DNA of 64,000 nucleotides from Entoloma clypeatum. Taxonomy: Eukaryota; Basidiomycota; Agaricomycetes; Agaricales; Entolomataceae. Where the stretch lies: positions 496,001-560,000 of the forward strand of contig OY751485.1 in NCBI GenBank assembly GCA_963565915.1, read 5' to 3'. The position numbers were made by a program, and so were the translations under genes. Every line of letters starts with the position of its first letter. Within the stretch, counting starts at the first letter, position 1. Below, piece after piece: positions 1 to 64,000 of the stretch. The notes under the pieces were generated by a model, which had not been told where the DNA came from, made no database searches, and saw only the letters and a list, made by a program, of their open reading frames with translations.

Positions 1-2767
1 GCTTTCATCAAAGATAGCTTTCCCGCCCATGAAAATCGTGTTAGTCTCAGGATCCATGAAGCGGTATCCTTTGACCCCTGGTTTCGATCCGAGATAAATC
101 ATCAATCGGGATCTTGATTCCAGGGAGTTCCTACGTTTCTCCTTTGGGATATATACATATGCCTGACATCCAAATACTCTGACGCTGGACATGTCGGGGA
201 TCTCATTGGTCACCCTGAAGTAAGGGGTTTTCCATTCAAGATGCTGCATGGGGGTTCTGTTGTAGAGAAATGCTGCGTGTTCCAAACAGAATTCCCACCA
301 CATGGGCGGTAAGCATGCATCGAAGCGCAATGCCTGAGATTTTTCCCATAGTGTTCGATTGATCCTTTCTGCTCTACCATTCTGCTGGTGCTGATATGGG
401 AGCGTGACGTTGATCAGAATTCCATGATCGGCAAGTACATCCTTGTATTCGTCAAATTCTCCACCTCCATCAACCCGCCATTTTTTAGGGGTGGCGGCGA
501 ATTGATTCTGGATCATCACAAGGAATTGTTTCAGCGCCATGATGGCGCCTGACTTTTTCCTAAGCAAGACGACCCAGACATGGGAAGAAAATCATCCAAA
601 AAGGTAAGGAAATATTTGTACTTATGGTATGATGCCGTGGATATCTGCTTTAAATCCGAATGGATTAAATCAAAGGGTTTAACAGCCCTTGTCATCGAGT
701 TGGGATAAGATTGATTCGGCATTTTCCCTTTTAGGCACCCCGTGCAGCTTTCCTGTGATTTCTCACGTACTAACGTTCTGGGTACTCCTTTGGTACTGGT
801 GGGAATCTTATTGAGCGCCTGGTCATTTGGGTGGCCAAGGCATTTATGCCAGGTTTCAACAGTGATTTTGCTAGAGATCGCGTGGATTTGGTCATAGCGT
901 ATTTCAGTGTCTAACCAATAAATGGTTTGTCCGAGAATGTGAGGCGAGAACTGTATTTTGTTCTGTCCTTTGGAGATGTTAATTTCTCCACGCATTCCGT
1001 CTACTTTGTAACCGTGATTAAGGAAGATGCCTAGGGACAATAGGCATGTGTCCATGTCCGGAATGTAGAATACAGGTCGGAGAAGATGGGTTTTTATTTC
1101 CCCATTTAGGGTATGCCATACTGGAACGGCCCCAACTCCGAGAATTTCCAGTTTCTTTCCCTTTGCAGCTGTTTGGACAAATCGCTTAGCCTTGAGAGGC
1201 CTGTAGTACACGAAGTCTTTAAACTCATGGGTAAAGTGTAAGCGCCGGAATCTAAGATCCACTGAGCGCGTTCTTTCTCTTTGCAGTGTGTGCAGGACGC
1301 AAAATGTTTGGTATATTTTTTGTACAGATCATCGCTAAAGAGATCTATACTATCTGCATCGGTACTGGCTAATATATATTCAAACGTCTGTGCGTGATTA
1401 TTAGCATTTCCCATTTGGTCAAGTTTGAGAGAAGGATGTGACGAACCGTCAAGTTCAATCAGCCCATCTTCGAATTGTTCCGGCCCCATCCGCTCGCTTT
1501 GATGGTCTATGTCCATCATCCTGAGCTAGTCATCCAAGGGTGGAGTGACTCGACGCTGCTTGGATGGTCTTCCATCTTCTTCTGGGATAATTGTATCCAG
1601 AATTCGAAGGTTTGACCCTGAGGGATGAGCACCAATGTTTCGCGCGAGTTTGTGGATGTGATCGTTCTTTTTCCACACGGACGGTTTTCCAGAAGGAAGC
1701 CCGGTGTACTGTGACGGAGGGGGGTTCATGCGTTGCAGGAGCGACTGCATTTTTCCGGAATCGGGCTGTGCGGTACTTGTCATTTTCCCGCGGCCAGTGA
1801 TGGTGGTGAAGGACGGTGCCGGAAGAGGAGGGAAGTGGATGGCGGGAGCAACAAACTCAACCGTTTCTTCCACATGGTCGGACGTGTTGTCCGCAGTGTT
1901 GGCGCTTTTCTTTTGGTTGCGCCAGCGTCCTTTTCCCTTCTTCTTTTCAGAAGCGGTACTTGGGTCGGCCGAGTTAGGCTGCTCGTCAGCATCATTCTGC
2001 GAGGTACTCGGCTTTTGTTGCTTTTCCCATTTGGGGTCCTGCCCTTTGCGCTTTGTCCTGGAAATTTTCCGGGCCTGCTCATTGGACGCACGAGTAGACC
2101 CGACCGAATACTTGCGCCTGTATTCCGAGATGATGCTCTCGGCGACGGCTTTGTAGGTGAAATCGTCGGCGTCATAGACCTGGAAAAGTGCGGTGGAGAG
2201 TGACGACCAGGCGTCGGGAATCACATTGGCCAGGATCATTGCCTGCATCAGATCAGGGACGATAAAGTTCGAATCGGCGAGCCGGGCGAAAAGAGACCCC
2301 AGGCGTTCGATTTCAGGCACGGGGTCGCGTCCAGACAGCTTGAAGGTGGCGGCGGTCTTGAAGTCGCCGAAGATGACAGCTGGGGATACCTTGGAGTAGG
2401 CATCCTTTAGCGTTTTCCATGTGTTAAGTGCTGATGTGCTGTCTTTGATGTGTCGCCTGATCGCCTCAGAGACTTTCAGACGGATCGCTCCAAGGGCTGT
2501 GTCGTCGTCCCTAATCCAGGCTTTTTCTTCCTTGCGGAAGCCGGGCTGGTCAACAGTGGTAACCAGCACAGGGGGAGCAGCAGCAGTGGCACCAGGGGTG
2601 GAGACCGTGGTGGTGAAGTCGGCGATGACAGGGCGGGTGATGTCGCCAGAAACAAGGCGCCAGACTCCTTGATGGAGGAGGTAGGACTTCATCCTTTCGG
2701 CCCAGCTTTGGTAGTCGATGCCGTCGAAGGGGGTGATGATGTCAAGAGCAGAGCGAGAGGTAGACAT
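1..2767 (-). pseudogene. Copia-1 gag-pol, inactivated
   Basis: Translation should start at the ATG at 2767 (MSTSRSALD); the frame extends a little upstream but without an ATG. The order is Gag (UBN2-like, GIDYQSWAERMK), protease DSGA, integrase zinc motif (WHKCLGHP...CTGC) and integrase core up to the edge. Compared with the intact copy at 29621-34348 there are three lesions: an in-frame TAG at about 1526-1528 (TCG to TAG), a 4-bp deletion just after the protease DSGA motif (about 1247), and a 1-bp deletion in the integrase core (about 590). No functional product is expected. Confidence 0.9.
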
Positions 2768-3131
2768 TGTAGATGAATCTAAAAAAGGGTTTTCCAATCA
2801 GTGATGTGTTATGAATATGATTCAAGAAAACAATTAAATGATTCCTTATGACATATTCCCTTTAGGAATAGCGGTCATGGGAAAACCCTTTATATGTCAG
2901 AAACGTATAAGGTGCGATCAACGTTTCCACATGGAGTGTACTAGGTTAATCCCCTTAGGGACGTCTCATGACAGGTACTTGTCGTAATGACGTTTCCCAG
3001 GTTCATATGTGAAGAAGTAAGACTCAGAACCTAGATCTTTCGATCGGTTCTTCGCCAACCAGGGTAGAGTGGGCAGGTACTCGCTGTTGCCAGCGTTTCC
3101 CAAGTCCCTCTGCTATCCGGGGCCCATAACC

Positions 3132-3441
3132 TGTTGAAGTTCCACCTGGGCGCTAGCCACAGGTGTACTGAGCAACATAGCTACAGTGGAAGTGCTCTAC
3201 GATACCGCTATGGTCACTTACATGGTTTGGAGGGGGTAAGGCTAGTGAGAGCGGTTGAGGCTGGTGAGAGTGATGGAGCTGGTTAAGAGTCAAGAGACAA
3301 CTTATTGATATTGACAGTTTCCTGGTCTTATATACCGTACTACTGTTTGTACCAACCAAACAAGTATGTAATGAAGATATGTAAAGGTCACGTGATGTAA
3401 TCTAATCTAATCTAATCTACGTGATGGGAAAAGTTTCAACA
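3132..3441 (-). repeat. Copia-1 5' LTR (310 bp)
   Basis: Starts TGTTGAAA and ends TTCAACA in element orientation, same length as the other Copia-1 LTRs in the window. It contains the (TAGAT)n run and the TATATAAG box. Directly inside it, 3120-3131 carries the same primer-binding site as the intact copy. Confidence 0.92.
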
Positions 3442-4573
3442 CAATGATGATCAGATCAGGGGTTGGCTTCTTCTTCTGGATGGTGTAGTTTGGGGTTTCG
3501 TATGGTGACAACAGGGCCTCATTGAACGCAGGGTGAATCATTTTCCAAGTCTTTGGAAGATCAAGAAGGTACGCGCTAGTCCCTTTCTTTTCTAGGACCT
3601 TGAATGGTCCATGTCAGAGTGCGTTGAGTTTCTTCAAGGGATGGTTGGTCCTGATGTTAGTTCCTTCCAGCCACACCTTGTCTCCGATGCGGTAGTTCCG
3701 AGACGGACTCTGTTGTGTGTCAACTGTCTTCTTCATCTGATCCTGTGCCTGTTTCAGTGCTGCATTGGCTTCTTCTCGTGCCTGTTTGAGTTTTTTCAAG
3801 AAGTTGTTGGCAGCTGGATTGGTGTCTTCCAATACAAGTTCTCCCTTCCACGGACGTAAACCGTAATTGAGATAGAATGGTGTGTGCTTCGTTGCCTGAT
3901 GTTCTTTGTCATTGTACTGGAATTCAGCAATTGCGATCCATTCAGTCCAATCATCTTGCAAGTGGTTGATGAAGTTTTGTAAGAACACTTCTGTTTCCTG
4001 GTGTGATCGTTTGGCCTGTCCATCAGTCTGTGGATGCTATGCAGTGGACAGATTCCTTTTGATCTCTAACATGCGGCAAAGTATTGTTATGCGTAACAAA
4101 CCGTTCCAAGGTTCGGGCAGAGTATGCAGGAAGATGGAAAGGCGAAGAGCAATGTGATTGCTAAATCTAAGGAAAGTAGCTATGGTACATGAGGTTTATA
4201 TAGTACTGACTATGAGCGGTAGCGAATGAGTCAGTAACTGCGGAAGGCAGTGCGCATGAGTAAGGCGACTGCGGAAGGCTATACACTAATGAGTAAGCTG
4301 ACTGCGGAATGAGTCAGACAGCTGCAGAAAGCGAGTCAGCGCGGGAGCGAAGTATACTAAAGGAAATAAAGTATAATACGATATGTGTAAGCGGGGGCCG
4401 ATGAGTAAAAGTGAAAAAGTAAGCGTATACGTCCGTAGTCGTTAGTCCGTAACAAGTATCTCACAGCGAACCGTGGTCCCCTGTCACTGATGATCTTCTT
4501 GGGGATCCCATGCAGTTTCCATATCTGATCCTGATAGATCTAATCCTTCAGCTGATAATTCCACGGTTGTTGG
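3442..4573 (-). pseudogene. Gypsy-A pol remnant: integrase to chromodomain region
   Basis: Minus-strand remnant of Gypsy-A (reference copy 57069-63676). Reading leftwards it holds integrase core (SDRGP, then AYHPQTDGQ region), the integrase C-terminus and the linker before the chromodomain (HGPFKVLEKKG, MIHPVFN). The clearest open stretch is 3614-3988 (124 codons), with EFQYNDKEHQATKHTPFYLN. It is split by a solo LTR (4085-4454) and cut on the right by the Copia insertion at 3441/3442. It keeps GDKVWLEGTN, where the 57069-63676 copy has a stop in place of the Trp codon. No complete domain remains. Confidence 0.85.
4085..4454 (-). repeat. Solo LTR of the Gypsy-A family with TSD
   Basis: A 370-bp LTR, TG...CA, homologous to the 388-bp LTRs at 57069 and 63289. 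It is flanked by perfect 5-bp duplications AGTAT (4080-4084 and 4455-4459). The Gypsy-A integrase remnant continues on both sides, so this is a family LTR that inserted into an older copy of its own family and then lost its body by LTR-LTR recombination. Confidence 0.88.
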
Positions 4574-4578
4574 GATGA

Positions 4579-5083
4579 TGTTACATTCCAATCAATTCCG
4601 ACAATTTCTGATCAATTCCGATGATTTCTGATCAATTCCGACACCTCCGACACATCCGACATTTTGACTAATACTTATTATGCATACTTACTGTTATGAA
4701 TCTCGTTACTACGTACATTACTTGCATCTGACCATTTTACTTATGTTAAACATCTCCGACAGCCACTTGTTATCCGACTCTGATGAAGCCACATGTCCTC
4801 TGACATAGTATTTAAACTTATGTAGAATCGTGTATTAGCTTCAGTTTGAATATCAACTTAGATTTGACATCTTACCTCCCGTCCTCTTTCCGACTCGTAA
4901 CTTGAGTCCGACCTCTGACCCTCTGATCCTCTGATCCTCCGAAATAAGGACACCAATGTATTAGCGAGGGCGCAACACACAAGTTGAAGCCAAGTCCTTG
5001 CCCCTACGTTGCACGCCCTCCGACCCTCCGACCCTCCGACACATCCGACGTAGCTCCGACTAGTTGTCAATCAGTTCTTAACA
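4579..5083 (+). repeat. 5' LTR of a third self-priming Gypsy-like family (family E)
   Basis: Starts TGTTACATTCC and ends CTTAACA, 505 bp, rich in TCCGAC-type words. A TATTTAAA box lies at 4809-4816. A minus-strand partial copy is at 13867-14122, and a related solo LTR at 15493-16371. Downstream lie a PBS (5086-5097) and a short gag-like ORF. No second LTR or TSD partner is visible, so the element is truncated. The LTR call rests on TG/CA ends, TATA, PBS geometry and homologous copies. Confidence 0.7.
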
Positions 5084-5085
5084 GT

Positions 5086-5097
5086 ATATTCAAACTG
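5086..5097 (+). promoter_or_regulatory. Primer-binding site, self-complementary type
   Basis: ATATTCAAACTG begins 2 nt after the LTR end and is the exact reverse complement of CAGTTTGAATAT at 4842-4853, which lies 33 nt downstream of the TATA box, where the transcript should start. This is the Tf1/sushi arrangement, in which the RNA 5' end primes its own reverse transcription. Confidence 0.65.
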
Positions 5098-5129
5098 CCA
5101 CTCACTTATCCATATTTCAAATTCCAGTT

Positions 5130-5273
5130 ATGGCAGCCCACACCACGCAGAACTCCCGTGCAGCAGCAGCCGCGGCAGAAGCTTCAAACCTGCAGGACAC
5201 CAGGGCATCATTTCTACATACGTTCCAAGATCTTTCTGCAGAACCCAACCTGACCCAGCAATTATGCTTATGA
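5130..5273 (+). pseudogene. gag-like N-terminus of the family E element
   Basis: An ATG 32 nt after the PBS opens 47 codons (MAAHTTQNSRAAAAAAEAS...) before a stop at 5271-5273. Its position fits a gag start, but the homology is too short to recognise. It then runs into G-rich repeat DNA, so the element body is lost. It could also be a chance ORF. Confidence 0.4.
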
Positions 5274-5382
5274 CGAGGACACGCGCGCACAGTCTGATGC
5301 TGCGCACGTGCATTGTACTCCCTCAATTGGTCCTCCGTGGGCTCAGCCCGGCCCCATGTGCTCTGGGGCATGACTCGATGCC

Positions 5383-5960
5383 ATTGGGTGTGAAAGGGGG
5401 CCATTGGGCACGTGCCGTGGCAGGTGCACGGTGCCGTACGGCGCGAAGGGAGGCCGTTGCGCACGAAGGAAGGGTGCTGGGTGTGAGTTGACAGCGTTGA
5501 GGATGCGAGGCAGCCGTTGGGCATTAGAGGGGCCATGGGGCACTAGTCAGGGTAGTTGGGCAAGAGGGGCGGCCGTTGGGGACACGAGGCGGCTGTTGGG
5601 CATGAAAGGCGGCCATTGTGCATGGGTTGATGGCATTGAGGGCAAAGGGATGGCGTGGCATGGGTCAATGGCGGTGGGTGCAAGTCGGGACCGTTGGGCA
5701 TGAAAGGCGGCCATTGGGCGTGGGTTGACGCGTTGAGGGCAAAGGGATGCCGTTGGGCATGAGTCGGGACCGTTGGGCACAAAGGGACACCGTTGGGCAC
5801 AAAGGGATGCCATTGGGCGCAAAGGGATGCCGTTGGGTGCAAAGGGATGCTATTGGGCATGAAAGGTGGCCGTTGGGCGGAGGAGAGGGCTGTTGGGCAT
5901 GAGTGGTGGCCGTTATGCGTGAGTAGTGGCCCTTGGGCGGATGTGGTGGCTGGGTGGAGT
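5383..5960. repeat. G-rich minisatellite, about 20-bp unit
   Basis: Imperfect tandem repeat. The clearest units are GGGATGCCGTTGGGCACAAA and variants, at 5740-5860. The units are looser towards both ends, with a few longer spacings. Open frames on both strands here (PNG/CAQ-type repeats on the minus strand) are by-products of the repeat and are not called as genes. Confidence 0.85.
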
Positions 5961-6445
5961 GGTGGTGGGGGATGAGGAAAGGGTGGGAAGGTTTTGCTGG
6001 CGGTTATGGTTTGACTTTCGGTGATTGCCAAGCATGCTTGGCATCAATGCCGAGCCATGCACATTGTTGAAAATCGTGCCCTTGATGCCCAAACCATGGC
6101 ACCAAAACCCACAAAAATAATTCTTACCTTATATAGACATACCTAGAAACTCATAGAAAGTATATATAGAGTTATATATATGAGCTATGAATGGTAGAAA
6201 GTTGGTGCTCCAAATTTATGCATCAAAACACAATGTAAATCATAATGAACAGTGTGGCATGGTGTTTTCAGGCACAGATGCTGAAAAGGCCAGAATATAT
6301 TTATAGATTTTATTTATAATCTGTCTACTTGTGATTGAGGCAGGAGGGAGCACGCACACACACCTTTTGTGTTTTTTTTTTAGGTGTGCCTATTTGGGAA
6401 GTGGGAAAGTTGTGATGTAGAATGAATGTGATGCACCAGATATAA
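5961..6445. other. Gene-free stretch with an 18-bp palindrome
   Basis: No ORF of note. 6026-6043 is a perfect 18-bp palindrome (TGCCAAGCATGCTTGGCA). The rest is AT-rich, with a short poly(T) at about 6372-6381. Confidence 0.6.
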
Positions 6446-6530
6446 TGGACTGGTGGCTCAGTTGGTTAGATAGAGGACTGAAATAATGTTCTGTACTATT
6501 GAGGTTGTGAGTTCAATTCTTGCAAATGGC
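6446..6530 (+). repeat. tRNA-derived SINE head or tRNA pseudogene
   Basis: Contains an A-box-like TGGCTCAGTTGGTTAGA and, about 45 nt later, a B-box-like GAGTTCAATTC that folds into a T-arm with wobble pairs. The spacing matches the internal RNA polymerase III promoter of tRNAs. The acceptor and anticodon arms are poorly paired, and no CCA or clear anticodon is seen, so a SINE head or decayed tRNA is more likely than a working tRNA gene. Confidence 0.5.
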
Positions 6531-6564
6531 ACAAATTTTGCACTTTGCCATTTCGTGATCTTGA

Positions 6565-6780
6565 TTTCCGTTCCTCGGATTGTTCCGTGGAAAATACCGG
6601 TTTAAACCGATCCGAACTGGTCTTTGGCCAGTCTTTCAAATTCTAAAGTTTTGAGTGAACCGAAGGCCGGCTGTGATCCGAATCTTAAAAACCAAGATCG
6701 GCGATCCGGTCTCTCACCAGTTCGGTCCCGTCTGCTCTCGGTCTGAAATCAACAAAGGTAAACTGGACCCTGAAACACTA
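6565..6780 (+). repeat. About 215-bp direct repeat, copy 1
   Basis: Nearly the same sequence recurs at 9062-9275 in the same orientation, flanking the Copia-2 remnant. The unit starts CCGTTCCTC(G/A)GATTGTTC and ends TGAAACACTA. It has no TG...CA ends and no visible TSD. Its nature is unknown. Confidence 0.7.
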
Positions 6781-9061
6781 GGTGCAATGGTCTGGGACCA
6801 GCTGATGCTTCTGGGTCAAACCAGAATTCCAGCAAACCTCATCAACAGAACGAAGGAAAAGAAAAGACAAAGGAGACACCATCGAACAACTCCGGTGATC
6901 AAAATAAGAAGCAGCCGTTTGTACCCAAAAAAAAAGGGTCGCAGAGTTGGAAAAAGGCCCAGCGCACCCAAGAGGCCGCTGCAGGCGACACTGCTGGCTG
7001 CTCTCATGTTGCCTCGTCGGCAATGACTATGAATCTGCCAACACCTCCCTTCACCACTGTCACAGGCTTGGGACATGTCATTCCCCACCAACAATCTTCT
7101 ACTCCAATGACTGACCCTTGTCGTTGTCCTCCTCTCGAATCGTGGTTGACATCTAGTCCCGCTGAACATATCATGACTGCAGGTGCGAGAGAGCTTCTCA
7201 ATCGCATGACAAACACATCCACGCAGCATTTCACAGGTGCTCCAGTTAATGAACCGTCAATGTACCCTGAGATGCAGGCCACACGTGATGTTGTCACATC
7301 TCTTGGCATTGTGGGAACGTCCCAGACCCTCCAAAATGTCAATAATGTCATATACCCCGAAGACATTCTGGGGATATATTCGACCCCTGACAATGAGGTA
7401 ATGGATGAAGCTTCCCTGTTCCTGATGGAACACCAAGATTATGATGCCGATACAGTAATGGACTTCGATGAGGAATATGAGTATGATGAAGATGAACCTG
7501 GACCGTCCAAGCGGACACGTTTCAGTTGGGCTGATGAAGTTGATGATGAGCTTTTCAGAGGATCGTCATGTGACGGCCCGAGGTACGTTCTTTCACAAGT
7601 TTCACATGAGCACACAATGACAGAAGAACACATCCAGATTTGTGATGAGTCACTAGAACCGGGTTGTAGTTATTTAAAATCACCTGTCGTTGCTGCCTCC
7701 TTCATGGAGGAAATCTATGATCATTTTGCCTCATGTTCAAAATGTAAGAACAAATCCAAAGATACTAATGACGCCGAGTGGATCATGGATTCTGGCGCTA
7801 GTATGCACTTCACCGCAGAGATGAGTGACTTTGCAACATACAAAGAAGATAAATCAATCCGTACTGCCCAAACTGCGGGCAAAGCAAAGATCTCTATAAA
7901 AGGAAGAGGGACTGTGTTTATTACTCACACAATACCATCACATCAAGGAAAGCCAAGAAGTCTAACAACTCGGCTTTATCCGGTTCTACACATCCCAGAG
8001 CTTTCCACTTGCCTCATGTCGATGGGCGAAATTCTTCAAGAATCTGGATTAAATGTCGCTGGCTCAGCTGACAATCTTAGTTTCTTCAAAGATGGAAAGT
8101 GTGTACTAAGATGTGAACCTCATTTTCCCGGTTCAACAATATACTGGGTAAATACATGCATTGAACAAATAAGGCAGCTAAATGCTAGAAATATCGATGT
8201 CTATAAAGCCGATTACAGCATTTGGCATCAGCGGTTTGCAAACCCTGGTAAAGATGTCCTGAAAAAGGCACCTGACACATGTGATGGATTCCCAAGGGAT
8301 GTCCAATTTCCCCTTGAGGATAAGCCATGCCATCCCTGTGCAGAAGCGGAGTTGAGGTTGAAAAGCTTCCCTCCTTCATCTTCATGTGCTTCCAGACCCT
8401 TTGAGTTGCTCCATTCGGACCTCAAAGAGTTTCCAATCGCCTCCTATTACAAATTTAAATACTATGTCAGCTTCTTGGATGACTATTCTGGGCATGCTTG
8501 GATGGTATTGTTGAAACTCAAATCCGATACCTCTGACAAAATGGTCGAGCCGAAAGGATTAGCCGCACCATTGTAGAGAAAGCACAGGCGATGTGATTGG
8601 CCACCTGCTTACCACAATCATGGTGGGAGTTTTGCGTTTTACATGCTGTGCATGTCTATAATCACATGCCAATTAAACGACTTTATTGGAAAACACCTTT
8701 TGAATCACTAAAAGGGGAAAAACTGGATGTATCAAATCTCTGTGTTTTAGGCTGTGCTGCCTATGTTTATATTCCTGAAGAACACCATGTGAATAAATTA
8801 AATCCATGTGCGGAGCTTATGACCTTCATGGGTTTTAAACCAGAAATGAAAGCATATCAGTTTATGACTGATAAAAACAGTATCTTTATTGGTACTACTG
8901 CGGTATTAAATGAAACACACTTTCTGAGGTGTCCGGACACCAAAGTGCCACAACACACACCCATGGGAAATGAGCCTTCCCATGATGAGTCTCAAAATGA
9001 TGGAAACCCTGATGATGATGTTGATCACCACTTCGGAGATGGAGATGTTCATTATCATTCC
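6781..9061 (+). pseudogene. Copia-2 gag-pol remnant (different family from Copia-1)
   Basis: One frame runs from about 6781 through the Gag tail (TPPFTTVTG) to protease (EWIMDSGASMHFT, near 7790), the integrase zinc region (WHQRFANPG...CHPC, the second His apparently lost) and core start (HSDLKE...FLDDYSGHAWMV). The frame breaks near 8540, where the region up to NGRAERIS is deleted, taking the second catalytic Asp. A TGA follows near 8593, then 8597-9061 encodes SWWEFCVLHAVHVYNHMP and the linker before RT. RT and RNase H are absent. No LTRs are seen; the ends are the 215-bp repeats. Confidence 0.8.
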
Positions 9062-9275
9062 CGTTCCTCAGATTGTTCTGTGGAAAATACCGGTTTAAAC
9101 CAATCTGAACGGGTCTTTGGCCAGTCTTTCAAATTCTAAAGTTTTGAGTGAACCAAAGACCGGCCGTGATCCGAAACCTTAAAAACTCAGACCGGTGGTC
9201 CGGTCTCTCACTGGTTCGGTCCCGTCCAGTCTCGGTCTGAAATCAATGAAGGTAAACTGGACCTTGAAACACTAC
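9062..9275 (+). repeat. About 215-bp direct repeat, copy 2
   Basis: Second copy of the unit at 6565-6780. The Copia-2 frame reads into it and stops at about 9139. Its right end abuts a minus-strand Gypsy-A fragment. Confidence 0.7.
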
Positions 9276-11284
9276 TTCTGGGCCATATCTTTCCACTGGA
9301 CAAGGTACTGGATCTTTCCTGCATGTGGCAGAGTATCTCCATGAACTTCGCGGCGAACTGTGGTCCCCTATCGCTGATGATCTTCTTGGGGATCCCATGA
9401 AGCTTCCATATCCGATCCCGATAGATCTTGGCTAATCCTTCAGCCAATGATTCCATGGTTGTCAGAATGAGATGGAGCATCTTTGAATGTCTATCTGTGA
9501 TGACCAGAATTGCATTTTTTCCATCAGATTCTGGTATCGGTCCCACAACATCGATCCCTATGTCTTCCCATGGGTGACTTGGTGCTGCATGGGGATGTAG
9601 CAGAGCATGTTGTTTCTGTTGGTTGATCTTGTTGCGTTGACAAGTGTCGCAACCTTTCACATACTTCTTCACATCATGCAGGATGGTAGGCCACCAGTAG
9701 GTACGAGTGAGGAGTTCATGTGTCCGATATTGTCCTGGATGTCCAGCCACTGGTGCATCGTGTGATTCAAATATCAGTTCTTGACACAGTTGTGGGTCTG
9801 GTGGAACATAGACTCGTTCGCCTGCATATGTGATGCCATTTTCCTGTTGATACCAATGAGGATTCTTCTTTAGACCCTGGGCTACTTCTGTCTCCATGTG
9901 GTTTGAACCCTTGATGCGTGTGATCCACGGATTTTCGATGGTTGTGACATTTCTAATTTTGATGGAATCAGATGTTTCACCCCCTTCAAAGAATTTTTCC
10001 TCCGTGAACATCTGCATTTGTACCACATCTTGTGATTCCAACCGTTTCAAGAATAGCCCCTCCTTGAGCATTTGGTCACTGTCTTGTGGTTTGAGTTCCG
10101 CTTCATACCAGGGTAAGCGCGACAGGATGTCCGCTTTCGCATTGGTCTTGCCGGGCACATGCCGTAATTCGAAGTCATAGTCTTGTAACTTCATCTTCTA
10201 GCGTCGCTGTCGTTGATTTAGGTCCTGAGGACGATGGAAATATTCCAGGTTCTTGTGATCGGTCAAGATTTCAAAACGTTCCCTGGCTTCGAGCAGATAG
10301 TGTCTCCAATCTTTTAATGCTTCCATGACCGCCAGGAGTTCCCTGTCGTATATCTCGTAATTCTGTTCGGCCGCGGACATGGTCCATGACAAGAACACGA
10401 TGGGATGCCATTTGTCGTCTTGCTTCTGAGAGAGTACCGCTCCAATGGCATAGCCCGATGCATCGGTTTTAACCCTGAACTGTCCCTCTGGTTTTGGTAA
10501 TGCCAAGACCAGTGCTGATGTAATTGCCCATATGAGACCTTCAAAGGCTTAAATGTCGTACTGCCTGTGAGCATGGTGAGAGGTTTCACAATGTTTGAGT
10601 ACCCTTCAATAAAATGCCGATAGAAGTTAGAAAATCCAAGGAACCTCTGAACTTCCTTTTTTGATGTGGGTGCTCGCCAGTTTCGGATCGTATCCACCTT
10701 CTCAGTTTCCATTTTGACACGTCCCTCACCAACAACATATCCCAATATAGGACATTTTGTTACCTCCCATAAACACTTCTTCTCCTTTAGGAACAAATCA
10801 TTGTCAGATAGGATCTGTAGAATTTCTTTGGTGTTTCGCATGAGTTCTTCCTTGGTTTTACCGATAACCACAATGTCATCCATGTAGATCATGTGCTTCC
10901 ATGGTTTCCTGAGTGCTCCCAAATCTAGCTTGACTTTGGCAAGTTGGCTTGCTTTCTGTTGTCGATTTGGTGATCCATCCATATTTAGAATTGCTATGGG
11001 TGGTATTCCTCATGTGGGGAGGTTCTGTTCACGTACTATTCTGACATGGATGCATGTGCACTCACATCCACTATCAACCTCAGGTCAGATGACCTTTGGT
11101 CCTCGTCGTGTTTTGAGCTGAGCTAACAGCCTGATCTCTTGTCTTTTCGGAGGTTTGTCTCCCTTTACAATCTTAGTTGACGCAGCAGCTCGCTTGGCAG
11201 GGATGACATAGGTTCTATTGTCTGCAGTCATACAAGACACGCAAGTCCGTTTAATAGATAAGGGTCGCGACTTAGCATCGTTTA
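9276..11284 (-). pseudogene. Gypsy-A pol with two internal deletions, no LTRs
   Basis: Minus-strand Gypsy-A fragment. Reading leftwards it has protease (DSGCE-type, about 11080-10960), a jump straight to the RT YMDD region (10885), the RT thumb (FLGFSNFYRHF), RNase H (TDASGYAIGAVLS; 10506-10198), the integrase zinc finger (HDAPVAGHPGQYRTHELL...CDTCQ) and core (VVGPIPESDG, ISDRGPQF), then a second jump from the core (ILCHMQ) into chromodomain sequence (GKIQYLVQW) at about 9290-9330. The first deletion removes most of RT, the second the third catalytic residue of integrase. Frame breaks also occur near 10200 and 10520. Confidence 0.85.
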
Positions 11285-11553
11285 AGAGTGGTAGCTACCA
11301 TTTTAATCATTATTTTACAGCACTTGCCATTAGTGCTTGATGCATAGTTCCGTAGTCTTTATGATATGATATTTTAATGATATTCCAAAGGTACCTTGGC
11401 ATCATTCTCCATCATAAATATCATTCTGCTTCATATCATATCATGAATCATCATAAACACTGAGTACCAGGATCATTAGGAATGACTGGATATCATTCCG
11501 CTTCATTTTATATCATAAATCATCATACCAGAATCATTAGGAATGACTGGATA
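11285..11553. repeat. AT-rich dispersed repeat, partial
   Basis: Rich in ATCATT/ATGATATT words. Part is an about 60-bp tandem unit (GGAATGACTGGATATCATTC core). Related sequence is at 14123-14288 and, in reverse orientation, at 51330-51716. No coding capacity. The last 52 bp (11502-11553) are repeated exactly at 14123-14174. Confidence 0.7.
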
Positions 11554-13761
11554 GCAGAACAATCACAGGCTAGCCTCATTTCCTACGTAGACGATGGGAC
11601 CATTATAGTCCAGTCTGAAACGTGGAAGGAAAACCTTGCCAAACTAAAAAAGGCATACAAATGTCTGTTTGAGTTGACTACGGCCCTTGGGCTTGTCCTC
11701 GAACACTCTAAATCGGAGGCGTTCCATTTCTCCAGGAAGAATGGTGACGATAACCCCCCGGTTGACCTAGGATATGTGCCCTTCACAGGTGACTCCCCTC
11801 TTGTCCCCAAGACCTTCTGGAGGTACCTGGGATTCTTCTTCGACTGTAAGCTCCTCTTCACTGAGCATGCAAAACGGTATGCCACTAAGGCATTTTCCGC
11901 AATGGGAGCCTTACTATCACTGGGAAACTCAGTCCGAGGACTCACGCCCAAACACAAACGCACCCTATACCGATCATGTATTCTACCGATCGCTCTATAT
12001 GGGGCCAATCTATGGAACTTCGATGGCGCCTGAAATAAGGGGGTCATCAAGTCTATCTCCAGAGTACAGAGGCACGCAGCCCTGTGGATCCTGGGAGCCT
12101 TCCGTACCACCCCCACAGGGGCGGTCGAATCTCTTGCCGGCCTGCCTCCGGTGCACCTGCACCTAAAGAAGCTCTCCTGCAGAAACTGCGTCCGTATGCA
12201 GTCTCTTGCACCACGGCACATGACCGTCATGGTCTGCGATGAGGAAGATCCCTCAAAACGACCATGGTACTCCCCGGAATTTATGTACAATCTTCAATCC
12301 CCCCTCATTGATATCTGGGCATACCGTGCAAACGTGACTGTCCCCCTATCACCCTTTAATAGCTACAACGAGCCAGGAAAACACGTCCTCGACCGATTCC
12401 CTGACCGCATCATCCATGACATCACTCTTATCCGCAGCAAAACCGCTAAGGAGCGTGCCGAAGCCAGGAAGTTACGCCTCGCAACTCTTAACAAGGTGTT
12501 CGATGCCAACATCTGCTCTAACAAGTCCACGGTCATTGTTACCGACGCGGCGGTTCCCTCCCTCATGTCGGGTCATCAAGCTGTTGCAGCTTGGGAAACC
12601 TGGCACATGGGGTACTCCATCAACAAAGACTGGGCGGCTGGTGGCCTCGCAGTCTCTGACGACACTGAAACCTTAGCAATAGGGCACGGGTTCTCTAACC
12701 TGGTCACTCTGCTAGGGGGTCTCTCCCAACTGGAGGAAATCCACATCTTCACCGACTCTGTTAACGCCATCCGGCACGCCACAGACCCGGACCTCCACTC
12801 TTCGCAGGCAACTGCGCTCGCTATCATCAGCAACCTGGTCCCTTGGTTTGAGGAACCAGGTCTGAAATCCAAGGTCTTCTTTCACCATGTCCCTGATTGC
12901 TCGGACTATGGCTTCGAACCCCATCGTGCAGTGCACGACTTCGCCTCCTCAATACACATCGAGTGTGGCGAGTCGGCCTCCAGATCCCTCAACTTCAATA
13001 CGAAACAATTCACGGACGACATGCTAGGCAACTGGAACAACTTGTATCAGTCCCCCAAGTATGTTGGCCGTCACTACCAATTCCCGAGGACGTGCGTCAG
13101 ATGCCAAGACCACGCTCGGGCCAAAAGAATGAAACCATCCCACCTCAAGGGCGGCACATGGCTTAAGGATGTGGGTCACTCCCAATCCCTCACGGCTCAA
13201 ATGGTTCGCGGCCTCACCAGTCACGCCCCAATTGGCCACTATAGACATAGGTTCAATATTGGCGACAAGGTTGAACAGTGCGACTGTGGTTCAGGGTCCG
13301 TCGAGGACTTCGCCCACGTACTCTACAAATGTCTGCACCACCCCACCAGGCCCCCAGACATGCCCACCTTCTCGAGGAACACTCCCATGTGGGACAACTT
13401 CGGGAAATTCATTATGGATAACCCAGGGGCCTTTGCCTTTAGGGATCGTCCAACGCCCAACACAACCGTTGGCGGTAGTCACGTGGTAGCGCACTGGGTA
13501 CAAAGGGGTGCAGCCCCCTCTGGCAAGCGAACACGATTGAAGGATAAGAACCGCACAGGTGCTTCTTTGGGGGGTAGGGCGCAGACACCCCCCAGCGCCG
13601 CTAACGGCCAACCTCACAAGGTTGGAGTGCTCTTGTATTGCGCGGCCGAGTATTCGGGTGCGCATACTAACACATTTGTTTATAACAGACTCCCCTGTCC
13701 TGGCGCGAGGACTTATCAGCTCGACGGAGCTTTGCGCCGCCTGTTCTTCTTGCGTACGTAG
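11554..13761 (+). pseudogene. LINE ORF2 C-terminal part: RT, RNase H, Cys/His motif
   Basis: One frame with a single internal TGA at 12031-12033. It starts inside RT at SYVDDGTI, continues through the LINE-type thumb (FWRYLGFFFDCKL, ILPIALYGANLW), RNase H (TDAAVPSLM... IHIFTDSVNAI) and a C-terminal CDCGSG...FAHVLYKC metal-binding motif. Endonuclease and most of RT are missing, so it cannot act. Codon use is more GC-rich than in the neighbouring Gypsy and AT repeats. Confidence 0.88.
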
Positions 13762-13835
13762 ATCCTCGGATCGATGTAGTTTACTCTATGTCAAGCGGAC
13801 TGTACCCCTAGTATACCGCTATATAAATTGATGGC

Positions 13836-13866
<31 letters not shown>
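11554..13866 (+). mobile_element. 5'-truncated LINE with poly(A) tail
   Basis: Non-LTR retrotransposon 3' end: RT from the YVDD motif, RNase H, a Cys/His-rich tail, a short 3' UTR and a poly(A) run at 13834-13866. The last about 80 bp of its 3' UTR recur at 18345-18433 with their own poly(A), which fixes the 3' end of the family. 5' truncation is usual for LINEs. No clear TSD is found. Confidence 0.88.
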
Positions 13867-13870
<4 letters not shown>

Positions 13871-14122
13871 AAGTTGATATTCAAATGGAAGCTAATACAT
13901 GATTCTACATAAGTTTAAATACTATGTCAGAGGACATGTGGCTTCGTCAGAGTCGGATAACAAGTGGCTATCGGAGATGCTTAACATAAGTAAAATGGTC
14001 AGATGTAAGTAATGTACGTAGTAACGAGATTCATAACAGTAAGTATGCATAATAAGTATTAGTCAAAATGTCGGAGGTGTCGGAATTGGTCGGAAATCGT
14101 TGGAATTGATTGGAATGTAACA
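13867..14122 (-). repeat. Family E LTR fragment
   Basis: Reverse complement of about 4579-4867. Its TG end (TGTTACATTCC in minus orientation) is at 14122 and it is cut at the LINE poly(A). Confidence 0.75.
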
Positions 14123-14288
14123 TTCATTTTATATCATAAATCATCATACCAGAATCATTAGGAATGACTGGATATCATTCCGCTCCATTTCATATCAGAA
14201 ATGATTGTGTAATCAATATCATTCCACTTCATTCTGTGTTATTCTATAGTCATTATGTTGTTGGCTGATCAATCTCTCAATAAGTTGG
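14123..14288. repeat. AT-rich dispersed repeat, partial
   Basis: Same family as 11285-11553. The first 52 bp are identical to 11502-11553. It ends next to the KDZ stop codon. Confidence 0.65.
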
Positions 14289-15492
14289 CTAATCATCCAG
14301 TTCGAAGTCATCAAGTAAATACCTGCCATCTGTGTCATCATCATTGTCAAAATCCAAAACTTTGCCACCGTCATCAATAGTCTCATCATTGTTGATGTCT
14401 CCCTCATCATCCACGATGGCCTGATGAGTGGTTCCTGGGTCCCCAGCCTTCTCGTAACGAGAGCCCCAGTCTGGAGACAGACCCTGAGCATGTAGCACTG
14501 GTAGCCAGGTCAATGCACAACTTTCAGCCATTTGCTCGCAGAGAAAAGCCTGCTTTTTTGCATAGGCAGCAATTTCATGAAGGACATCTGCATGCTCGCC
14601 ACCACGATGCAGAGCCCGGCTCTCCCACCACCCTGATTTCCACTCAAAATACACTACGACACATCACATCTCCTCCTTCACCAACATCACTTCTTCAGCC
14701 CAACGATGTTTTTGAGTCCGAGACTTTGCCCACTCGACGCGCATACTTTCATCTAAAACCTCCTCCGTTGAGTCCATGTCCGGTGCTGTTACTACCTGCG
14801 GAACGAGCCATATCCACAACATTTTGTATGTTCCCCTTGTACTCCCCATTGTCCCTGCCTTCTGCTTTTGCTTGGCCCGCTTGTCTTTCTCAGCCTCCTC
14901 ATCTCTCCCAGGACCACGCACATCCATATCCTTCAATTTGTGAAGACGCTCCTTCCAGTCCCCATCAGGATCGAGACAAACGAGAGCTTTCCAGGCCACC
15001 CGATAACGGAGAACACAACATCAGGTCTGTAAGTTGAACCGGTTGTAATGTGTGCATATCCATGTATTTGGCTTGTTCCCGGTGCCATCGACATTCAATT
15101 TTTTTAACTGCCATAAGCCGGAGATGATCCACCGCTGTCGACGCACATCTGCAAGAACATCGTCGGCTTGGGCTAGGCGAAGGCGGCATTCCTTCTTGAC
15201 AATGGCAGTGAGTCCTGATGATTCCCGCAGATGTACAGGAAGTGAGGGTGGAAGATGAAGAGGCAAAGCCTCTGCCACCTCAGTGACAACAGCATCAGGG
15301 TTGGAAGTGAGGGCTTCAGCTAGAAGAATGGCAATAGACAGCATATAAACAAGCTGCACCTCCCGCCAACGTCGGATGCGACGAAGGAGCATGGTGTGTT
15401 TATCCTGGAGGTCCGCTTGCTGCTTTGAAGTCCGAATGTTCTTGGTTTCCTCGACTTCAAGTTCAAAATCAGAAATCAGTAAGCCACGATTG

Positions 15493-16371
15493 TGTTAAGT
15501 AGGTCTGACAAGCTGCTGCCCTCGTCCAACGACCACGTCTCCTGCCCAACGGCCTCTCCTCGTGTTAAGTAGGTGAAAAGTTGGAGCTTCGTCAGAGTCC
15601 ATTGGAGGTCGGACATAGGACTGAGACTGGAGCAGAACTCCGGAAATGCGGAGGAACAACGAAGGGGAGGGATGTGGCTTCAACATATGTGTTGCGCCGC
15701 CGTTTGTTGGATAAGGTGTCCCAATTTCAGGAGGTCGGAGAAGAGGTCGGAGGTGCGGAGGTCCTCGGAAAGATCTCGGTGAGAGACACATTGATGTGGA
15801 AATGGTCGGACGACGTCGGAGTTGTGACTCGGACACAGTACTGAGCTCGTCGAAGGGTAACGATGGAGGAAGAGCAGTAGATGAGGATGTCGCCGGCATA
15901 TTGTACCACAGCGAGGATCTCTGGCATGAACGGGGAGTAGAGGAGTGAACTTTGTTGATATTCGAACTGAGGAACTACAGGTATGGTACGAGCTTAAATA
16001 CCTAAATGAGATTACTTTACGGAGATGGTCGGAGTAGGTCCGGAGTTGTGGCGTAAGTTGCCAGCGACTGTAACAAACATCGGAGATGTCAGTCAACGGA
16101 CCATGCGGAAAAGGCGATGCATAAGTAAACGGGAATATGAATATGAAATGCATAAAGGCATGGAGTTATGAATATGAAATGCACGATGGCAATGTGCGGA
16201 GATGCAGAGGTAACAGATGTCCGGAATATCGGAATTGATCGGAGATCGTTGGAGCGGAATTGATCGGAATTGATCGGAATTGATCGGAATTGATCGGAGA
16301 TGATCGGAGGTTGTTGGAGCCAGAATGGTATATAACAGATTGCTACAACACATTCTAAAAGTGAGTACACA
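15493..16371 (-). repeat. Solo LTR related to family E, inside the KDZ gene
   Basis: About 880 bp with TG...CA ends in minus orientation (...TACTTAACA). A TATTTAAG box is followed 31 nt later by CAGTTCGAATAT, matching the predicted transcript start of family E. It interrupts KDZ between GLELEEQQ and ISDFELEV. A 10-bp tandem run (GATCGGAATT) lies at 16255-16300. Candidate TSDs, GATTG and CACTG, match only 3 of 5, so the right boundary is approximate. Confidence 0.6.
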
Positions 16372-16401
16372 CACTGCTGTTCCTCAAGCTCAAGACCCAT
16401 G

Positions 16402-17555
16402 TGTATGGGCAGAGTTGAGAAACAAGGATAGAAGGAATGACTTCCTTGCTAAGGTCTCTAATCCTCTAGGGGCTTGCCCTCTCCGACGTCGGACGACTTG
16501 CAAGGGAGATCCAAAGGTTAGATTAAAGACTACTAAACAACAATATATCGTACCTTGCAAGGGAGATCCAAAGAGAAAACTCTAAGGAATCCCCTGCAAC
16601 CGAAGCAGATATATAGAAAAAGGGAATTGGAAATGGAAGCGGAACGGCAATGAGAATATATGAAATAGTAGGAATGTTTGAAATAAGATATCTGCTCCGA
16701 AAAGCGGAGTGGATCAGAGGACGTCGGAGATGGGGGTTGAAGAGATAAATATATAAGTGATGTATCGTACCGTGCATGGACTTGAAGTAATAAGGTCATG
16801 TCGAAAGACCGAAGGGCGGAGAACAGGCCATCGGAATATTGGAGATACGTTGGAGGTGTTTGGAAAGGAAAAGGAAAATGTAAAGTATAGCAAGTGTAAG
16901 TAATAAATGCACCACATCTAGAAGTCCGATAACCGGAGGGTCGGAGGTATGTTGGGAATTGTCGGAGATCATCGGAAATTGTCGGAGGTGGTGGAAAGAG
17001 AATGCGAAAGAAAGAAGAAAGGAGAAGGGAAGGGATATTGCCTGTATCGCTGGGCATGGAGAAATGCGGAGCTCCAATGGAGAAACGACAGTGTCAAGTG
17101 TGCAGGAAGTGCGGAGCTACGTCGGAAAAGGGCGGAGCTATATCGGAGGAGTGCGGAGCTCCGATGGAGGTACCAGGATATAGGAATACGGAGGGTAAGA
17201 TGGACCTTGGTGTTAGTGAAAGCAATGAAAGCGATGTTGCCTTTACGGTAAGATGGATGGAAATCCATCAGAGGGAACTATCCTGAACAAGGCTTCGGAA
17301 CATTGGAACCCAGTGGGGGTGGATGGAGGAGAGTCGGAACAGGTGGAGAGATTTCGGAGTAGATCGGAGCAGCATCGGAGCAGCATCGGAGCAGCATCGG
17401 AGGTTATAGGAGGGTGATGGAGTTGTGGTGGCAGTCAACAAAAAGGAGGATTGTCTTGACATTGTATGGGCAGAGTTGAGGAACAGAAAGAAACAAGGAT
17501 AGAAGGAATGACTTCCTTGCTAAGGTCTCTAATCCTCTAGGGGCTTGCCCTTACA
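16402..17555 (-). repeat. LTR or deletion derivative, Gypsy-C-like, with TSD
   Basis: TGTATGGGC...GCCCTTACA on the plus strand, flanked by perfect 5-bp duplications CCATG (16397-16401 and 17556-17560). Removing it joins KDZ TSFLIMG to GLELEEQQ in frame. The first about 80 bp and last 92 bp (17464-17555) are direct repeats, so it may be a collapsed element rather than a single long LTR. The interior resembles the Gypsy-C LTR (CCGACGTCGGA, AAGGGAGATCCAAAG). Confidence 0.75.
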
Positions 17556-18344
17556 CCATGATCAAGAACGACGTGAGGGTTGTCTTGTGGATGGGTAGTG
17601 AACCACAGGTGGCTTCATCGGCCTCCTCCTTCGCGAGCTCTAAACAAACATCCTGCATTGTTGTTGCTACCGAAAAAATGGATGAGGAAGTATATTAGTA
17701 ACAACATGAATGTTTATCTACCAGAGACTGGTTCTTTGTATGGGTTTGGCTTCAATTTTGGCTGCGACATGTCTTCATGCCATTCAACTACCATTTTTTC
17801 CCACTTCACGACAGTTTCTTTAGCAAATGTAGTGGTAAACTTTGTGAATAGGTCCTCGTGTTTATCCCGCAGCAGAGACACATTCTTGAAATGCTTGGAA
17901 AACATGGGACCTAGTTCAGCATACCATTAGTAATATATTGTGGGGGGGGGGGGGAATAAAAACATGCACAAAAACCAATAACCTTCCGAAAGTTCAACCC
18001 ACCCCAATGATTGTTCAGAGTCTCATGGCGTGAGGCTGGACCCATCTCCCATGTACTTGCACCAAAACATTCATCTGGGCCCATGATGTTTCAATCTCCT
18101 CGCCACAAGTCCTACCAACCCCCTCCATATAACCAAGATAGAAATTAGCCCAACATGAGGGTCCATGGCCATTGATATGCCAGCTCGGAATCGCGACCTC
18201 AATCTTCTGGCCAGCTTGTAGTTGCATTGATGGGCGGAACTCCAACATGCGATGTTCAAAATTTCTGAACCACTGGCAGGCAATATCGTAGGTGACAATG
18301 ATATGAATAATAAGGTTGCCAATGAGGCAGTAAAGAAGTGTAAA

Positions 18345-18433
18345 TCCTCGGATCGATGTAGTTTACTCTATGTCAAGCGGACTGTACCCATAGTATACCG
18401 CTATATAAATTGTTGACCAAAAAAAAAAAGAAA
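18345..18433 (+). mobile_element. Extreme 5'-truncated LINE insertion
   Basis: Only the last about 75 bp of the LINE 3' UTR plus a short A-rich tail. Flanked by a perfect 16-bp duplication AGTAAAGAAGTGTAAA (18329-18344 and 18434-18449), the mark of target-primed reverse transcription. It sits in a KDZ exon after NMDFTLLY. Confidence 0.92.
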
Positions 18434-18950
18434 AGTAAAGAAGTGTAAAGTCCATGTTGCACTGGTGTTCACCCTTTTGCAAATCTCCAACTCCATTTTT
18501 ACGGACGAGACCATGCTGCGAGCAAATGATGGCAACTGTCCCGGACACACGATAGCCAGGTGTACTTTGGGTGCCTGCACGTTCAATTGCGTCATGTGAG
18601 GATTGACATGTGTTAATCTTAATTGGTGTCAGATAAAGAAAATACACAAAATTGAACGTGTACCTCCAGTTGATCCACATAGCCCTCGAGAAATTTTTGA
18701 TACTCCTCCTCATGGACAAAATAAGCCCACCCTGGTGCAAGTTCTGAATCGTTAATACCACGGTCCTTTCCCTTGAGTTTGAAATTTCTGTCTTGGGCAA
18801 GAAAGAGGGTATTAGGAAACTAGAAACCTTTTAGCTAAATTTTCAACTCAAAAAGAGGACAAGTACTTACGATCCAGGGTCCCAGTCATGTGGGAGGTTG
18901 CGATTGGGCTGAGGACATGCTGGGCACTCTACGGCAAGTTCTCCTTGAGG

Positions 18951-19443
18951 TGTAAGGGCAACCTTACAATCCAACAACTCCGAAGTGCTCCGAAGCGACT
19001 CCGACGTCGGATGACTTTCAAGGGAAATCCAAAGTTAAATTAGACTCTATGAAGTACAATACAAGGCATACCTTGCAAGGGAAATCCAAAGGGAAAGTTC
19101 TGAGGATTCCCTTGCAGGCTAGACAGCTATATAGACGACGAGAATTGGAAATGAAAAGAGGAATGTTGAAATACAACAAAGATCGGGAGTAGGGATGGGG
19201 ACGGAATATGTAAATCGGAAGCATGCATGTGGTGGTATAAATCATTGCTCCGACTTGCACTCTGACGCGGAGGATGGGTCGGAAGTGTTGGAGGTCGGAG
19301 GTGTCGAAGGATAGATGAAAACAAAAGGAAACATAAAGTATAGTAATATAAATAATAGACATACCACAACGGTCGGAGGGTCGGAGGATGGGTCGGAGGT
19401 GTTGGAGGTGTTGGATTGAGGAAATCAGATGGTTGCCCTTACA
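18951..19443 (-). repeat. Gypsy-C 3' LTR (493 bp)
   Basis: TGTAAGGGCAACC...GGTTGCCCTTACA, with perfect 13-bp inverted ends. It pairs with 41706-42198, same length, and differs mostly by transitions. The G-rich polypurine tract is just outside, at about 19447-19455. Confidence 0.9.
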
Positions 19444-19454
19444 TTACCCCCCTT

Positions 19455-22060
19455 CTAAGGTGCAGCATCTCGACGCGCAAGGCGAAATGTACAGGACTTG
19501 AAGGCAGTTGCAGCAATTCGACGCGGAGCTCCTGGGTGTCGGCGGTAAAATTCCCGGACCAGGCGCAGAGCGTGGACATCCTCCTCTGTCTCCCATGAGT
19601 TTTCCTCATAGCCGTACCCCTTCCACTTGACTAGGAACTGCAGCTTGCCTCGTTGAAGCTGACTATCCAAGATCATTTCGACTTCATATTCCATTTCTTC
19701 TCCGACTGCAGTCGGAGGCAGAGGGATATGGACATCTTGTCGGAAGGGGTCTTCCGGAGCCAACGACAGTTTTACAATGTGGAATACGGGGTGAATGCGA
19801 GACATGGAAGGAGGGAGTTTGAGTTCGTATGCATGTGTTCTGACAGGTTGGACAACCAGAAACGGGCCTACATATCTATGAGCCAGCTTTTTGGTTGGTC
19901 GGGTGGTTTTGAGGTCAGAGGAATCCAGAAAGACCTTGTTGCCCAGTTGGAAGGTCGGAGTAGACTTCCAATGCTGGTTGTAGTACCGCGCCATGTCATC
20001 TTTGGCCTTCCCCAAAGCTGCTTGTGTTTCCTCCAATGCAGACTTCATCTGCTTGCTGAAATCCTCCATGGCCTCGATCTCTGACGGTCTTTGTCGGGGC
20101 TCAAAGCCCATACATGGGTGACGTCCAGTGTCGACATAGAAGGGGGTTTGGCACATGGACACATGGACATGGTTATTGTACGAAAACTCTGCCATCGGAA
20201 GCCATTCGTCCCAATCGTCCTGTCGCTCATTGACAAACAGTCGGAGGTATTGTTCCAATCCCTGGTTCACGCATTCCATCTGTCCGTCCGACTGTGGATG
20301 GTAGGCCATCGAGGCAGCGACCTTGATACCTAACAGCCTGTACAATTCCCGCATGAACTTGACGACAAACTGTGGTCCGCGATTGGAGACAATGGCCTCT
20401 GGAAGACCGTGAAGCTTCCAAACATGTTGAACATAAGATTTCGCAGATCCGAGGGTGGAGAGAGCGGAGTGCATCAGAATGAAGTGTCCGCATTTCCCGA
20501 CTGAGTCTACTACTACCATGATAGTGTCATACCCATGGGCTTCTGGTAGTTCAGTGATAAAATCAACACTAGTTACCTGCCATCGCTCTGACGGGACTGG
20601 GAGCAGATGGAGTTCACCAGAGGGTGTGGAGCGTCGGACCTTGGTGCGGAGGCAGGGGTCGCAAGTTTTGCAATACTGACCAATTAAACGTGCCATGTGG
20701 GGCCACCAATAAGTGCGCGATACCAACTCTAGAGTCTTCCAGCATCCTGGGTGTCCGACCACCGGATTGTCATGGTGTTGCGTGATGATTTGTTGGCAGA
20801 GCTGTGGGTTGTTGGGCACATTAATGTGATCTTGGAAGTACAGTAAACCCTCCGACTGTTGCCATTCTGCTCCGCAGACGGATGCAGCTCTGACCGTCGG
20901 AAGGGATTTGATGACCTCTGCTATGCTATCCTCTAGAAGGCCATCGCGGATGCCCTGTCGGACCTTCCAGAGGACATCGCGCTCCTCACCTTGAGTGGCT
21001 ACTCCCCGAGTGGCCCATATGGCAAACAGCTCCGGTCGGAGTAGGACTATGTCCTCGTTATCCCATGAGCCATCTCCATGGTCCGACATGACAGTGCGTC
21101 GGACTTCCCCATTGACTTGCCTGGTCGATGGTGCATCTTGAAATCAAAACGCGCTAGGTATAGAGACCACCGCACTTGTCACCGATTGAGCTTCTGGGCG
21201 GTCATGAAGTATTTGAGGTTTTTGTGATCGGTCCAAATTTCCACCATCTTCTCCGCTCCTTCAAGGAAATGTCGCCATTCCTCCAGCGCGTGGATTACAG
21301 CCAGCATCTCCTTGTCGTGAATTTCGTAGTTGCGTTCCACTGGGCTAAGGCTTTTGGAATAAAACACGACAGGGTGCCACTTACCGTCCTCCGACGGTTG
21401 GGACAGTACTGCTCCAGTCGCAAAGTCAGAGCTATCCGCTTCGACTCGCCACTCCTTGCTGTGGTTGGGGAGGACAAGTATCGGAGCGGAGGTGATCCTC
21501 CGCTTCAGACCTCCGAAGGCCCCCGCTTCCTTGTCCCCCCAGGACCATACACAGCCCTTGGTTGTGAGTCAGAACAGAGGACGTGCGATGTTGGAGAACC
21601 CTTGGATGAAACGACGATAGAAGTTAGTGAATCCAAGGAAGGACTGTACCTCCCACACATTAGTCGGAGTCGGCCACTCCGACACTCCGGCGGCCTTGAC
21701 GGGGTCCATTTCCACACATCCTTTCTCAATAATAAGGCCAAGGTATTCAATCCGTGTCTGTTCGAATTCACACTTCTCTGGTTTGAGATACAATCCATGT
21801 TGTCGGAGCTGCTCTAATACTATGTGTGTGGTCCTCCGATGCTCTGACAGGTCCGACGTAAAGATGAGAATATCATCAAGATAAACACATACACCACCTT
21901 CAGTAATAAGATCTTGTAGTATATTGTTCATCATAGTCTGAAAGGTTGAAGGACTGTTAGTGAGTCCGAAGAACATTACAAGGGGTTCAAACAGTCCCCG
22001 ATTTGTCCGAAAGGCCGCTTTCCATTCATCTCCGGGCTTGATTCGGACATTATTGTAGCC
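19455..22060 (-). pseudogene. Gypsy-C pol: RT end, RNase H, integrase, chromodomain
   Basis: RT core at 22060-21569 (WGYNNVRIKPGDEW, VYLDDILIF, FLGFTNFYRRF), then RNase H (FYSKSLSPVERNYEIHDKE, TDHKNLKYF). The last long open frame, 21089-19455, carries the integrase zinc finger (HHDNPVVGHPG...CKTCDPC), the core (VDFITELPEAHG; VSNRGPQF; AYHPQSDGQMECVNQ), a GPF motif (RYVGPFLVV) and a C-terminal chromodomain (EYEVEMILD...FLVKWKGYGYEENSWE). The second catalytic Asp of the DDE triad is Asn (20382-20384). A TGA at 21180-21182 and a break near 21570 interrupt the frame. Confidence 0.9.
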
Positions 22061-22065
22061 CCAGC

Positions 22066-22377
22066 TGTTATGCTTAACAAACCATTCCAAGGTTCAGGCA
22101 GAGTATGCAGGAAGTGGAAAGGCGAAGAGCAATGTGATTGCTAAATCTAAGGAATCTACTACAGTACAAGAGGTTTATATAGGTACTGACTATAGGCGGT
22201 AGCGGATGAGTCAGTGCTGCGGAAGGCAGTGCGCATGAGTAAGGTGACTGCGGAAGGCTATGTACAATGAGTAAGCTGACTGTGGAAAGTGAGTCAGCAC
22301 GGGAGCGAAGTATACGAAAGGAGATGACGAAGTAATGTAGTGTTATGGTTGACAAACCCATGTGATGCTTAGGCAGA
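22066..22377 (-). repeat. Gypsy-A2 left LTR, truncated composite
   Basis: The first about 275 bp match the Gypsy-A LTR. From 22341 a second LTR start (TGTTATGGTTGAC) begins and is cut at 22377, where Copia RNase H sequence starts with 2-bp microhomology. The same A/A' junction is present in the right LTR at 28770. Confidence 0.75.
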
Positions 22378-22610
22378 CGTGCGATTCCACTTCGTCAGAG
22401 AAAAAGTCTCCGAAGGGATAATTACGGTCGAATTCATTGAAGGAGTGAACAACCCTGCAGACCTTTTAACTAAGAATCTGGGAAAAATCCTCTTTTCCAA
22501 GTTTATCCCGTACTTTGGATTGATAAAAAGCTAGGCGAAACAGAGTACCTATATATATATGTGGGAAAAAGTAAGATGTATTTAGAAGTATGTACTAAAT
22601 ATGGGGGGGG

Positions 22611-22920
22611 TGTTGAAACTTTTCCCATCACGTAGATTAGATTAGATTAGATTACATCACATGACCTTTACATATCTTCATTACATACTTGTTTGGTTGG
22701 TACAAACAGTAGTACGGTATATAAGACCAGGAAACTGTCAATATCAACAAGTTGTCTCTTGACTCTTAACCAGCTCCATCGCTCTCACCAGCCTCAACCG
22801 CTCTCACTAGCCTTGCCCCCTCCAAACCATGTAAGTGACCATAGTGGTATCATAGAGTACTTCCACTATAGCTATGTTGCTCAGTACACCTGTGGCTAGC
22901 GCCCAGGTGGAACTTCAACA
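22611..22920 (+). repeat. Copia-1 LTR (shared middle LTR)
   Basis: 310 bp, TGTTGAAA...TTCAACA. Preceded by the G-run polypurine tract of one copy and followed by integrase coding sequence of another, with no PBS. Confidence 0.92.
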
Positions 22921-25761
22921 GTTAGACACTGAAATACGCTACGATCAGATCCATGCGATCTCGAGCGAAATTACTGTTGAAACATGGCACAAGCGCCTTG
23001 GTCACCCAAATGATCAAGCACTCCGAAAGATTCCCACCAGTACCAAAGGGGTACCTGAAACACTAGTACGTGAGAAATCACAGGAAAATTGCACAGGCTG
23101 CCTCAAAGGGAAAATGCCAAATCAGTCATATCCCAATTCGATGACAAGGGCAACCAAAACCTTTGATCTGATCGATTCCGATCTCAAACAGATATCCACG
23201 GCATCATACCATAAATATAAATATTTCCTCACATTTTTGGACGATTTTTCATCCCATGTCTGGGTTGTCCTGCTTAGAAAGAAGTCGGATGCCATCATGG
23301 CACTGCGACAATTTCTTGCGATGATCCAGAATCAGTTCGCCGCCACTCCTAAAAAATGGCGAGTTGATGGAGGTGGAGAGTTTGACGAATACAAGGATGT
23401 ACTTGCCGATCATGGAGTTCTGATCGACGTCACGCTCCCATATCAGCACCAGCAGAATGGTAGAGCAGAACAGATAAATTGAACCCTGTGGGAGAAATCT
23501 CAGGCCTTGCACTTCGATGCATGCTTACCCCCAATGTGGTGGGAATTCTGTTTGGAACATGCAGCGTTTCTCTACAACAGAACCCCCATGCAGCGTCTTG
23601 AATGGAATACCCCTTACTTCAGGGTGACCAATGAGATCCCCGATATGTCAAGCATCAGAGTCTTCGGATGTCAGGCATATGTGTATATCCCAAAGGAAAA
23701 GCGTAGAAATTCCCTGGAGTCTAGATCTCGATTGATGATTTATCTCAGATCAAAACCAGGGGTCAAAGGATACTGTTTCATGGATCCTGAGACTAATACA
23801 TTTTTCATGGGTGGGAAAGCTATCTTTGATGAAAGCAAGTACCCTAGATGCCACATCGACCCTTTGCCAGAAAACCATCCAGAAATGGAAAACCCAGAAC
23901 CGGCTGATGAGTTTGAGGACCTCATCCCCGGAAACGATGACAATGACAGTCATTACGAAAAACCTCACGACCCTGTTCCCACTGGACAGGATCACCCTGA
24001 ATCAGACGATGACTTGCCGTCTAGCAAGCCTGACGATGAACCATGAGTACCCACTCCGGAACCCGAACAAGTACCAGATCGACCGATCAGGGAACGATGA
24101 GTTTGGAGAATGCCAGGTAGCATCTATGGGGAAGACACCCCTGCTTCTGATCTTGAAGAAATGGATCGAAGACGTAGATTAGGCGGTCAAACGGCATGGA
24201 TGAACGATCTCCTAATGGATGCAATCTCTATCCAAGTGGGCATCATCGAAATGTCACACAAAGATATATACTCTCTTCCAAACAAAGAAGATTGGTATGC
24301 GGCAGAACGAAAAGAGCTAGACATGCTCAAAAGCCGTGGGGTGATCACGGAGTTAGTACCCCTACCTACAGGGAGGAAAGCTCTAAGGAACAAATGGGTT
24401 TACAACGAAAAATCTGACAGGCATTTGAAAGCGCGCCTTGTTGCAAAAGGTTTCTCACAAGTAGAAGGGATTGACTTCGATCAGATCTTCTCACCAGTAG
24501 TGAGGTACGAGACCGTCCGGTTGATTCTGGCATTGACAGCCCTTGAAGGGTGGTTCATGACATTCTTGGACGTCTCATCAGCCTTCCTCTATGGAACGCT
24601 CCGTGAAGTCATTTACATGCGACAGCCTGAGTGTACCGACTATACAAAGCCCTATACAGACTTAAGCAAGCCGCATTAGCCTGGTGGAGGGAACTCGATT
24701 CCTCCATGAAAAAGCTCAGTTTTGTCCGGCTTCACTCCAATGTGGGAGTTTTCATTCACACAAGTACCAAAGGGGAAACTGTAATCGCCGTCATTTATGT
24801 TGATGACTCTGCTTTTCTCGGCACAAACTGAGAGTACACACTAGAGAAGAAGAAGGCCTTCATGACAACATGGGAATGTAGGGACCTAGGCCACCTAGTG
24901 TCTAATGGGGAACCGAAAGAATTTCTCTCAATCCAAATAAGGCAACGAGGGAAGAAGATCTTCATTGATCAAGTACCTTACCTTGAGAAAATTCTCGCAC
25001 GAATGGGGATGAGCGAATCCAATGCCACCCACACCCCACTCCCGACGGGCTACAAACCCATGAAGTCCGAAGATGAACCCAATGCGGAACTCAGATCCAA
25101 GTACCAATCCGTCATCGGATCACTATTGTACTTAATGATCGGGACAAGACCCGACATTTGTTTCGCAGTGATCAAAATGTCCCAATTTTCCGCAAATCCT
25201 ACCAAACGCCATTTAGAAGTGGCAAGGGATATTTGCAGGTATTTGAAGGCAACGAAAGATTATGCGATCATGTATGATGGTGATTCTGGGAAAGGAATCT
25301 ACGCATTTACAGACTCCGATTGGGCATCAGACAAAAACACCAGAAAGTCCACCACTGGTTACTTCATATCACTGGCGTCTGGAGCAGTAACATGGGTTTC
25401 ATCGGCGCAAAAAACCATTGCCCTCTCTTCCACAGAAGCAGAGTACATGGCGCTATCAGATTGCAGTCGCGCAGTGACATGGCTCAGAAGCATGCTTGCC
25501 GAACTTGGAATGCAGATCGGATCAGTTCCAATCTATGGAGACAACAATGGCTCCGTCTTTATCGCATCCAATCCTGTAACTGAGAAGCGATCCAAGCACA
25601 TCGACATGCGATTCCACTTTGTCAGAGAAAAAGTATCCGAAGGGATTATTATGGTCGAATTCATCGAAGGAGTGAATAACCCTGCAGACCTTTTAACTAA
25701 GAATCTGGGGAAAATCCTCTTGAACAAGTTTATCCCGTACTTTGGATTACTTAAAAACTAG
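22921..25761 (+). pseudogene. Copia-1 pol, degraded
   Basis: Integrase zinc motif (WHKRLGHP...CTGCLKGKM), core (DGGGEFDEYK, YQHQQNGRAEQIN), RT (KARLVAKGFSQVEG, VIYVDDSAF) and RNase H (FTDSDWASD, SSTEAEYMALSD, KHIDMRFHFV), in order. Lesions: TGA at 23480-23482 (CGA in the intact copy), stops at about 24044 and 24098, a deletion of about 30 bp in RT near 24630 and a TGA near 24829. The last 300 codons (24862-25761) are open. Confidence 0.9.
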
Positions 25762-25829
25762 ACGAAGAAAGAGTACCTATATGGGAAAAAGTAAGATGTA
25801 TTTAGAAGTATGTACTAAATATGGGGGGG

Positions 25830-26139
25830 TGTTGAAACTTTTCCATCATGTAAATTAGATTAGATTAGATTACATCATGTGACCATTTACACATCTTCGA
25901 CTACATACTTATTTGGTTGGTACAAACAGTAGTACAGTATATAAGACCAGGAAACTGTCAATATCAAAAAGTTGTCTCTTGACTCTTAACCAGCTCCATT
26001 GCTCTTACCAGCCTCAACCGCTCTCACCAGCCCCACCCTTCTCAACCAAGTAAGTGACTAGAACGGTAGAGTAGAGTACTTCCACTGTAGCTGTGTTGCT
26101 CAGTACATCTGCGGCTAGCGCCCAGGTGGAACTTCAACA
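25830..26139 (+). repeat. Copia-1 3' LTR
   Basis: 310 bp, preceded by a polypurine G run. Gypsy-A2 RNase H (minus) resumes at 26140. Confidence 0.92.
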
Positions 26140-28480
26140 CCTTGTCGTATATCTCATAATTCTCTTCGGCCGCGGACATGGTCCGCGACAAGAACGTGAT
26201 GGGGTGCCATTTGTCGTCTTGCTTCTGAGAGAGTACCGCTCCAATTGCATAGCCCGATGCATCGGTTTCAACCCTGAACTGTCCCTCTGATTTCAGTAAT
26301 GCCAAGACTGGTGCTGATGTAATTGCCCATATGAGACCTTCAAAGGCTTGCTGCTCTGTTGGTCCCCAAGTAAATGCTGTACCGCCTGTGAGCGCGGTGA
26401 GAGGTTTTGCAATGTTTGAGTACCCTTCAATAAAACGTCGATAGAAGTTGGCAAATCCAAGGAACTTCTGAACTTCCTTTTTTGATGTGGGTGCTCGCCA
26501 GTTTTGGATTGTATCCACCTTCTCAGTTTCCATCTCAACACGTCCCTCACCAACCACATATCCCAATATAGGGCATTTCGTTACTTCCCATAAACACTTC
26601 TTCTCCTTTAGAAACAAATCATTGTCTGATAAACCTCAGGTCGGATGACCTTTGGTCCTCGTCGTGTTTTGAGCTGAGCTAACAGCCTGATCTCTCGTCT
26701 TTTCGGAGGTTTATCTCCCTTCACAATCTTAGTCGACGCAGCGGTTTGCTTGGCAGGGATGACATAGGTTCTATTGTCTGCAGTCATACAAGGCAAGCAA
26801 GTCTGTTTAATAGATAAGGGTCGCAACTTAGCGTCGTTTAATCAGACCCTTCAGGAAAATCCTTCTCGTCGGCTTCTAAGATTGTGGTTTCATCATTCTC
26901 AGCATCTTCCTCGGACACCTTCCTAACCCTTCCGGAGTTCTTCTTTGGTTTGCGGCAGTTGCACGCGATATGGCCTTCTTGGTCACAGTTGAAACACTTG
27001 CGACCATCTTTCTTCTTTGGAGCGCTACAGTCTTTAGCCAGATGACCGAAGCGTTGACAGTTGTAGCAACGGGCTACTCCTGCTTTGTCGATCTCCATGG
27101 CCTTGCCCTGACCACCATAAGTGGTACCCGATCCGGTGCGCATGTCGCCGCCACCTCGGATGACCAGTGCATATCCTTCCATCTGTCATCCCTTGTTTTG
27201 GATCTCCTTTGTGTAATTGGTGTATGTCTTGCCATCACTAGCCACTTGTTCAGAGATTCTGTGGTTAACATTCTTCTCTAGGATGTATTCCCAGTTTCTT
27301 CACCAAGGTTTGACAGCTTCAAGAGTTCTTCGAATTCATCCAAAAATTTGTCAACGGTGCGTTTCTCTTGTTTCAGGACTTTGAGTCTCGCTTTGGCAGC
27401 GACCGACTTGTTGGCGATGGAGAATCGTGTGGCGATATCATCGGAAAAACCTAGCCAGGTGATGTTCTCATTGTCAACAGCAAGAGCGTCTAACTTGTTA
27501 CTGGCCCAGTGCCTGCCGGACCCTTCCATCATGCGGGACAGTACCGCAAGAATCTTCTGATCATCTGTGAGGCTCTTTTGGAACCTGATGTATAGTTTGG
27601 TGGCTTTCCACCACTTGTCAAAGGTGTATCTGTCCTTGAACATCCCAGGATCCTTGATGATCTTGGATGTATCCATTGTTTGTACAGCCAGAGCTTCTGC
27701 CATGTCTAGAGTCTGCGGAGGAGGAGAGGGGTCGGGTTGTTGGGATGAAGATGGGGTTCGGGATACAGGTAAGGATTGAAAATGAGTCCCTGTTCTAGGC
27801 GTCTGTTCAATATCTGACTGCGCGGAGTCAAAAGTAAATTCGTCAGGGGACTCGTCGGCGGAATCGGTGGCAAAATGTTCAGAGTATTTCCTCTGTAAAT
27901 CTCTAAGGAATCTCTGTTCCTGTGCGTCTGTTGGTCGCGAGAAGGGGTCAAGTCTCTCGTTTTGTGCCCAACGGTTGTACTCGGTCTGTTGTTCTTTGGT
28001 GGTGAAGTGGGCATAGATCTGCTGCTTCGAGTAAGACATGATGATGTGGCTCTGGGACGTCTCGATGTGAGCATCCTAATCAATCTTCTGATAATGATTG
28101 TCTGGACACCAATAAACTCTCTGATCTCTGTGATCCAACCTGTCTGAGGTCCTTCTTGAACGCAAAAGCTTTCAAGTTCATTCTGTCGGGTGTTATAGCG
28201 CGTGATCTGGTGTTGCCGAGCAAGATGGATGCTCTCTGCTATCTCGCCATGGGGGCGATGCTCGTCGTTGTCTAGTTCTTTGTCAAGCACCTGCTGTAGG
28301 ATGCGATGGATCTCCGATTCGATGTACTGCTGGATGAGTGTAAAATCGATACTGTCTCAAGGACTTAGCTCCTCCTGTCGGGCTTCTGGCGTGCTGAATG
28401 GGTTACTGGTGAAGTCTTCAAAGAAGCGCAATGTCTTGACTCGTCTGGTAGTTGCTCTCTTCGCTCTGGGCGAACCTAAC
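26140..28480 (-). pseudogene. Gypsy-A2 gag, protease, RT and start of RNase H
   Basis: Reading leftwards: an ATG-less ORF (about 28480-28040, LDKELDNDEHRPHGEIAES), gag from the ATG at 28039 (MSYSKQQIYAHF...DKFLDEFEELLKLSNL) stopping at 27278, a CCHC double knuckle (CYNCQRFGHLAKDC, CFNCDQEGHIACNC; 27182-26838), a protease lead-in in another frame (26826-26640), a deletion, then RT thumb and RNase H start (26617-26140; ILGYVVGEG, FLGFANFYRRF, TDASGYAIGAVLS, ENYEIYDK). The knuckles are intact here but damaged in the 57069-63676 copy. Gag ends at the same frame break as that copy. Confidence 0.85.
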
Positions 28481-28494
28481 GAGATTTAGCAACT

Positions 28495-28948
28495 TGTTAT
28501 GCTTAACAAACCATTCCAAGGTTCGGGCAGAGTATGCAGGAAGTGGACAGGTGAAGAGCAATGTGATTGCTAAATCTAAGGAATCTACTACAGTACAAGA
28601 GGTTTATATAGGTACTGACTATAGGCGGTAGCGGATGAGTCAGTGCTGGGGAAGGCAGTGCGCATGAGTAAGGTGACTGCGGAAGGCCATGTACAATGAG
28701 TAAGCTGACTGTGGAAAGTGAGTCAGCACGGGAGCGAAGTATACGAAAGGAGATGACGAAGTAATGTAGTGTTATGGTTGACAAACCCATGTGATGCTTA
28801 GGCAGAGAGGCTTAAGTAGCAAAGGCGGATACCAAGGTGATTGCTAGATCTGGGGAATACATGCAATGTATCTACCCTATATATACTAGAAGGTCGAATC
28901 ATCTAGATGACTCTAGAGCGGTTCCGGTCTGATCCAGAAGCGGACCCG
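28495..28948 (-). repeat. Gypsy-A2 right LTR, inner part
   Basis: Starts TGTTATGC 2 nt after the self-complementary PBS (28482-28492). At 28770 a second LTR-like start (TGTTATGGTTGAC) appears, as in the left LTR. Cut at 28948 by the intact Copia insertion; continues at 34738. Confidence 0.75.
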
Positions 28949-29258
28949 TGTTGAAACTTTTCCCATCATGTAGATTAGATTAGATTAGATTACATCACGT
29001 GACCTTTACATATCTTCATTACATACTTGTTTGGTTGGGTACAAACAGTAGTACAGTATATAAGACCAGGAAACTGTCAATATCAACAAGTTGTCTCTTG
29101 ACTCTTAACCAGCTCCATCGCTCTTACCAGCCTCAACCGCTCTCACCAGCCCTACCCCTCCAAACCATGTAAGTGATCATAGCGGTATCGTAGAGTACTT
29201 CCACTGTAGCTATGTTGCTCAGTACACCTGTGGCTAGCGCCCAGGTGGAACTTCAACA
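28949..29258 (+). repeat. Copia-1 5' LTR
   Basis: 310 bp, TGTTGAAA...TTCAACA, with a (TAGAT)n run near the start and a TATATAAG box at about 29058. A GTAAGT splice-donor-like site follows CCAT at about 29168. Confidence 0.95.
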
Positions 29259-29270
29259 GGTTATGGGCCC
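29259..29270 (+). promoter_or_regulatory. Copia-1 PBS for half initiator tRNA-Met
   Basis: GGTTATGGGCCC immediately after the LTR is complementary to GGGCCCAUAACC, the anticodon arm (CAU) of eukaryotic initiator tRNA-Met. Drosophila copia and yeast Ty5 prime from this internal region of a cleaved tRNA rather than from the 3' end. The same 12 bases are next to the LTR at 3120-3131. Confidence 0.75.
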
Positions 29271-29620
29271 CGGATAGCAGAGGGACTTGGGAATGCTGGC
29301 AACAGCGAGTACCTGCCCACTCTACCCTGGTTGGCAAAGAACCAATCGAAAGATCTAGGTTCTGAGTCTTACTTCTTCACATATGAACCTGGGAACGTCA
29401 TTACGACAAGTACCTGTCATGAGACGTCCCTAAAGGGGATTGACCTAGTACACTCCATGTGGAAACGTTGATCGCACCTTATACGTTTCTGACATATAAA
29501 GGGTTTTCCCGTGACCGCTATTCCTAAAGGGAATATGTCATAAGGAATCATTTAATTGTTTTCTTGAATCATATTCATAACACATCACTGATTGGGAACC
29601 CTTTTTTAGATTCATCTACA

Positions 29621-32600
29621 ATGTCTACCTCTCGCTCCGCCCTCGACTCCATCGTCGTCTTCGACGGCATTGACTACCAAAGCTGGGCCGAAAGGATGAA
29701 GTCCTACCTCCTCCATCAAGGAGTCTGGTGCCTTGTTTCTGGCGATATCACCCGCCCTGTCATCGCCGACTTCACCACCACGGTCTCCACCCCTGGGGCC
29801 ACTGCTGCTGCTCCCCCTGTGCTGGTTACCACTGTTGACCAGCCCGGCTTCCGCAAGGAAGAAAAGGCCTGGATTAGGGACGACGACACAGCCCTTGGAG
29901 CGATCCGTCTGAAAGTCTCTGAGGCGATCAGGCGACACATCAAAGACAGCACCTCGGCACTTGGCGCGTGGAAAACGCTAAAGGATGCCTACTCCAAGGT
30001 ATCCCCGGCCGTCATCTTCGGCGATTTCAAGGCCGCCGCCACCTACAAACTGTCTGGACGCGACCCCGTGCCTGAAATTGAACGCCTGGGGTCTCTTTTT
30101 GCCCGGCTCGCCGATTCGAGCTTTGTCATCCCCGATCTGATGCAGGCAATGATCCTGGCCAATGCAATTCCCGACGCCTGGTCGTCACTCTCCACCGCCC
30201 TTTTCCAGGTCTACGATGCCAACGATTTCACCTACAAAGCCGTCGCCAAAAGCATCACCTCTGAATACCGGCGCATGTATGCGGTCGGGTCTACTCGTGC
30301 GTCCAATGAGCAGGCCCGGAAAATTTCCGGGACAAAACGCAAGGGGCAGGACCCCAAATGGGAAAAGCAGCAAAAGCCGAGTACCTCGCAGAACGATGCT
30401 GACGAGCAGCCTAACTCGGCCGACCCAAGTACCGCTTCTGAGAAGAAGAAGGGAAAGGGACGCTGGCGCAATCAGAAGAAAAGCGCTAACAATGTGGACA
30501 ACACGTCCGACCATGTGGAAGAAACAGTTGAGTTTGTTGCTCCTGCCATTCACTTCCCCCCTCATCCGGCACCGTCCTTCACCACCGTCACTGGTCGCGG
30601 GAAAACGACAAGTACCACACAGCCCGATTCCGCAAGGATGCAGTCGCTCCTTCAGCGAATGAACCCGCCTCCATCCCAGTACACCGGGCTTCCTTCGGGC
30701 AAGCCGTCTGCGTGGAAAAAGAACGATCACATCCGCAAACTTGCGCGGAACATTGGTGCTCGTCCCTCTGGATCGAACCTTCGTATCCTAGACACCATCA
30801 TTCCTGACATCGACGAAAGGCCGGCTAAACAGCGTCGCGTAGCCCCATCGATAGAAGAATCGCTGAAGATGATGGACATAGACCATCAAAGCGAGCGGAT
30901 GGGGCCGGATCAATTCGAAGATGGGCTGATCGAACTTGACGGTTCGTCACATTCTTCTCTCAAACCTTACCAAATGCGGAAAGCTAATTATGTCTCTCAA
31001 CAGACGTATAATATATTAGCCAGTACCACTACAGAGTGCGTAGATCACTTCAGCAGTGATCTACACAAAAAATATATTAAACATTTTGCCTCTTGTACAC
31101 ACTGTAAGGAAAAAGAACGCGCTCAGTGGATCTTAGATTCCGGCGCATCATTACACTTTACCCATGAGTTTAAAGACTTCGCGTACTACAGGCCTCTCAA
31201 GGCTAAGCGATTTGTCCAAACAGCTGCAAAGGGAAAGAAACTGGAAATTCTCGGAGTTAGGGCCGTTCCAGTATGGCATACCCTAAATGGGGAAACTAAA
31301 ACCCATCTCCTACGACCGGTATTTTATATTCCGGATATGGACACACGTCTATTGTCCCTAGGCGTCTTCCTTAACCATGGTTACAAAGTTGATGGAATGC
31401 GTGGAGAAATTAATATCTCTAAAGGGCTGAACAAAATACAGTTTTCGCCTCATTTCATCGGACAAACCATTTACTGGCTAGACACTGAAATATGCTATGA
31501 CCAAATCCACGCGATCTCTAGCGAAATCACTGTTGAAACCTGGCATAAACGCCTTGGCCACCCAAATGACCAGGCGCTCAATAAGATTCCCACCAGTACC
31601 AAAGGAGTACCCAAAACATTAGTACGTGAGAAATCACAGGAAAACTGCACAGGGTGTCTCAAAGGGAAAATGCCGAATCAGTCATATCCCAATTCAATGA
31701 CCAGGGCTGTCAAACCCTTTGATCTGATTCATTCAGACCTGAAACAGATATCCACGGCATCGTACCACAAGTACAAATATTTCCTTACCTTTTTGGACGA
31801 TTTTTCTTCCCATGTCTGGGTCGTCTTGCTTAGGAAGAAGTCAGGTGCCATCACGGCGCTGAAACAATTCCTTGCGATGATCCAGAATCAATTCGCCGCC
31901 ACCCCTAAAAAATGGCGGGTTGATGGAGGTGGAGAATTTGACGAATACAAGGATGTACTTGCCAATCATGGAATTCTGATCAACGTCACGCTCCCATATC
32001 AGCACCAGCAGAATGGTAGAGCAGAAAGGATCAATCGAACACTATGGGAAAAATCTCAGGCATTGCGCTTCGATGCATGCTTACCGCCCATGTGGTGGGA
32101 ATTCTGTTTGGAACACGCAGCATTTCTCTACAACAGAACCCCCATGCAGCATCTTGAATGGAAAACCCCTTACTTCAGGGTGACCAATGAGATCCCCGAC
32201 ATGTCCAGCGTCAGAGTATTTGGATGTCAGGCATATGTATATATCCCAAAGGAGAAACGTAGGAACTCCCTGGAATCAAGATCCCGATTGATGATTTATC
32301 TCGGATCGAAACCAGGGGTCAAAGGATACCGCTTCATGGATCCTGAGACTAACACGATTTTCATGGGCGGGAAAGCTATCTTTGATGAAAGCAAGTACCC
32401 TAGATGCCACATCGACCCGTTGCCAGAAAACCACCCAGAAATGGAAGACCCAGAGCCGGCTGATGAGTTTGAGGATCTCATTCCCGGCAGCAATGATGAT
32501 GATAGTCACAACGAAACACCTCATGACCCAGTTCCCATTGAACAGGATCAACCTGAATCAGACAACGAATTGCCTGCCAGTGAGCCTGATGACGAACCGC

Positions 32601-34348
32601 AAATACCCACTCCGGAACCCGAGCAAGTACCAGATCGACCGATCAGGGAACAACGAGTTCGGAAGATGCCAGGAAGCATCTATGGGGAAGACACTCCAGC
32701 GTCTGATCTTGAAAAATTAGATCGAAGACGGAGATTGGGCGGTCAAACGGCATGGATGAATGACCTCCTGATGGAGGCGATATCGGTCCAAGTTGGCATT
32801 GTTGAAATGTCCCATAAAGACATATACCCTCTTCCAAATAAAGAAGACTGGTATGCAGCTGAACGTAAAGAGCTAGACATGCTCAAACGCCGCGGGGTGA
32901 TCACAGAGCTAGTACCCCTGCCTGCAGGGAGGAAAGCTCTAAGAAACAAATGGGTCTATAACGAAAAATCCGACGGGCGTCTGAAAGCACGCCTTGTCGC
33001 AAAAGGCTTTTCACAGGTAGAAGGGATCGACTTTGATCAGATCTTCTCACCAGTCGTAAGATATGAAACTGTCCGACTAATACTGGCATTGACAGCCCTT
33101 GAAGGGTGGTTCATGACACTTTTGGACGTCTCATCAGCCTTCCTCTATGGAACGCTCCGTGAAGTCATTTACATGCGACAGCCTGAGGGCTACATAGTAA
33201 AAGGGAAAGAACACCTCGTGTACCAACTATTCAAAGCTCTATATGGACTTAAGCAGGCCGCATTAGCCTGGTGGAGGGAACTTGATTCCTCCATGAAAAC
33301 GCTCGGCTTTGTCCGGCTTCACTCCGATGCGGGAGTGTTCATTCACAAAAGTACCAACAGGGAAATTGTAATCGCCGTCATCTATGTCGACGACTCTGCT
33401 TTTCTCGGCACAAACCAGGAATATATGCTAGAGAAAAAGAAGGCCTTCATGACCACATGGGAATGTAGGGACCTAGGGCACCTTGTGCCTGATGGGGAAC
33501 CAAAAGAATTTCTCTCTATCCAAATAAGGCAACACGGGAAACGTATCTTCATCGATCAAGTACCTTACCTTGAGAAAATACTCGAACGAATGGGGATGAG
33601 CGAATCTAACGCCACCCATACCCCACTTCCTACGGGCTACAAACCCATGATGTCCGAAGATGAACCCAATGCAGAACTTCAATCAAAGTACCAATCCGTC
33701 ATCGGATCACTTCTATATCTGATGATTGGAACAAGGCCAGACATCTGTTTTGCCGTGATTAAAATGTCACAGTTTTCCGCAAATCCCACCAAACGCCATT
33801 TAGAAGTGGCTAGGGATATTTGCAGGTATCTGAAGGCGACAAAAAATTACGCAATCATTTATGATGGCGACTCAGGGAAAGGAATCTATGCATTCACAGA
33901 CTCCGACTGGGCGTCAGATGAGAACACGAGGAGGTCTACCACTGGCTTCTTCATATCACTGGCGTCTGGAGCAGTGACATGGGTATCATCGGCGCAAAAG
34001 ACCATCGCCCTCTCTTCCACAGAAGCAGAGTATATGGCGTTATCAGACTGCAGTCGCGCAGCAACATGGCTGAGAAGCATGCTTGCCGAACTCGGAATGC
34101 AGATCGGATCAGTACCGATCTACGGAGATAACAACGGCTCCGTCTTTATCGCATCCAACCCTGTAACTGAGAAGCGATCCAAGCACATTGACGTGCGATT
34201 CCACTTCGTCAGAGAAAAAGTCTCCGAAGGGATAATTACGGTCGAATTCATTGAAGGAGTGAACAACCCTGCAGACCTTTTAACTAAGAATCTGGGGAAA
34301 ATCCTCTTTTCTAAGTTTATCCCGTACTTCGGATTGATAAAAAACTAG
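29621..34348 (+). CDS. Copia-1 Gag-Pol polyprotein, intact
   Basis: 1575 codons from the first ATG in the frame (29621, MSTSRSALDS); upstream in-frame sequence has no ATG. Gag occupies about residues 1-480 (UBN2-type, GIDYQSWAERMKSYL; no classical CCHC knuckle, only HFASCTHC). The protease active site DSGAS is near 506. Integrase has its zinc motif WHKRLGHP...CTGC near 640, then HSDLK, DGGGEFDEYK and NGRAERINRT. RT has KARLVAKGFSQVEG and YVDD near 1254. RNase H has FTDSDWASD near 1425, SSTEAEYMAL and KHIDVRFHFV. All domains are present without stops. Gag and Pol share one frame, as in classical copia, so their ratio must be set by splicing or processing. Confidence 0.96.
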   Translation: MSTSRSALDSIVVFDGIDYQSWAERMKSYLLHQGVWCLVSGDITRPVIADFTTTVSTPGATAAAPPVLVTTVDQPGFRKEEKAWIRDDDTALGAIRLKVSEAIRRHIKDSTSALGAWKTLKDAYSKVSPAVIFGDFKAAATYKLSGRDPVPEIERLGSLFARLADSSFVIPDLMQAMILANAIPDAWSSLSTALFQVYDANDFTYKAVAKSITSEYRRMYAVGSTRASNEQARKISGTKRKGQDPKWEKQQKPSTSQNDADEQPNSADPSTASEKKKGKGRWRNQKKSANNVDNTSDHVEETVEFVAPAIHFPPHPAPSFTTVTGRGKTTSTTQPDSARMQSLLQRMNPPPSQYTGLPSGKPSAWKKNDHIRKLARNIGARPSGSNLRILDTIIPDIDERPAKQRRVAPSIEESLKMMDIDHQSERMGPDQFEDGLIELDGSSHSSLKPYQMRKANYVSQQTYNILASTTTECVDHFSSDLHKKYIKHFASCTHCKEKERAQWILDSGASLHFTHEFKDFAYYRPLKAKRFVQTAAKGKKLEILGVRAVPVWHTLNGETKTHLLRPVFYIPDMDTRLLSLGVFLNHGYKVDGMRGEINISKGLNKIQFSPHFIGQTIYWLDTEICYDQIHAISSEITVETWHKRLGHPNDQALNKIPTSTKGVPKTLVREKSQENCTGCLKGKMPNQSYPNSMTRAVKPFDLIHSDLKQISTASYHKYKYFLTFLDDFSSHVWVVLLRKKSGAITALKQFLAMIQNQFAATPKKWRVDGGGEFDEYKDVLANHGILINVTLPYQHQQNGRAERINRTLWEKSQALRFDACLPPMWWEFCLEHAAFLYNRTPMQHLEWKTPYFRVTNEIPDMSSVRVFGCQAYVYIPKEKRRNSLESRSRLMIYLGSKPGVKGYRFMDPETNTIFMGGKAIFDESKYPRCHIDPLPENHPEMEDPEPADEFEDLIPGSNDDDSHNETPHDPVPIEQDQPESDNELPASEPDDEPQIPTPEPEQVPDRPIREQRVRKMPGSIYGEDTPASDLEKLDRRRRLGGQTAWMNDLLMEAISVQVGIVEMSHKDIYPLPNKEDWYAAERKELDMLKRRGVITELVPLPAGRKALRNKWVYNEKSDGRLKARLVAKGFSQVEGIDFDQIFSPVVRYETVRLILALTALEGWFMTLLDVSSAFLYGTLREVIYMRQPEGYIVKGKEHLVYQLFKALYGLKQAALAWWRELDSSMKTLGFVRLHSDAGVFIHKSTNREIVIAVIYVDDSAFLGTNQEYMLEKKKAFMTTWECRDLGHLVPDGEPKEFLSIQIRQHGKRIFIDQVPYLEKILERMGMSESNATHTPLPTGYKPMMSEDEPNAELQSKYQSVIGSLLYLMIGTRPDICFAVIKMSQFSANPTKRHLEVARDICRYLKATKNYAIIYDGDSGKGIYAFTDSDWASDENTRRSTTGFFISLASGAVTWVSSAQKTIALSSTEAEYMALSDCSRAATWLRSMLAELGMQIGSVPIYGDNNGSVFIASNPVTEKRSKHIDVRFHFVREKVSEGIITVEFIEGVNNPADLLTKNLGKILFSKFIPYFGLIKN

Positions 34349-34423
34349 GCGAAACAGAGTACCTATATATATATGTGGGAAAAAGCAAAATGTATTTAGA
34401 AGTATGTACTAAATATGGGGGGG

Positions 34424-34732
34424 TGTTGAAACTTTTCCCATCATGTAGATTAGATTAGATTAGATTACATCACGTGACCTTTACATATCTTCATTACATA
34501 CTTGTTTGGTTGGTACAAACAGTAGTACAGTATATAAGACCAGGAAACTGTCAATATCAACAAGTTGTCTCTTGACTCTTAACCAGCTCCATCGCTCTTA
34601 CCAGCCTCAACCGCTCTCACCAGCCCTACCCCTCCAAACCATGTAAGTGATCATAGCGGTATCGTAGAGCACTTCCACTGTAGCTATGTTGCTCAGTACA
34701 CCTGTGGCTAGCGCCCAGGTGGAACTTCAACA
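34424..34732 (+). repeat. Copia-1 3' LTR
   Basis: 309 bp, nearly identical to the 5' LTR, preceded by the seven-G polypurine tract at 34417-34423. Confidence 0.95.
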
Positions 34733-34737
34733 ACCCG

Positions 34738-35140
34738 GAGTAGGTGTCTATGGTAACTGCTGCGGCGTGAGTCAGAGTATCTAAGTATAGTCCAATAAGT
34801 AACACGATGTCAAGGATGTGTGAGAGTAACCATCTAGATATGGTAACAATGACCATACTGTAGTGAGTAAGCGGAGGCCAGGGCCTGAATGATGTAAAAG
34901 TGAATAGTAAGCATGAAACCAATAGATAAGATGAAACTGGCCATTAATCAGATAAGGCCTCTATGTCTTGTCCGAGCGATCAATGCCATGGATAGCGAAT
35001 CCATAACATGTAGTGAGTCAGACTGGGAATCAAAGGTTGCGAAAGTAGACATTAGACATAGTAAGTTCGTAAGAGGGCGCCAAGTCAGGCCGATAAGTAA
35101 AAGATATGATGTGGTCCTTATACCGTAGAGTCCGTAACAC
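34738..35140 (-). repeat. Gypsy-A2 right LTR, outer part
   Basis: Continuation of 28495-28948 after the Copia insertion, ending GTCCGTAACA. Its last about 100 bp (from AAAGTAGACATTAGACATAG) also occur at 56567-56628. A 71-codon open frame here is not conserved enough to call. Confidence 0.7.
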
Positions 35141-36504
35141 CATCAGATATCAAGGTTGGTGAAGTATTGAGCATTCTGGAGTTTGTTGACTAGTTTGGAG
35201 ATGAGTGGAAGAGGGTACTTGTTTTTGATAGTCTTGGAATTGAGTGATTGATAATCCTGAATGAGTTGGAGGGAACCGTCCTTCTTCTTGTTGAAAAAGA
35301 CTGGAGAGGCCATCTGAGATTTTGAAGGTCGGATCTGACCAGTGGCCAGATTTTCTTCCAAGAATGCATCGAGTTCCTTCTGTTCCTTCAGAGCGAGCGG
35401 ATACACCTTGCAACCTGTTGGAGTTGTGTCGGGGATCAGCTCAATGGCATGGTCCCATACGTGTTCCTCTGGCAGATTGTCGAAGGAGGTCTTGGAAAAT
35501 ACATCTTCAAAATCATGTAAGTGATTAGGTACAGAATCGCAAAAAGACTTGGGTTTCTGATTTTGGAGGAACACCTCTGATAGGTGTTGTGAGGTAGTTG
35601 ATGATGCTCAGATGAATTCTAATGTCGGAGGTAGGGCTCTGATGAAGAGGCGATCTCCCTCTTTGAACTCATCTTCCTCCTCCGCATCGTCTTCCAATGG
35701 CTCATGCGATGATTGTTCTTTGTCCTCGCTTACTTCTTCCACCCAAGGGCCTCGCGGGGCTTCCTCCGCTAGTCCAGCATCTGGCGTCGGACCCATCTGA
35801 CAAGTGCGGATGCGTGCCTGCTCGAATTTCTGGACCTTCCGCTCCTGAATGGCCTCCTGATGACAAGTCCGACAGCAAGCGGGACAGCGACTCATTCTCA
35901 CCTCCCCAGAGGTCCAATCTACCTCGGGATTGTGCTCCTTGAGCCACGTGAATCCAAGTACAATATCCTGCTTTCCCAGTCCAGTTACAGCAAACTGGTT
36001 CCGCTCTGTGTGATCCTGATATCGGAGTATAACGTCCAGGACCTCCGATATTGCTCCAGCGTCGTTCGGAGTACCGTCAACATTGTAGACAGGGATTGCA
36101 CGTTGTAGCCTTCAGGTACTGAGTCAATGTTCTCTACCAGGGAGCAGTCAATGAAGGAGCCAGTCGCTCCGCTATCGAGGAGAGCCTTTTGTGAAAGGGT
36201 ATCCTTGGTGTCCATTGTCTCCAGAACAACATCTAGTTCAATAGTGTTGTAAATCCTCTTGTTTGTCTTCCACTTGCTCCGACACTCCAGCGATGTCGGA
36301 GGTAGACGCCACTGCATCTTTAGCAGCTAGTTGGTCCATCATGTACTCCTCCTGTTCGTCCAACGTCATGAATTGGACATTGAATCGGAGCAGACACTCA
36401 TGACTGAAATGACCAGTTTTACCACATCTGAAGCATACATTGGTGTTCTTACCCCTGACGCGAGAGGCATTGATATCCATTGCATTGGGGTCGTGGACGG
36501 TTGG
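35141..36504 (-). pseudogene. Gypsy-C gag zinc knuckle, protease and RT N-terminus
   Basis: Reading leftwards: gag C-terminus with one CCHC knuckle (CFRCGKTGHFSHEC) in 36504-36238, protease ALLDSGATGSFIDC (36317-35985), an acidic linker (35947-35608, EEEDEFKEGDRLF), then RT N-terminus (35574-35143: FDNLPEEHVWDHAIEL, FLEENLATGQIRPSKS, FFNKKKDGSLQLIQDY, YFTNLDI). The frame changes between these blocks. It stops where Gypsy-A2 inserted (35140/35141) and RT resumes at 22060. Confidence 0.85.
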
Positions 36505-36685
36505 TGTTATGGAGATTATCATAGGCTGAGGGCACACATGGTACTTATATGGCAGTGTGACATTATGTCACAGATCCTCTTTTTTGTTCACTCTCATGTA
36601 CCCTCAGTAGCACCATATATATTGGTCAAGCTCTGTTTGGTGCTAGGTGGACTGAAGAGGAGTTGTAACAGGTAAAATTGTTACA
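36505..36685 (+). repeat. Left 181-bp LTR of the hairpin element
   Basis: TG...CA, with a TATATATA box near 36618 and two internal inverted repeats (GTGACATTATGTCAC; GCTGAGGG paired with CCCTCAGTAGC). Confidence 0.85.
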
Positions 36686-36710
36686 TTTTTTTGAGCCAAC
36701 TATTATATGA

Positions 36711-37838
36711 GCAACAGCTTTCGGACAACCAAGCCTATCAAAAACTTTAAAGCTTATTTTGTCGCGAGGAGCTGATTCTTGTGCACCCCTTCAAGATAAC
36801 CTCAAGAACTCAAGATATACAGTATCACAAGAGGTGGCGAGAACTAAAAGTCTCGCCACAGGAAGTCGTGACGTGGCACACGAAAACGCGCCGCGTCGTG
36901 CTTCAAACCCTGTTCTCGGACAGTCTAGTGACTGTTCGAGAGTGTCGACGCGTGTCCCACGCGACCACGAGCCGAGAACGCAAGCTCTCGGGCTCCAGAA
37001 CCATTCACGAGAAAAGTTGGGTGGTCAACCCAACTTCGGTACCACGCAACCGTGGATGCCGAAAACATATGCCGAGGTAATTCGGCCACTGGCAGACCGG
37101 CCAGTGTCAGAAATATTCCCGAGGGTAGACCTCGGGAAAGTGTCAGTTGTCGAAGAAGAGATGTGGAAAAAAAGCCCACGTATACAGCAATGCCTCTATG
37201 AGGAATCGCGAGAGATGGCTGTTGGAGCCTTCTCGTCACCTGGAAAACCCGGCTCCGATGAAGACGACAGATTCGAGAAAGCATTCACGAAGACACTTCG
37301 TGTCCTCATTGACATGCAGCCCTCTTCTCAAGGGAATAGGAAATATCGTGGAGTTGAAACCACGATACGAAATAAAAAATCGGAGGGGGGAGAGTCACCC
37401 CTGCTCCAGTCCCTTCCAAATGACAGGGAAGCCAGTCGTCGTGTCAATACCACGACAACAAATGTAGAAAGAATGGGCGAGAAGCCTCGCCCAGCACAGC
37501 AGGAATATTGTGGAATAACTACCACGATGAAAACACAAGTTGTGGGCAAGAAATCGCACCCACTTGTATTTGAGAATCGTGGTACGAAAACCACGAACAA
37601 ATCGGAGGGGGGAGAGTTACCCCTGCTCCATCTTGTCTCAAATGACAATGACGAGTGTTGTGGTATGTACACCACGACAACAATTGTAGATACCATGGGT
37701 GAGAAGCCTCGCCCAGCACAACAGGAGCATCGTGGTATAGAACCCATGACGAAGCCGAAGGTGAAGAAAACCACGACAAAAGCAGACCGCTCATCGTGGT
37801 GGAGGTCGGCCTGGATACCGACACTACAAGGCCCGTGA
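36711..37838 (+). CDS. Unrecognised ORF within the hairpin element
   Basis: Open from 36711 to a stop at 37836-37838. The first ATG is at 37056, giving 260 codons (MPKTYAEVIRPLADRP...). No known domain is recognised. The second half is repetitive, with segments such as KKSEGGESPLLQS, KSEGGELPLLHL and GEKPRPAQQE twice, encoded by the hairpin-forming DNA. It may be a gag-like protein, a decayed cargo gene or only a by-product of structured RNA. The lack of an ATG for the first 115 codons argues against a simple gene. Confidence 0.35.
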   Translation, partial: ATAFGQPSLSKTLKLILSRGADSCAPLQDNLKNSRYTVSQEVARTKSLATGSRDVAHENAPRRASNPVLGQSSDCSRVSTRVPRDHEPRTQALGLQNHSREKLGGQPNFGTTQPWMPKTYAEVIRPLADRPVSEIFPRVDLGKVSVVEEEMWKKSPRIQQCLYEESREMAVGAFSSPGKPGSDEDDRFEKAFTKTLRVLIDMQPSSQGNRKYRGVETTIRNKKSEGGESPLLQSLPNDREASRRVNTTTTNVERMGEKPRPAQQEYCGITTTMKTQVVGKKSHPLVFENRGTKTTNKSEGGELPLLHLVSNDNDECCGMYTTTTIVDTMGEKPRPAQQEHRGIEPMTKPKVKKTTTKADRSSWWRSAWIPTLQGP

Positions 37839-39735
37839 CCTGCACCTCTTTGCCGCCACTCCTCGTTCGGGAGTAGTTGGCATCGAGAAGAACGACGACA
37901 GTCGTCATTCAGACCTGACAGGCACAACAGTGCATATCCTGTCAAGAACGAGGAGTATCCTCGTTCCCCCTCTCCCAACAACAGTGGTAAGGATGACCAC
38001 GACAAGACGAAAAAGACAACGGCGCAGACACCGTCGTCGTAGCAGAAGAAAGGAACCGGCGGGACGGCAGCAAGACGTCCCTGGAACAGCAGCGGATGTT
38101 CGTCGTGATGCCGAACCTGTGGTTCAAAAACCACAGACCAACGTCATTGGAAAACGACAGATCCAAAGGCAGGAGCACGCACTGTGTCCTGCCTGTGTGG
38201 AGATGGTAGAGAGCCTCGCCCGAGGCGAGGAATGGAGAAAGGTGATGGACGACTGATCGTCGTCAATCTAGTGAGTCGAAAGACCAGGCGGCGCCGCAGA
38301 CAGCGAGCGTCAGTCGTGGTTGACTTGCAGGAGATCTCCTGCAAGGAAGAGACGACGGCGTGAGTACCGGAGAGACTGCTTCTCCGGGCAAATGTGGTAG
38401 GACGACGAGAATCTCGTCGTCCGTAGAAGAAAACGGACGGAGAGAAACGAGGTGACGCACCTCGTCTTCAGCTCGTCTCCGAACGGCGTTGTCGTCCTCG
38501 GGCGGCAATGTGACCTAAAAGGACGACGTTGAAACGTCGTCCAGGAAGTGGGTCAGTATGCGACGGCAGATGGTGTTGCCGTCGAGTTGGGGAGATAGGC
38601 GACGGACCTTCGTCGCCAAACCCAAAAGGTGCTCTCCAGCACGTACCCATCGGCGCAGACTATCCTCGTCTGTGAAAGGTGAAAGGAAGCGACAAAGATC
38701 GTCGTTTCCCCGCGTCCACGCAGCCAGATGAAGTCGACGCCTCGTCTGGGGGTTCGGAGACCCAACGCGAAGCGTTGGTGTAGGCGAAAGGAAGAGCTGG
38801 AAGCGGTGACGAACTAATGCCATCGTTCATTCGGGATGGCGAGGTCGTTGGACCTGGTAGGATTTACGGGCGACGAAGCCTCGTCACCCCCAGTCGACAA
38901 GCGACGGAGTCGAGCGTTGCAGCTCGTCTCTGATTCGTTCGAACGAGGGAACTCGTTCGGTAGTTGTCGTGGAAATGGAGGTTGTGTTGATATGGTATGG
39001 AGAGTCTGTGCTCCATAGCAATGAGTCGAAGACGACGGCATGCATAGCTGTCGTCGAATCATGAAGGATACGGGCCACGAACCTTCCGTGGCCACACCAA
39101 ACGTGCGTTACAGCACGTATCTACCATGGCAGACGATCTCCGTCTGCCCTCGTAGTCCCCAGCTCGTCCAACGGCGAGTCTTGAAAAGACTCGGGGCTCG
39201 TCATCCCTGGCGTAGTGGGGTCGTTGAAGCGAACAGTAGGCAACGAAACGATTCGTCGCCCTCGGTCAAGAAGACTGGGACGAGCTGTACAGCTCCCCTC
39301 CGAAAGACAGGGGTACGGAACGAGTTCCCTCGTTCGGTCGTTGGCGTGAATGTAGGGTTGTGTTGGTGTGAGATGGATGACCTGTCATCCATAAAAACTA
39401 AGTCGAAACGACGGTGTATGCAGCCGTCGTGGAACCGAGGAGGAAACGGGCGACGAACCTTCGTCCCCGCGACCAAACGTGCTTGCCAGCACGTATACAG
39501 CACGGCAGACGACCCTCGTCTGCCCTCATCGATACGCCCTTCCGTGGTGTGTTGAACTGGAGTCGAGGTCGAAAGCAACGACGAAAGTCGTCGTTGCTGC
39601 GCGTCCATCGAGTCAGACGAGGACGGGCTCCTCGTCCTCGTGTTCAAAAGGCCGACGCCTGGCGTCGGCATAGGAGACAAGACGCACGGACGAGCAAACG
39701 CCCGTCGATGGTGGTGGAACGGTGTTGAGCACCGT
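36834..39735 (+). other. Array of more than 30 consecutive small hairpins
   Basis: Non-identical short inverted repeats follow one another every 30-80 bp. Examples (stem; loop positions): AGCAACGACGA with 3-nt loop (39574-39598); GGCAGACGA (39504-39524); GAACGAGGA (37946-37966); GGACGACGT (38521-38542); GCCGACGC (39651-39669); ACGAGGTG (38447-38465); CGAACGAG (38940-38959); GTGGCGAGA (36834-36859); AAGTTGGGT (37014-37036); CCCGAGG (37118-37136). The arms differ from hairpin to hairpin, so this is not a tandem repeat. Confidence 0.9.
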
Positions 39736-40443
39736 TAAGATGTTTATCGACCAACGATAAACCAATAAACGGACGCATCACGCATATCACGTGACACGTG
39801 ACGCGCGTCGAAAGTTCGCGAAGCCGCGCCCACTCGCGGCTCCTTCAGTTTCAACGAAGGAGTGCTAGCCCACCTTCGGAATTTGGGTACCAATGCAGCT
39901 ACTTATCGTGCATGTGCCTACCTTTTTTCCAATATTTTTTCGGACCAGTGTTCCACTCTTTTTTTTTAGAGGGGGGGGGAACTATACTCCACCCGGAACA
40001 AAATTTTGAAAGGGGGCAGTACTGGGGATATACCTATCCCAAGCGAGTGCAACCAGCTTCTACTCTAGCGAGCGAAGCAAGCTCAGTGAGCTCACCACAC
40101 ATAATTTTTCTCGAGCGATAGTCTTTTGCTCAAGTCATTTATGTAAATTGTTTCACTGTGGAACAAAATTGTGTGCATGTGTGGAAGTGTCCACTGAATT
40201 GGGACAGAAGGAATTCTGTCCTCCACACCCTTTTGTCTTCATGGTGAAATAACCCACCAATTGTATATTAATTTTCATGGTAGGATGTTACATCTACCAT
40301 TATGAATTGAAAGCCTTGAATATTCAGGGTTAATCAATGGGAGAAAGTGTTCTCTCATTTCATCAAAATTTTTTTTCTCTCTCTTCGTGCATATTTTTCC
40401 TTTTTTTTTATTAGATTGCTGGATACAATCTCAAAGGGGGGTA

Positions 40444-40624
40444 TGTTACAGAGATTATTATAGGCTGAGGGCACACATGGTACTTATATGGCAGTGTGAC
40501 ATTATGTCACAGATCCTCTTTTTTGTTCACTCTCATGTACCCTCAGTAGCACCATATATATTGGTCAAGCTCTGTTTGGTGCTAGGTTGACTGAAGAGGA
40601 GTTGTAACAGGTAAAACTGTTACA
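40444..40624 (+). repeat. Right 181-bp LTR of the hairpin element
   Basis: Pairs with 36505-36685; by eye they differ at a handful of positions. Confidence 0.85.
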
Positions 40625-41705
40625 GTCAGAGTCGGAGCAATGACTGTCGGAGGTGCACACGGAATATAGGGGATGAAAGGTCGGGGAAATACAGATCCTG
40701 CCGCTGCCTTCGGTGCAGTGCAGAAAGGGTTCGGGCATGTTGGAACTGTGGACTTGAAAGCTTTATTGGCAATTCGATTATCATTGTTGACTCGTGCGGC
40801 TGCATATCAGGCATCCGGGTTGTCATCCGCGGGTCGTCCGAAAGTTAGTGTCGCAATTTTGGATTGGATGTCGGATTGGAGGCCATGTCGGAACTTAAGT
40901 ACTATGTTCGTTTCTTCAGTGTACCCAGCCTTTTCGACATAATCCTTGAAGTCGTCAATGTAAGCCTCCACATCCCGACTACCTTGGTAATAGGCTTCTC
41001 CCTCAAGAATGAGCTGTGCATCTTGTTCTTCATTTTTCGGAGTGAAATCCGCGATGAACGCGGTTTGGAACTGCACCCAGGTCTGGTGACACGGAGCTCC
41101 GGTCCGACGCTCTTGTCGGATGATGCGGTTGGCGAAGTGCGCAGCACATCCACTCTTCATAAAGGAAAGCGCCCAATAGATCCTAGCATGATCATCTGCA
41201 AACTGTTCCGGAACCAGTCCCATATACAGTTCGCAAGAATTAACAAAAGTCCAACCAGTGGTACGTGCTCCGTCGAAGTCCGACGGAGTTGCAGGTTTGG
41301 CCCGACGCACACCTGGATTGGCAGGTGTGATCAGGGCTGGCTGGAAGGCCGGAAGTGGGGCCTCCGCTGGAGGGGGAATTGGGTTGGGGTTGGGAATGGG
41401 AACAGGTGGAATAGCGGCACGGATAAGTTGTTCGAGTTGAGCGGTAATGTTGGTGAGGGTCTGGCGGTGTTCCTGGAACTTGCATTCAAGCGCAGCAAGA
41501 CATTCAGGGTCATCCATTTCTACGTGCGATACGGAGTCACCAGTTACAGAGTGGTAGGCAGAATGGTGGGAAGAGGGATCGGAAGGGGTGTCAGATGTAC
41601 CGGAATCGGAGGAGGGCGGACTCAAGTCCGTGTCGTCAACTCCGAAGCACGGAATGGCTTCAACGGTACAATTTGTACCCAGTCTGTTTAGAGAGAACTT
41701 TCTAC
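40625..41705 (-). pseudogene. Gypsy-C gag, N-terminal part
   Basis: Minus-strand frame from near 41700 (NRLGTNCTVEAIP...) through an acidic/Ser-rich leader, coiled segment (ECKFQEHRQTLTNITAQLEQL), proline-rich linker and a retrotransposon Gag core (YWALSFMKSGCAAHFANRI, QTAFIADFTPKNEEQDAQL, YIDDFKDYVEKAGYTEE, FRHGLQSDIQSKIATL). A TGA follows DDNPDA near 40805; the frame then continues to the hairpin-element insertion at 40625. No convincing ATG start was seen. Confidence 0.85.
41694..41703 (-). promoter_or_regulatory. Gypsy-C primer-binding site, self-complementary type
   Basis: On the plus strand AGAACTTTCT, 2 nt inside the 5' LTR. Its reverse complement AGAAAGTTCT is at 41847-41856 in the LTR, 32 nt downstream (minus direction) of the TATATAG box at 41882-41888. 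Same geometry as Gypsy-A and family E. Confidence 0.7.
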
Positions 41706-42198
41706 TGTAAGGGCGACCTTAAGATCCAACAACTCTGAAGTGCTCCGAAGCGACTCCGACGTCGGACGACTTTCAAGGAAAATCCAAAGTTAAATTAGAC
41801 TCTACGAAGTACAATACGAGGCGTACCTTGCAAGGGAAATCCAAAGAGAAAGTTCTGAGGATTCCCTTGCAGGCTAGACAGCTATATAGACGACGAGAAT
41901 TGGAAATGAGGAGAGGAATGTTGAAATACGACAAAGATTGGAAGTAGGGATGGGAACGGAATATGTAAATCGGAAGCGTGCATGTGGTGGTATAAATCAT
42001 TGCTCCGACTTGCACTCCGACATGGAGGATGGGTTGGAAGTGTCGGAGGTCGGAGGTGTTGAAGGATAGATGGAAACGAAAGGAAACATAAAGTATAGTA
42101 ATATAAATAATAGGCATACCACAACGGTCGGAGGGTCGGAGGATGGGTCGGAGGTGTCGGAGGTGTCGGATTGAGGAAATTGGATGGTTGCCCTTACA
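41706..42198 (-). repeat. Gypsy-C 5' LTR (493 bp)
   Basis: Partner of 18951-19443, same length. TG...CA, TATA box on the minus strand at 41882-41888. Abuts the KDZ exon at 42199. Confidence 0.9.
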
Positions 42199-43532
42199 GC
42201 AGGATCCTGACCACAGGCAGCTCGCTTCAGCATTAGAAGACCGCGCCAGATGCGGACAACGCGGTGAAACTCAGGATAGCAGTGCTGTATAATTCTGCAA
42301 TGAATACCGGCCTCTTGACAGTTAATGGACACATACTAATGGTTTTTTAAGACCCAGGTTATCCATGAGGTGAAGGAGTGTCTGATAATAATCGTAAATG
42401 GAAACTTTGCCTTGTGATGACAGTTCATAATAGACATCAAGGCAGTCGAACGTGAAGACAGTTTGGGGACGATTGAATGTGGCAGGAAACCAGCCAGTGC
42501 GAAGGAGTTGAATCCGATTGGACGTGAAGCTGTTCGTCCCGCAGTCGCAGTAATCAACAGAGACATGGTGAAAGCCTGACAAATTGACGATGCAGAATTT
42601 GCGGGGCCCAGGCAAAGGCCACGGACATGAAGCTCCTCCGTGACCAAGTTGGAGGCGAAGCCCGAGAAATTGAAGTGTCCCTTTCTGGAAAAAGGAGCCA
42701 TTCCAACACTCAACACAACTCAAAATGGGAAAAAATAACAAGAAAACAGTCAACTTACCTCGACACGATGCAAGGGATGTATCCTATGACCATCAACCAA
42801 GCAACTCTGACAACGCAGGAGGCCCCCATCAAAACAATTCCTACACTTGTAGACACCATCTGCCTTCCCACAAGAATGACACCGAGTCTGGCCAAAGAAG
42901 TTCCTGAGCCCGTTGTGTCTTAAGAGTTTGTCGAGAGTGCCTTGGCAGAAATTCAACCATTTGTTAAGTTTTGTCTGAGCCCAACAAAATCAGTGTTGAT
43001 GATATGGAACAATGGATGGAGAGGACATACCGAAGTCATATTCTTTCTTTTTCTCTTCGGCTTCGCAGGCTTCTGTGGCTGGGGTGGTGGTGGTGGCAAA
43101 TCAGGATCAACATTATCTAGCGGTTGTGGTGGTGACAGATCATAATCGACGTCCCCTGGCAGTTGCGGTGAGTCCTCGGATTGCACAGATGGTGATGCCT
43201 GCACATCACAGTGTTCATCAATGTGACGTTGGTAGCCACATCGCTTGTGTTGGCTGCCAGTGGGCCTGAGAGTGCTGATGGAAACACGTGACCGATTAGA
43301 TGTGTCTGCAGTCTGCAACAGGAGTCTGAGTTGATGATGAGCCTGCTGCCTCAGCGGCCATCTGGGCATCGTTGGTGGCTCTGTGGGCGTTGTAGGCCGC
43401 CAATTCCCGTTGCATGATTGACTGTCTTGTGAAGATAAAAACTGGCTTCGCACGTGTCGGCAGTTCCTTAGGCATCGTACCAGTGAAAGTTCTTGACTCG
43501 GAGGCCTCTGACTCGGAATATGGGACTCCCAT
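42199..43532 (-). pseudogene. KDZ transposase gene, N-terminal exons with CxC2 domain
   Basis: First part of the KDZ gene that continues at 14289-18950. It starts at the ATG at 43532 (MGVPYSESEASES), followed by a charged leader ending KPKRKRKNMTS, intron 42975-43030, then TKLNKWLNFCQGTLDKLLRHNG and the cysteine cluster RCHSCGKADGVYKCRNCF...LRCQSCLVDGHRIHPLHRVE. Intron 42709-42758 is followed by CWNGSFF, GLRLQLGHGG, NLSGFHHVSVDYCDC, TGWFPATFNRPQTVFTFDCL, GKVSIYDYYQTLLHL and YPEFHRVVRIWRGLLMLKRA. It ends at GQDP, where Gypsy-C inserted. One frame change near 43320 and an uncertain junction near 42340 suggest decay. CxC2 is the cysteine cluster paired with KDZ transposases. Confidence 0.85.
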
Positions 43533-44236
43533 TATTTAAACAGCATGGGATATCTTGAGGTTAGGTGCATCATATAAATTTAATGAACCCTTTCCATGCA
43601 TCCAACACAAGGTTGTGATCATTGCGAGGACTTGTTGCAAAGATCCGATGTACTAACCAGATTCTTCTAGTAATTGTGCCTCATGGTTCAAGTACTCAAG
43701 GGTTTATTAAATTTAAACCCCTTTCAACAGGACCAGGCAAATTGTGAGGTTCATTGTGTGGCCGACGACTACTACTTACTACTTTCAGTCAATTGTAACC
43801 AATGCTTTACCAGCATCCATAAGTTTGGAAAAATAAATGTACTTATCTCAACAAGACTATCTCAAGTACATGCTAGTACTATTTTACTTACTCTGAGTTC
43901 TATTGAACTACACAGGTATGACACGATGATGTAGCTTCATTTAGCTTCATCACAATTGGTTGGATTTCCTTTTCCCAACTTGGATTACATGTGGGCTTTA
44001 CTTATTCTGAGTTGTACATGACATGAGGGTGCAACTTCAATTAGCTTCATTAGTTTTCCTACATGTGGGCCCTCGTGCAGTGATCTCAAATGCAACCCAA
44101 CACATGTGGAAATTTGACGGCATCCATGAAGAAATGGACACAAAGTTTTTATAACAAGCGAGACAAGAATCTAATTAATGCATAGGTACATACAGCCGAG
44201 ACAATAGCTTTATGTACAAATGAGACAAGAATCTAA
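43533..44236. other. Gene-free, AT-rich spacer
   Basis: Upstream flank of the KDZ gene. No ORF, repeat or RNA gene that I can support. A short approximate repeat (TAGCTTCATTAG-like) occurs near 43930 and 44045. Confidence 0.6.
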
Positions 44237-45091
44237 TTACTGCATAGCAGTTGCAATCAGCCCAAAATCTGCTGGATTATCTCCAGGGGCAAGGTGAACC
44301 TTGACCATGCCAGATGCCTTGTGTCCATTATAATATGCATATCTGTCAGATTCGGTGGAGAAAGACTTGTGACTGTTCCCAGGAACACCATCTACAAGCT
44401 GTTTTACATAACCCCTAAACATAATCGTTTCAATAAACACAATTATGGAAAGAAAAAGAATGCACCAATTAAAAAAAACACCAGTACATCGTCCCTCCGT
44501 AACAACATACCATTTTCTGACCCATTGCGGAGACATAATGTGTGGAGGGTGCCATGCAGGTGACCATACGGCAATCACACCGGGGGATTCTGACATGGAA
44601 GAATAACATTAGTAAAATTCAATGTGGCTGATATTATCGCACCAGATGGTCCAGATCTGATTGAGGGTCCACTTGTTCAGGCAGCAAGTGGCGCTGTTGA
44701 TGAGCAGTGGGAATCCACATGTTTCACTTGACCATCCTGCTGGGCTATCAATTTCACAATCGCAACAGAGCGGGAACTTGGAAGTTCATTGTGGTTTCCA
44801 TTGGCGGCCTCGACTGATTTGAGGGGGGGGGTGGGGGCTCGGAGGAGGTGAATCATCATTGTCATTGATGATGATAATCCTGCGGGGCTTTCTGGGTGAT
44901 CTATCTAGGGAAAGACCATCTAGGTGGCATGTGACTTTGTTGATAGTCTGTTGCGTTGAGTCGTCAGAAGAGGATGGTGGAGAAGCCATCAACGCTCTGC
45001 TGGGGTGAGGGGTTATAGTCATGTGAGCTGATAAGGCCCCATCACATGAAATCGTGGATTTAATTAGCTTTGAATTAGACCCTGTGGCCAT
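44237..45091 (-). pseudogene. Protein with RNase H1 N-terminal (caulimovirus VI-like) domain
   Basis: Three exons on the minus strand: 45091-44643, 44589-44466 and 44414-44237, with GT-AG introns 44590-44642 and 44415-44465. It starts MATGSNSKLIK, with a low-complexity Ser/Pro/Asp middle. The C-terminal domain KWYVVTEGRCTGVFFNW-GYVKQLVDGVPGNSHKSF...YYNGH has the YVV-G--TGVF-W---V--V-G--G---K-F pattern of the RNase H1 N-terminal domain. Summed exon length is one base over a multiple of three, fitting a slip in an eight-base C/G run near 44822; there is also a TGA near 44675. No catalytic RNase H domain follows. Likely a recently dead or mis-sequenced gene. Confidence 0.6.
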
Positions 45092-45235
45092 GTGTTGTCA
45101 GTGTGGAGCCATAAAATAATTAGCGCCATTTTTAAAATAAAATTTAGTTCATAAGGACGCGCCGGTGGAGGGTGCTTCTCTGGGTTCTAGTTCTCAAGTT
45201 TCAAGTATCTGCCGTTGACTTTCCATTGCCTCTCC
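45092..45235. promoter_or_regulatory. Divergent intergenic region
   Basis: 144 bp between the ATG of the minus-strand gene at 45091 and the ATG of the plus-strand gene at 45236. Any core promoters for the two genes must lie here or overlap their 5' ends. No clear TATA box is seen. Confidence 0.4.
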
Positions 45236-46853
45236 ATGACTAGACGTTCGATTTTTGACACCAGGGCGAAAAAATGGCTTGAAGGATTACTTCCTGCTTA
45301 CCTTAATACCAAAGAAAAGGGGGGTCGCCCCGAGTTCCTCTCCCAGACTGTGCAAGAATTCCTGGCGAAGTGGCCTCAGGAGCCCACCGACAAGCATTTA
45401 GCAGAGGCAAAAGATGACCCAGAGCAAGCTACTCACATCGCAAATACAAAACATGGTGAGGTATGTACTACGAATAGCTCATTTCTGCTTGTCATCGTTG
45501 AACATTCCTTCACGCAGCAAGTGTGCAACTGGTTTAACAACCATACACGTGCAGCCACATCCGAGACAGGGAAACGAGAGATCCTCAAATTGAGTGCGGC
45601 ACCAAAACTTGTGCAACCGTGGCAGGCATATCAGAACTTGCTGTGGGAGTCAGAGTTGAAACACAAAGTCGCAGAAGCCTGGGAGGCATACAAGTCCAGT
45701 GTCACCGAAGGAACGAAGCCTCAGAAACTCTTCACCTTCACAAATATCAAGATACAGGAGTGGTACGAGGCCGCCCCCAAAGACGTGAAGAAACATGTTG
45801 AAGAACATCGCCACATCATGAAGACGAAAGGCTTATCTGGAAATAATGACGTTACAGAGCTCCAAGTGTATGTCCACTTCCTCTTGGTCGATCGTTTCAA
45901 TCCAACTGATGATCTCGCGGCAGCGCAATCGATTCACTCCCAAGAACATTAGAGGCGACAGCGGCGTCCATCTCTCAGCAGATGGGCTGGAATGTCACTA
46001 TTCTTGCTGGGGGACCAGTTCCTCATCTTGGTGGCAAGCTGAACAGTTTGGCGTAGGTGGACATGACATCTGCCCTATTCAGTCTAAACTGACAGTCGTC
46101 CTATGTAGTATTCATCATGGAACTGACCTTGGAGGGAACACTTATGAGCAGTACCTCAAGGACAATTACAAGGATTTGTTCCTTGATCCTTTCCTCAACT
46201 TTTGCATCTTGTCGTTTGGTGAGTGCATCCTTGACTTGGACGAACTTGAAGATGTGTGAGATTTCTTACAATATTTTCAGATGACGCAACATGTGCTGGA
46301 CAAGCACTCAACACTGCCATGCACCGCGATCAAACTCCCAATGCTCAGCACTTCTCTGGTGAAATCGAAGACGGCACAGTACCACTCAGTGACACTGTCT
46401 ACTACAATGAGCCCGAGGTCTGGAAATGCGACTATGAAAAGCAATGCGATGCCAACATCGCTCATAATCAGCAACTACTTGCGGATCTGGGCTTGCTCAA
46501 TGACTCGTGAATTGGGGGAAAGGGGGAGAAGTCGAAGAAAGGCAGAAAAAATAAAGGGAAGGATGCCGAAGAAACGACCGCAAGAATAGAGGAGAAACCT
46601 CGTCGTTCTGGACGAAATAAAGCAACCGGGTATGTTGATCATGCTACCTGATTATCCATCTGACCTGCTGTTCTATAAGTCCAAATTGTGAAACCACCCA
46701 TCCCCTCTCGTCCTCCGACAATACTTCCGTGGCCCTGGAGGATGCGTCTGGTGCTGTGATGGTGCCAAATCACCAGCCTGCCATCCCCCCTTCCCGCGAG
46801 CCGTCTCCTCGCCTCCAGCAAGAAAGGGATCTTTCCAGACACGACGGTGCTTG

Positions 46854-49800
46854 TAGGCTATAGCACGGGTATGGGTAACCCATGCAGGTTGCAGGTATGG
46901 GTACGGGTACGGGTCATACTCTAGTAACCCGTACTCAACCCATACCATAGACAGTGCTGCCAGATCTTTGTATCCTGTACTCAACCTATACTATATAGTG
47001 TAGATAGTGCACGGTTCCTGACTATGCAGGTAGCCACGCAAGTAGCCGGCAACCCCTGTGGTGTAGACTGTACAGTACCACAAGCACATACAACTATTGC
47101 CACGTTGAAAATCCCCTGAACTTGTCCACCATGGCAAAAAAAAAATCAGGCAATAATGAGTCAACAACAAGCTCTAAATCTTTCAAATCCCTCGCATTGA
47201 AGGCCAGGTCAACTCTTAAAACGGTCAAATGAAAGGCAAGCGCCGCTCTCAGCACAGTGTGACGAAAGAAGACCAAGCATGTCCTAAAAGGGGATGATAG
47301 CAATGCTTCAGGTTCTGCGACAGCTGATCCTGATGTTGACCTTACCAGGAAACGACAACCCAGTGTTATGGAAATTGATGATGATTCTGATGCCGACTCC
47401 AAATCCAGTATATCAAAGGGTGTTGAGAATTCTGATGATGAGCTTTGTAAGCAGCCAGAACTGGACATTTAACGATAAAGCTTAACTTGATAAATCAGAG
47501 CGCTTGTCGAAAGATTGGAGATCCCCAGTTTATGCCTTCTACTACCCGATTCCCATGGTAGCCTACACGGATGCACGGCGATGCCATGAGTTCAAGTGTG
47601 GAGCTCGTGGATGCAAGTATGTTAGTCAATGTTACCTTGATACAAAAGATAGGGCCTCAACAGGAAATATGATCAAACACACGAAGCAATGCTGGGGTGA
47701 AGAGGCTTGGTTGATGGCCAACAAATGTCAGAATGCAGCGGAGGCCAGGTCCAGTGTAACAGAGCTGATCGACTCCTCAGGTTCTATCACGGCCAGCTTT
47801 GAACAAACAGGAAAGGAGAAGGTAACATATTCCCACCGCATGCACACCAAGACTGAGATTAAGTATGTTGGAGATTCTTCTACAAAACACTGATGACTAA
47901 CCTATGACATAGAGCTGAGATCGTTTGTTGGGTCTCAGAGAGTGCCCGACCCTTTAAAATCGTAGCCGACCGCGGGTTTCAGTGTCTCATGAAAACGGGG
48001 AGACCAGAACAATACATACCTTCACCAACTACAGTATCACGTGATGTCAAGCTGGTATTTGCGAGGACTTGCGAGCGGATAGCAAAAAACTGCAGGTAAT
48101 TCACATCAGCTGAAGTAGCAAAAGATTATAACAAAGCGTTTGCAGGAATACAATGGCAAAATCAATTTTGCGACGGATGCATGGACATCACCGAACCACT
48201 ATGCCTATGTCGCCCTAACCGCACATCTCGAAGTGAAAGGGGAGCCAATAGCAATTGTACTTGACATCATTGAGGTCCCAAAGGTACTTGTTGCTATCTA
48301 ATGGTTGTTATAACTGACCATTATCACAGTCGCACTGGGGATTAAACCTCGCCATGGCATTTGCTGGGATCTTGAAGGAGTTCGGGATCGAGCACAAGGT
48401 CAGGAAATCAGTAGACGTCTCTCTCCATGGTAATTCATGGCGGAACAGATCCTCTGCGTAACCTGCAATAACACGTCAAATAACGATAAAATGATGGAAG
48501 CACTTGGAGACTTACTTCTGACCTTCATCACCAGCAACCGCACGTGATGCTTCACCCTAAACCTCATCGCCAAGTCGTTACTTAAACAGTTTGACGTTGA
48601 AACAAAACCAGAAACGGATGACGGCCTGAATGAGAAAGAACAGGGGTTACTGGATTTGGCAGAAGATTTGGAGGCAGAAGAACTTATCACGGCCCAGGAA
48701 AACGATGAAGAAGATGGGGAGATCGAAGAGGATGACGACTTGGAGGACTGGGTGGACGAGGTTGCAGCGTTGACACCTGAGGAAGAAGAGACGCTGAAAG
48801 ATAGCATATGCCCCGTTAAAATGATACTAGTAAAGGTATGTTGTGATGATATGAAACTTACCTGTCACTAAGAAGTCGTTTCTAGCTGCGTAAATTAGCC
48901 TTCAAGATCATACACTCATCTACAATCCTCCTGCCAGCCTGGAAGACATGTCTTGAGGAGCTCGAATTGGTGCTGAGGATCATGTCTCGCGATGTGACCA
49001 CCTGATGGAACTCAACATTCGACATGCTAAGTTTCACGATCAAGTATTGGGGGGCAATCGAGCAAATGACCTCAGAGCGCAAGAATGACCTTCGACAGTA
49101 TGAGTTGGCAGAGGAAGAGTGGGTGATTGTTGGGGAGTTGAGTGACACATTGAGGGTATGTGTGACTTGTCACTTCACAGCCTTTGTTGATAAGCATCAT
49201 CACTTTGTCGACGACTCGACAGATCCTCAAAGATGCTACCTTATTCTTCTCGCGTGCGGGTTCTAACCTCCCAATGGTAATTCTGGCTATGGACTATATC
49301 GACACGTACTTCACCAACATGATCAAGCGAACTAGTGGCAACAACCCAGCAATCTGGGCAGCCATGAGAATCGTGAAGAAAATGCTTAATCATTATTATT
49401 CGCTCACGGACGCTTCAGAAACTTACTGGATTGCCATGGGTGAGTCTTCTTTATTCTCTGATCGCTCAATTGCTGATCATTGTCTCGTTTCAGTTCTACA
49501 TCCTCAACACAAGCTCGTGTACTTTAAGTCTGCTGGCTGGAGAGACAGCTGGATCAGCACAGCTGAGAAACTTGTGCGAAACCAGTTCAAAGCCGATTAT
49601 GTGGCTGCTGAGGCTGAACAGGAAGAGGCCGATGGGAGTGGGTCCAACGACTCGGTGCACGAGGTGTGTAAACAGGTCACTAAGGCAAACTTCCACCTAA
49701 CGATGCTTGAGCAGGCCACGTCCCAGGGAAATATCTTTGACAACCTCCCATCGCTTGCCCCTCTCAAATCCACTCCTGTTGTAGACGAGATCACCCTTTA

Positions 49801-50355
49801 TCTTACAGTCCCACCAGAAAACATCAAGGACGCAATCAAATGGTGGCGAGAGAAGCATAATGTCTATCCCCAACTTTCTCGAATGGCTCTCGATTACCTG
49901 ACAATACCAGGTATGCGATGTTTGGCCTGTGTGTTTAACCTCCTCATGAAATCCACAGCTACTTTGATCGATGTCGAGTGACTCTTTAGTTGGGGGTGTC
50001 TCGTACTTTCGCACACACGTAGCCGACTTTCTGTTTCGCTAACATGGGCTCTTCTATGTCTTGGTTCATGGAGTTTGATGGGATTAGTGAGGGATGAAGA
50101 TGTTAAGGCCATTGCTTTACTGGACAAAATCCAGGGGAAAATTGAACTAGAGAAGCTGGGGGAACTGTTAAGGATTCGAGCTTAGTCTTACTATATGTTT
50201 TTGTCTACTGTGAAAACCCATGCAGGAACCCTTACTTGTCGCTACCTGCCCATACCCGCTCTGATTCTACCCGCGGGTTGATGGGTTGCTACCTGTGCGG
50301 GTACGGATACGGGTCGACCTTGTCATACCCGCAGGAGTACCTGTGCTATTGCCTA
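46854..50355 (+). mobile_element. hAT DNA transposon with 8-bp TSD
   Basis: 3502 bp with terminal inverted repeats TAGGCTATAGCACGGGTA / TAGGCAATAGCACAGGTA (two mismatches) and perfect 8-bp duplications GGTGCTTG (46846-46853 and 50356-50363), the hAT signature. Subterminal DNA on both sides is full of GGGTA(C/T) words, typical of transposase-binding arrays. The internal transposase is on the plus strand. Excision would restore the host exon frame. Confidence 0.92.
47131..50185 (+). pseudogene. hAT transposase, multi-exon and mutated
   Basis: Starts at the ATG at 47131 (MAKKKSGNNEST). A BED-like finger CHEFKCGARGCKYVSQC...MIKHTKQCW lies at about 47575-47690. Exons with GT-AG introns follow (47863-47911, 48095-48144, 48284-48330 approximately): EIVCWVSESARPFKIV, YNGKINFATDAWTSPNHYAYV, SHWGLNLAMAFAGILKEFG. 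Then an acidic segment (EDDDLEDWVDEVA), and the C-terminal dimerisation region TVPPENIKDAIKWWREK, SATLIDVE-stop-LFSWG and RLSVSLTWALLCLGSW, ending at 50183-50185. Stops include two TGAs near 47230 and 47257 and TGA at 49979-49981 in place of a conserved Arg. It cannot make full-length enzyme. Confidence 0.85.
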
Positions 50356-51329
50356 GGTGCTTGTACCGAGAACAGGGCTCCTGCTACGGGTGCCAATGCT
50401 TCGCCCAAGGACATTGATACTGAGAACAGGGCTCCCGCTGGTGCAGATGCTTCACTGGATGGGCCCAAGAATGTCAAGATGCTCGATGATACCCAGCCCA
50501 ACAATACCCAGCCCCATAACCACACTCCCGTCTGACTCCAATCCAAGAGCACAGATCCATCCTCTCCACCTGAGGCTTCAGGTTCGTGGTATAAGTTATG
50601 GCTGAACCACTTCTGTGGTGTCTCTCAAGACCCACATTGGCTGAGTCTGGTCAAGATCTGGGTCAGGTTCGAGTCTATGGAGCCAGACGAGGGCGAGAGA
50701 CTACCCACCATATCCAACGCAGCCAAATTTGGTGCTGTGTGGTGGTCCTGGTGGGTGGAGATGCAGCCGTTGTGGAGGGAAGGTGATTCCCTCAGTCAAG
50801 AGGTTCCAGTTGACAGTGACTGGAGCGAGCTGTTGGAAGGTGGTCCATTGGGTATGGCACTTGTCGTCATGACTCTTTCATAGTGGGCTGCTGCTGTCAG
50901 TGACGATCAGGCTCTTTCCAAGACCACAAACCTTCTAGATGCCCTTGCCAACGTAGAATGGGTGTTTGAGCACCTCGTCAAATACTTATCCATGCCGGAT
51001 ATAGAACCCTTGCTTACAAAGCCAATCATCATCAGCAAGCCAAGGTCCAGGTGTGGTGGCACGCCATCCATCGAGAAGCGTGCTGTGAGTCCTTTGCCAA
51101 CAATGGATAAACCTCTTTCTAAATGGTGAGGGCATGTTCTGAATCCCAGTCACTAAATCTCATGCCTCTATAGCCTTCACAGCTCAAAGCCATAACTTCC
51201 CGGATCAAGAATCTCGTCTTTCTTTACTACATATATTGCACGTGTACCGCTGTCTTGTTCAGACAGTAAATAATAGTTCAATTTTCCCTTGAATGATTTA
51301 CCATGCTGCGAATGATTTATGGTGCAAAA

Positions 51330-51716
51330 ATCATCTCCAAATGATAGGTCATGATACGGAATGATACGGAATGAAATATAATGATACTGGGGAGGCTTTT
51401 GTGCTTTCAAAGGTATGCAAATGATATTTTATAATATGATGATTTATGATCTGGAACGAAGTGCAATGATATCCAGTACATTCCAACCACCTCTAATGAT
51501 TCTGGTAAGTGTTTATGATGAGTTATGATAAGAAATGAAGCGGAATGATATTCTAATGATGTCCGTAAGGTTTTTATGATATTGAAATGATATTTATGAT
51601 GGAGAATGAAGCCAAGGTACCTTTGGAATATCATTAAAATATCACATCATAAAGACTATGAGACTATGCACCAAGCACTAATGGCAAGTGCCATAAAATA
51701 ATGATTAGAATGGTAG
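51330..51716. repeat. AT-rich dispersed repeat, reverse orientation
   Basis: Rich in AATGATA words. 51600-51716 is the reverse complement of about 11288-11420, including an AGCACT/AGTGCT-type inverted repeat. It abuts the LINE ORF1 fragment. The 51130-51329 stretch before it shows nothing recognisable. Confidence 0.65.
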
Positions 51717-52418
51717 CTAGTAGTGGATTTGGGGTCGATCTGGACTAGGATCGAGCGGGAGGCTGCAAGGAGGCATTGTTGGATCCTGGTTTGATCGTTG
51801 GAGGCTTCCGGGTTGAATGTTCTTGGAATGGCTGCAGGCTGGGAAGGAGGGGGTGTAGCCAGAGTCGCGGGCTTGAGGGGGGGGGGGGGGGGTGTTGTGG
51901 GCGTTGATGGCAGAGGCAAGTTTCGTGGCGCTGTCATTGAGGTTAGCGGTGGTGGTGGAGTGTTGGGTTGCTGTTTCCTTGAGATCGAGGGATGTTGTGG
52001 CCTGTTGGGTGGCATTGGCATTGAGGAAGGTTTTCATAGTGAGGAGCTCATTGTTGGCATTGGAGATGAGGGAGGTGACCTTGTCAGCCACGGCCGTGGC
52101 TAGGAAGGACGAAAGAGTGTCGGCAATGTCATCTTCGAGAAGAAACACGACTCCCCATATGGTGGCTGCGGCGTCAGTTGGGATCTTGGGGAGGAGGGCA
52201 GCAGTGAGGAGGATTCTGACGAGTTTAGATCGATCATAGGAGTCAGCCGCAAGGACCCAACCCTTCGAGTCAAACCATTTGTGGGTGTCTTGGCTGTTGT
52301 TGATCGTCCCGTGAGTACCTGTCATCAGGCTCATGATTTCAGACCCCGTGGGTAGCAGTTTCTGGGTGGCATTCGGGGTCCCGGTCCTTTGGGGCGGGTT
52401 TTTCAAGGAGATTGACAT
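51717..52418 (-). pseudogene. LINE ORF1-like (gag-like) protein fragment
   Basis: The minus-strand frame opens at the ATG at 52418 (MSISLKNPPQRTG); upstream in-frame sequence has no ATG. It contains GTINNSQDTHKWFDSKGWVL, YDRSKLVRILLTAALLPK, then a helical, Thr/Asn-rich coiled region (TATQHSTTTANLNDSATKL) and a poly-Pro stretch coded by a long C/G run (about 51878-51893). It resembles the first ORF of mushroom LINEs of the Tad type, but this is from memory of the pattern and is unverified. No endonuclease or RT follows. Confidence 0.45.
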
Positions 52419-52937
52419 GGGGTCGAGTGTTATGATTGTATTTTCACTTTTCACTTTATCTTATCTTATTTCAATCTTATCTTATCTACATTGTATCATA
52501 CATGAGGACATCTTATCATTATCACGCAGCAGGATGCAAAGGATCCGGAGTCACGCAGCATGATGCTGCCTCAACGCAGCCTCATGGTATTTACATATAT
52601 ATGTAAGTAGGGTACTTTCACTTGTATTTGATAGCTTGTTCTCTTGAGATTCCCACTGGGTCTCTTGGCAATACAGCCCCTTCTTCGTCTTTCCATCTCC
52701 CTCACTCTAAGTTCCTAAGTTTGGGCTCACGACGGTGTTTGACTTAGCGTCGCCTCAACATCGAGCGCTCCTGGGGTTCAGGATGATATCGTCAATGTGG
52801 GTAGGGGTGAGGATGGATTTAGGTGGGCTGTGGGGCTATGGGGAGGAGGTGGGGATACTGGGGGCCAGAGGGCGGGGGTTCAGGGTGTCAGCAGACCAGG
52901 GACCCCGGGAGGGTTAGTTGTGGTAGGAGATCAAGAA
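52419..52937. other. No gene seen; simple-sequence stretch
   Basis: Contains CTTATCTTATTTC-type pyrimidine-rich repeats (52448-52490) and a CACGCAGCA triplication (52525-52580). Short open frames here have no recognisable content. Confidence 0.5.
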
Positions 52938-53238
52938 GCTCCCCTCTTTCTTCTTTGGAGCGCTGCAGTCCTTAGCAAGGTGACCAAAGCGTTGGCAGTT
53001 GTAGCAACAGGCTACTCCTGCTTTGGATCTCCATGGCCTTGCCCTGACCACCATAAGTGGTACCCGATCCGGTACATGTGTCGCCACCACCTTAAGGATT
53101 GAAAATGAGTCCCTGTTCTAGGCATCTGTTCAATATCTGACTGCAAGTAAATTTGTCAGGGGACTCATTGGCAGAATTGGTGGCAAAACGTTTGGGGTAT
53201 TTCCTCTGTAGATCTCTAAGAAATCTCTGTTCCTGTGC

Positions 53239-55739
53239 TGGAGAGGTGGGAGCGGTCGGGCAGGCTCGTGGTATGATAGCAAGTGGTGTCTACAACAGCT
53301 GGAACATGCTATATGGTCTATGTCATATGATTGTGTGGAGTCGGGCCAGAGGCCCTACTCCAGGTGGCCCTTTTCTATATGGTGATGTCCTCGTCGCCTC
53401 TAAAAATACTGTAAGGGACTCTAAACCATCACATAAAGCCTTCAATGCATGATCAAGACTTGAATGTTGGGGCGGGGCTTGAGATATGTTGTGGTGGTGC
53501 CGTATACGACAACGTGAGGGTTGGGGTAGGGTAGGTGTATTGTTCAGTTGGTTGCGATGAGATTGGTGGGGCTGAGCTTGGCATCTCTGAGAGCGATGTC
53601 AAAGTGTTGCAAATGGCTCGGATGAGGGGGAACGGAGCACCAAGAGGTTGCGTGGAGGTAGGTGTGACATGGTTGGAAGTGATGTGGCATCTGTCACCCA
53701 ATCGAAGGGTTCTGGTGGAGATGGGGTTGGGGTCACAGGTGCAGGCATAGACATAGGTGGGGATGGAGACAAGAGAGACAAGAGAGACGAGGGAGGCAAG
53801 AGAGGCGAGGGGGGTGAGGGAGGGGCCGTGGTTGTGATGGAAGGTGGAGGGGTTGCATTGCTTCCTTTGTCGTACCCTTCTAGATATCCTGTTTGTTGTC
53901 CTTCGTCGAACGCGGGTGGTCCTGGGCTAGCTGCTCAATGACGGCGTGCAGTTCCGCGGCCAAAAACCGTTCGGGTATTTGAATGGGTAAGGGAGCAGAG
54001 AGGCGCGGCAGTGGGTTTGCGAGTGTGGGCACAGACGGACGTGGGGACAACGGTGGCAATGGGAATGCAGATGGGGTTGTGGATGGACATGTGGGTGCAG
54101 TCATGGATTTTGGCTGGGATGTTGATGGTGACAGGGAGGTGGGCGCGGACATGGGCATCAACAGCAGCGAGGTTGTCCTAGTGGGAGGGGTTGCTGCCCT
54201 TTCTTCCTTGTAGCCAGCCTTCTGGCCTTCCTCAAAGGCTTCCTCATACCCTTTAGCTAACATGCTCTCAAGTTGAGGGTTGTCCAGGTGCAGCATGGTG
54301 GTGGGAGGTCCTGTGGGCAGAAATAGCGCTGCAGACTCGGCGAACAATGCCTTAAGTGACACTGGATCTGGCATGTTGAATGGTTTTGGGGCGGGCATGG
54401 TCATAGCTGCTGCGGGTGGTATGGGGCTCTCCAAGGTGGTTTTGAGGTCTACAGTCTGGAACCCCTGGTCACGACGGTCCCGAGGCTGCTTCAGATGCTC
54501 CTCCTCCTCTCATCAGCGCTGGTATCCCTCCTTGAATCCATTCTTGTACCCACACTTCTCCGCCGTCCTTTTTGACTCTTCCATATGTTCAAAAAATACA
54601 TGGGAAGCCATGGAAACTCCTGTTCCAGGGCAAAGAACATTTTCTGTAGGTCTTCCTTCATTGACTCGACGGGGCTATCTTCTGGCGGCGGCGTTTCTGG
54701 TACTGTGGGCGGAGTGGGGGTTGTCAATGCTGGTGGCAATGCGGACATGGGCATGGATGGCAACGGTGACAGCGGTGTGCACGGTGACATGGCAGGGGAT
54801 GTGGGTGTTGATGGCTGGTGAGGTCTCATGGTGGGAGGTGGAGTTCTCAGGATAAGTGGTGGTTGCCTTGTACTTGGCGCAACGGGTGTGGTCATGATTG
54901 GGGGTGATGGAGTCATTAGGGTAGCAGTGGTGGGGGCAACTGTAGATGCCATCGGCATGGATGCAGGAGCAGGGGGCGTGGTACTGGGGTCGTTCACAGG
55001 TGCTGTTGGGGTGGTTTTCTTTTTACTCAATTTTTTTGGCTTATTCAATGGTGGGGGCATGGTAGCGGGCACGGGCTAGGTCGAACAGGTCGTGGTAAGG
55101 TCTGTGGGGTTCTTCAAAGGGGTGGGGACACGAGGGGCTGTAGGGCTGTAGGTTTGGGGGATTTTGGCTGTATTTGGTGAGGGCACAATCGACATGGCAA
55201 TGGTGTTTGGTTGAAAATGTCGGCAGGGTCAGCGCAAAGGCTCAGCGAGGGTCTCTGGTCTCAAATATTCGGTATCTTCTGTAGTTGGCAGATGGGGGCT
55301 CTACAGGTGGTTCATGAGTTGAAAGGCTGTGCACGAAAACGAAAAATGCGAAAAAAAAATGTGATGGTGCGATGACATGGCTGACAGACGTGGTGTCGAG
55401 GTGACAGCTGGACCGGTGGGGATCAAGAGCAGGTGCTCCGTGGCAGAAATGGTCGTTTGACGCAAAAAAAGAGCTGGGCTTAAAGGGCGCGAAGGCGTGT
55501 GACGTGGCTCGCAAAAAATGCGAATGCGAAAAAGCAAGACCTGAAAATGAGTTGTGAGTACGAATCACACTCTCATCACCACGTGGAGAGGTGGGAGCGG
55601 TTGGGCAGGCTCAGAGCAGGGCTCGACGAGGGCAGGGCAAGGTCATGGTATGATAGCAAGTGGTGTCTACAACAGCTGGAACATGCTATATGGTCTATGT
55701 CACATGATCGTGTGGAGTTGGGCCAGAGGCCCTACTCCA
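53239..55739 (-). mobile_element. Mini LTR element inserted in Gypsy-A3 gag
   Basis: Direct terminal repeats at 53239-53362 (124 bp) and 55584-55739 (156 bp), both TGGAGAGGTGG...CCTACTCCA; the left one lacks about 32 bp. Flanked by GTGC on both sides (53235-53238, 55740-55743). Removing it rejoins Gypsy-A gag at CTGTG/CGTCTG. The body has no RT or integrase, only Pro/Thr/Ser-rich minus-strand frames. It best fits a non-autonomous TRIM/LARD-like element, though a 4-bp TSD is short for the 5-bp elements nearby. Confidence 0.7.
53880..55060 (-). pseudogene. Pro/Thr-rich ORFs of the mini LTR element
   Basis: ATG at 55060 (MPPPLNKPKKLSKKK) opens a Pro/Thr-rich frame to 54491 with a C-terminal helical end (VESMKEDLQKMFFALEQEF). 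A second frame, 54434-53880, continues the style (DPVSLKALFAESAALF, LAKGYEEAFEEGQKAGYKEER, ELHAVIEQLAQDHP). The G-Y-E-E/G-x-x-x-G helical motif suggests coiled-coil assembly. No family recognised. Could be a captured host gene or a diverged gag. Confidence 0.4.
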
Positions 55740-56310
55740 GTGCGTCTGTTGGTCGCAAGAAGGGGTCAAGTCTCTCATTCCGTGCCCAATGGTTGTACTC
55801 GGTCTGTTGCTCTTTGGTGGTGAAGTGGGCATAGATCTGCTGCTTCGAGTAAGACGTGATGATGTGGCTCTGGGACGTCTCAATGTGAGCATCCTAATCA
55901 ATCTTCTGATAATGATTGTCTGGACACCAATAAACTCTCTGATCTCTGTGATCCGACCTGTCTGAGGTCCTTCTTGAACGCGAAAGCTTTCAAGTTCATT
56001 CTGTCAGGCATTGTAACACGTGATCTGGTGTTGCCGAGCAAGATGGATGCTCTCTGCTATCTCGCCATGGGGGCGATGCTCGTCATTGTCTAGTTCTTCG
56101 TCAAGCACCTGCTGTAGGATGCGACTGATCTGCAATTCAATGTACTGCTGGATGAGCGTAAAATCGATACTGTCTCGAGGACTTAGCTCCTCCTGTCGGG
56201 CTTCTGGCATGGTGTATTTAAATTTTATTATAAAATTTTAAGCGCAATGTCTTGACTCGTCTGGTAGTTGCTCTCCTCGCTCTGGGCAAACCTAACGAGA
56301 TTTAGCAACT

Positions 56311-56628
56311 TGTTATGCTTAACAAACTGTCCCAAGGTTCGGGCAGAGTATGCAGGAAGTGGAAAGGTGAAGAGCAATGTGATTGCTAAATCTAAGGAAT
56401 GTAGCTATGGTACATGAGGTTTATATAGTACTGACTATGAGCAGTAGCAAATGAGTCAGTAACTGCGGAAGGCAGTGCGCATGAGTAAGACAACTGCGGA
56501 CTGAGTAATACTGCTGCGGAGCTGAGTAAGGCTACTGCGGACTGAGTCATACTGGGAATCTAAGGGAGCGAAAGTAGGTATTAGACATAGTGTATTCGTA
56601 AGAGGGCGCCGAGTCAGGATGATAAGTA
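56311..56628 (-). repeat. Gypsy-A3 LTR, truncated variant
   Basis: Starts TGTTATGC 2 nt after the PBS. The far end resembles the Gypsy-A2 LTR (AGGTATTAGACATAGT...) and is cut near 56628. Confidence 0.75.
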
Positions 56629-57068
56629 AAGTTTGTGTGTTTCTGCAGTAAACTCACATATACAGTAACCCATGGAATGTTCCAGAGTATGACATCATAG
56701 ATGATGTCAGAGATATGTCATAATGATATAGTGATCACATGCTGGATCACGTGCTGGATCCAGTAGTTCCAACAGGGTTGAAATTCAATGTGAAATGGGC
56801 TGGGAAATCCAAATCTAAATCAGTTTGTCAATCCGAGTGGCAGTTCCCAAGTTATAGCCATTTTGATGAATAAAGTTTGAATTTTCTAAATTTTTTTTTT
56901 TCACAGCAGGAGCGGACCAATGTACACCTCAAAAACATTGTAAACAAATAACAATCTATGGTGCAGTGCGCCTTAAAGCCGCTACTTTTGTACAACCAAA
57001 ATTCCTCCTGAAAAAAAAGTCAGATTTCTTAGTCCTTTAGCCAAAATGCTTGTTTTGATGAGAGGAAC
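56629..57068. other. No gene seen
   Basis: Left flank of the Gypsy-A insertion. Contains a CATGCTGGATCACGTGCTGGATC near-duplication at about 56738-56760 and a short poly(T) near 56892. No supported feature. Confidence 0.5.
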
Positions 57069-57456
57069 TGTTACGGACTTACCGGTTTGTATGTTACGCA
57101 CTTTTCCCTTGCATTGTACCTTCATTATCTCTTTGACTCATCGGACCGCTTATTCATTTACCTTTACTCTACCATTCTCCTTTAGTATACTTCGCTCCCG
57201 CGCTGACTCGCACTCCGCAGTAGGGATTACTCAGTCCGCAGTCGTCTGACTCACTTCGCACTGCCTTTCTGCAGTTACTGACTCATCCGCACTGCCTTCC
57301 GCAACTACTGACTCACTCGCTACCGCTCGTAGCCAGTACTATATAAACCCCATGTACCATAGCTACATTCCTTAGATTTAGCAATCACTTTGCTCTTCGC
57401 CTTTCCACTTCCTGCATACTCTGCCCGAACCTTGGAACGGTTTGTTAAGCAAAACA
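57069..57456 (+). repeat. Gypsy-A 5' LTR (388 bp)
   Basis: TGTTACGG...AAAACA. TATATAAA at 57340-57347. U3 is full of ACTGACTC/CCGCA(G/C)T-type short repeats (57185-57320). Confidence 0.95.
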
Positions 57457-57469
57457 AGTTGCTAAATCT
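57340..57469 (+). promoter_or_regulatory. TATA box, predicted transcript start and self-complementary PBS
   Basis: TATATAAA (57340), then AGATTTAGCAA at 57374-57384, 34 nt downstream, where transcription should begin. The PBS TTGCTAAATCT (57459-57469), 2 nt after the LTR, is its exact 11-nt reverse complement. Yeast Tf1 uses an 11-nt match of this kind to self-prime. The same pair is kept in Gypsy-A2 and A3. Confidence 0.75.
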
Positions 57470-57948
57470 CGTTAGGTTCGCCCAGAGCGAAGAGAGCAAC
57501 TACCAGACAAGTCAAGACGTCGCGCTTCTTTGAAGACTTCACCAGTAACCCATTCAGCACGCCAGAAGCCCGACAGGAGGAGCTAAGTCCTCAAGACAGT
57601 ATCGATTTTACGCTTATCCAGCAGTACATCGAATCGGAGATCCGTCGCATCCTACAGCAGGTGCTTGACGAAGAACTAGACAACGACGGGCATCGCCCCC
57701 ACGACGAGATAGCAGAGAGCATCCATCTTGCTTGGCAACACCAGATCGCGCGTTACAACGCCCGACAGAATGAACTCGAAAGCTTTCGCGTTCAAGAAGG
57801 ACCTCAGACAGGTCGGATCACAGAGATCAGAGAGTTTATCGGTGTCCAGACAACCATTATCAGAAGATTGATTAGGACGCTCACATCGAGACGTCCCAGA
57901 GCCACATCATCATGTCTTACTCGAAGCAGCAGATCTACGCCCACTTCA
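57466..57948 (+). CDS. ATG-less ORF between PBS and gag
   Basis: Open frame right after the PBS with no ATG: FFEDFTSNPFSTPEARQEEL, DSIDFTLIQQYIESEIRRIL, DEELDNDGHRP, QNELESFRVQEGPQTG, REFIGVQTTIIRRLI. The same protein sequence is recognisable in Gypsy-A2 (28290-27950) and A3 (56210-55880), with several amino-acid differences but few breaks. The frame runs on past the gag ATG to 58245, where the composition becomes that of a shadow frame. It may be a Gag N-terminal extension reached by splicing or a non-AUG start, or a structured leader. Confidence 0.4.
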
Positions 57949-59100
57949 CCACCGAAGAACAACAGACCGAGTACAACCGCTGGGCACGAAACGAGAGACT
58001 TGACCCCTTCTCGAGACCAACAGACGCGCAGGAACAGAGATTCCTTAGAGATTTACAGAGGAAATACTCTGAACGTTTTGCCACCGATTCCGCCGACGAG
58101 TCCCCTGACGAATTTACTTTTGACTCAGCGCAGTCAGATATCGAACAGACGCCTAGAACAGGGACTCATTTTCAATCCTTACCTGTATCCCGAACCCCAT
58201 CTTCATCCCAACAACCCGACTCCTCTTCTCCTCCGCAGACTCTAAACATGGCAGAAGCTCCGGCTGTACAAACAATGGATACATCCAAGATCATCAAGGA
58301 TCCTGGGATGTTCAAGGACAGATACACCTTCGACGAGTGGTGGAAAGCCACCAAACTATACATCAGGTTCCAAAAGAGCCTCACAGACAATCAGAAGATT
58401 CTTGTGGTGTTATCCCGCATGATGGAAGGGTCCGGCAGACACTGGGCCAGTAACAAGTTAGACGCTCTTACCGCTGACAACGAGAACATCACCTGGCTAG
58501 GTTTTTCCGATGATATCGCCACACGATTCTCCATCGCCAACAAGTCGGTCGCTGCCAAAGCGAGACTCAAAGTCCTGAAACAAGAGAAACGCACCGTTGA
58601 CAAATTTTTGGATGAATTCGAAGAACTCTTGAAGCTGTCAAACCTTGGTGAAGAAACTGGGAATACATCCTAGAGAAGAATGTTAACCACAGAATCTCTG
58701 AACAAGTGGCTAGTGATGGCAAGACATACACCAATTACGCAAAGGAGATCCGAAACAAGGGATGACAGATGGAAGGACACGCACTGGTCATCCGAGGTGG
58801 CGGCGACATGCGCACCGGATCGGGTACCACTTATGGTGGTCAGGGCAAAGCCATGGAGATCGACAAAACAGGAGTAGCCCGCTGCTCTTTGGTCATCTGG
58901 CTAAAGACTGTAGCGCTCCAAAGAAGAAAGATGGTCGCAAGTGTTTCAACTGTGACCAAGAAGGCCATATCGCGTGCAACTGCCGCAAGCCGAAGAAGAA
59001 CTCCGGAAGGGTTAGGAAGGTGTCTGAGGAAGATGCCGAGAATGATGAAACCACAATCTTAGAAGCCGACGAGAAGGATTTTCCCGAAGGGTCCGATTAA
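57912..59100 (+). pseudogene. Gypsy-A gag
   Basis: ATG at 57912 (MSYSKQQIYAHFTTEEQQ), 253 codons, with the Gag core GMFKDRYTFDEWWKATKLYI, RMMEGSGRHWASNKLDAL, DDIATRFSIANKSV and KFLDEFEELLKLS, then TAG at 58671-58673. The homologous continuation is in another frame (EYILEKNVNHRISEQ...), with a TGA at about 58764. A 13-bp deletion near 58885 removes the first zinc knuckle; the second, CFNCDQEGHIACNC, remains. Gag ends FPEGSD-TAA at 59098-59100. The first frame break and the TGA are shared with Gypsy-A2. Confidence 0.85.
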
Positions 59101-59103
59101 ACA

Positions 59104-62100
59104 ACGCTAAGTTGCGACCCTTATCTATTAAACGGACTTGCTTGCCTTGTATGACTGCAGACAATAGAACCTATGTCATCCCTGCCAAGCGAGCCGCTGC
59201 GTCGACTAAGACTGTGAAGGGAGATAACCCGCCGAAAAGACGAGAAATCAGGCTGTTAGCTCAGCTCAAAACACGACGAGGACCAAAGGTTATCCGACCT
59301 GAGGTTGACAGCGGATGTGAGCGCACATGCATCCATCCCAGAATAGTACACGAACAGAACCTCCCCACGCGAGGAATACCACCCATAGCAATTCTAAATG
59401 CGGATGGATCACCAAATCGACAACAGAAAGCGAGCCAACTTGCCGAAGTCAAACTGGATTTGGGAGCACATCAGGAAACCATGGAAGCAATGGTACTGGA
59501 CATTGGGAGAATGGACATGCTCTTGGGACATGACTGGTTGGTGCACCACAACCCCACAATCAATTGGACAACCGGCGCGGTAACATTTAACCGGTGCCCA
59601 ACAACATGTCGAACCAAACACTCGGATTTCAGGGTTAACCTTAATGGTCGCAAACACCGAGTTCGCATGGTTGAGGTGCGTGACAAAGATGCACCCAAAA
59701 AGTCGGATCAGAAATGGAAGCCTGGAGACCCTATCTTGGAAGCTGTCACTCCCACACCACCTCCCACAACCAAACGACCCTCATATGTTTAACGATTTGC
59801 TCATCTTTTCGAAAAAGAAATCTTCGATAAGATCCCAAAGGAGAGGGAATGGGACCATGGTATCGAACTTACATCGGACGCACCAAAGGAACTAGGGGGA
59901 AATACATATCCTATGACGCAAAAGGAACAAGAGGAATTGGACGCATTCATTGACGAGGGTCTAGCAACAGGAAAGATCTGCCCGTCCAAATCCCCTTATG
60001 CCTCCCCTTGCTTCTTCATCAACAAGAAGGATGGCTCCAAATGATTGGTACAAGATTACCGCATGGTCAATAAATTCACGGTCAAAGACAAGTTCCCACT
60101 CCCACGAATATCCGATCTCTTGGATGTACTGAAAGATGCGGTCTACTTCAATAAAATGGACATCATGTGGGGCTATAACAACGTCTGGATTAAGGAGGGC
60201 GATGAATGGAAAGCTGCCTTCCTCACCAGTCAAGGGTTGTTCGAACCATTGGTCATGTTTTTCGGTCTTTGCAACTCCCCGGGAACGTTCTCGCAAATGA
60301 TGGCTAGTCTATTCCGGGACCAGATCCGCCGACGTATCTGCATGATCTACATGGATGACATCGTGGTTATTGGTAAAACCAAGGAAGAACTCGCGCGAAA
60401 CACTGAAGAAATCCTACAGATCCTATCGGACAATGATTTGTTCCTAAAGGAGAAGAAGTGTTTATGGGAAGTAACGAAATGTCCTATATTGGGATATGTG
60501 GTTGGTGAGGGATGTGTTGAGATGGAAACTGAGAAGGTGGATACAATTCAAAACTGGCGAGCACCCACATCAAAAAAGGAAGTTCAGAAGTTCCTTGGAT
60601 TTGCTAACTTCTATCGACGATTTATTGAAGGGTACTCAAACATCGCGAAACCTCTCACCGCGCTCACAGGCGGTATGGCATTTACTTGGGGACCAACGGA
60701 GCAGCAAGCTTTTGAAGGTCTCATACGGGCAATTACATCGCACCAGTCTTGGCATTACTGAAACCAGAGGGACAGTTCAGGGTTGAAACCGATGCATCGG
60801 GCTATGCAATTGGAGCAGTACTCTCTCAGAAGCAAAACGACAAATGGCACCCCATTGCATTCTTGTCGCGGACCATGTCTGCGGCCAAACAAAATTACGA
60901 GATATACGACAAGGAACTCCTGGCGGTCGTGGAAGCATTGAAAGATTGGAGACACTATCTGCTTGAAGCCAGGGAACGTTTCGAGATCTTGACCGATCAC
61001 AAGAACTTGGAATATTTCCGTCGTCCTCAGGACCTAAATCAACGACAGCGACGCTGGAAAATGAAGTTACAAGACTATGGCTTCGAATTACGGCATGTGC
61101 CCGGCAAGACCAATGCAAAAGCGGACATCCTGTCACGCTTACCCTGGTATGAAGCGGAACTCGAACCACAGGACAGTGACCAAATGCTCAAGGAGGGACT
61201 ATTCTTGAAACGGTTGGAATCAGAAGATGTGGTACAAATGGAGATGTTCACGGAGGAACAATTCTTTGAAGGGGGTGAAACATCCGATTCCATCAAAATT
61301 GGAAACGTCACAACCATCAAAAATCTGTGGATCACATGCATCAAGGGTTCAAACCACATGGAGACAGAAGTAGCCCAGGGTCTAAAAAAGAATCCTCATT
61401 GGTATCAGCAGGAGAATGGGATCACCTATGCAGGAGAACGAGTCTATGTCCCGCCGGACCCACAATTACGACAAGAATTGATGTTCGAATCACACGATGC
61501 ACCAGTGGCGGGACATCCAGGACAGTACCGGACACATGAACTCCTCACTCGCACCTACTGGTGGCCTACCATACTGCATGATGTGAAGAAGTACGTGAAG
61601 GGTTGCGACACTTGTCAACGCAACAAGATTAACCGACAAAAGCGACATGCTCCGCTACATCCCCATGCAGCACCAAGTCACCCATGGGAAGACATAGGGA
61701 TCGATGTTGTGGGACCGATACCAGAATCTGATGGAAAAAACACAATTCTGGTCATCACGGATAGACATTCGAAGATGCTTCACCTCATTCCGACAACCAT
61801 GGAACTATCGGCTGAAGGATTAGCCAAGATCTATCGGGATCAGATATGGAAGCTTCATGGGATCCCCAAGAAGATCATCAGCGATAGGGGACCGCAGTTC
61901 GCTGCGAAGTTCATGGAGATACTCTGCCGCATGTTAGGGATCAAGAGGAACCTGTCCACCGCATACCACCCACAGACTGATGGACAGGCCGAGCGATCGC
62001 ATCAGGAAACAGAAGCATTCTTACGAAACTTTGTCAACCACCTACAGGATGATTGGGCAGAATGGATCGCAATCGCAGAGTTCCAGTACAATGACAAAGA

Positions 62101-62749
62101 ACATCAGGCAACGAAGCACACCCCATTCTACCTCAACTACAGTTTACATCCGTGGAAGGGAGAACTCGTGTTAGAAGATACCAACCCGGCTGCCAACGAC
62201 TTCTTGAAAAAGCTCAAACAGGCACGAGAAGAAGCCAATGCTGCGCTGAAACAAGCACAGGATCAGATGAAGAAGACAGTTGACACACGGCGAAGTCCGT
62301 CTTGGGACTACTGCATCGGAGACAAGGTGTAGCTGGAAGGGACTAACATCAAGACCGATCGACCCTCAAAGAAACTTGATGCACTCCGACATGGACCATT
62401 CAAAGTCCTAGAGAAGAAAGGAGCTAGCGCGTACCTTCTTGATCTTCCGAAGACTTGGAAGATGATTCACCCTGTGTTCAACGAGACCCTGTTGTCACCA
62501 TATGAAACTCCGAAGTACGCCATCCAGAAAAAGAAACCAGCCCCTGATCCAATCATCATCGAAGGACGAGAAGAGTACCATGTGTCTACGATCCTGGACT
62601 CTCGAAAGTTCCGCGGAAAGATCCAGTACCTCGTTCAGTGGGAGGGATATGGCCCAGAAGAGAACACATGGGCACCTCGAGCTAATGTTCAGAACGCTCA
62701 AGATTTGATCCGTGATTTCCATCGGCAGAACCCGTCTCGACCACAATAA
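59104..62749 (+). pseudogene. Gypsy-A pol: protease, RT, RNase H, integrase, chromodomain
   Basis: Protease (EVDSGCERTCIHPR; MDMLLGHDWLVHHNP) at 59300-59560, TAA at 59790-59792, RT (FIDEGLATGKICPSKSPYAS; TGA at 60042-60044; YMDD near 60351; FLGFANFYRRF), a 1-bp deletion near 60739, then RNase H (TDASGYAIGAVLSQ, TDHKNLEYF), integrase zinc finger (HDAPVAGHPGQYRTHELL, CDTCQRNK), core (VVGPIPESDG, ISDRGPQF, AYHPQTDGQAERSHQE), TAG at 62330-62332 (Trp in the 3614-3988 fragment), HGPF motif, and a C-terminal chromodomain (EYHVSTILD, YLVQWEGYGPEENTW). Pol is offset -1 from gag. Confidence 0.9.
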
Positions 62750-62882
62750 AAGACGAGTTCTCAAAACCCATGACAGTATCGACCTCATCAGTCAACCACA
62801 CACCGAGTTCCCTGCTCTAGTCTTCTCCCTGCCCAATATAGCCACCCCATTCTTCCTTTATCTCTCAACCATCCTCACTGCC

Positions 62883-63254
62883 ATGTCAAACACCATCGTC
62901 ACCTCCACCTCCACCACCGACATCAACCCCGCCATCGCCGCCCTCATGAATGAGGCACTCTCCATGAGAGACCAAATCCACGCTCTCGAAACCTCCCTTG
63001 CCGACCTCCTCCATCGCCAGATGCATATCCGGCTCCACTCGCTGTCCAACCTACCCGTCGCCCCGAGTCCCGAGGAAAAACAAATTCTCGGAAACTACAC
63101 CAGCACCCTCGTGATCGAGAATCGACGTATTCGGCTGGCTATCAAAGGCCTCGAACTCGCCATAGCCATCAACGAGGAGTTGATATATGATTGGAGCCTC
63201 AAGGAAAGTCCGAACTGGTCCGATCCCGGCAACAACGAGGGATGGGGACAATGA
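62883..63254 (+). CDS. Small ORF downstream of pol in Gypsy-A
   Basis: ATG-started, 123 codons, no stops, 133 nt after pol and ending just before the polypurine tract, in the position where retroviruses and some Gypsy elements carry env or accessory genes. The sequence is Thr/Ser-rich at the N-terminus (MSNTIVTSTSTT), then mostly helical: NPAIAALMNEALSMRDQIHA, ETSLADLLHRQ, IENRRIRLAIKGLELAI, and an acidic/Trp end (YDWSLKESPNWSDP). No signal peptide or membrane segment, so not env-like. Function unknown. It is intact although gag and pol carry many lesions. Confidence 0.6.
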   Translation: MSNTIVTSTSTTDINPAIAALMNEALSMRDQIHALETSLADLLHRQMHIRLHSLSNLPVAPSPEEKQILGNYTSTLVIENRRIRLAIKGLELAIAINEELIYDWSLKESPNWSDPGNNEGWGQ

Positions 63255-63288
63255 CTCTGTGAGGACACAGAGCTTGAGGAGGGGAACA

Positions 63289-63676
63289 TGTTATGGACTT
63301 ACCGGTTTGTATGTTACGCACTTTTCCCTTGCATTGTACCTTCGTTATTTCTTTGACTCATCAGACCGCTTATTCATTTACCTTTACTCTACCATTCTCC
63401 TTTAGTATACTTCGCTCCCACGCTGACTCGCACTCCGCAGTAGGGATTACTCAGTCCGCAGTCGTCTGACTCACTTCGCACTGCCTTTCTGCAGTTACTG
63501 ACTCATCCGCACTGCCTTCTGCAGCTACTGACTCACTCGCTACCGCTCGTAGCCAGTACTATATAAACCCCATGTACCATAGCTACATTCCTTAGATTTA
63601 GCAATCACTTTGCTCTTCACCTTTCCACTTCCTGCATACTCTGCCCGAACCTTGGAACGGTTTGTTAAGCATAACA
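63289..63676 (+). repeat. Gypsy-A 3' LTR (388 bp)
   Basis: TGTTATGG...CATAACA, preceded by a purine run (GAGGAGGGGAACA). Partner of 57069-57456. Confidence 0.95.
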
Positions 63677-63774
63677 GGAACAAAACCCTAAAACGGTTTG
63701 TCAAAATACTCAAAACTGTGGAAGTTCTTGTTTTTGGGGTGGTCGATTCCGCCGCCTAGTACCAAACAAGGTAA

Positions 63775-64000
63775 TTACATGTCAAATTGGGCTGCGACCC
63801 ACTCTGGAACCCTTCTGTGCGATGTGTAGCGCCGTGAACTGAATGCTTTGACCTGGATTTGAGCCTGTTTCGCATCCAGTCCACCCCGATATGCCTCCAT
63901 CCATCTTTTCATTCTATGCTCCCATTTCCGGATGGTCTCAACGGATACTGATGCAAGTGCGTCCGGCATGTTTTCCTTCAACGTCTCGAAAGTGTAATCA
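63775..64000 (-). pseudogene. C-terminus of a transposase-like protein, cut by window edge
   Basis: The minus-strand frame is open from the edge to a TAA at 63775-63777: DYTFETLKENMPDALASVSV, ETIRKWEHRMKRWMEAYRGG, LDAKQAQIQVKAFSSRRYTS, HRRVPEWVAAQFD. The pattern (ETIR-----R-MEAY--GL---QA----K-----H---PE) resembles the tail of plant- and fungal-type DDE transposase-derived proteins, but I cannot name the family. It may belong to a gene extending beyond the window. Confidence 0.4.

Follow-up and report, generated by a model that had tools for sequence, protein, structure and literature searches.

How an LTR element without pol has its RNA chosen by the particles of another element is an open question, and one locus in the window (the 64-kb stretch of DNA analysed here) may bear upon it: a run of small, dissimilar hairpins within a putative LTR element. 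The whole element occupies 36505–40624 (4120 bp, with an inner part of 3.8 kb) and carries the marks of an LTR retrotransposon: paired TG...CA LTRs, a target duplication and a polypurine tract (PPT). The 181-bp LTRs (36505–36685 and 40444–40624; plus strand, as are all stranded features below) form a direct repeat (TGTTAT...GTTACA) with 97% identity, that is, five differences. The 5-bp target duplications, GTTGG on the left (36500–36504) and GTCAG on the right (40625–40629), derive from GTCGG, the CpG of which decayed both ways: GTCGG is the sequence found at the insertion point in an uninterrupted gypsy copy (L010). A sister copy, C6, is flanked on either side by AGTAC. The PPT (AAAGGGGGG, 40433–40441) stands directly before the 3′ LTR, and the combined pattern of PPT and LTR start, with up to three mismatches, occurs at six places in the genome (the backward-pattern control at none). 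The LTRs and PPT of the original prediction are thus real, and the genome contains at least six insertions of the element.

The same prediction held that the element lacks pol, and this stands for the ORFs scanned: none of the 11 of at least 100 aa inside the element matches a Pfam family. No TGG start of a primer-binding site is visible after the 5′ LTR, and the longest complementarity between 36686–36760 and the element's own LTR is 7 nt. Among the best-scoring candidates in the genome none is an autonomous partner sharing the LTRs or the PPT/LTR junction; a partner could have other LTRs. The gypsy pol at locus L020, which lies on the same strand as a hairpin block and ∼2.7 kb upstream of it, was considered for this role and rejected because several stops interrupt it and the hairpin block belongs to a separate ∼2.25-kb repeat.

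To what extent do the hairpins exceed chance? Non-overlapping perfect stems with loops of 3–10 nt were counted and compared with 30 dinucleotide shuffles per region, a test that had been set beforehand. Between 36834 and 39735 there are 41 stems of at least 6 bp (shuffled mean 5.7, maximum 10), 32 of at least 7 bp (mean 1.3, maximum 5) and 20 of at least 8 bp (mean 0.33, maximum 2): a 7- to 60-fold excess, far above the controls. Hairpin density in the adjoining retroelements is near background. The copia ORF (29564–34348) has 9, 3 and 1 stems in the same length classes against 7.2, 1.9 and 0.4 after shuffling, and the gypsy sequence (40700–43453) has 7, 2 and 2 against 4.7, 1.3 and 0.4. The 3′ tail of the element (39741–40432) is more weakly structured, with a lower stem excess (7, 4 and 2 against 1.0, 0.4 and 0.07, counted over 39735–40443) and a mean folding z of −1.6. 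Folding of 150-nt windows (40 shuffles each) gave a mean z of −3.4 for 36690–37850 (8 windows) and −3.3 for 37850–39750 (12 windows), whereas the copia region averages −0.75 and the sequence downstream 0.0; minus-strand values are almost equal to these (−3.0 and −2.9). Sixteen of the 17 stems originally quoted were recovered within 2 nt and the other, 39616–39636, in a different register (39617–39641). That they follow each other with few gaps was overstated: perfect hairpins cover 21% of 36690–37840 and 31% of 37841–39740.

Twenty-nine of the perfect stems of at least 6 bp fall in a non-coding array of ∼1.9 kb (37841–39740), the arms of which are polarised, ACG...CGT. Among 5′ arms ACGA occurs 11 times and TCGT not at all, while the region as a whole has 26 ACGA and 37 TCGT; base composition does not explain this polarity. 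The claim that each stem is different is not wholly correct: those in the 3′ half have in common a degenerate core, ACG...CGT, that is polarised, and diverged repeat units make up part of the array. Three such units were located by profile search (38536–38673, and two comprising hairpins b–f at 38994–39148 and 39371–39524), spaced 376–475 bp apart and about two-thirds alike; only part of the array is so built. The longest hairpin (39574–39598, an 11-bp stem with a 3-nt loop) is paired in 94% of cells across 14 aligned sequences. In its neighbour at 39617–39641 (9-bp stem) no pair has changed on both sides with pairing kept; the next, at 39651–39669 (8-bp stem), shows kept double changes in relatives. 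No recurrent loop motif was noticed by eye in the hairpin list. A ribozyme or known RNA was rejected, as no Rfam family matches 36400–40700 at E≤1, and the exact pattern of the 11-bp hairpin has no occurrence in viral contigs.

The remaining 12 of the 41 stems lie inside an ORF of 359 aa (36759–37838), the codon phases of which do not support the suggestion that the whole body of the element is non-coding. Differences in this ORF fall unevenly on the three codon phases (91/83/149 of about 604 each, p=6e-6), alignment gaps are mostly multiples of 3, and the ORF contains two in-frame repeats spaced by 222 bp (74 codons). The codon-phase signal comes mainly from 37600–37840. Estimates of dN/dS from a codon alignment range from 0.38 to 0.46 for the element against copies C6, C10, C15 and C11, and from 0.50 to 0.95 among those four; against C2 the value is 0.75. 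We nonetheless relied on the DNA phase test, since the codon alignment favours amino-acid similarity and overruns the element's stop. The ORF is an orphan: it has no Pfam match at E≤1, a threshold that a diverged gag could escape, and AlphaFold2 on the single sequence was uninformative (mean pLDDT 39). Further downstream the phase signal is absent, both from 37850–38260 (173/162/186, p=0.44) and from 38360–40440 taken whole. An open frame of 341 aa in C6, with an arginine-rich stretch near its end, had raised the idea of an ARM protein, and a similar small frame exists in the element at 37930–38256. This frame was rejected as coding because 37850–38260 is without phase signal and contains many gaps whose length is not divisible by 3. 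The C6 frame itself returned a single match at E=0.2 from PDB sequences, which is not meaningful, and a single match at E=0.2 from Pfam, far below the family cut-off.

Have the stems been preserved? In selected alignments of copies with the window element, non-CpG rates of transition and transversion are 0.046 and 0.030 in stems, 0.150 and 0.106 in loops, and 0.114 and 0.081 in spacers. The exception among 11 single loci is L012, with stem transversions at 0.097 versus 0.070 in loops and 0.086 in spacers. When the window element is left out, 15 copy pairs have non-CpG transversions at 35/1463 stem, 44/643 loop and 177/4760 spacer positions; transitions are equal in stems and spacers (0.068 and 0.069). 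In all seven deep pairs, which were selected after the table had been seen, stem transversions are fewer than those in loops and in spacers, once by less than 0.001. In the eight close pairs recent change is under no clear constraint: stem transversions are below those of spacers in six and of loops in five, and stem transitions exceed spacer transitions in five.

Compensation in other copies was the second test set for the original prediction, and here the outcome is divided: the deep pairs show constraint on transversions, and many stem changes are uncompensated. The copies have 941 unchanged stem cells, 144 broken by a one-sided change and 87 in which a one-sided change is kept by G-U; double changes number 28 kept and 14 broken. 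In the count by CpG context, CpG-containing pairs account for 94 of 146 broken one-sided cells, which we read as decay of dead insertions. The kept double changes, too, mostly involve CpG: 23 of 29 cells combine two transitions there, an outcome that a palindrome losing its CpGs neutrally would also give. Outside CpG context, the best alignments have more broken (10) than kept (5) double-change cells. Nor do stem cells bear a strand-specific sign of RNA selection in the form of G-U/A-C asymmetry: one-sided non-CpG changes give G-U in 38 and A-C in 26 cells (21 and 17 distinct); CpG contexts have more A-C (73) than G-U (52) cells.

Covariation was scored on two alignments: A1, the window element with 13 of 14 loci (L012 left out), and A2, 22 of 28 profile-search matches to the repeat units (omitted were the weak L013 5433–5488, window 38838–38930, the half unit of L041 and three from L033, an apparent duplicate of L017). 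The fixed-structure score was reached by 7 of 500 shuffles for A1 and none of 500 for A2, and double-change cells number 19 (shuffled 10.8) and 20 (shuffled 9.8), respectively. Further pair types are not in excess in A1, where 364 of 500 shuffles reach the same count, and the A2 structure slid by −2 has 23 double-change cells, more than the true structure. RNAalifold on the 22 units recovered just three of five hairpins, with 14 pairs and a covariation term of −0.59. Because some rows place hairpin d one column out of register, arm re-pairing was used in its place. In eight of nine hairpin types with the window element (10 of 22 A2 rows and 6 of 14 A1 rows), and in seven of nine without it (7 + 5 rows, then every non-window row, 19 + 13, or fewer for types in which an arm is missing; Wilcoxon over types, p=0.027), an arm pairs better with its own partner than with homologous arms; types c, e and h show little or no covariation. 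Covariation in the presumed RNA structure is thus above shuffles, yet driven in part by CpG and uneven between hairpins.

Together these analyses point, with roughly an even chance of being right, to a pol-less LTR element that is moved by another element's enzymes and contains a cis-acting RNA domain kept by selection, probably one that serves packaging. The proposed order is LTR, orphan ORF, a 1.9-kb non-coding stem-loop chain, tail, PPT and LTR. Selection during replication would have preserved pairing rather than loops or exact letters, and the chain most probably serves recognition and packaging of the predicted RNA, its hairpins being bound multivalently by Gag/nucleocapsid supplied in trans or by the product of the element's own ORF. 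We infer that selection rather than mutation bias maintains the pairing, that it acts on RNA and that its function is packaging. Of the hairpin-chain RNA first envisaged, the density, the retention of hairpins in relatives and covariation beyond the re-pairing controls hold; part of the body, however, has a codon-phase signal. Some 40 diversified hairpins with signs of pairing constraint would constitute a natural library for what packaging machinery might read, with shape, short core and stem number as candidate cues. A bolder version, which we consider unlikely, is a new kind of retroelement parasite that couples an orphan protein to an array of diversified, polarised stem-loops bound multivalently by that protein or by a hijacked Gag, in which shape and a short ACG...CGU core are inherited rather than sequence, the hairpin block being modular and present also on another repeat family.

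Mutation may instead make the hairpins and keep them perfect: template switching, whether in replication or in reverse transcription, can correct quasi-palindromes and flip hairpins, and the array would then have scarcely any selected function, if any. Two hairpin groups bear the mark of such strand-switch or inversion events, an exactly reverse-complemented 4-nt loop with the stem and most flanks unchanged: GGAA at 38940 and at L013 5312 versus TTCC at 39318, and GGAA in L020 versus TTCC in its L042 homologue. Such events would also yield matched arm changes, and the folding excess is about equal on both strands. However, arm-to-arm copying should, we argue, leave the overall rate unlowered, yet stem transversions in deep pairs are reduced; the adjoining copia and gypsy sequences, likewise reverse-transcribed, are not filled with hairpins; and one-way polarity is not predicted, though descent by duplication could give it. 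We regard this origin as improbable. The element is a test case for telling selection on RNA structure apart from both CpG decay and hairpin flipping.

A role in stability or evasion, with stems shielding the RNA from decay or RNA interference and no specific partner protein, would suit the variable stem lengths and loop sequences, the largely kept pairing and the lack of a loop motif evident by eye. Dicer substrates are far longer than these perfect stems of 6–11 bp, and for this reason a small-RNA precursor is also disfavoured. Polarised arms with a common ACG...CGT core are unneeded for generic stability, and we think this role distinctly unlikely. More doubtful still is a fossil origin, in which a captured sequence or an old satellite with hairpins underwent duplication within the element and has simply been decaying since: the spacing and two-thirds likeness of the units, the block of the same hairpins in another repeat family and the close pairs all accord with it, but simple decay predicts equal own-arm and cross-arm pairing, contrary to seven of nine types. 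A function in DNA, as protein-binding sites or hairpins extruded from single-stranded cDNA, would make the strand irrelevant, as the lack of a clear imbalance between G-U and A-C and the similar folding z of the two strands might imply, but given arm polarity and changing loop letters that offer no common binding site by eye, it is very improbable.

The selected RNA domain invites comparison with known pol-less elements. TR-GAG-type elements have LTRs and a single ORF in the gag position, as does ours; its ORF differs in having no Gag or other Pfam match (E≤1) and no confident fold. Retrozymes (PMC4918200) are also non-autonomous retrotransposons, and their RNA structure is functional, whereas 36400–40700 contains no hammerhead or other Rfam family (E≤1). 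TRIMs such as Cassandra are pol-less LTR elements with RNA structure described as conserved, but according to excerpts of PMC7215508, the source of that description, they have almost no internal domain, and the Cassandra structure consists of LTR pairing and a piece of 5S rRNA; our element exceeds TRIM size and matches no Rfam family. No hairpin-array LTR element is found among the matches listed from open-licence PMC, judged by titles and the starts of abstracts. The closest likeness is to LARDs: Sukkula of barley is portrayed in the same excerpts (PMC7215508) as having LTRs, no pol and a core domain with well-conserved RNA structure, and as being assumed to be mobilised in trans. The element is LARD-like in its LTRs and in the absence of pol from all 11 ORFs of at least 100 aa; it departs from the definition of an internal domain without coding capacity, since an ORF with a codon-phase signal precedes its non-coding part, in which many small, polarised hairpins follow one another. 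This suggests that LARD-like elements can retain an ORF.

The pol-less LTR element at 36505–40624 (the hairpin element) is crowded with short inverted repeats. Perfect stems of at least 6, 7 and 8 bp number 41, 32 and 20, against means of 5.7, 1.3 and 0.33 in 30 dinucleotide shuffles, and local folding energies agree with this excess: the hairpin density claimed in the original prediction is borne out by a wide margin. Its observation, a hairpin array within an LTR element, is confirmed; its interpretation as a whole is partly supported. Density is higher 3′ of 37841 (29 stems, 31% coverage) than in 36690–37840 (12 stems, 21% coverage). Related loci elsewhere in the genome (L013, L009, L016, L017 and L020) are also stem-rich where they match the element, and more decayed relatives have fewer stems.

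The stems had been taken to be all unrelated to each other, which needs correction: part of 38536–39524 is built from three diverged units whose hairpins are homologous. Units akin to these are present at L009, L013, L016, L017, L033, L012 and L043, and a separate repeat family (L020, L038–L042) has them too. The arms are, moreover, polarised. Among the 5′ arms of the 30 stems of the 3′ half, ACGA is present in 11 and TCGT in none, GACG in 12 and CGTC in none, and ACG in 21 against 3 for CGT, although these stems are not independent events because the array units were duplicated. The lean is opposite to that of the whole region (ACGA 26, TCGT 37). It recurs in relatives, with ACGA:TCGT at 11:1 in L013, 6:2 in L009, 2:0 in L016, 3:0 in L017 and 4:1 in L020, and is absent from the 12 stems of the half that holds an open reading frame (ACGA 1, TCGT 3). 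The array stems look like a diversified family.

In selected alignments to the window, non-CpG transversions run at 0.030 in stems, 0.106 in loops and 0.081 in spacers; among 11 loci taken singly, L012 is the exception to low stem values. Because the stems had been defined in the window, the comparison was repeated between other copies, using 15 pairs of our own choosing: transversions were 35/1463 in stems, 44/643 in loops and 177/4760 in spacers, while transitions were alike (0.068, 0.064 and 0.069). In the seven deep pairs, each of which includes L012, L020, L042 or L043, transversions were always rarest in stems, once by less than 0.001, and stem transitions fell below those of loops in all seven and of spacers in six. 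In the eight close pairs stem transversions were below spacers in six and below loops in five, and stem transitions exceeded spacers in five, a pattern to be anticipated if most of these copies are dead; we attach no p value to the contrast, since the deep pairs were chosen with the table already in view and some sequences recur in several pairs.

Pairing between arms was assessed on the basis that, if arms change independently, a left arm should on average pair with homologous right arms as well as with its own. Own pairing exceeds cross pairing in eight of nine classes of homologous hairpin (permutation p≤0.036 for b, d, f, g and i, not for c, e, h and j), and in seven of nine without window rows (Wilcoxon p=0.027 when each lineage contributes a single copy, 0.020 with all rows). 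The difference is clearest in d, g and i; c is nearly flat, and e and h are slightly negative. Counts made with the structure fixed lean in the same direction: the covariation score is reached by 7 of 500 shuffles of A1 (the window and 13 loci) and 0 of 500 of A2 (22 repeat units), and the number of double-change cells by 2 and 0 of 500, with the tool warning in both cases of sequence relatedness. Against this, further pair types were not raised in A1 (364 of 500 shuffles reach the number), and in A2 a control structure slid by −2 gave 23 double-change cells against 20 in true register.

The caveat on stem constraint that matters most is CpG decay. Within a stem each CpG is base-paired with a CpG of the opposite arm, and neutral decay of both can therefore yield seemingly compensatory double transitions; 23 of the 29 kept (pairing-preserving) double-change cells in the best alignments are of this kind. 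Non-CpG double changes there comprise 5 kept cells and 10 broken (3 distinct states), and with repeat units added 20 kept (5 distinct states) and 11 broken (3 distinct). Double transversions that preserve pairing are seen at 39002, 39380 and 38601/39076, but they trace back to a small number of independent events, and a pair hit by two random transversions would still pair in about half of all cases or more. Non-CpG changes on one side only gave 38 G-U and 26 A-C, which is therefore no demonstration of selection on one RNA strand.

An alternative is that the hairpins were made, and kept perfect, by template switching during reverse transcription or replication. Two groups of homologous hairpins contain members with 4-nt loops that are exact reverse complements of each other (GGAA/TTCC), while the stem and most of the flanking sequence stay the same; these are probable flip events, and strand-switching or inversion therefore probably acts on these hairpins. 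The flipped loops lie in 38940–38959 relative to 39318–39335, and at 4629 in L020 relative to 833 in L042 (oriented coordinates). They are the main reason for giving a mutational origin any weight, and we regard it as unlikely.

The most economical account is that of a pol-less LTR element bearing a chain of stem-loops whose pairing is selected. Such an element would depend on the enzymes of another; its RNA would form a long chain of small stem-loops, with selection acting on pairing more than on letters. Most likely, we infer, the chain would let an RNA-binding protein, the partner's Gag or the product of the element's own open reading frame, recognise or package the RNA. Perfect stems of 6–11 bp speak against a Dicer substrate.

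That frame (36759–37838, 359 aa), which the hairpins overlie, runs counter to the proposal of a wholly non-coding internal region. Comparing the window with L009, L010, L011, L015 and L019, differences at codon phases 1/2/3 are 91/83/149 (∼604 sites per phase; p=6e-6, an optimistic value given that changes are shared between copies), mainly from 37600–37840 (42/33/87); earlier stretches are not significant alone. The same copies give no signal for 37850–38260 as a whole (173/162/186, p=0.44) or 38360–40440 as a whole (536/550/565, p=0.68). Two non-coding control subwindows also give low p values, 39050–39400 (p=0.038) and 39740–40440 (p=0.0007), the latter with phase 3 not in excess over phase 2. 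Gaps in the frame are 3, 9 and −6, common to L009 and L010, −6 in L019, and 1, 9, 28 and 9 in L011, where two are not multiples of three and lie near the frame start. Two repeats within the frame are spaced 222 bp (74 codons) apart. No Pfam family matched the 359 aa, and an AlphaFold2 prediction from the single sequence was uninformative. The element carries an orphan reading frame that was probably once a gene.

In its working the element most resembles the LARD group, pol-less elements for which PMC7215508 claims well-conserved RNA structure. The LARD internal domain lacks coding capacity, whereas this one has a frame with a codon-phase signal, and we therefore refrain from classing it with the LARDs. 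The element has no match to any Rfam family at E≤1, and among the entries listed in searches of open-licence PMC papers none dealt with an LTR element characterised by a hairpin array.

The element is inserted in a gypsy-type element on the minus strand, recognised by an ORF at 40807–41625 (minus strand) matching Retrotrans_gag (Pfam); uninterrupted gypsy copies at L010 and L011 span the insertion site. The two 181-bp LTRs are 97% identical. The target duplication, GTCGG at the empty site in L010, now reads GTTGG in the left flank and GTCAG in the right. At these positions (36500–36504 and 40625–40629) one CpG has decayed in opposite directions, leaving a minor trace of how CpGs mutate in this genome. 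Across the 60-Mb genome (20 contigs) an LTR search found eight places and a PPT/LTR-start pattern six (backward-pattern control, none); together they give at least six insertions (the window and 2476 kb on C1, and C2, C6, C14 and C15). A sister copy at C6:5067151–5094881 is flanked on each outer side by AGTAC, provided its 5′ LTR is read as split, the outer part lying 20.7 kb off, which suggests later insertion or rearrangement. Two C2 places among the LTR matches look like duplicates: C2:1929772–1931433, and C2:2078328–2079952 with C2:2130647–2131035, the homologous sequence of the second being split by ∼51 kb.

The separate repeat family (L020 4156–6401, reverse strand, and L038–L042) is up to 2.25 kb long, with matched stretches ∼90–96% alike; its BLAST match to the window element is confined to the hairpin-array part. 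All four copies examined at the start begin with CATCAGCA, and both full 3′ ends carry two hairpins followed by TCGTAGTTTTTTTTTGTAGTTTA; the family is perhaps Helitron-like. Elsewhere in the window, 29564–34348 holds a single unbroken frame of 1594 aa for a polyprotein, copia-type as judged by eye, possibly of a young and complete element.
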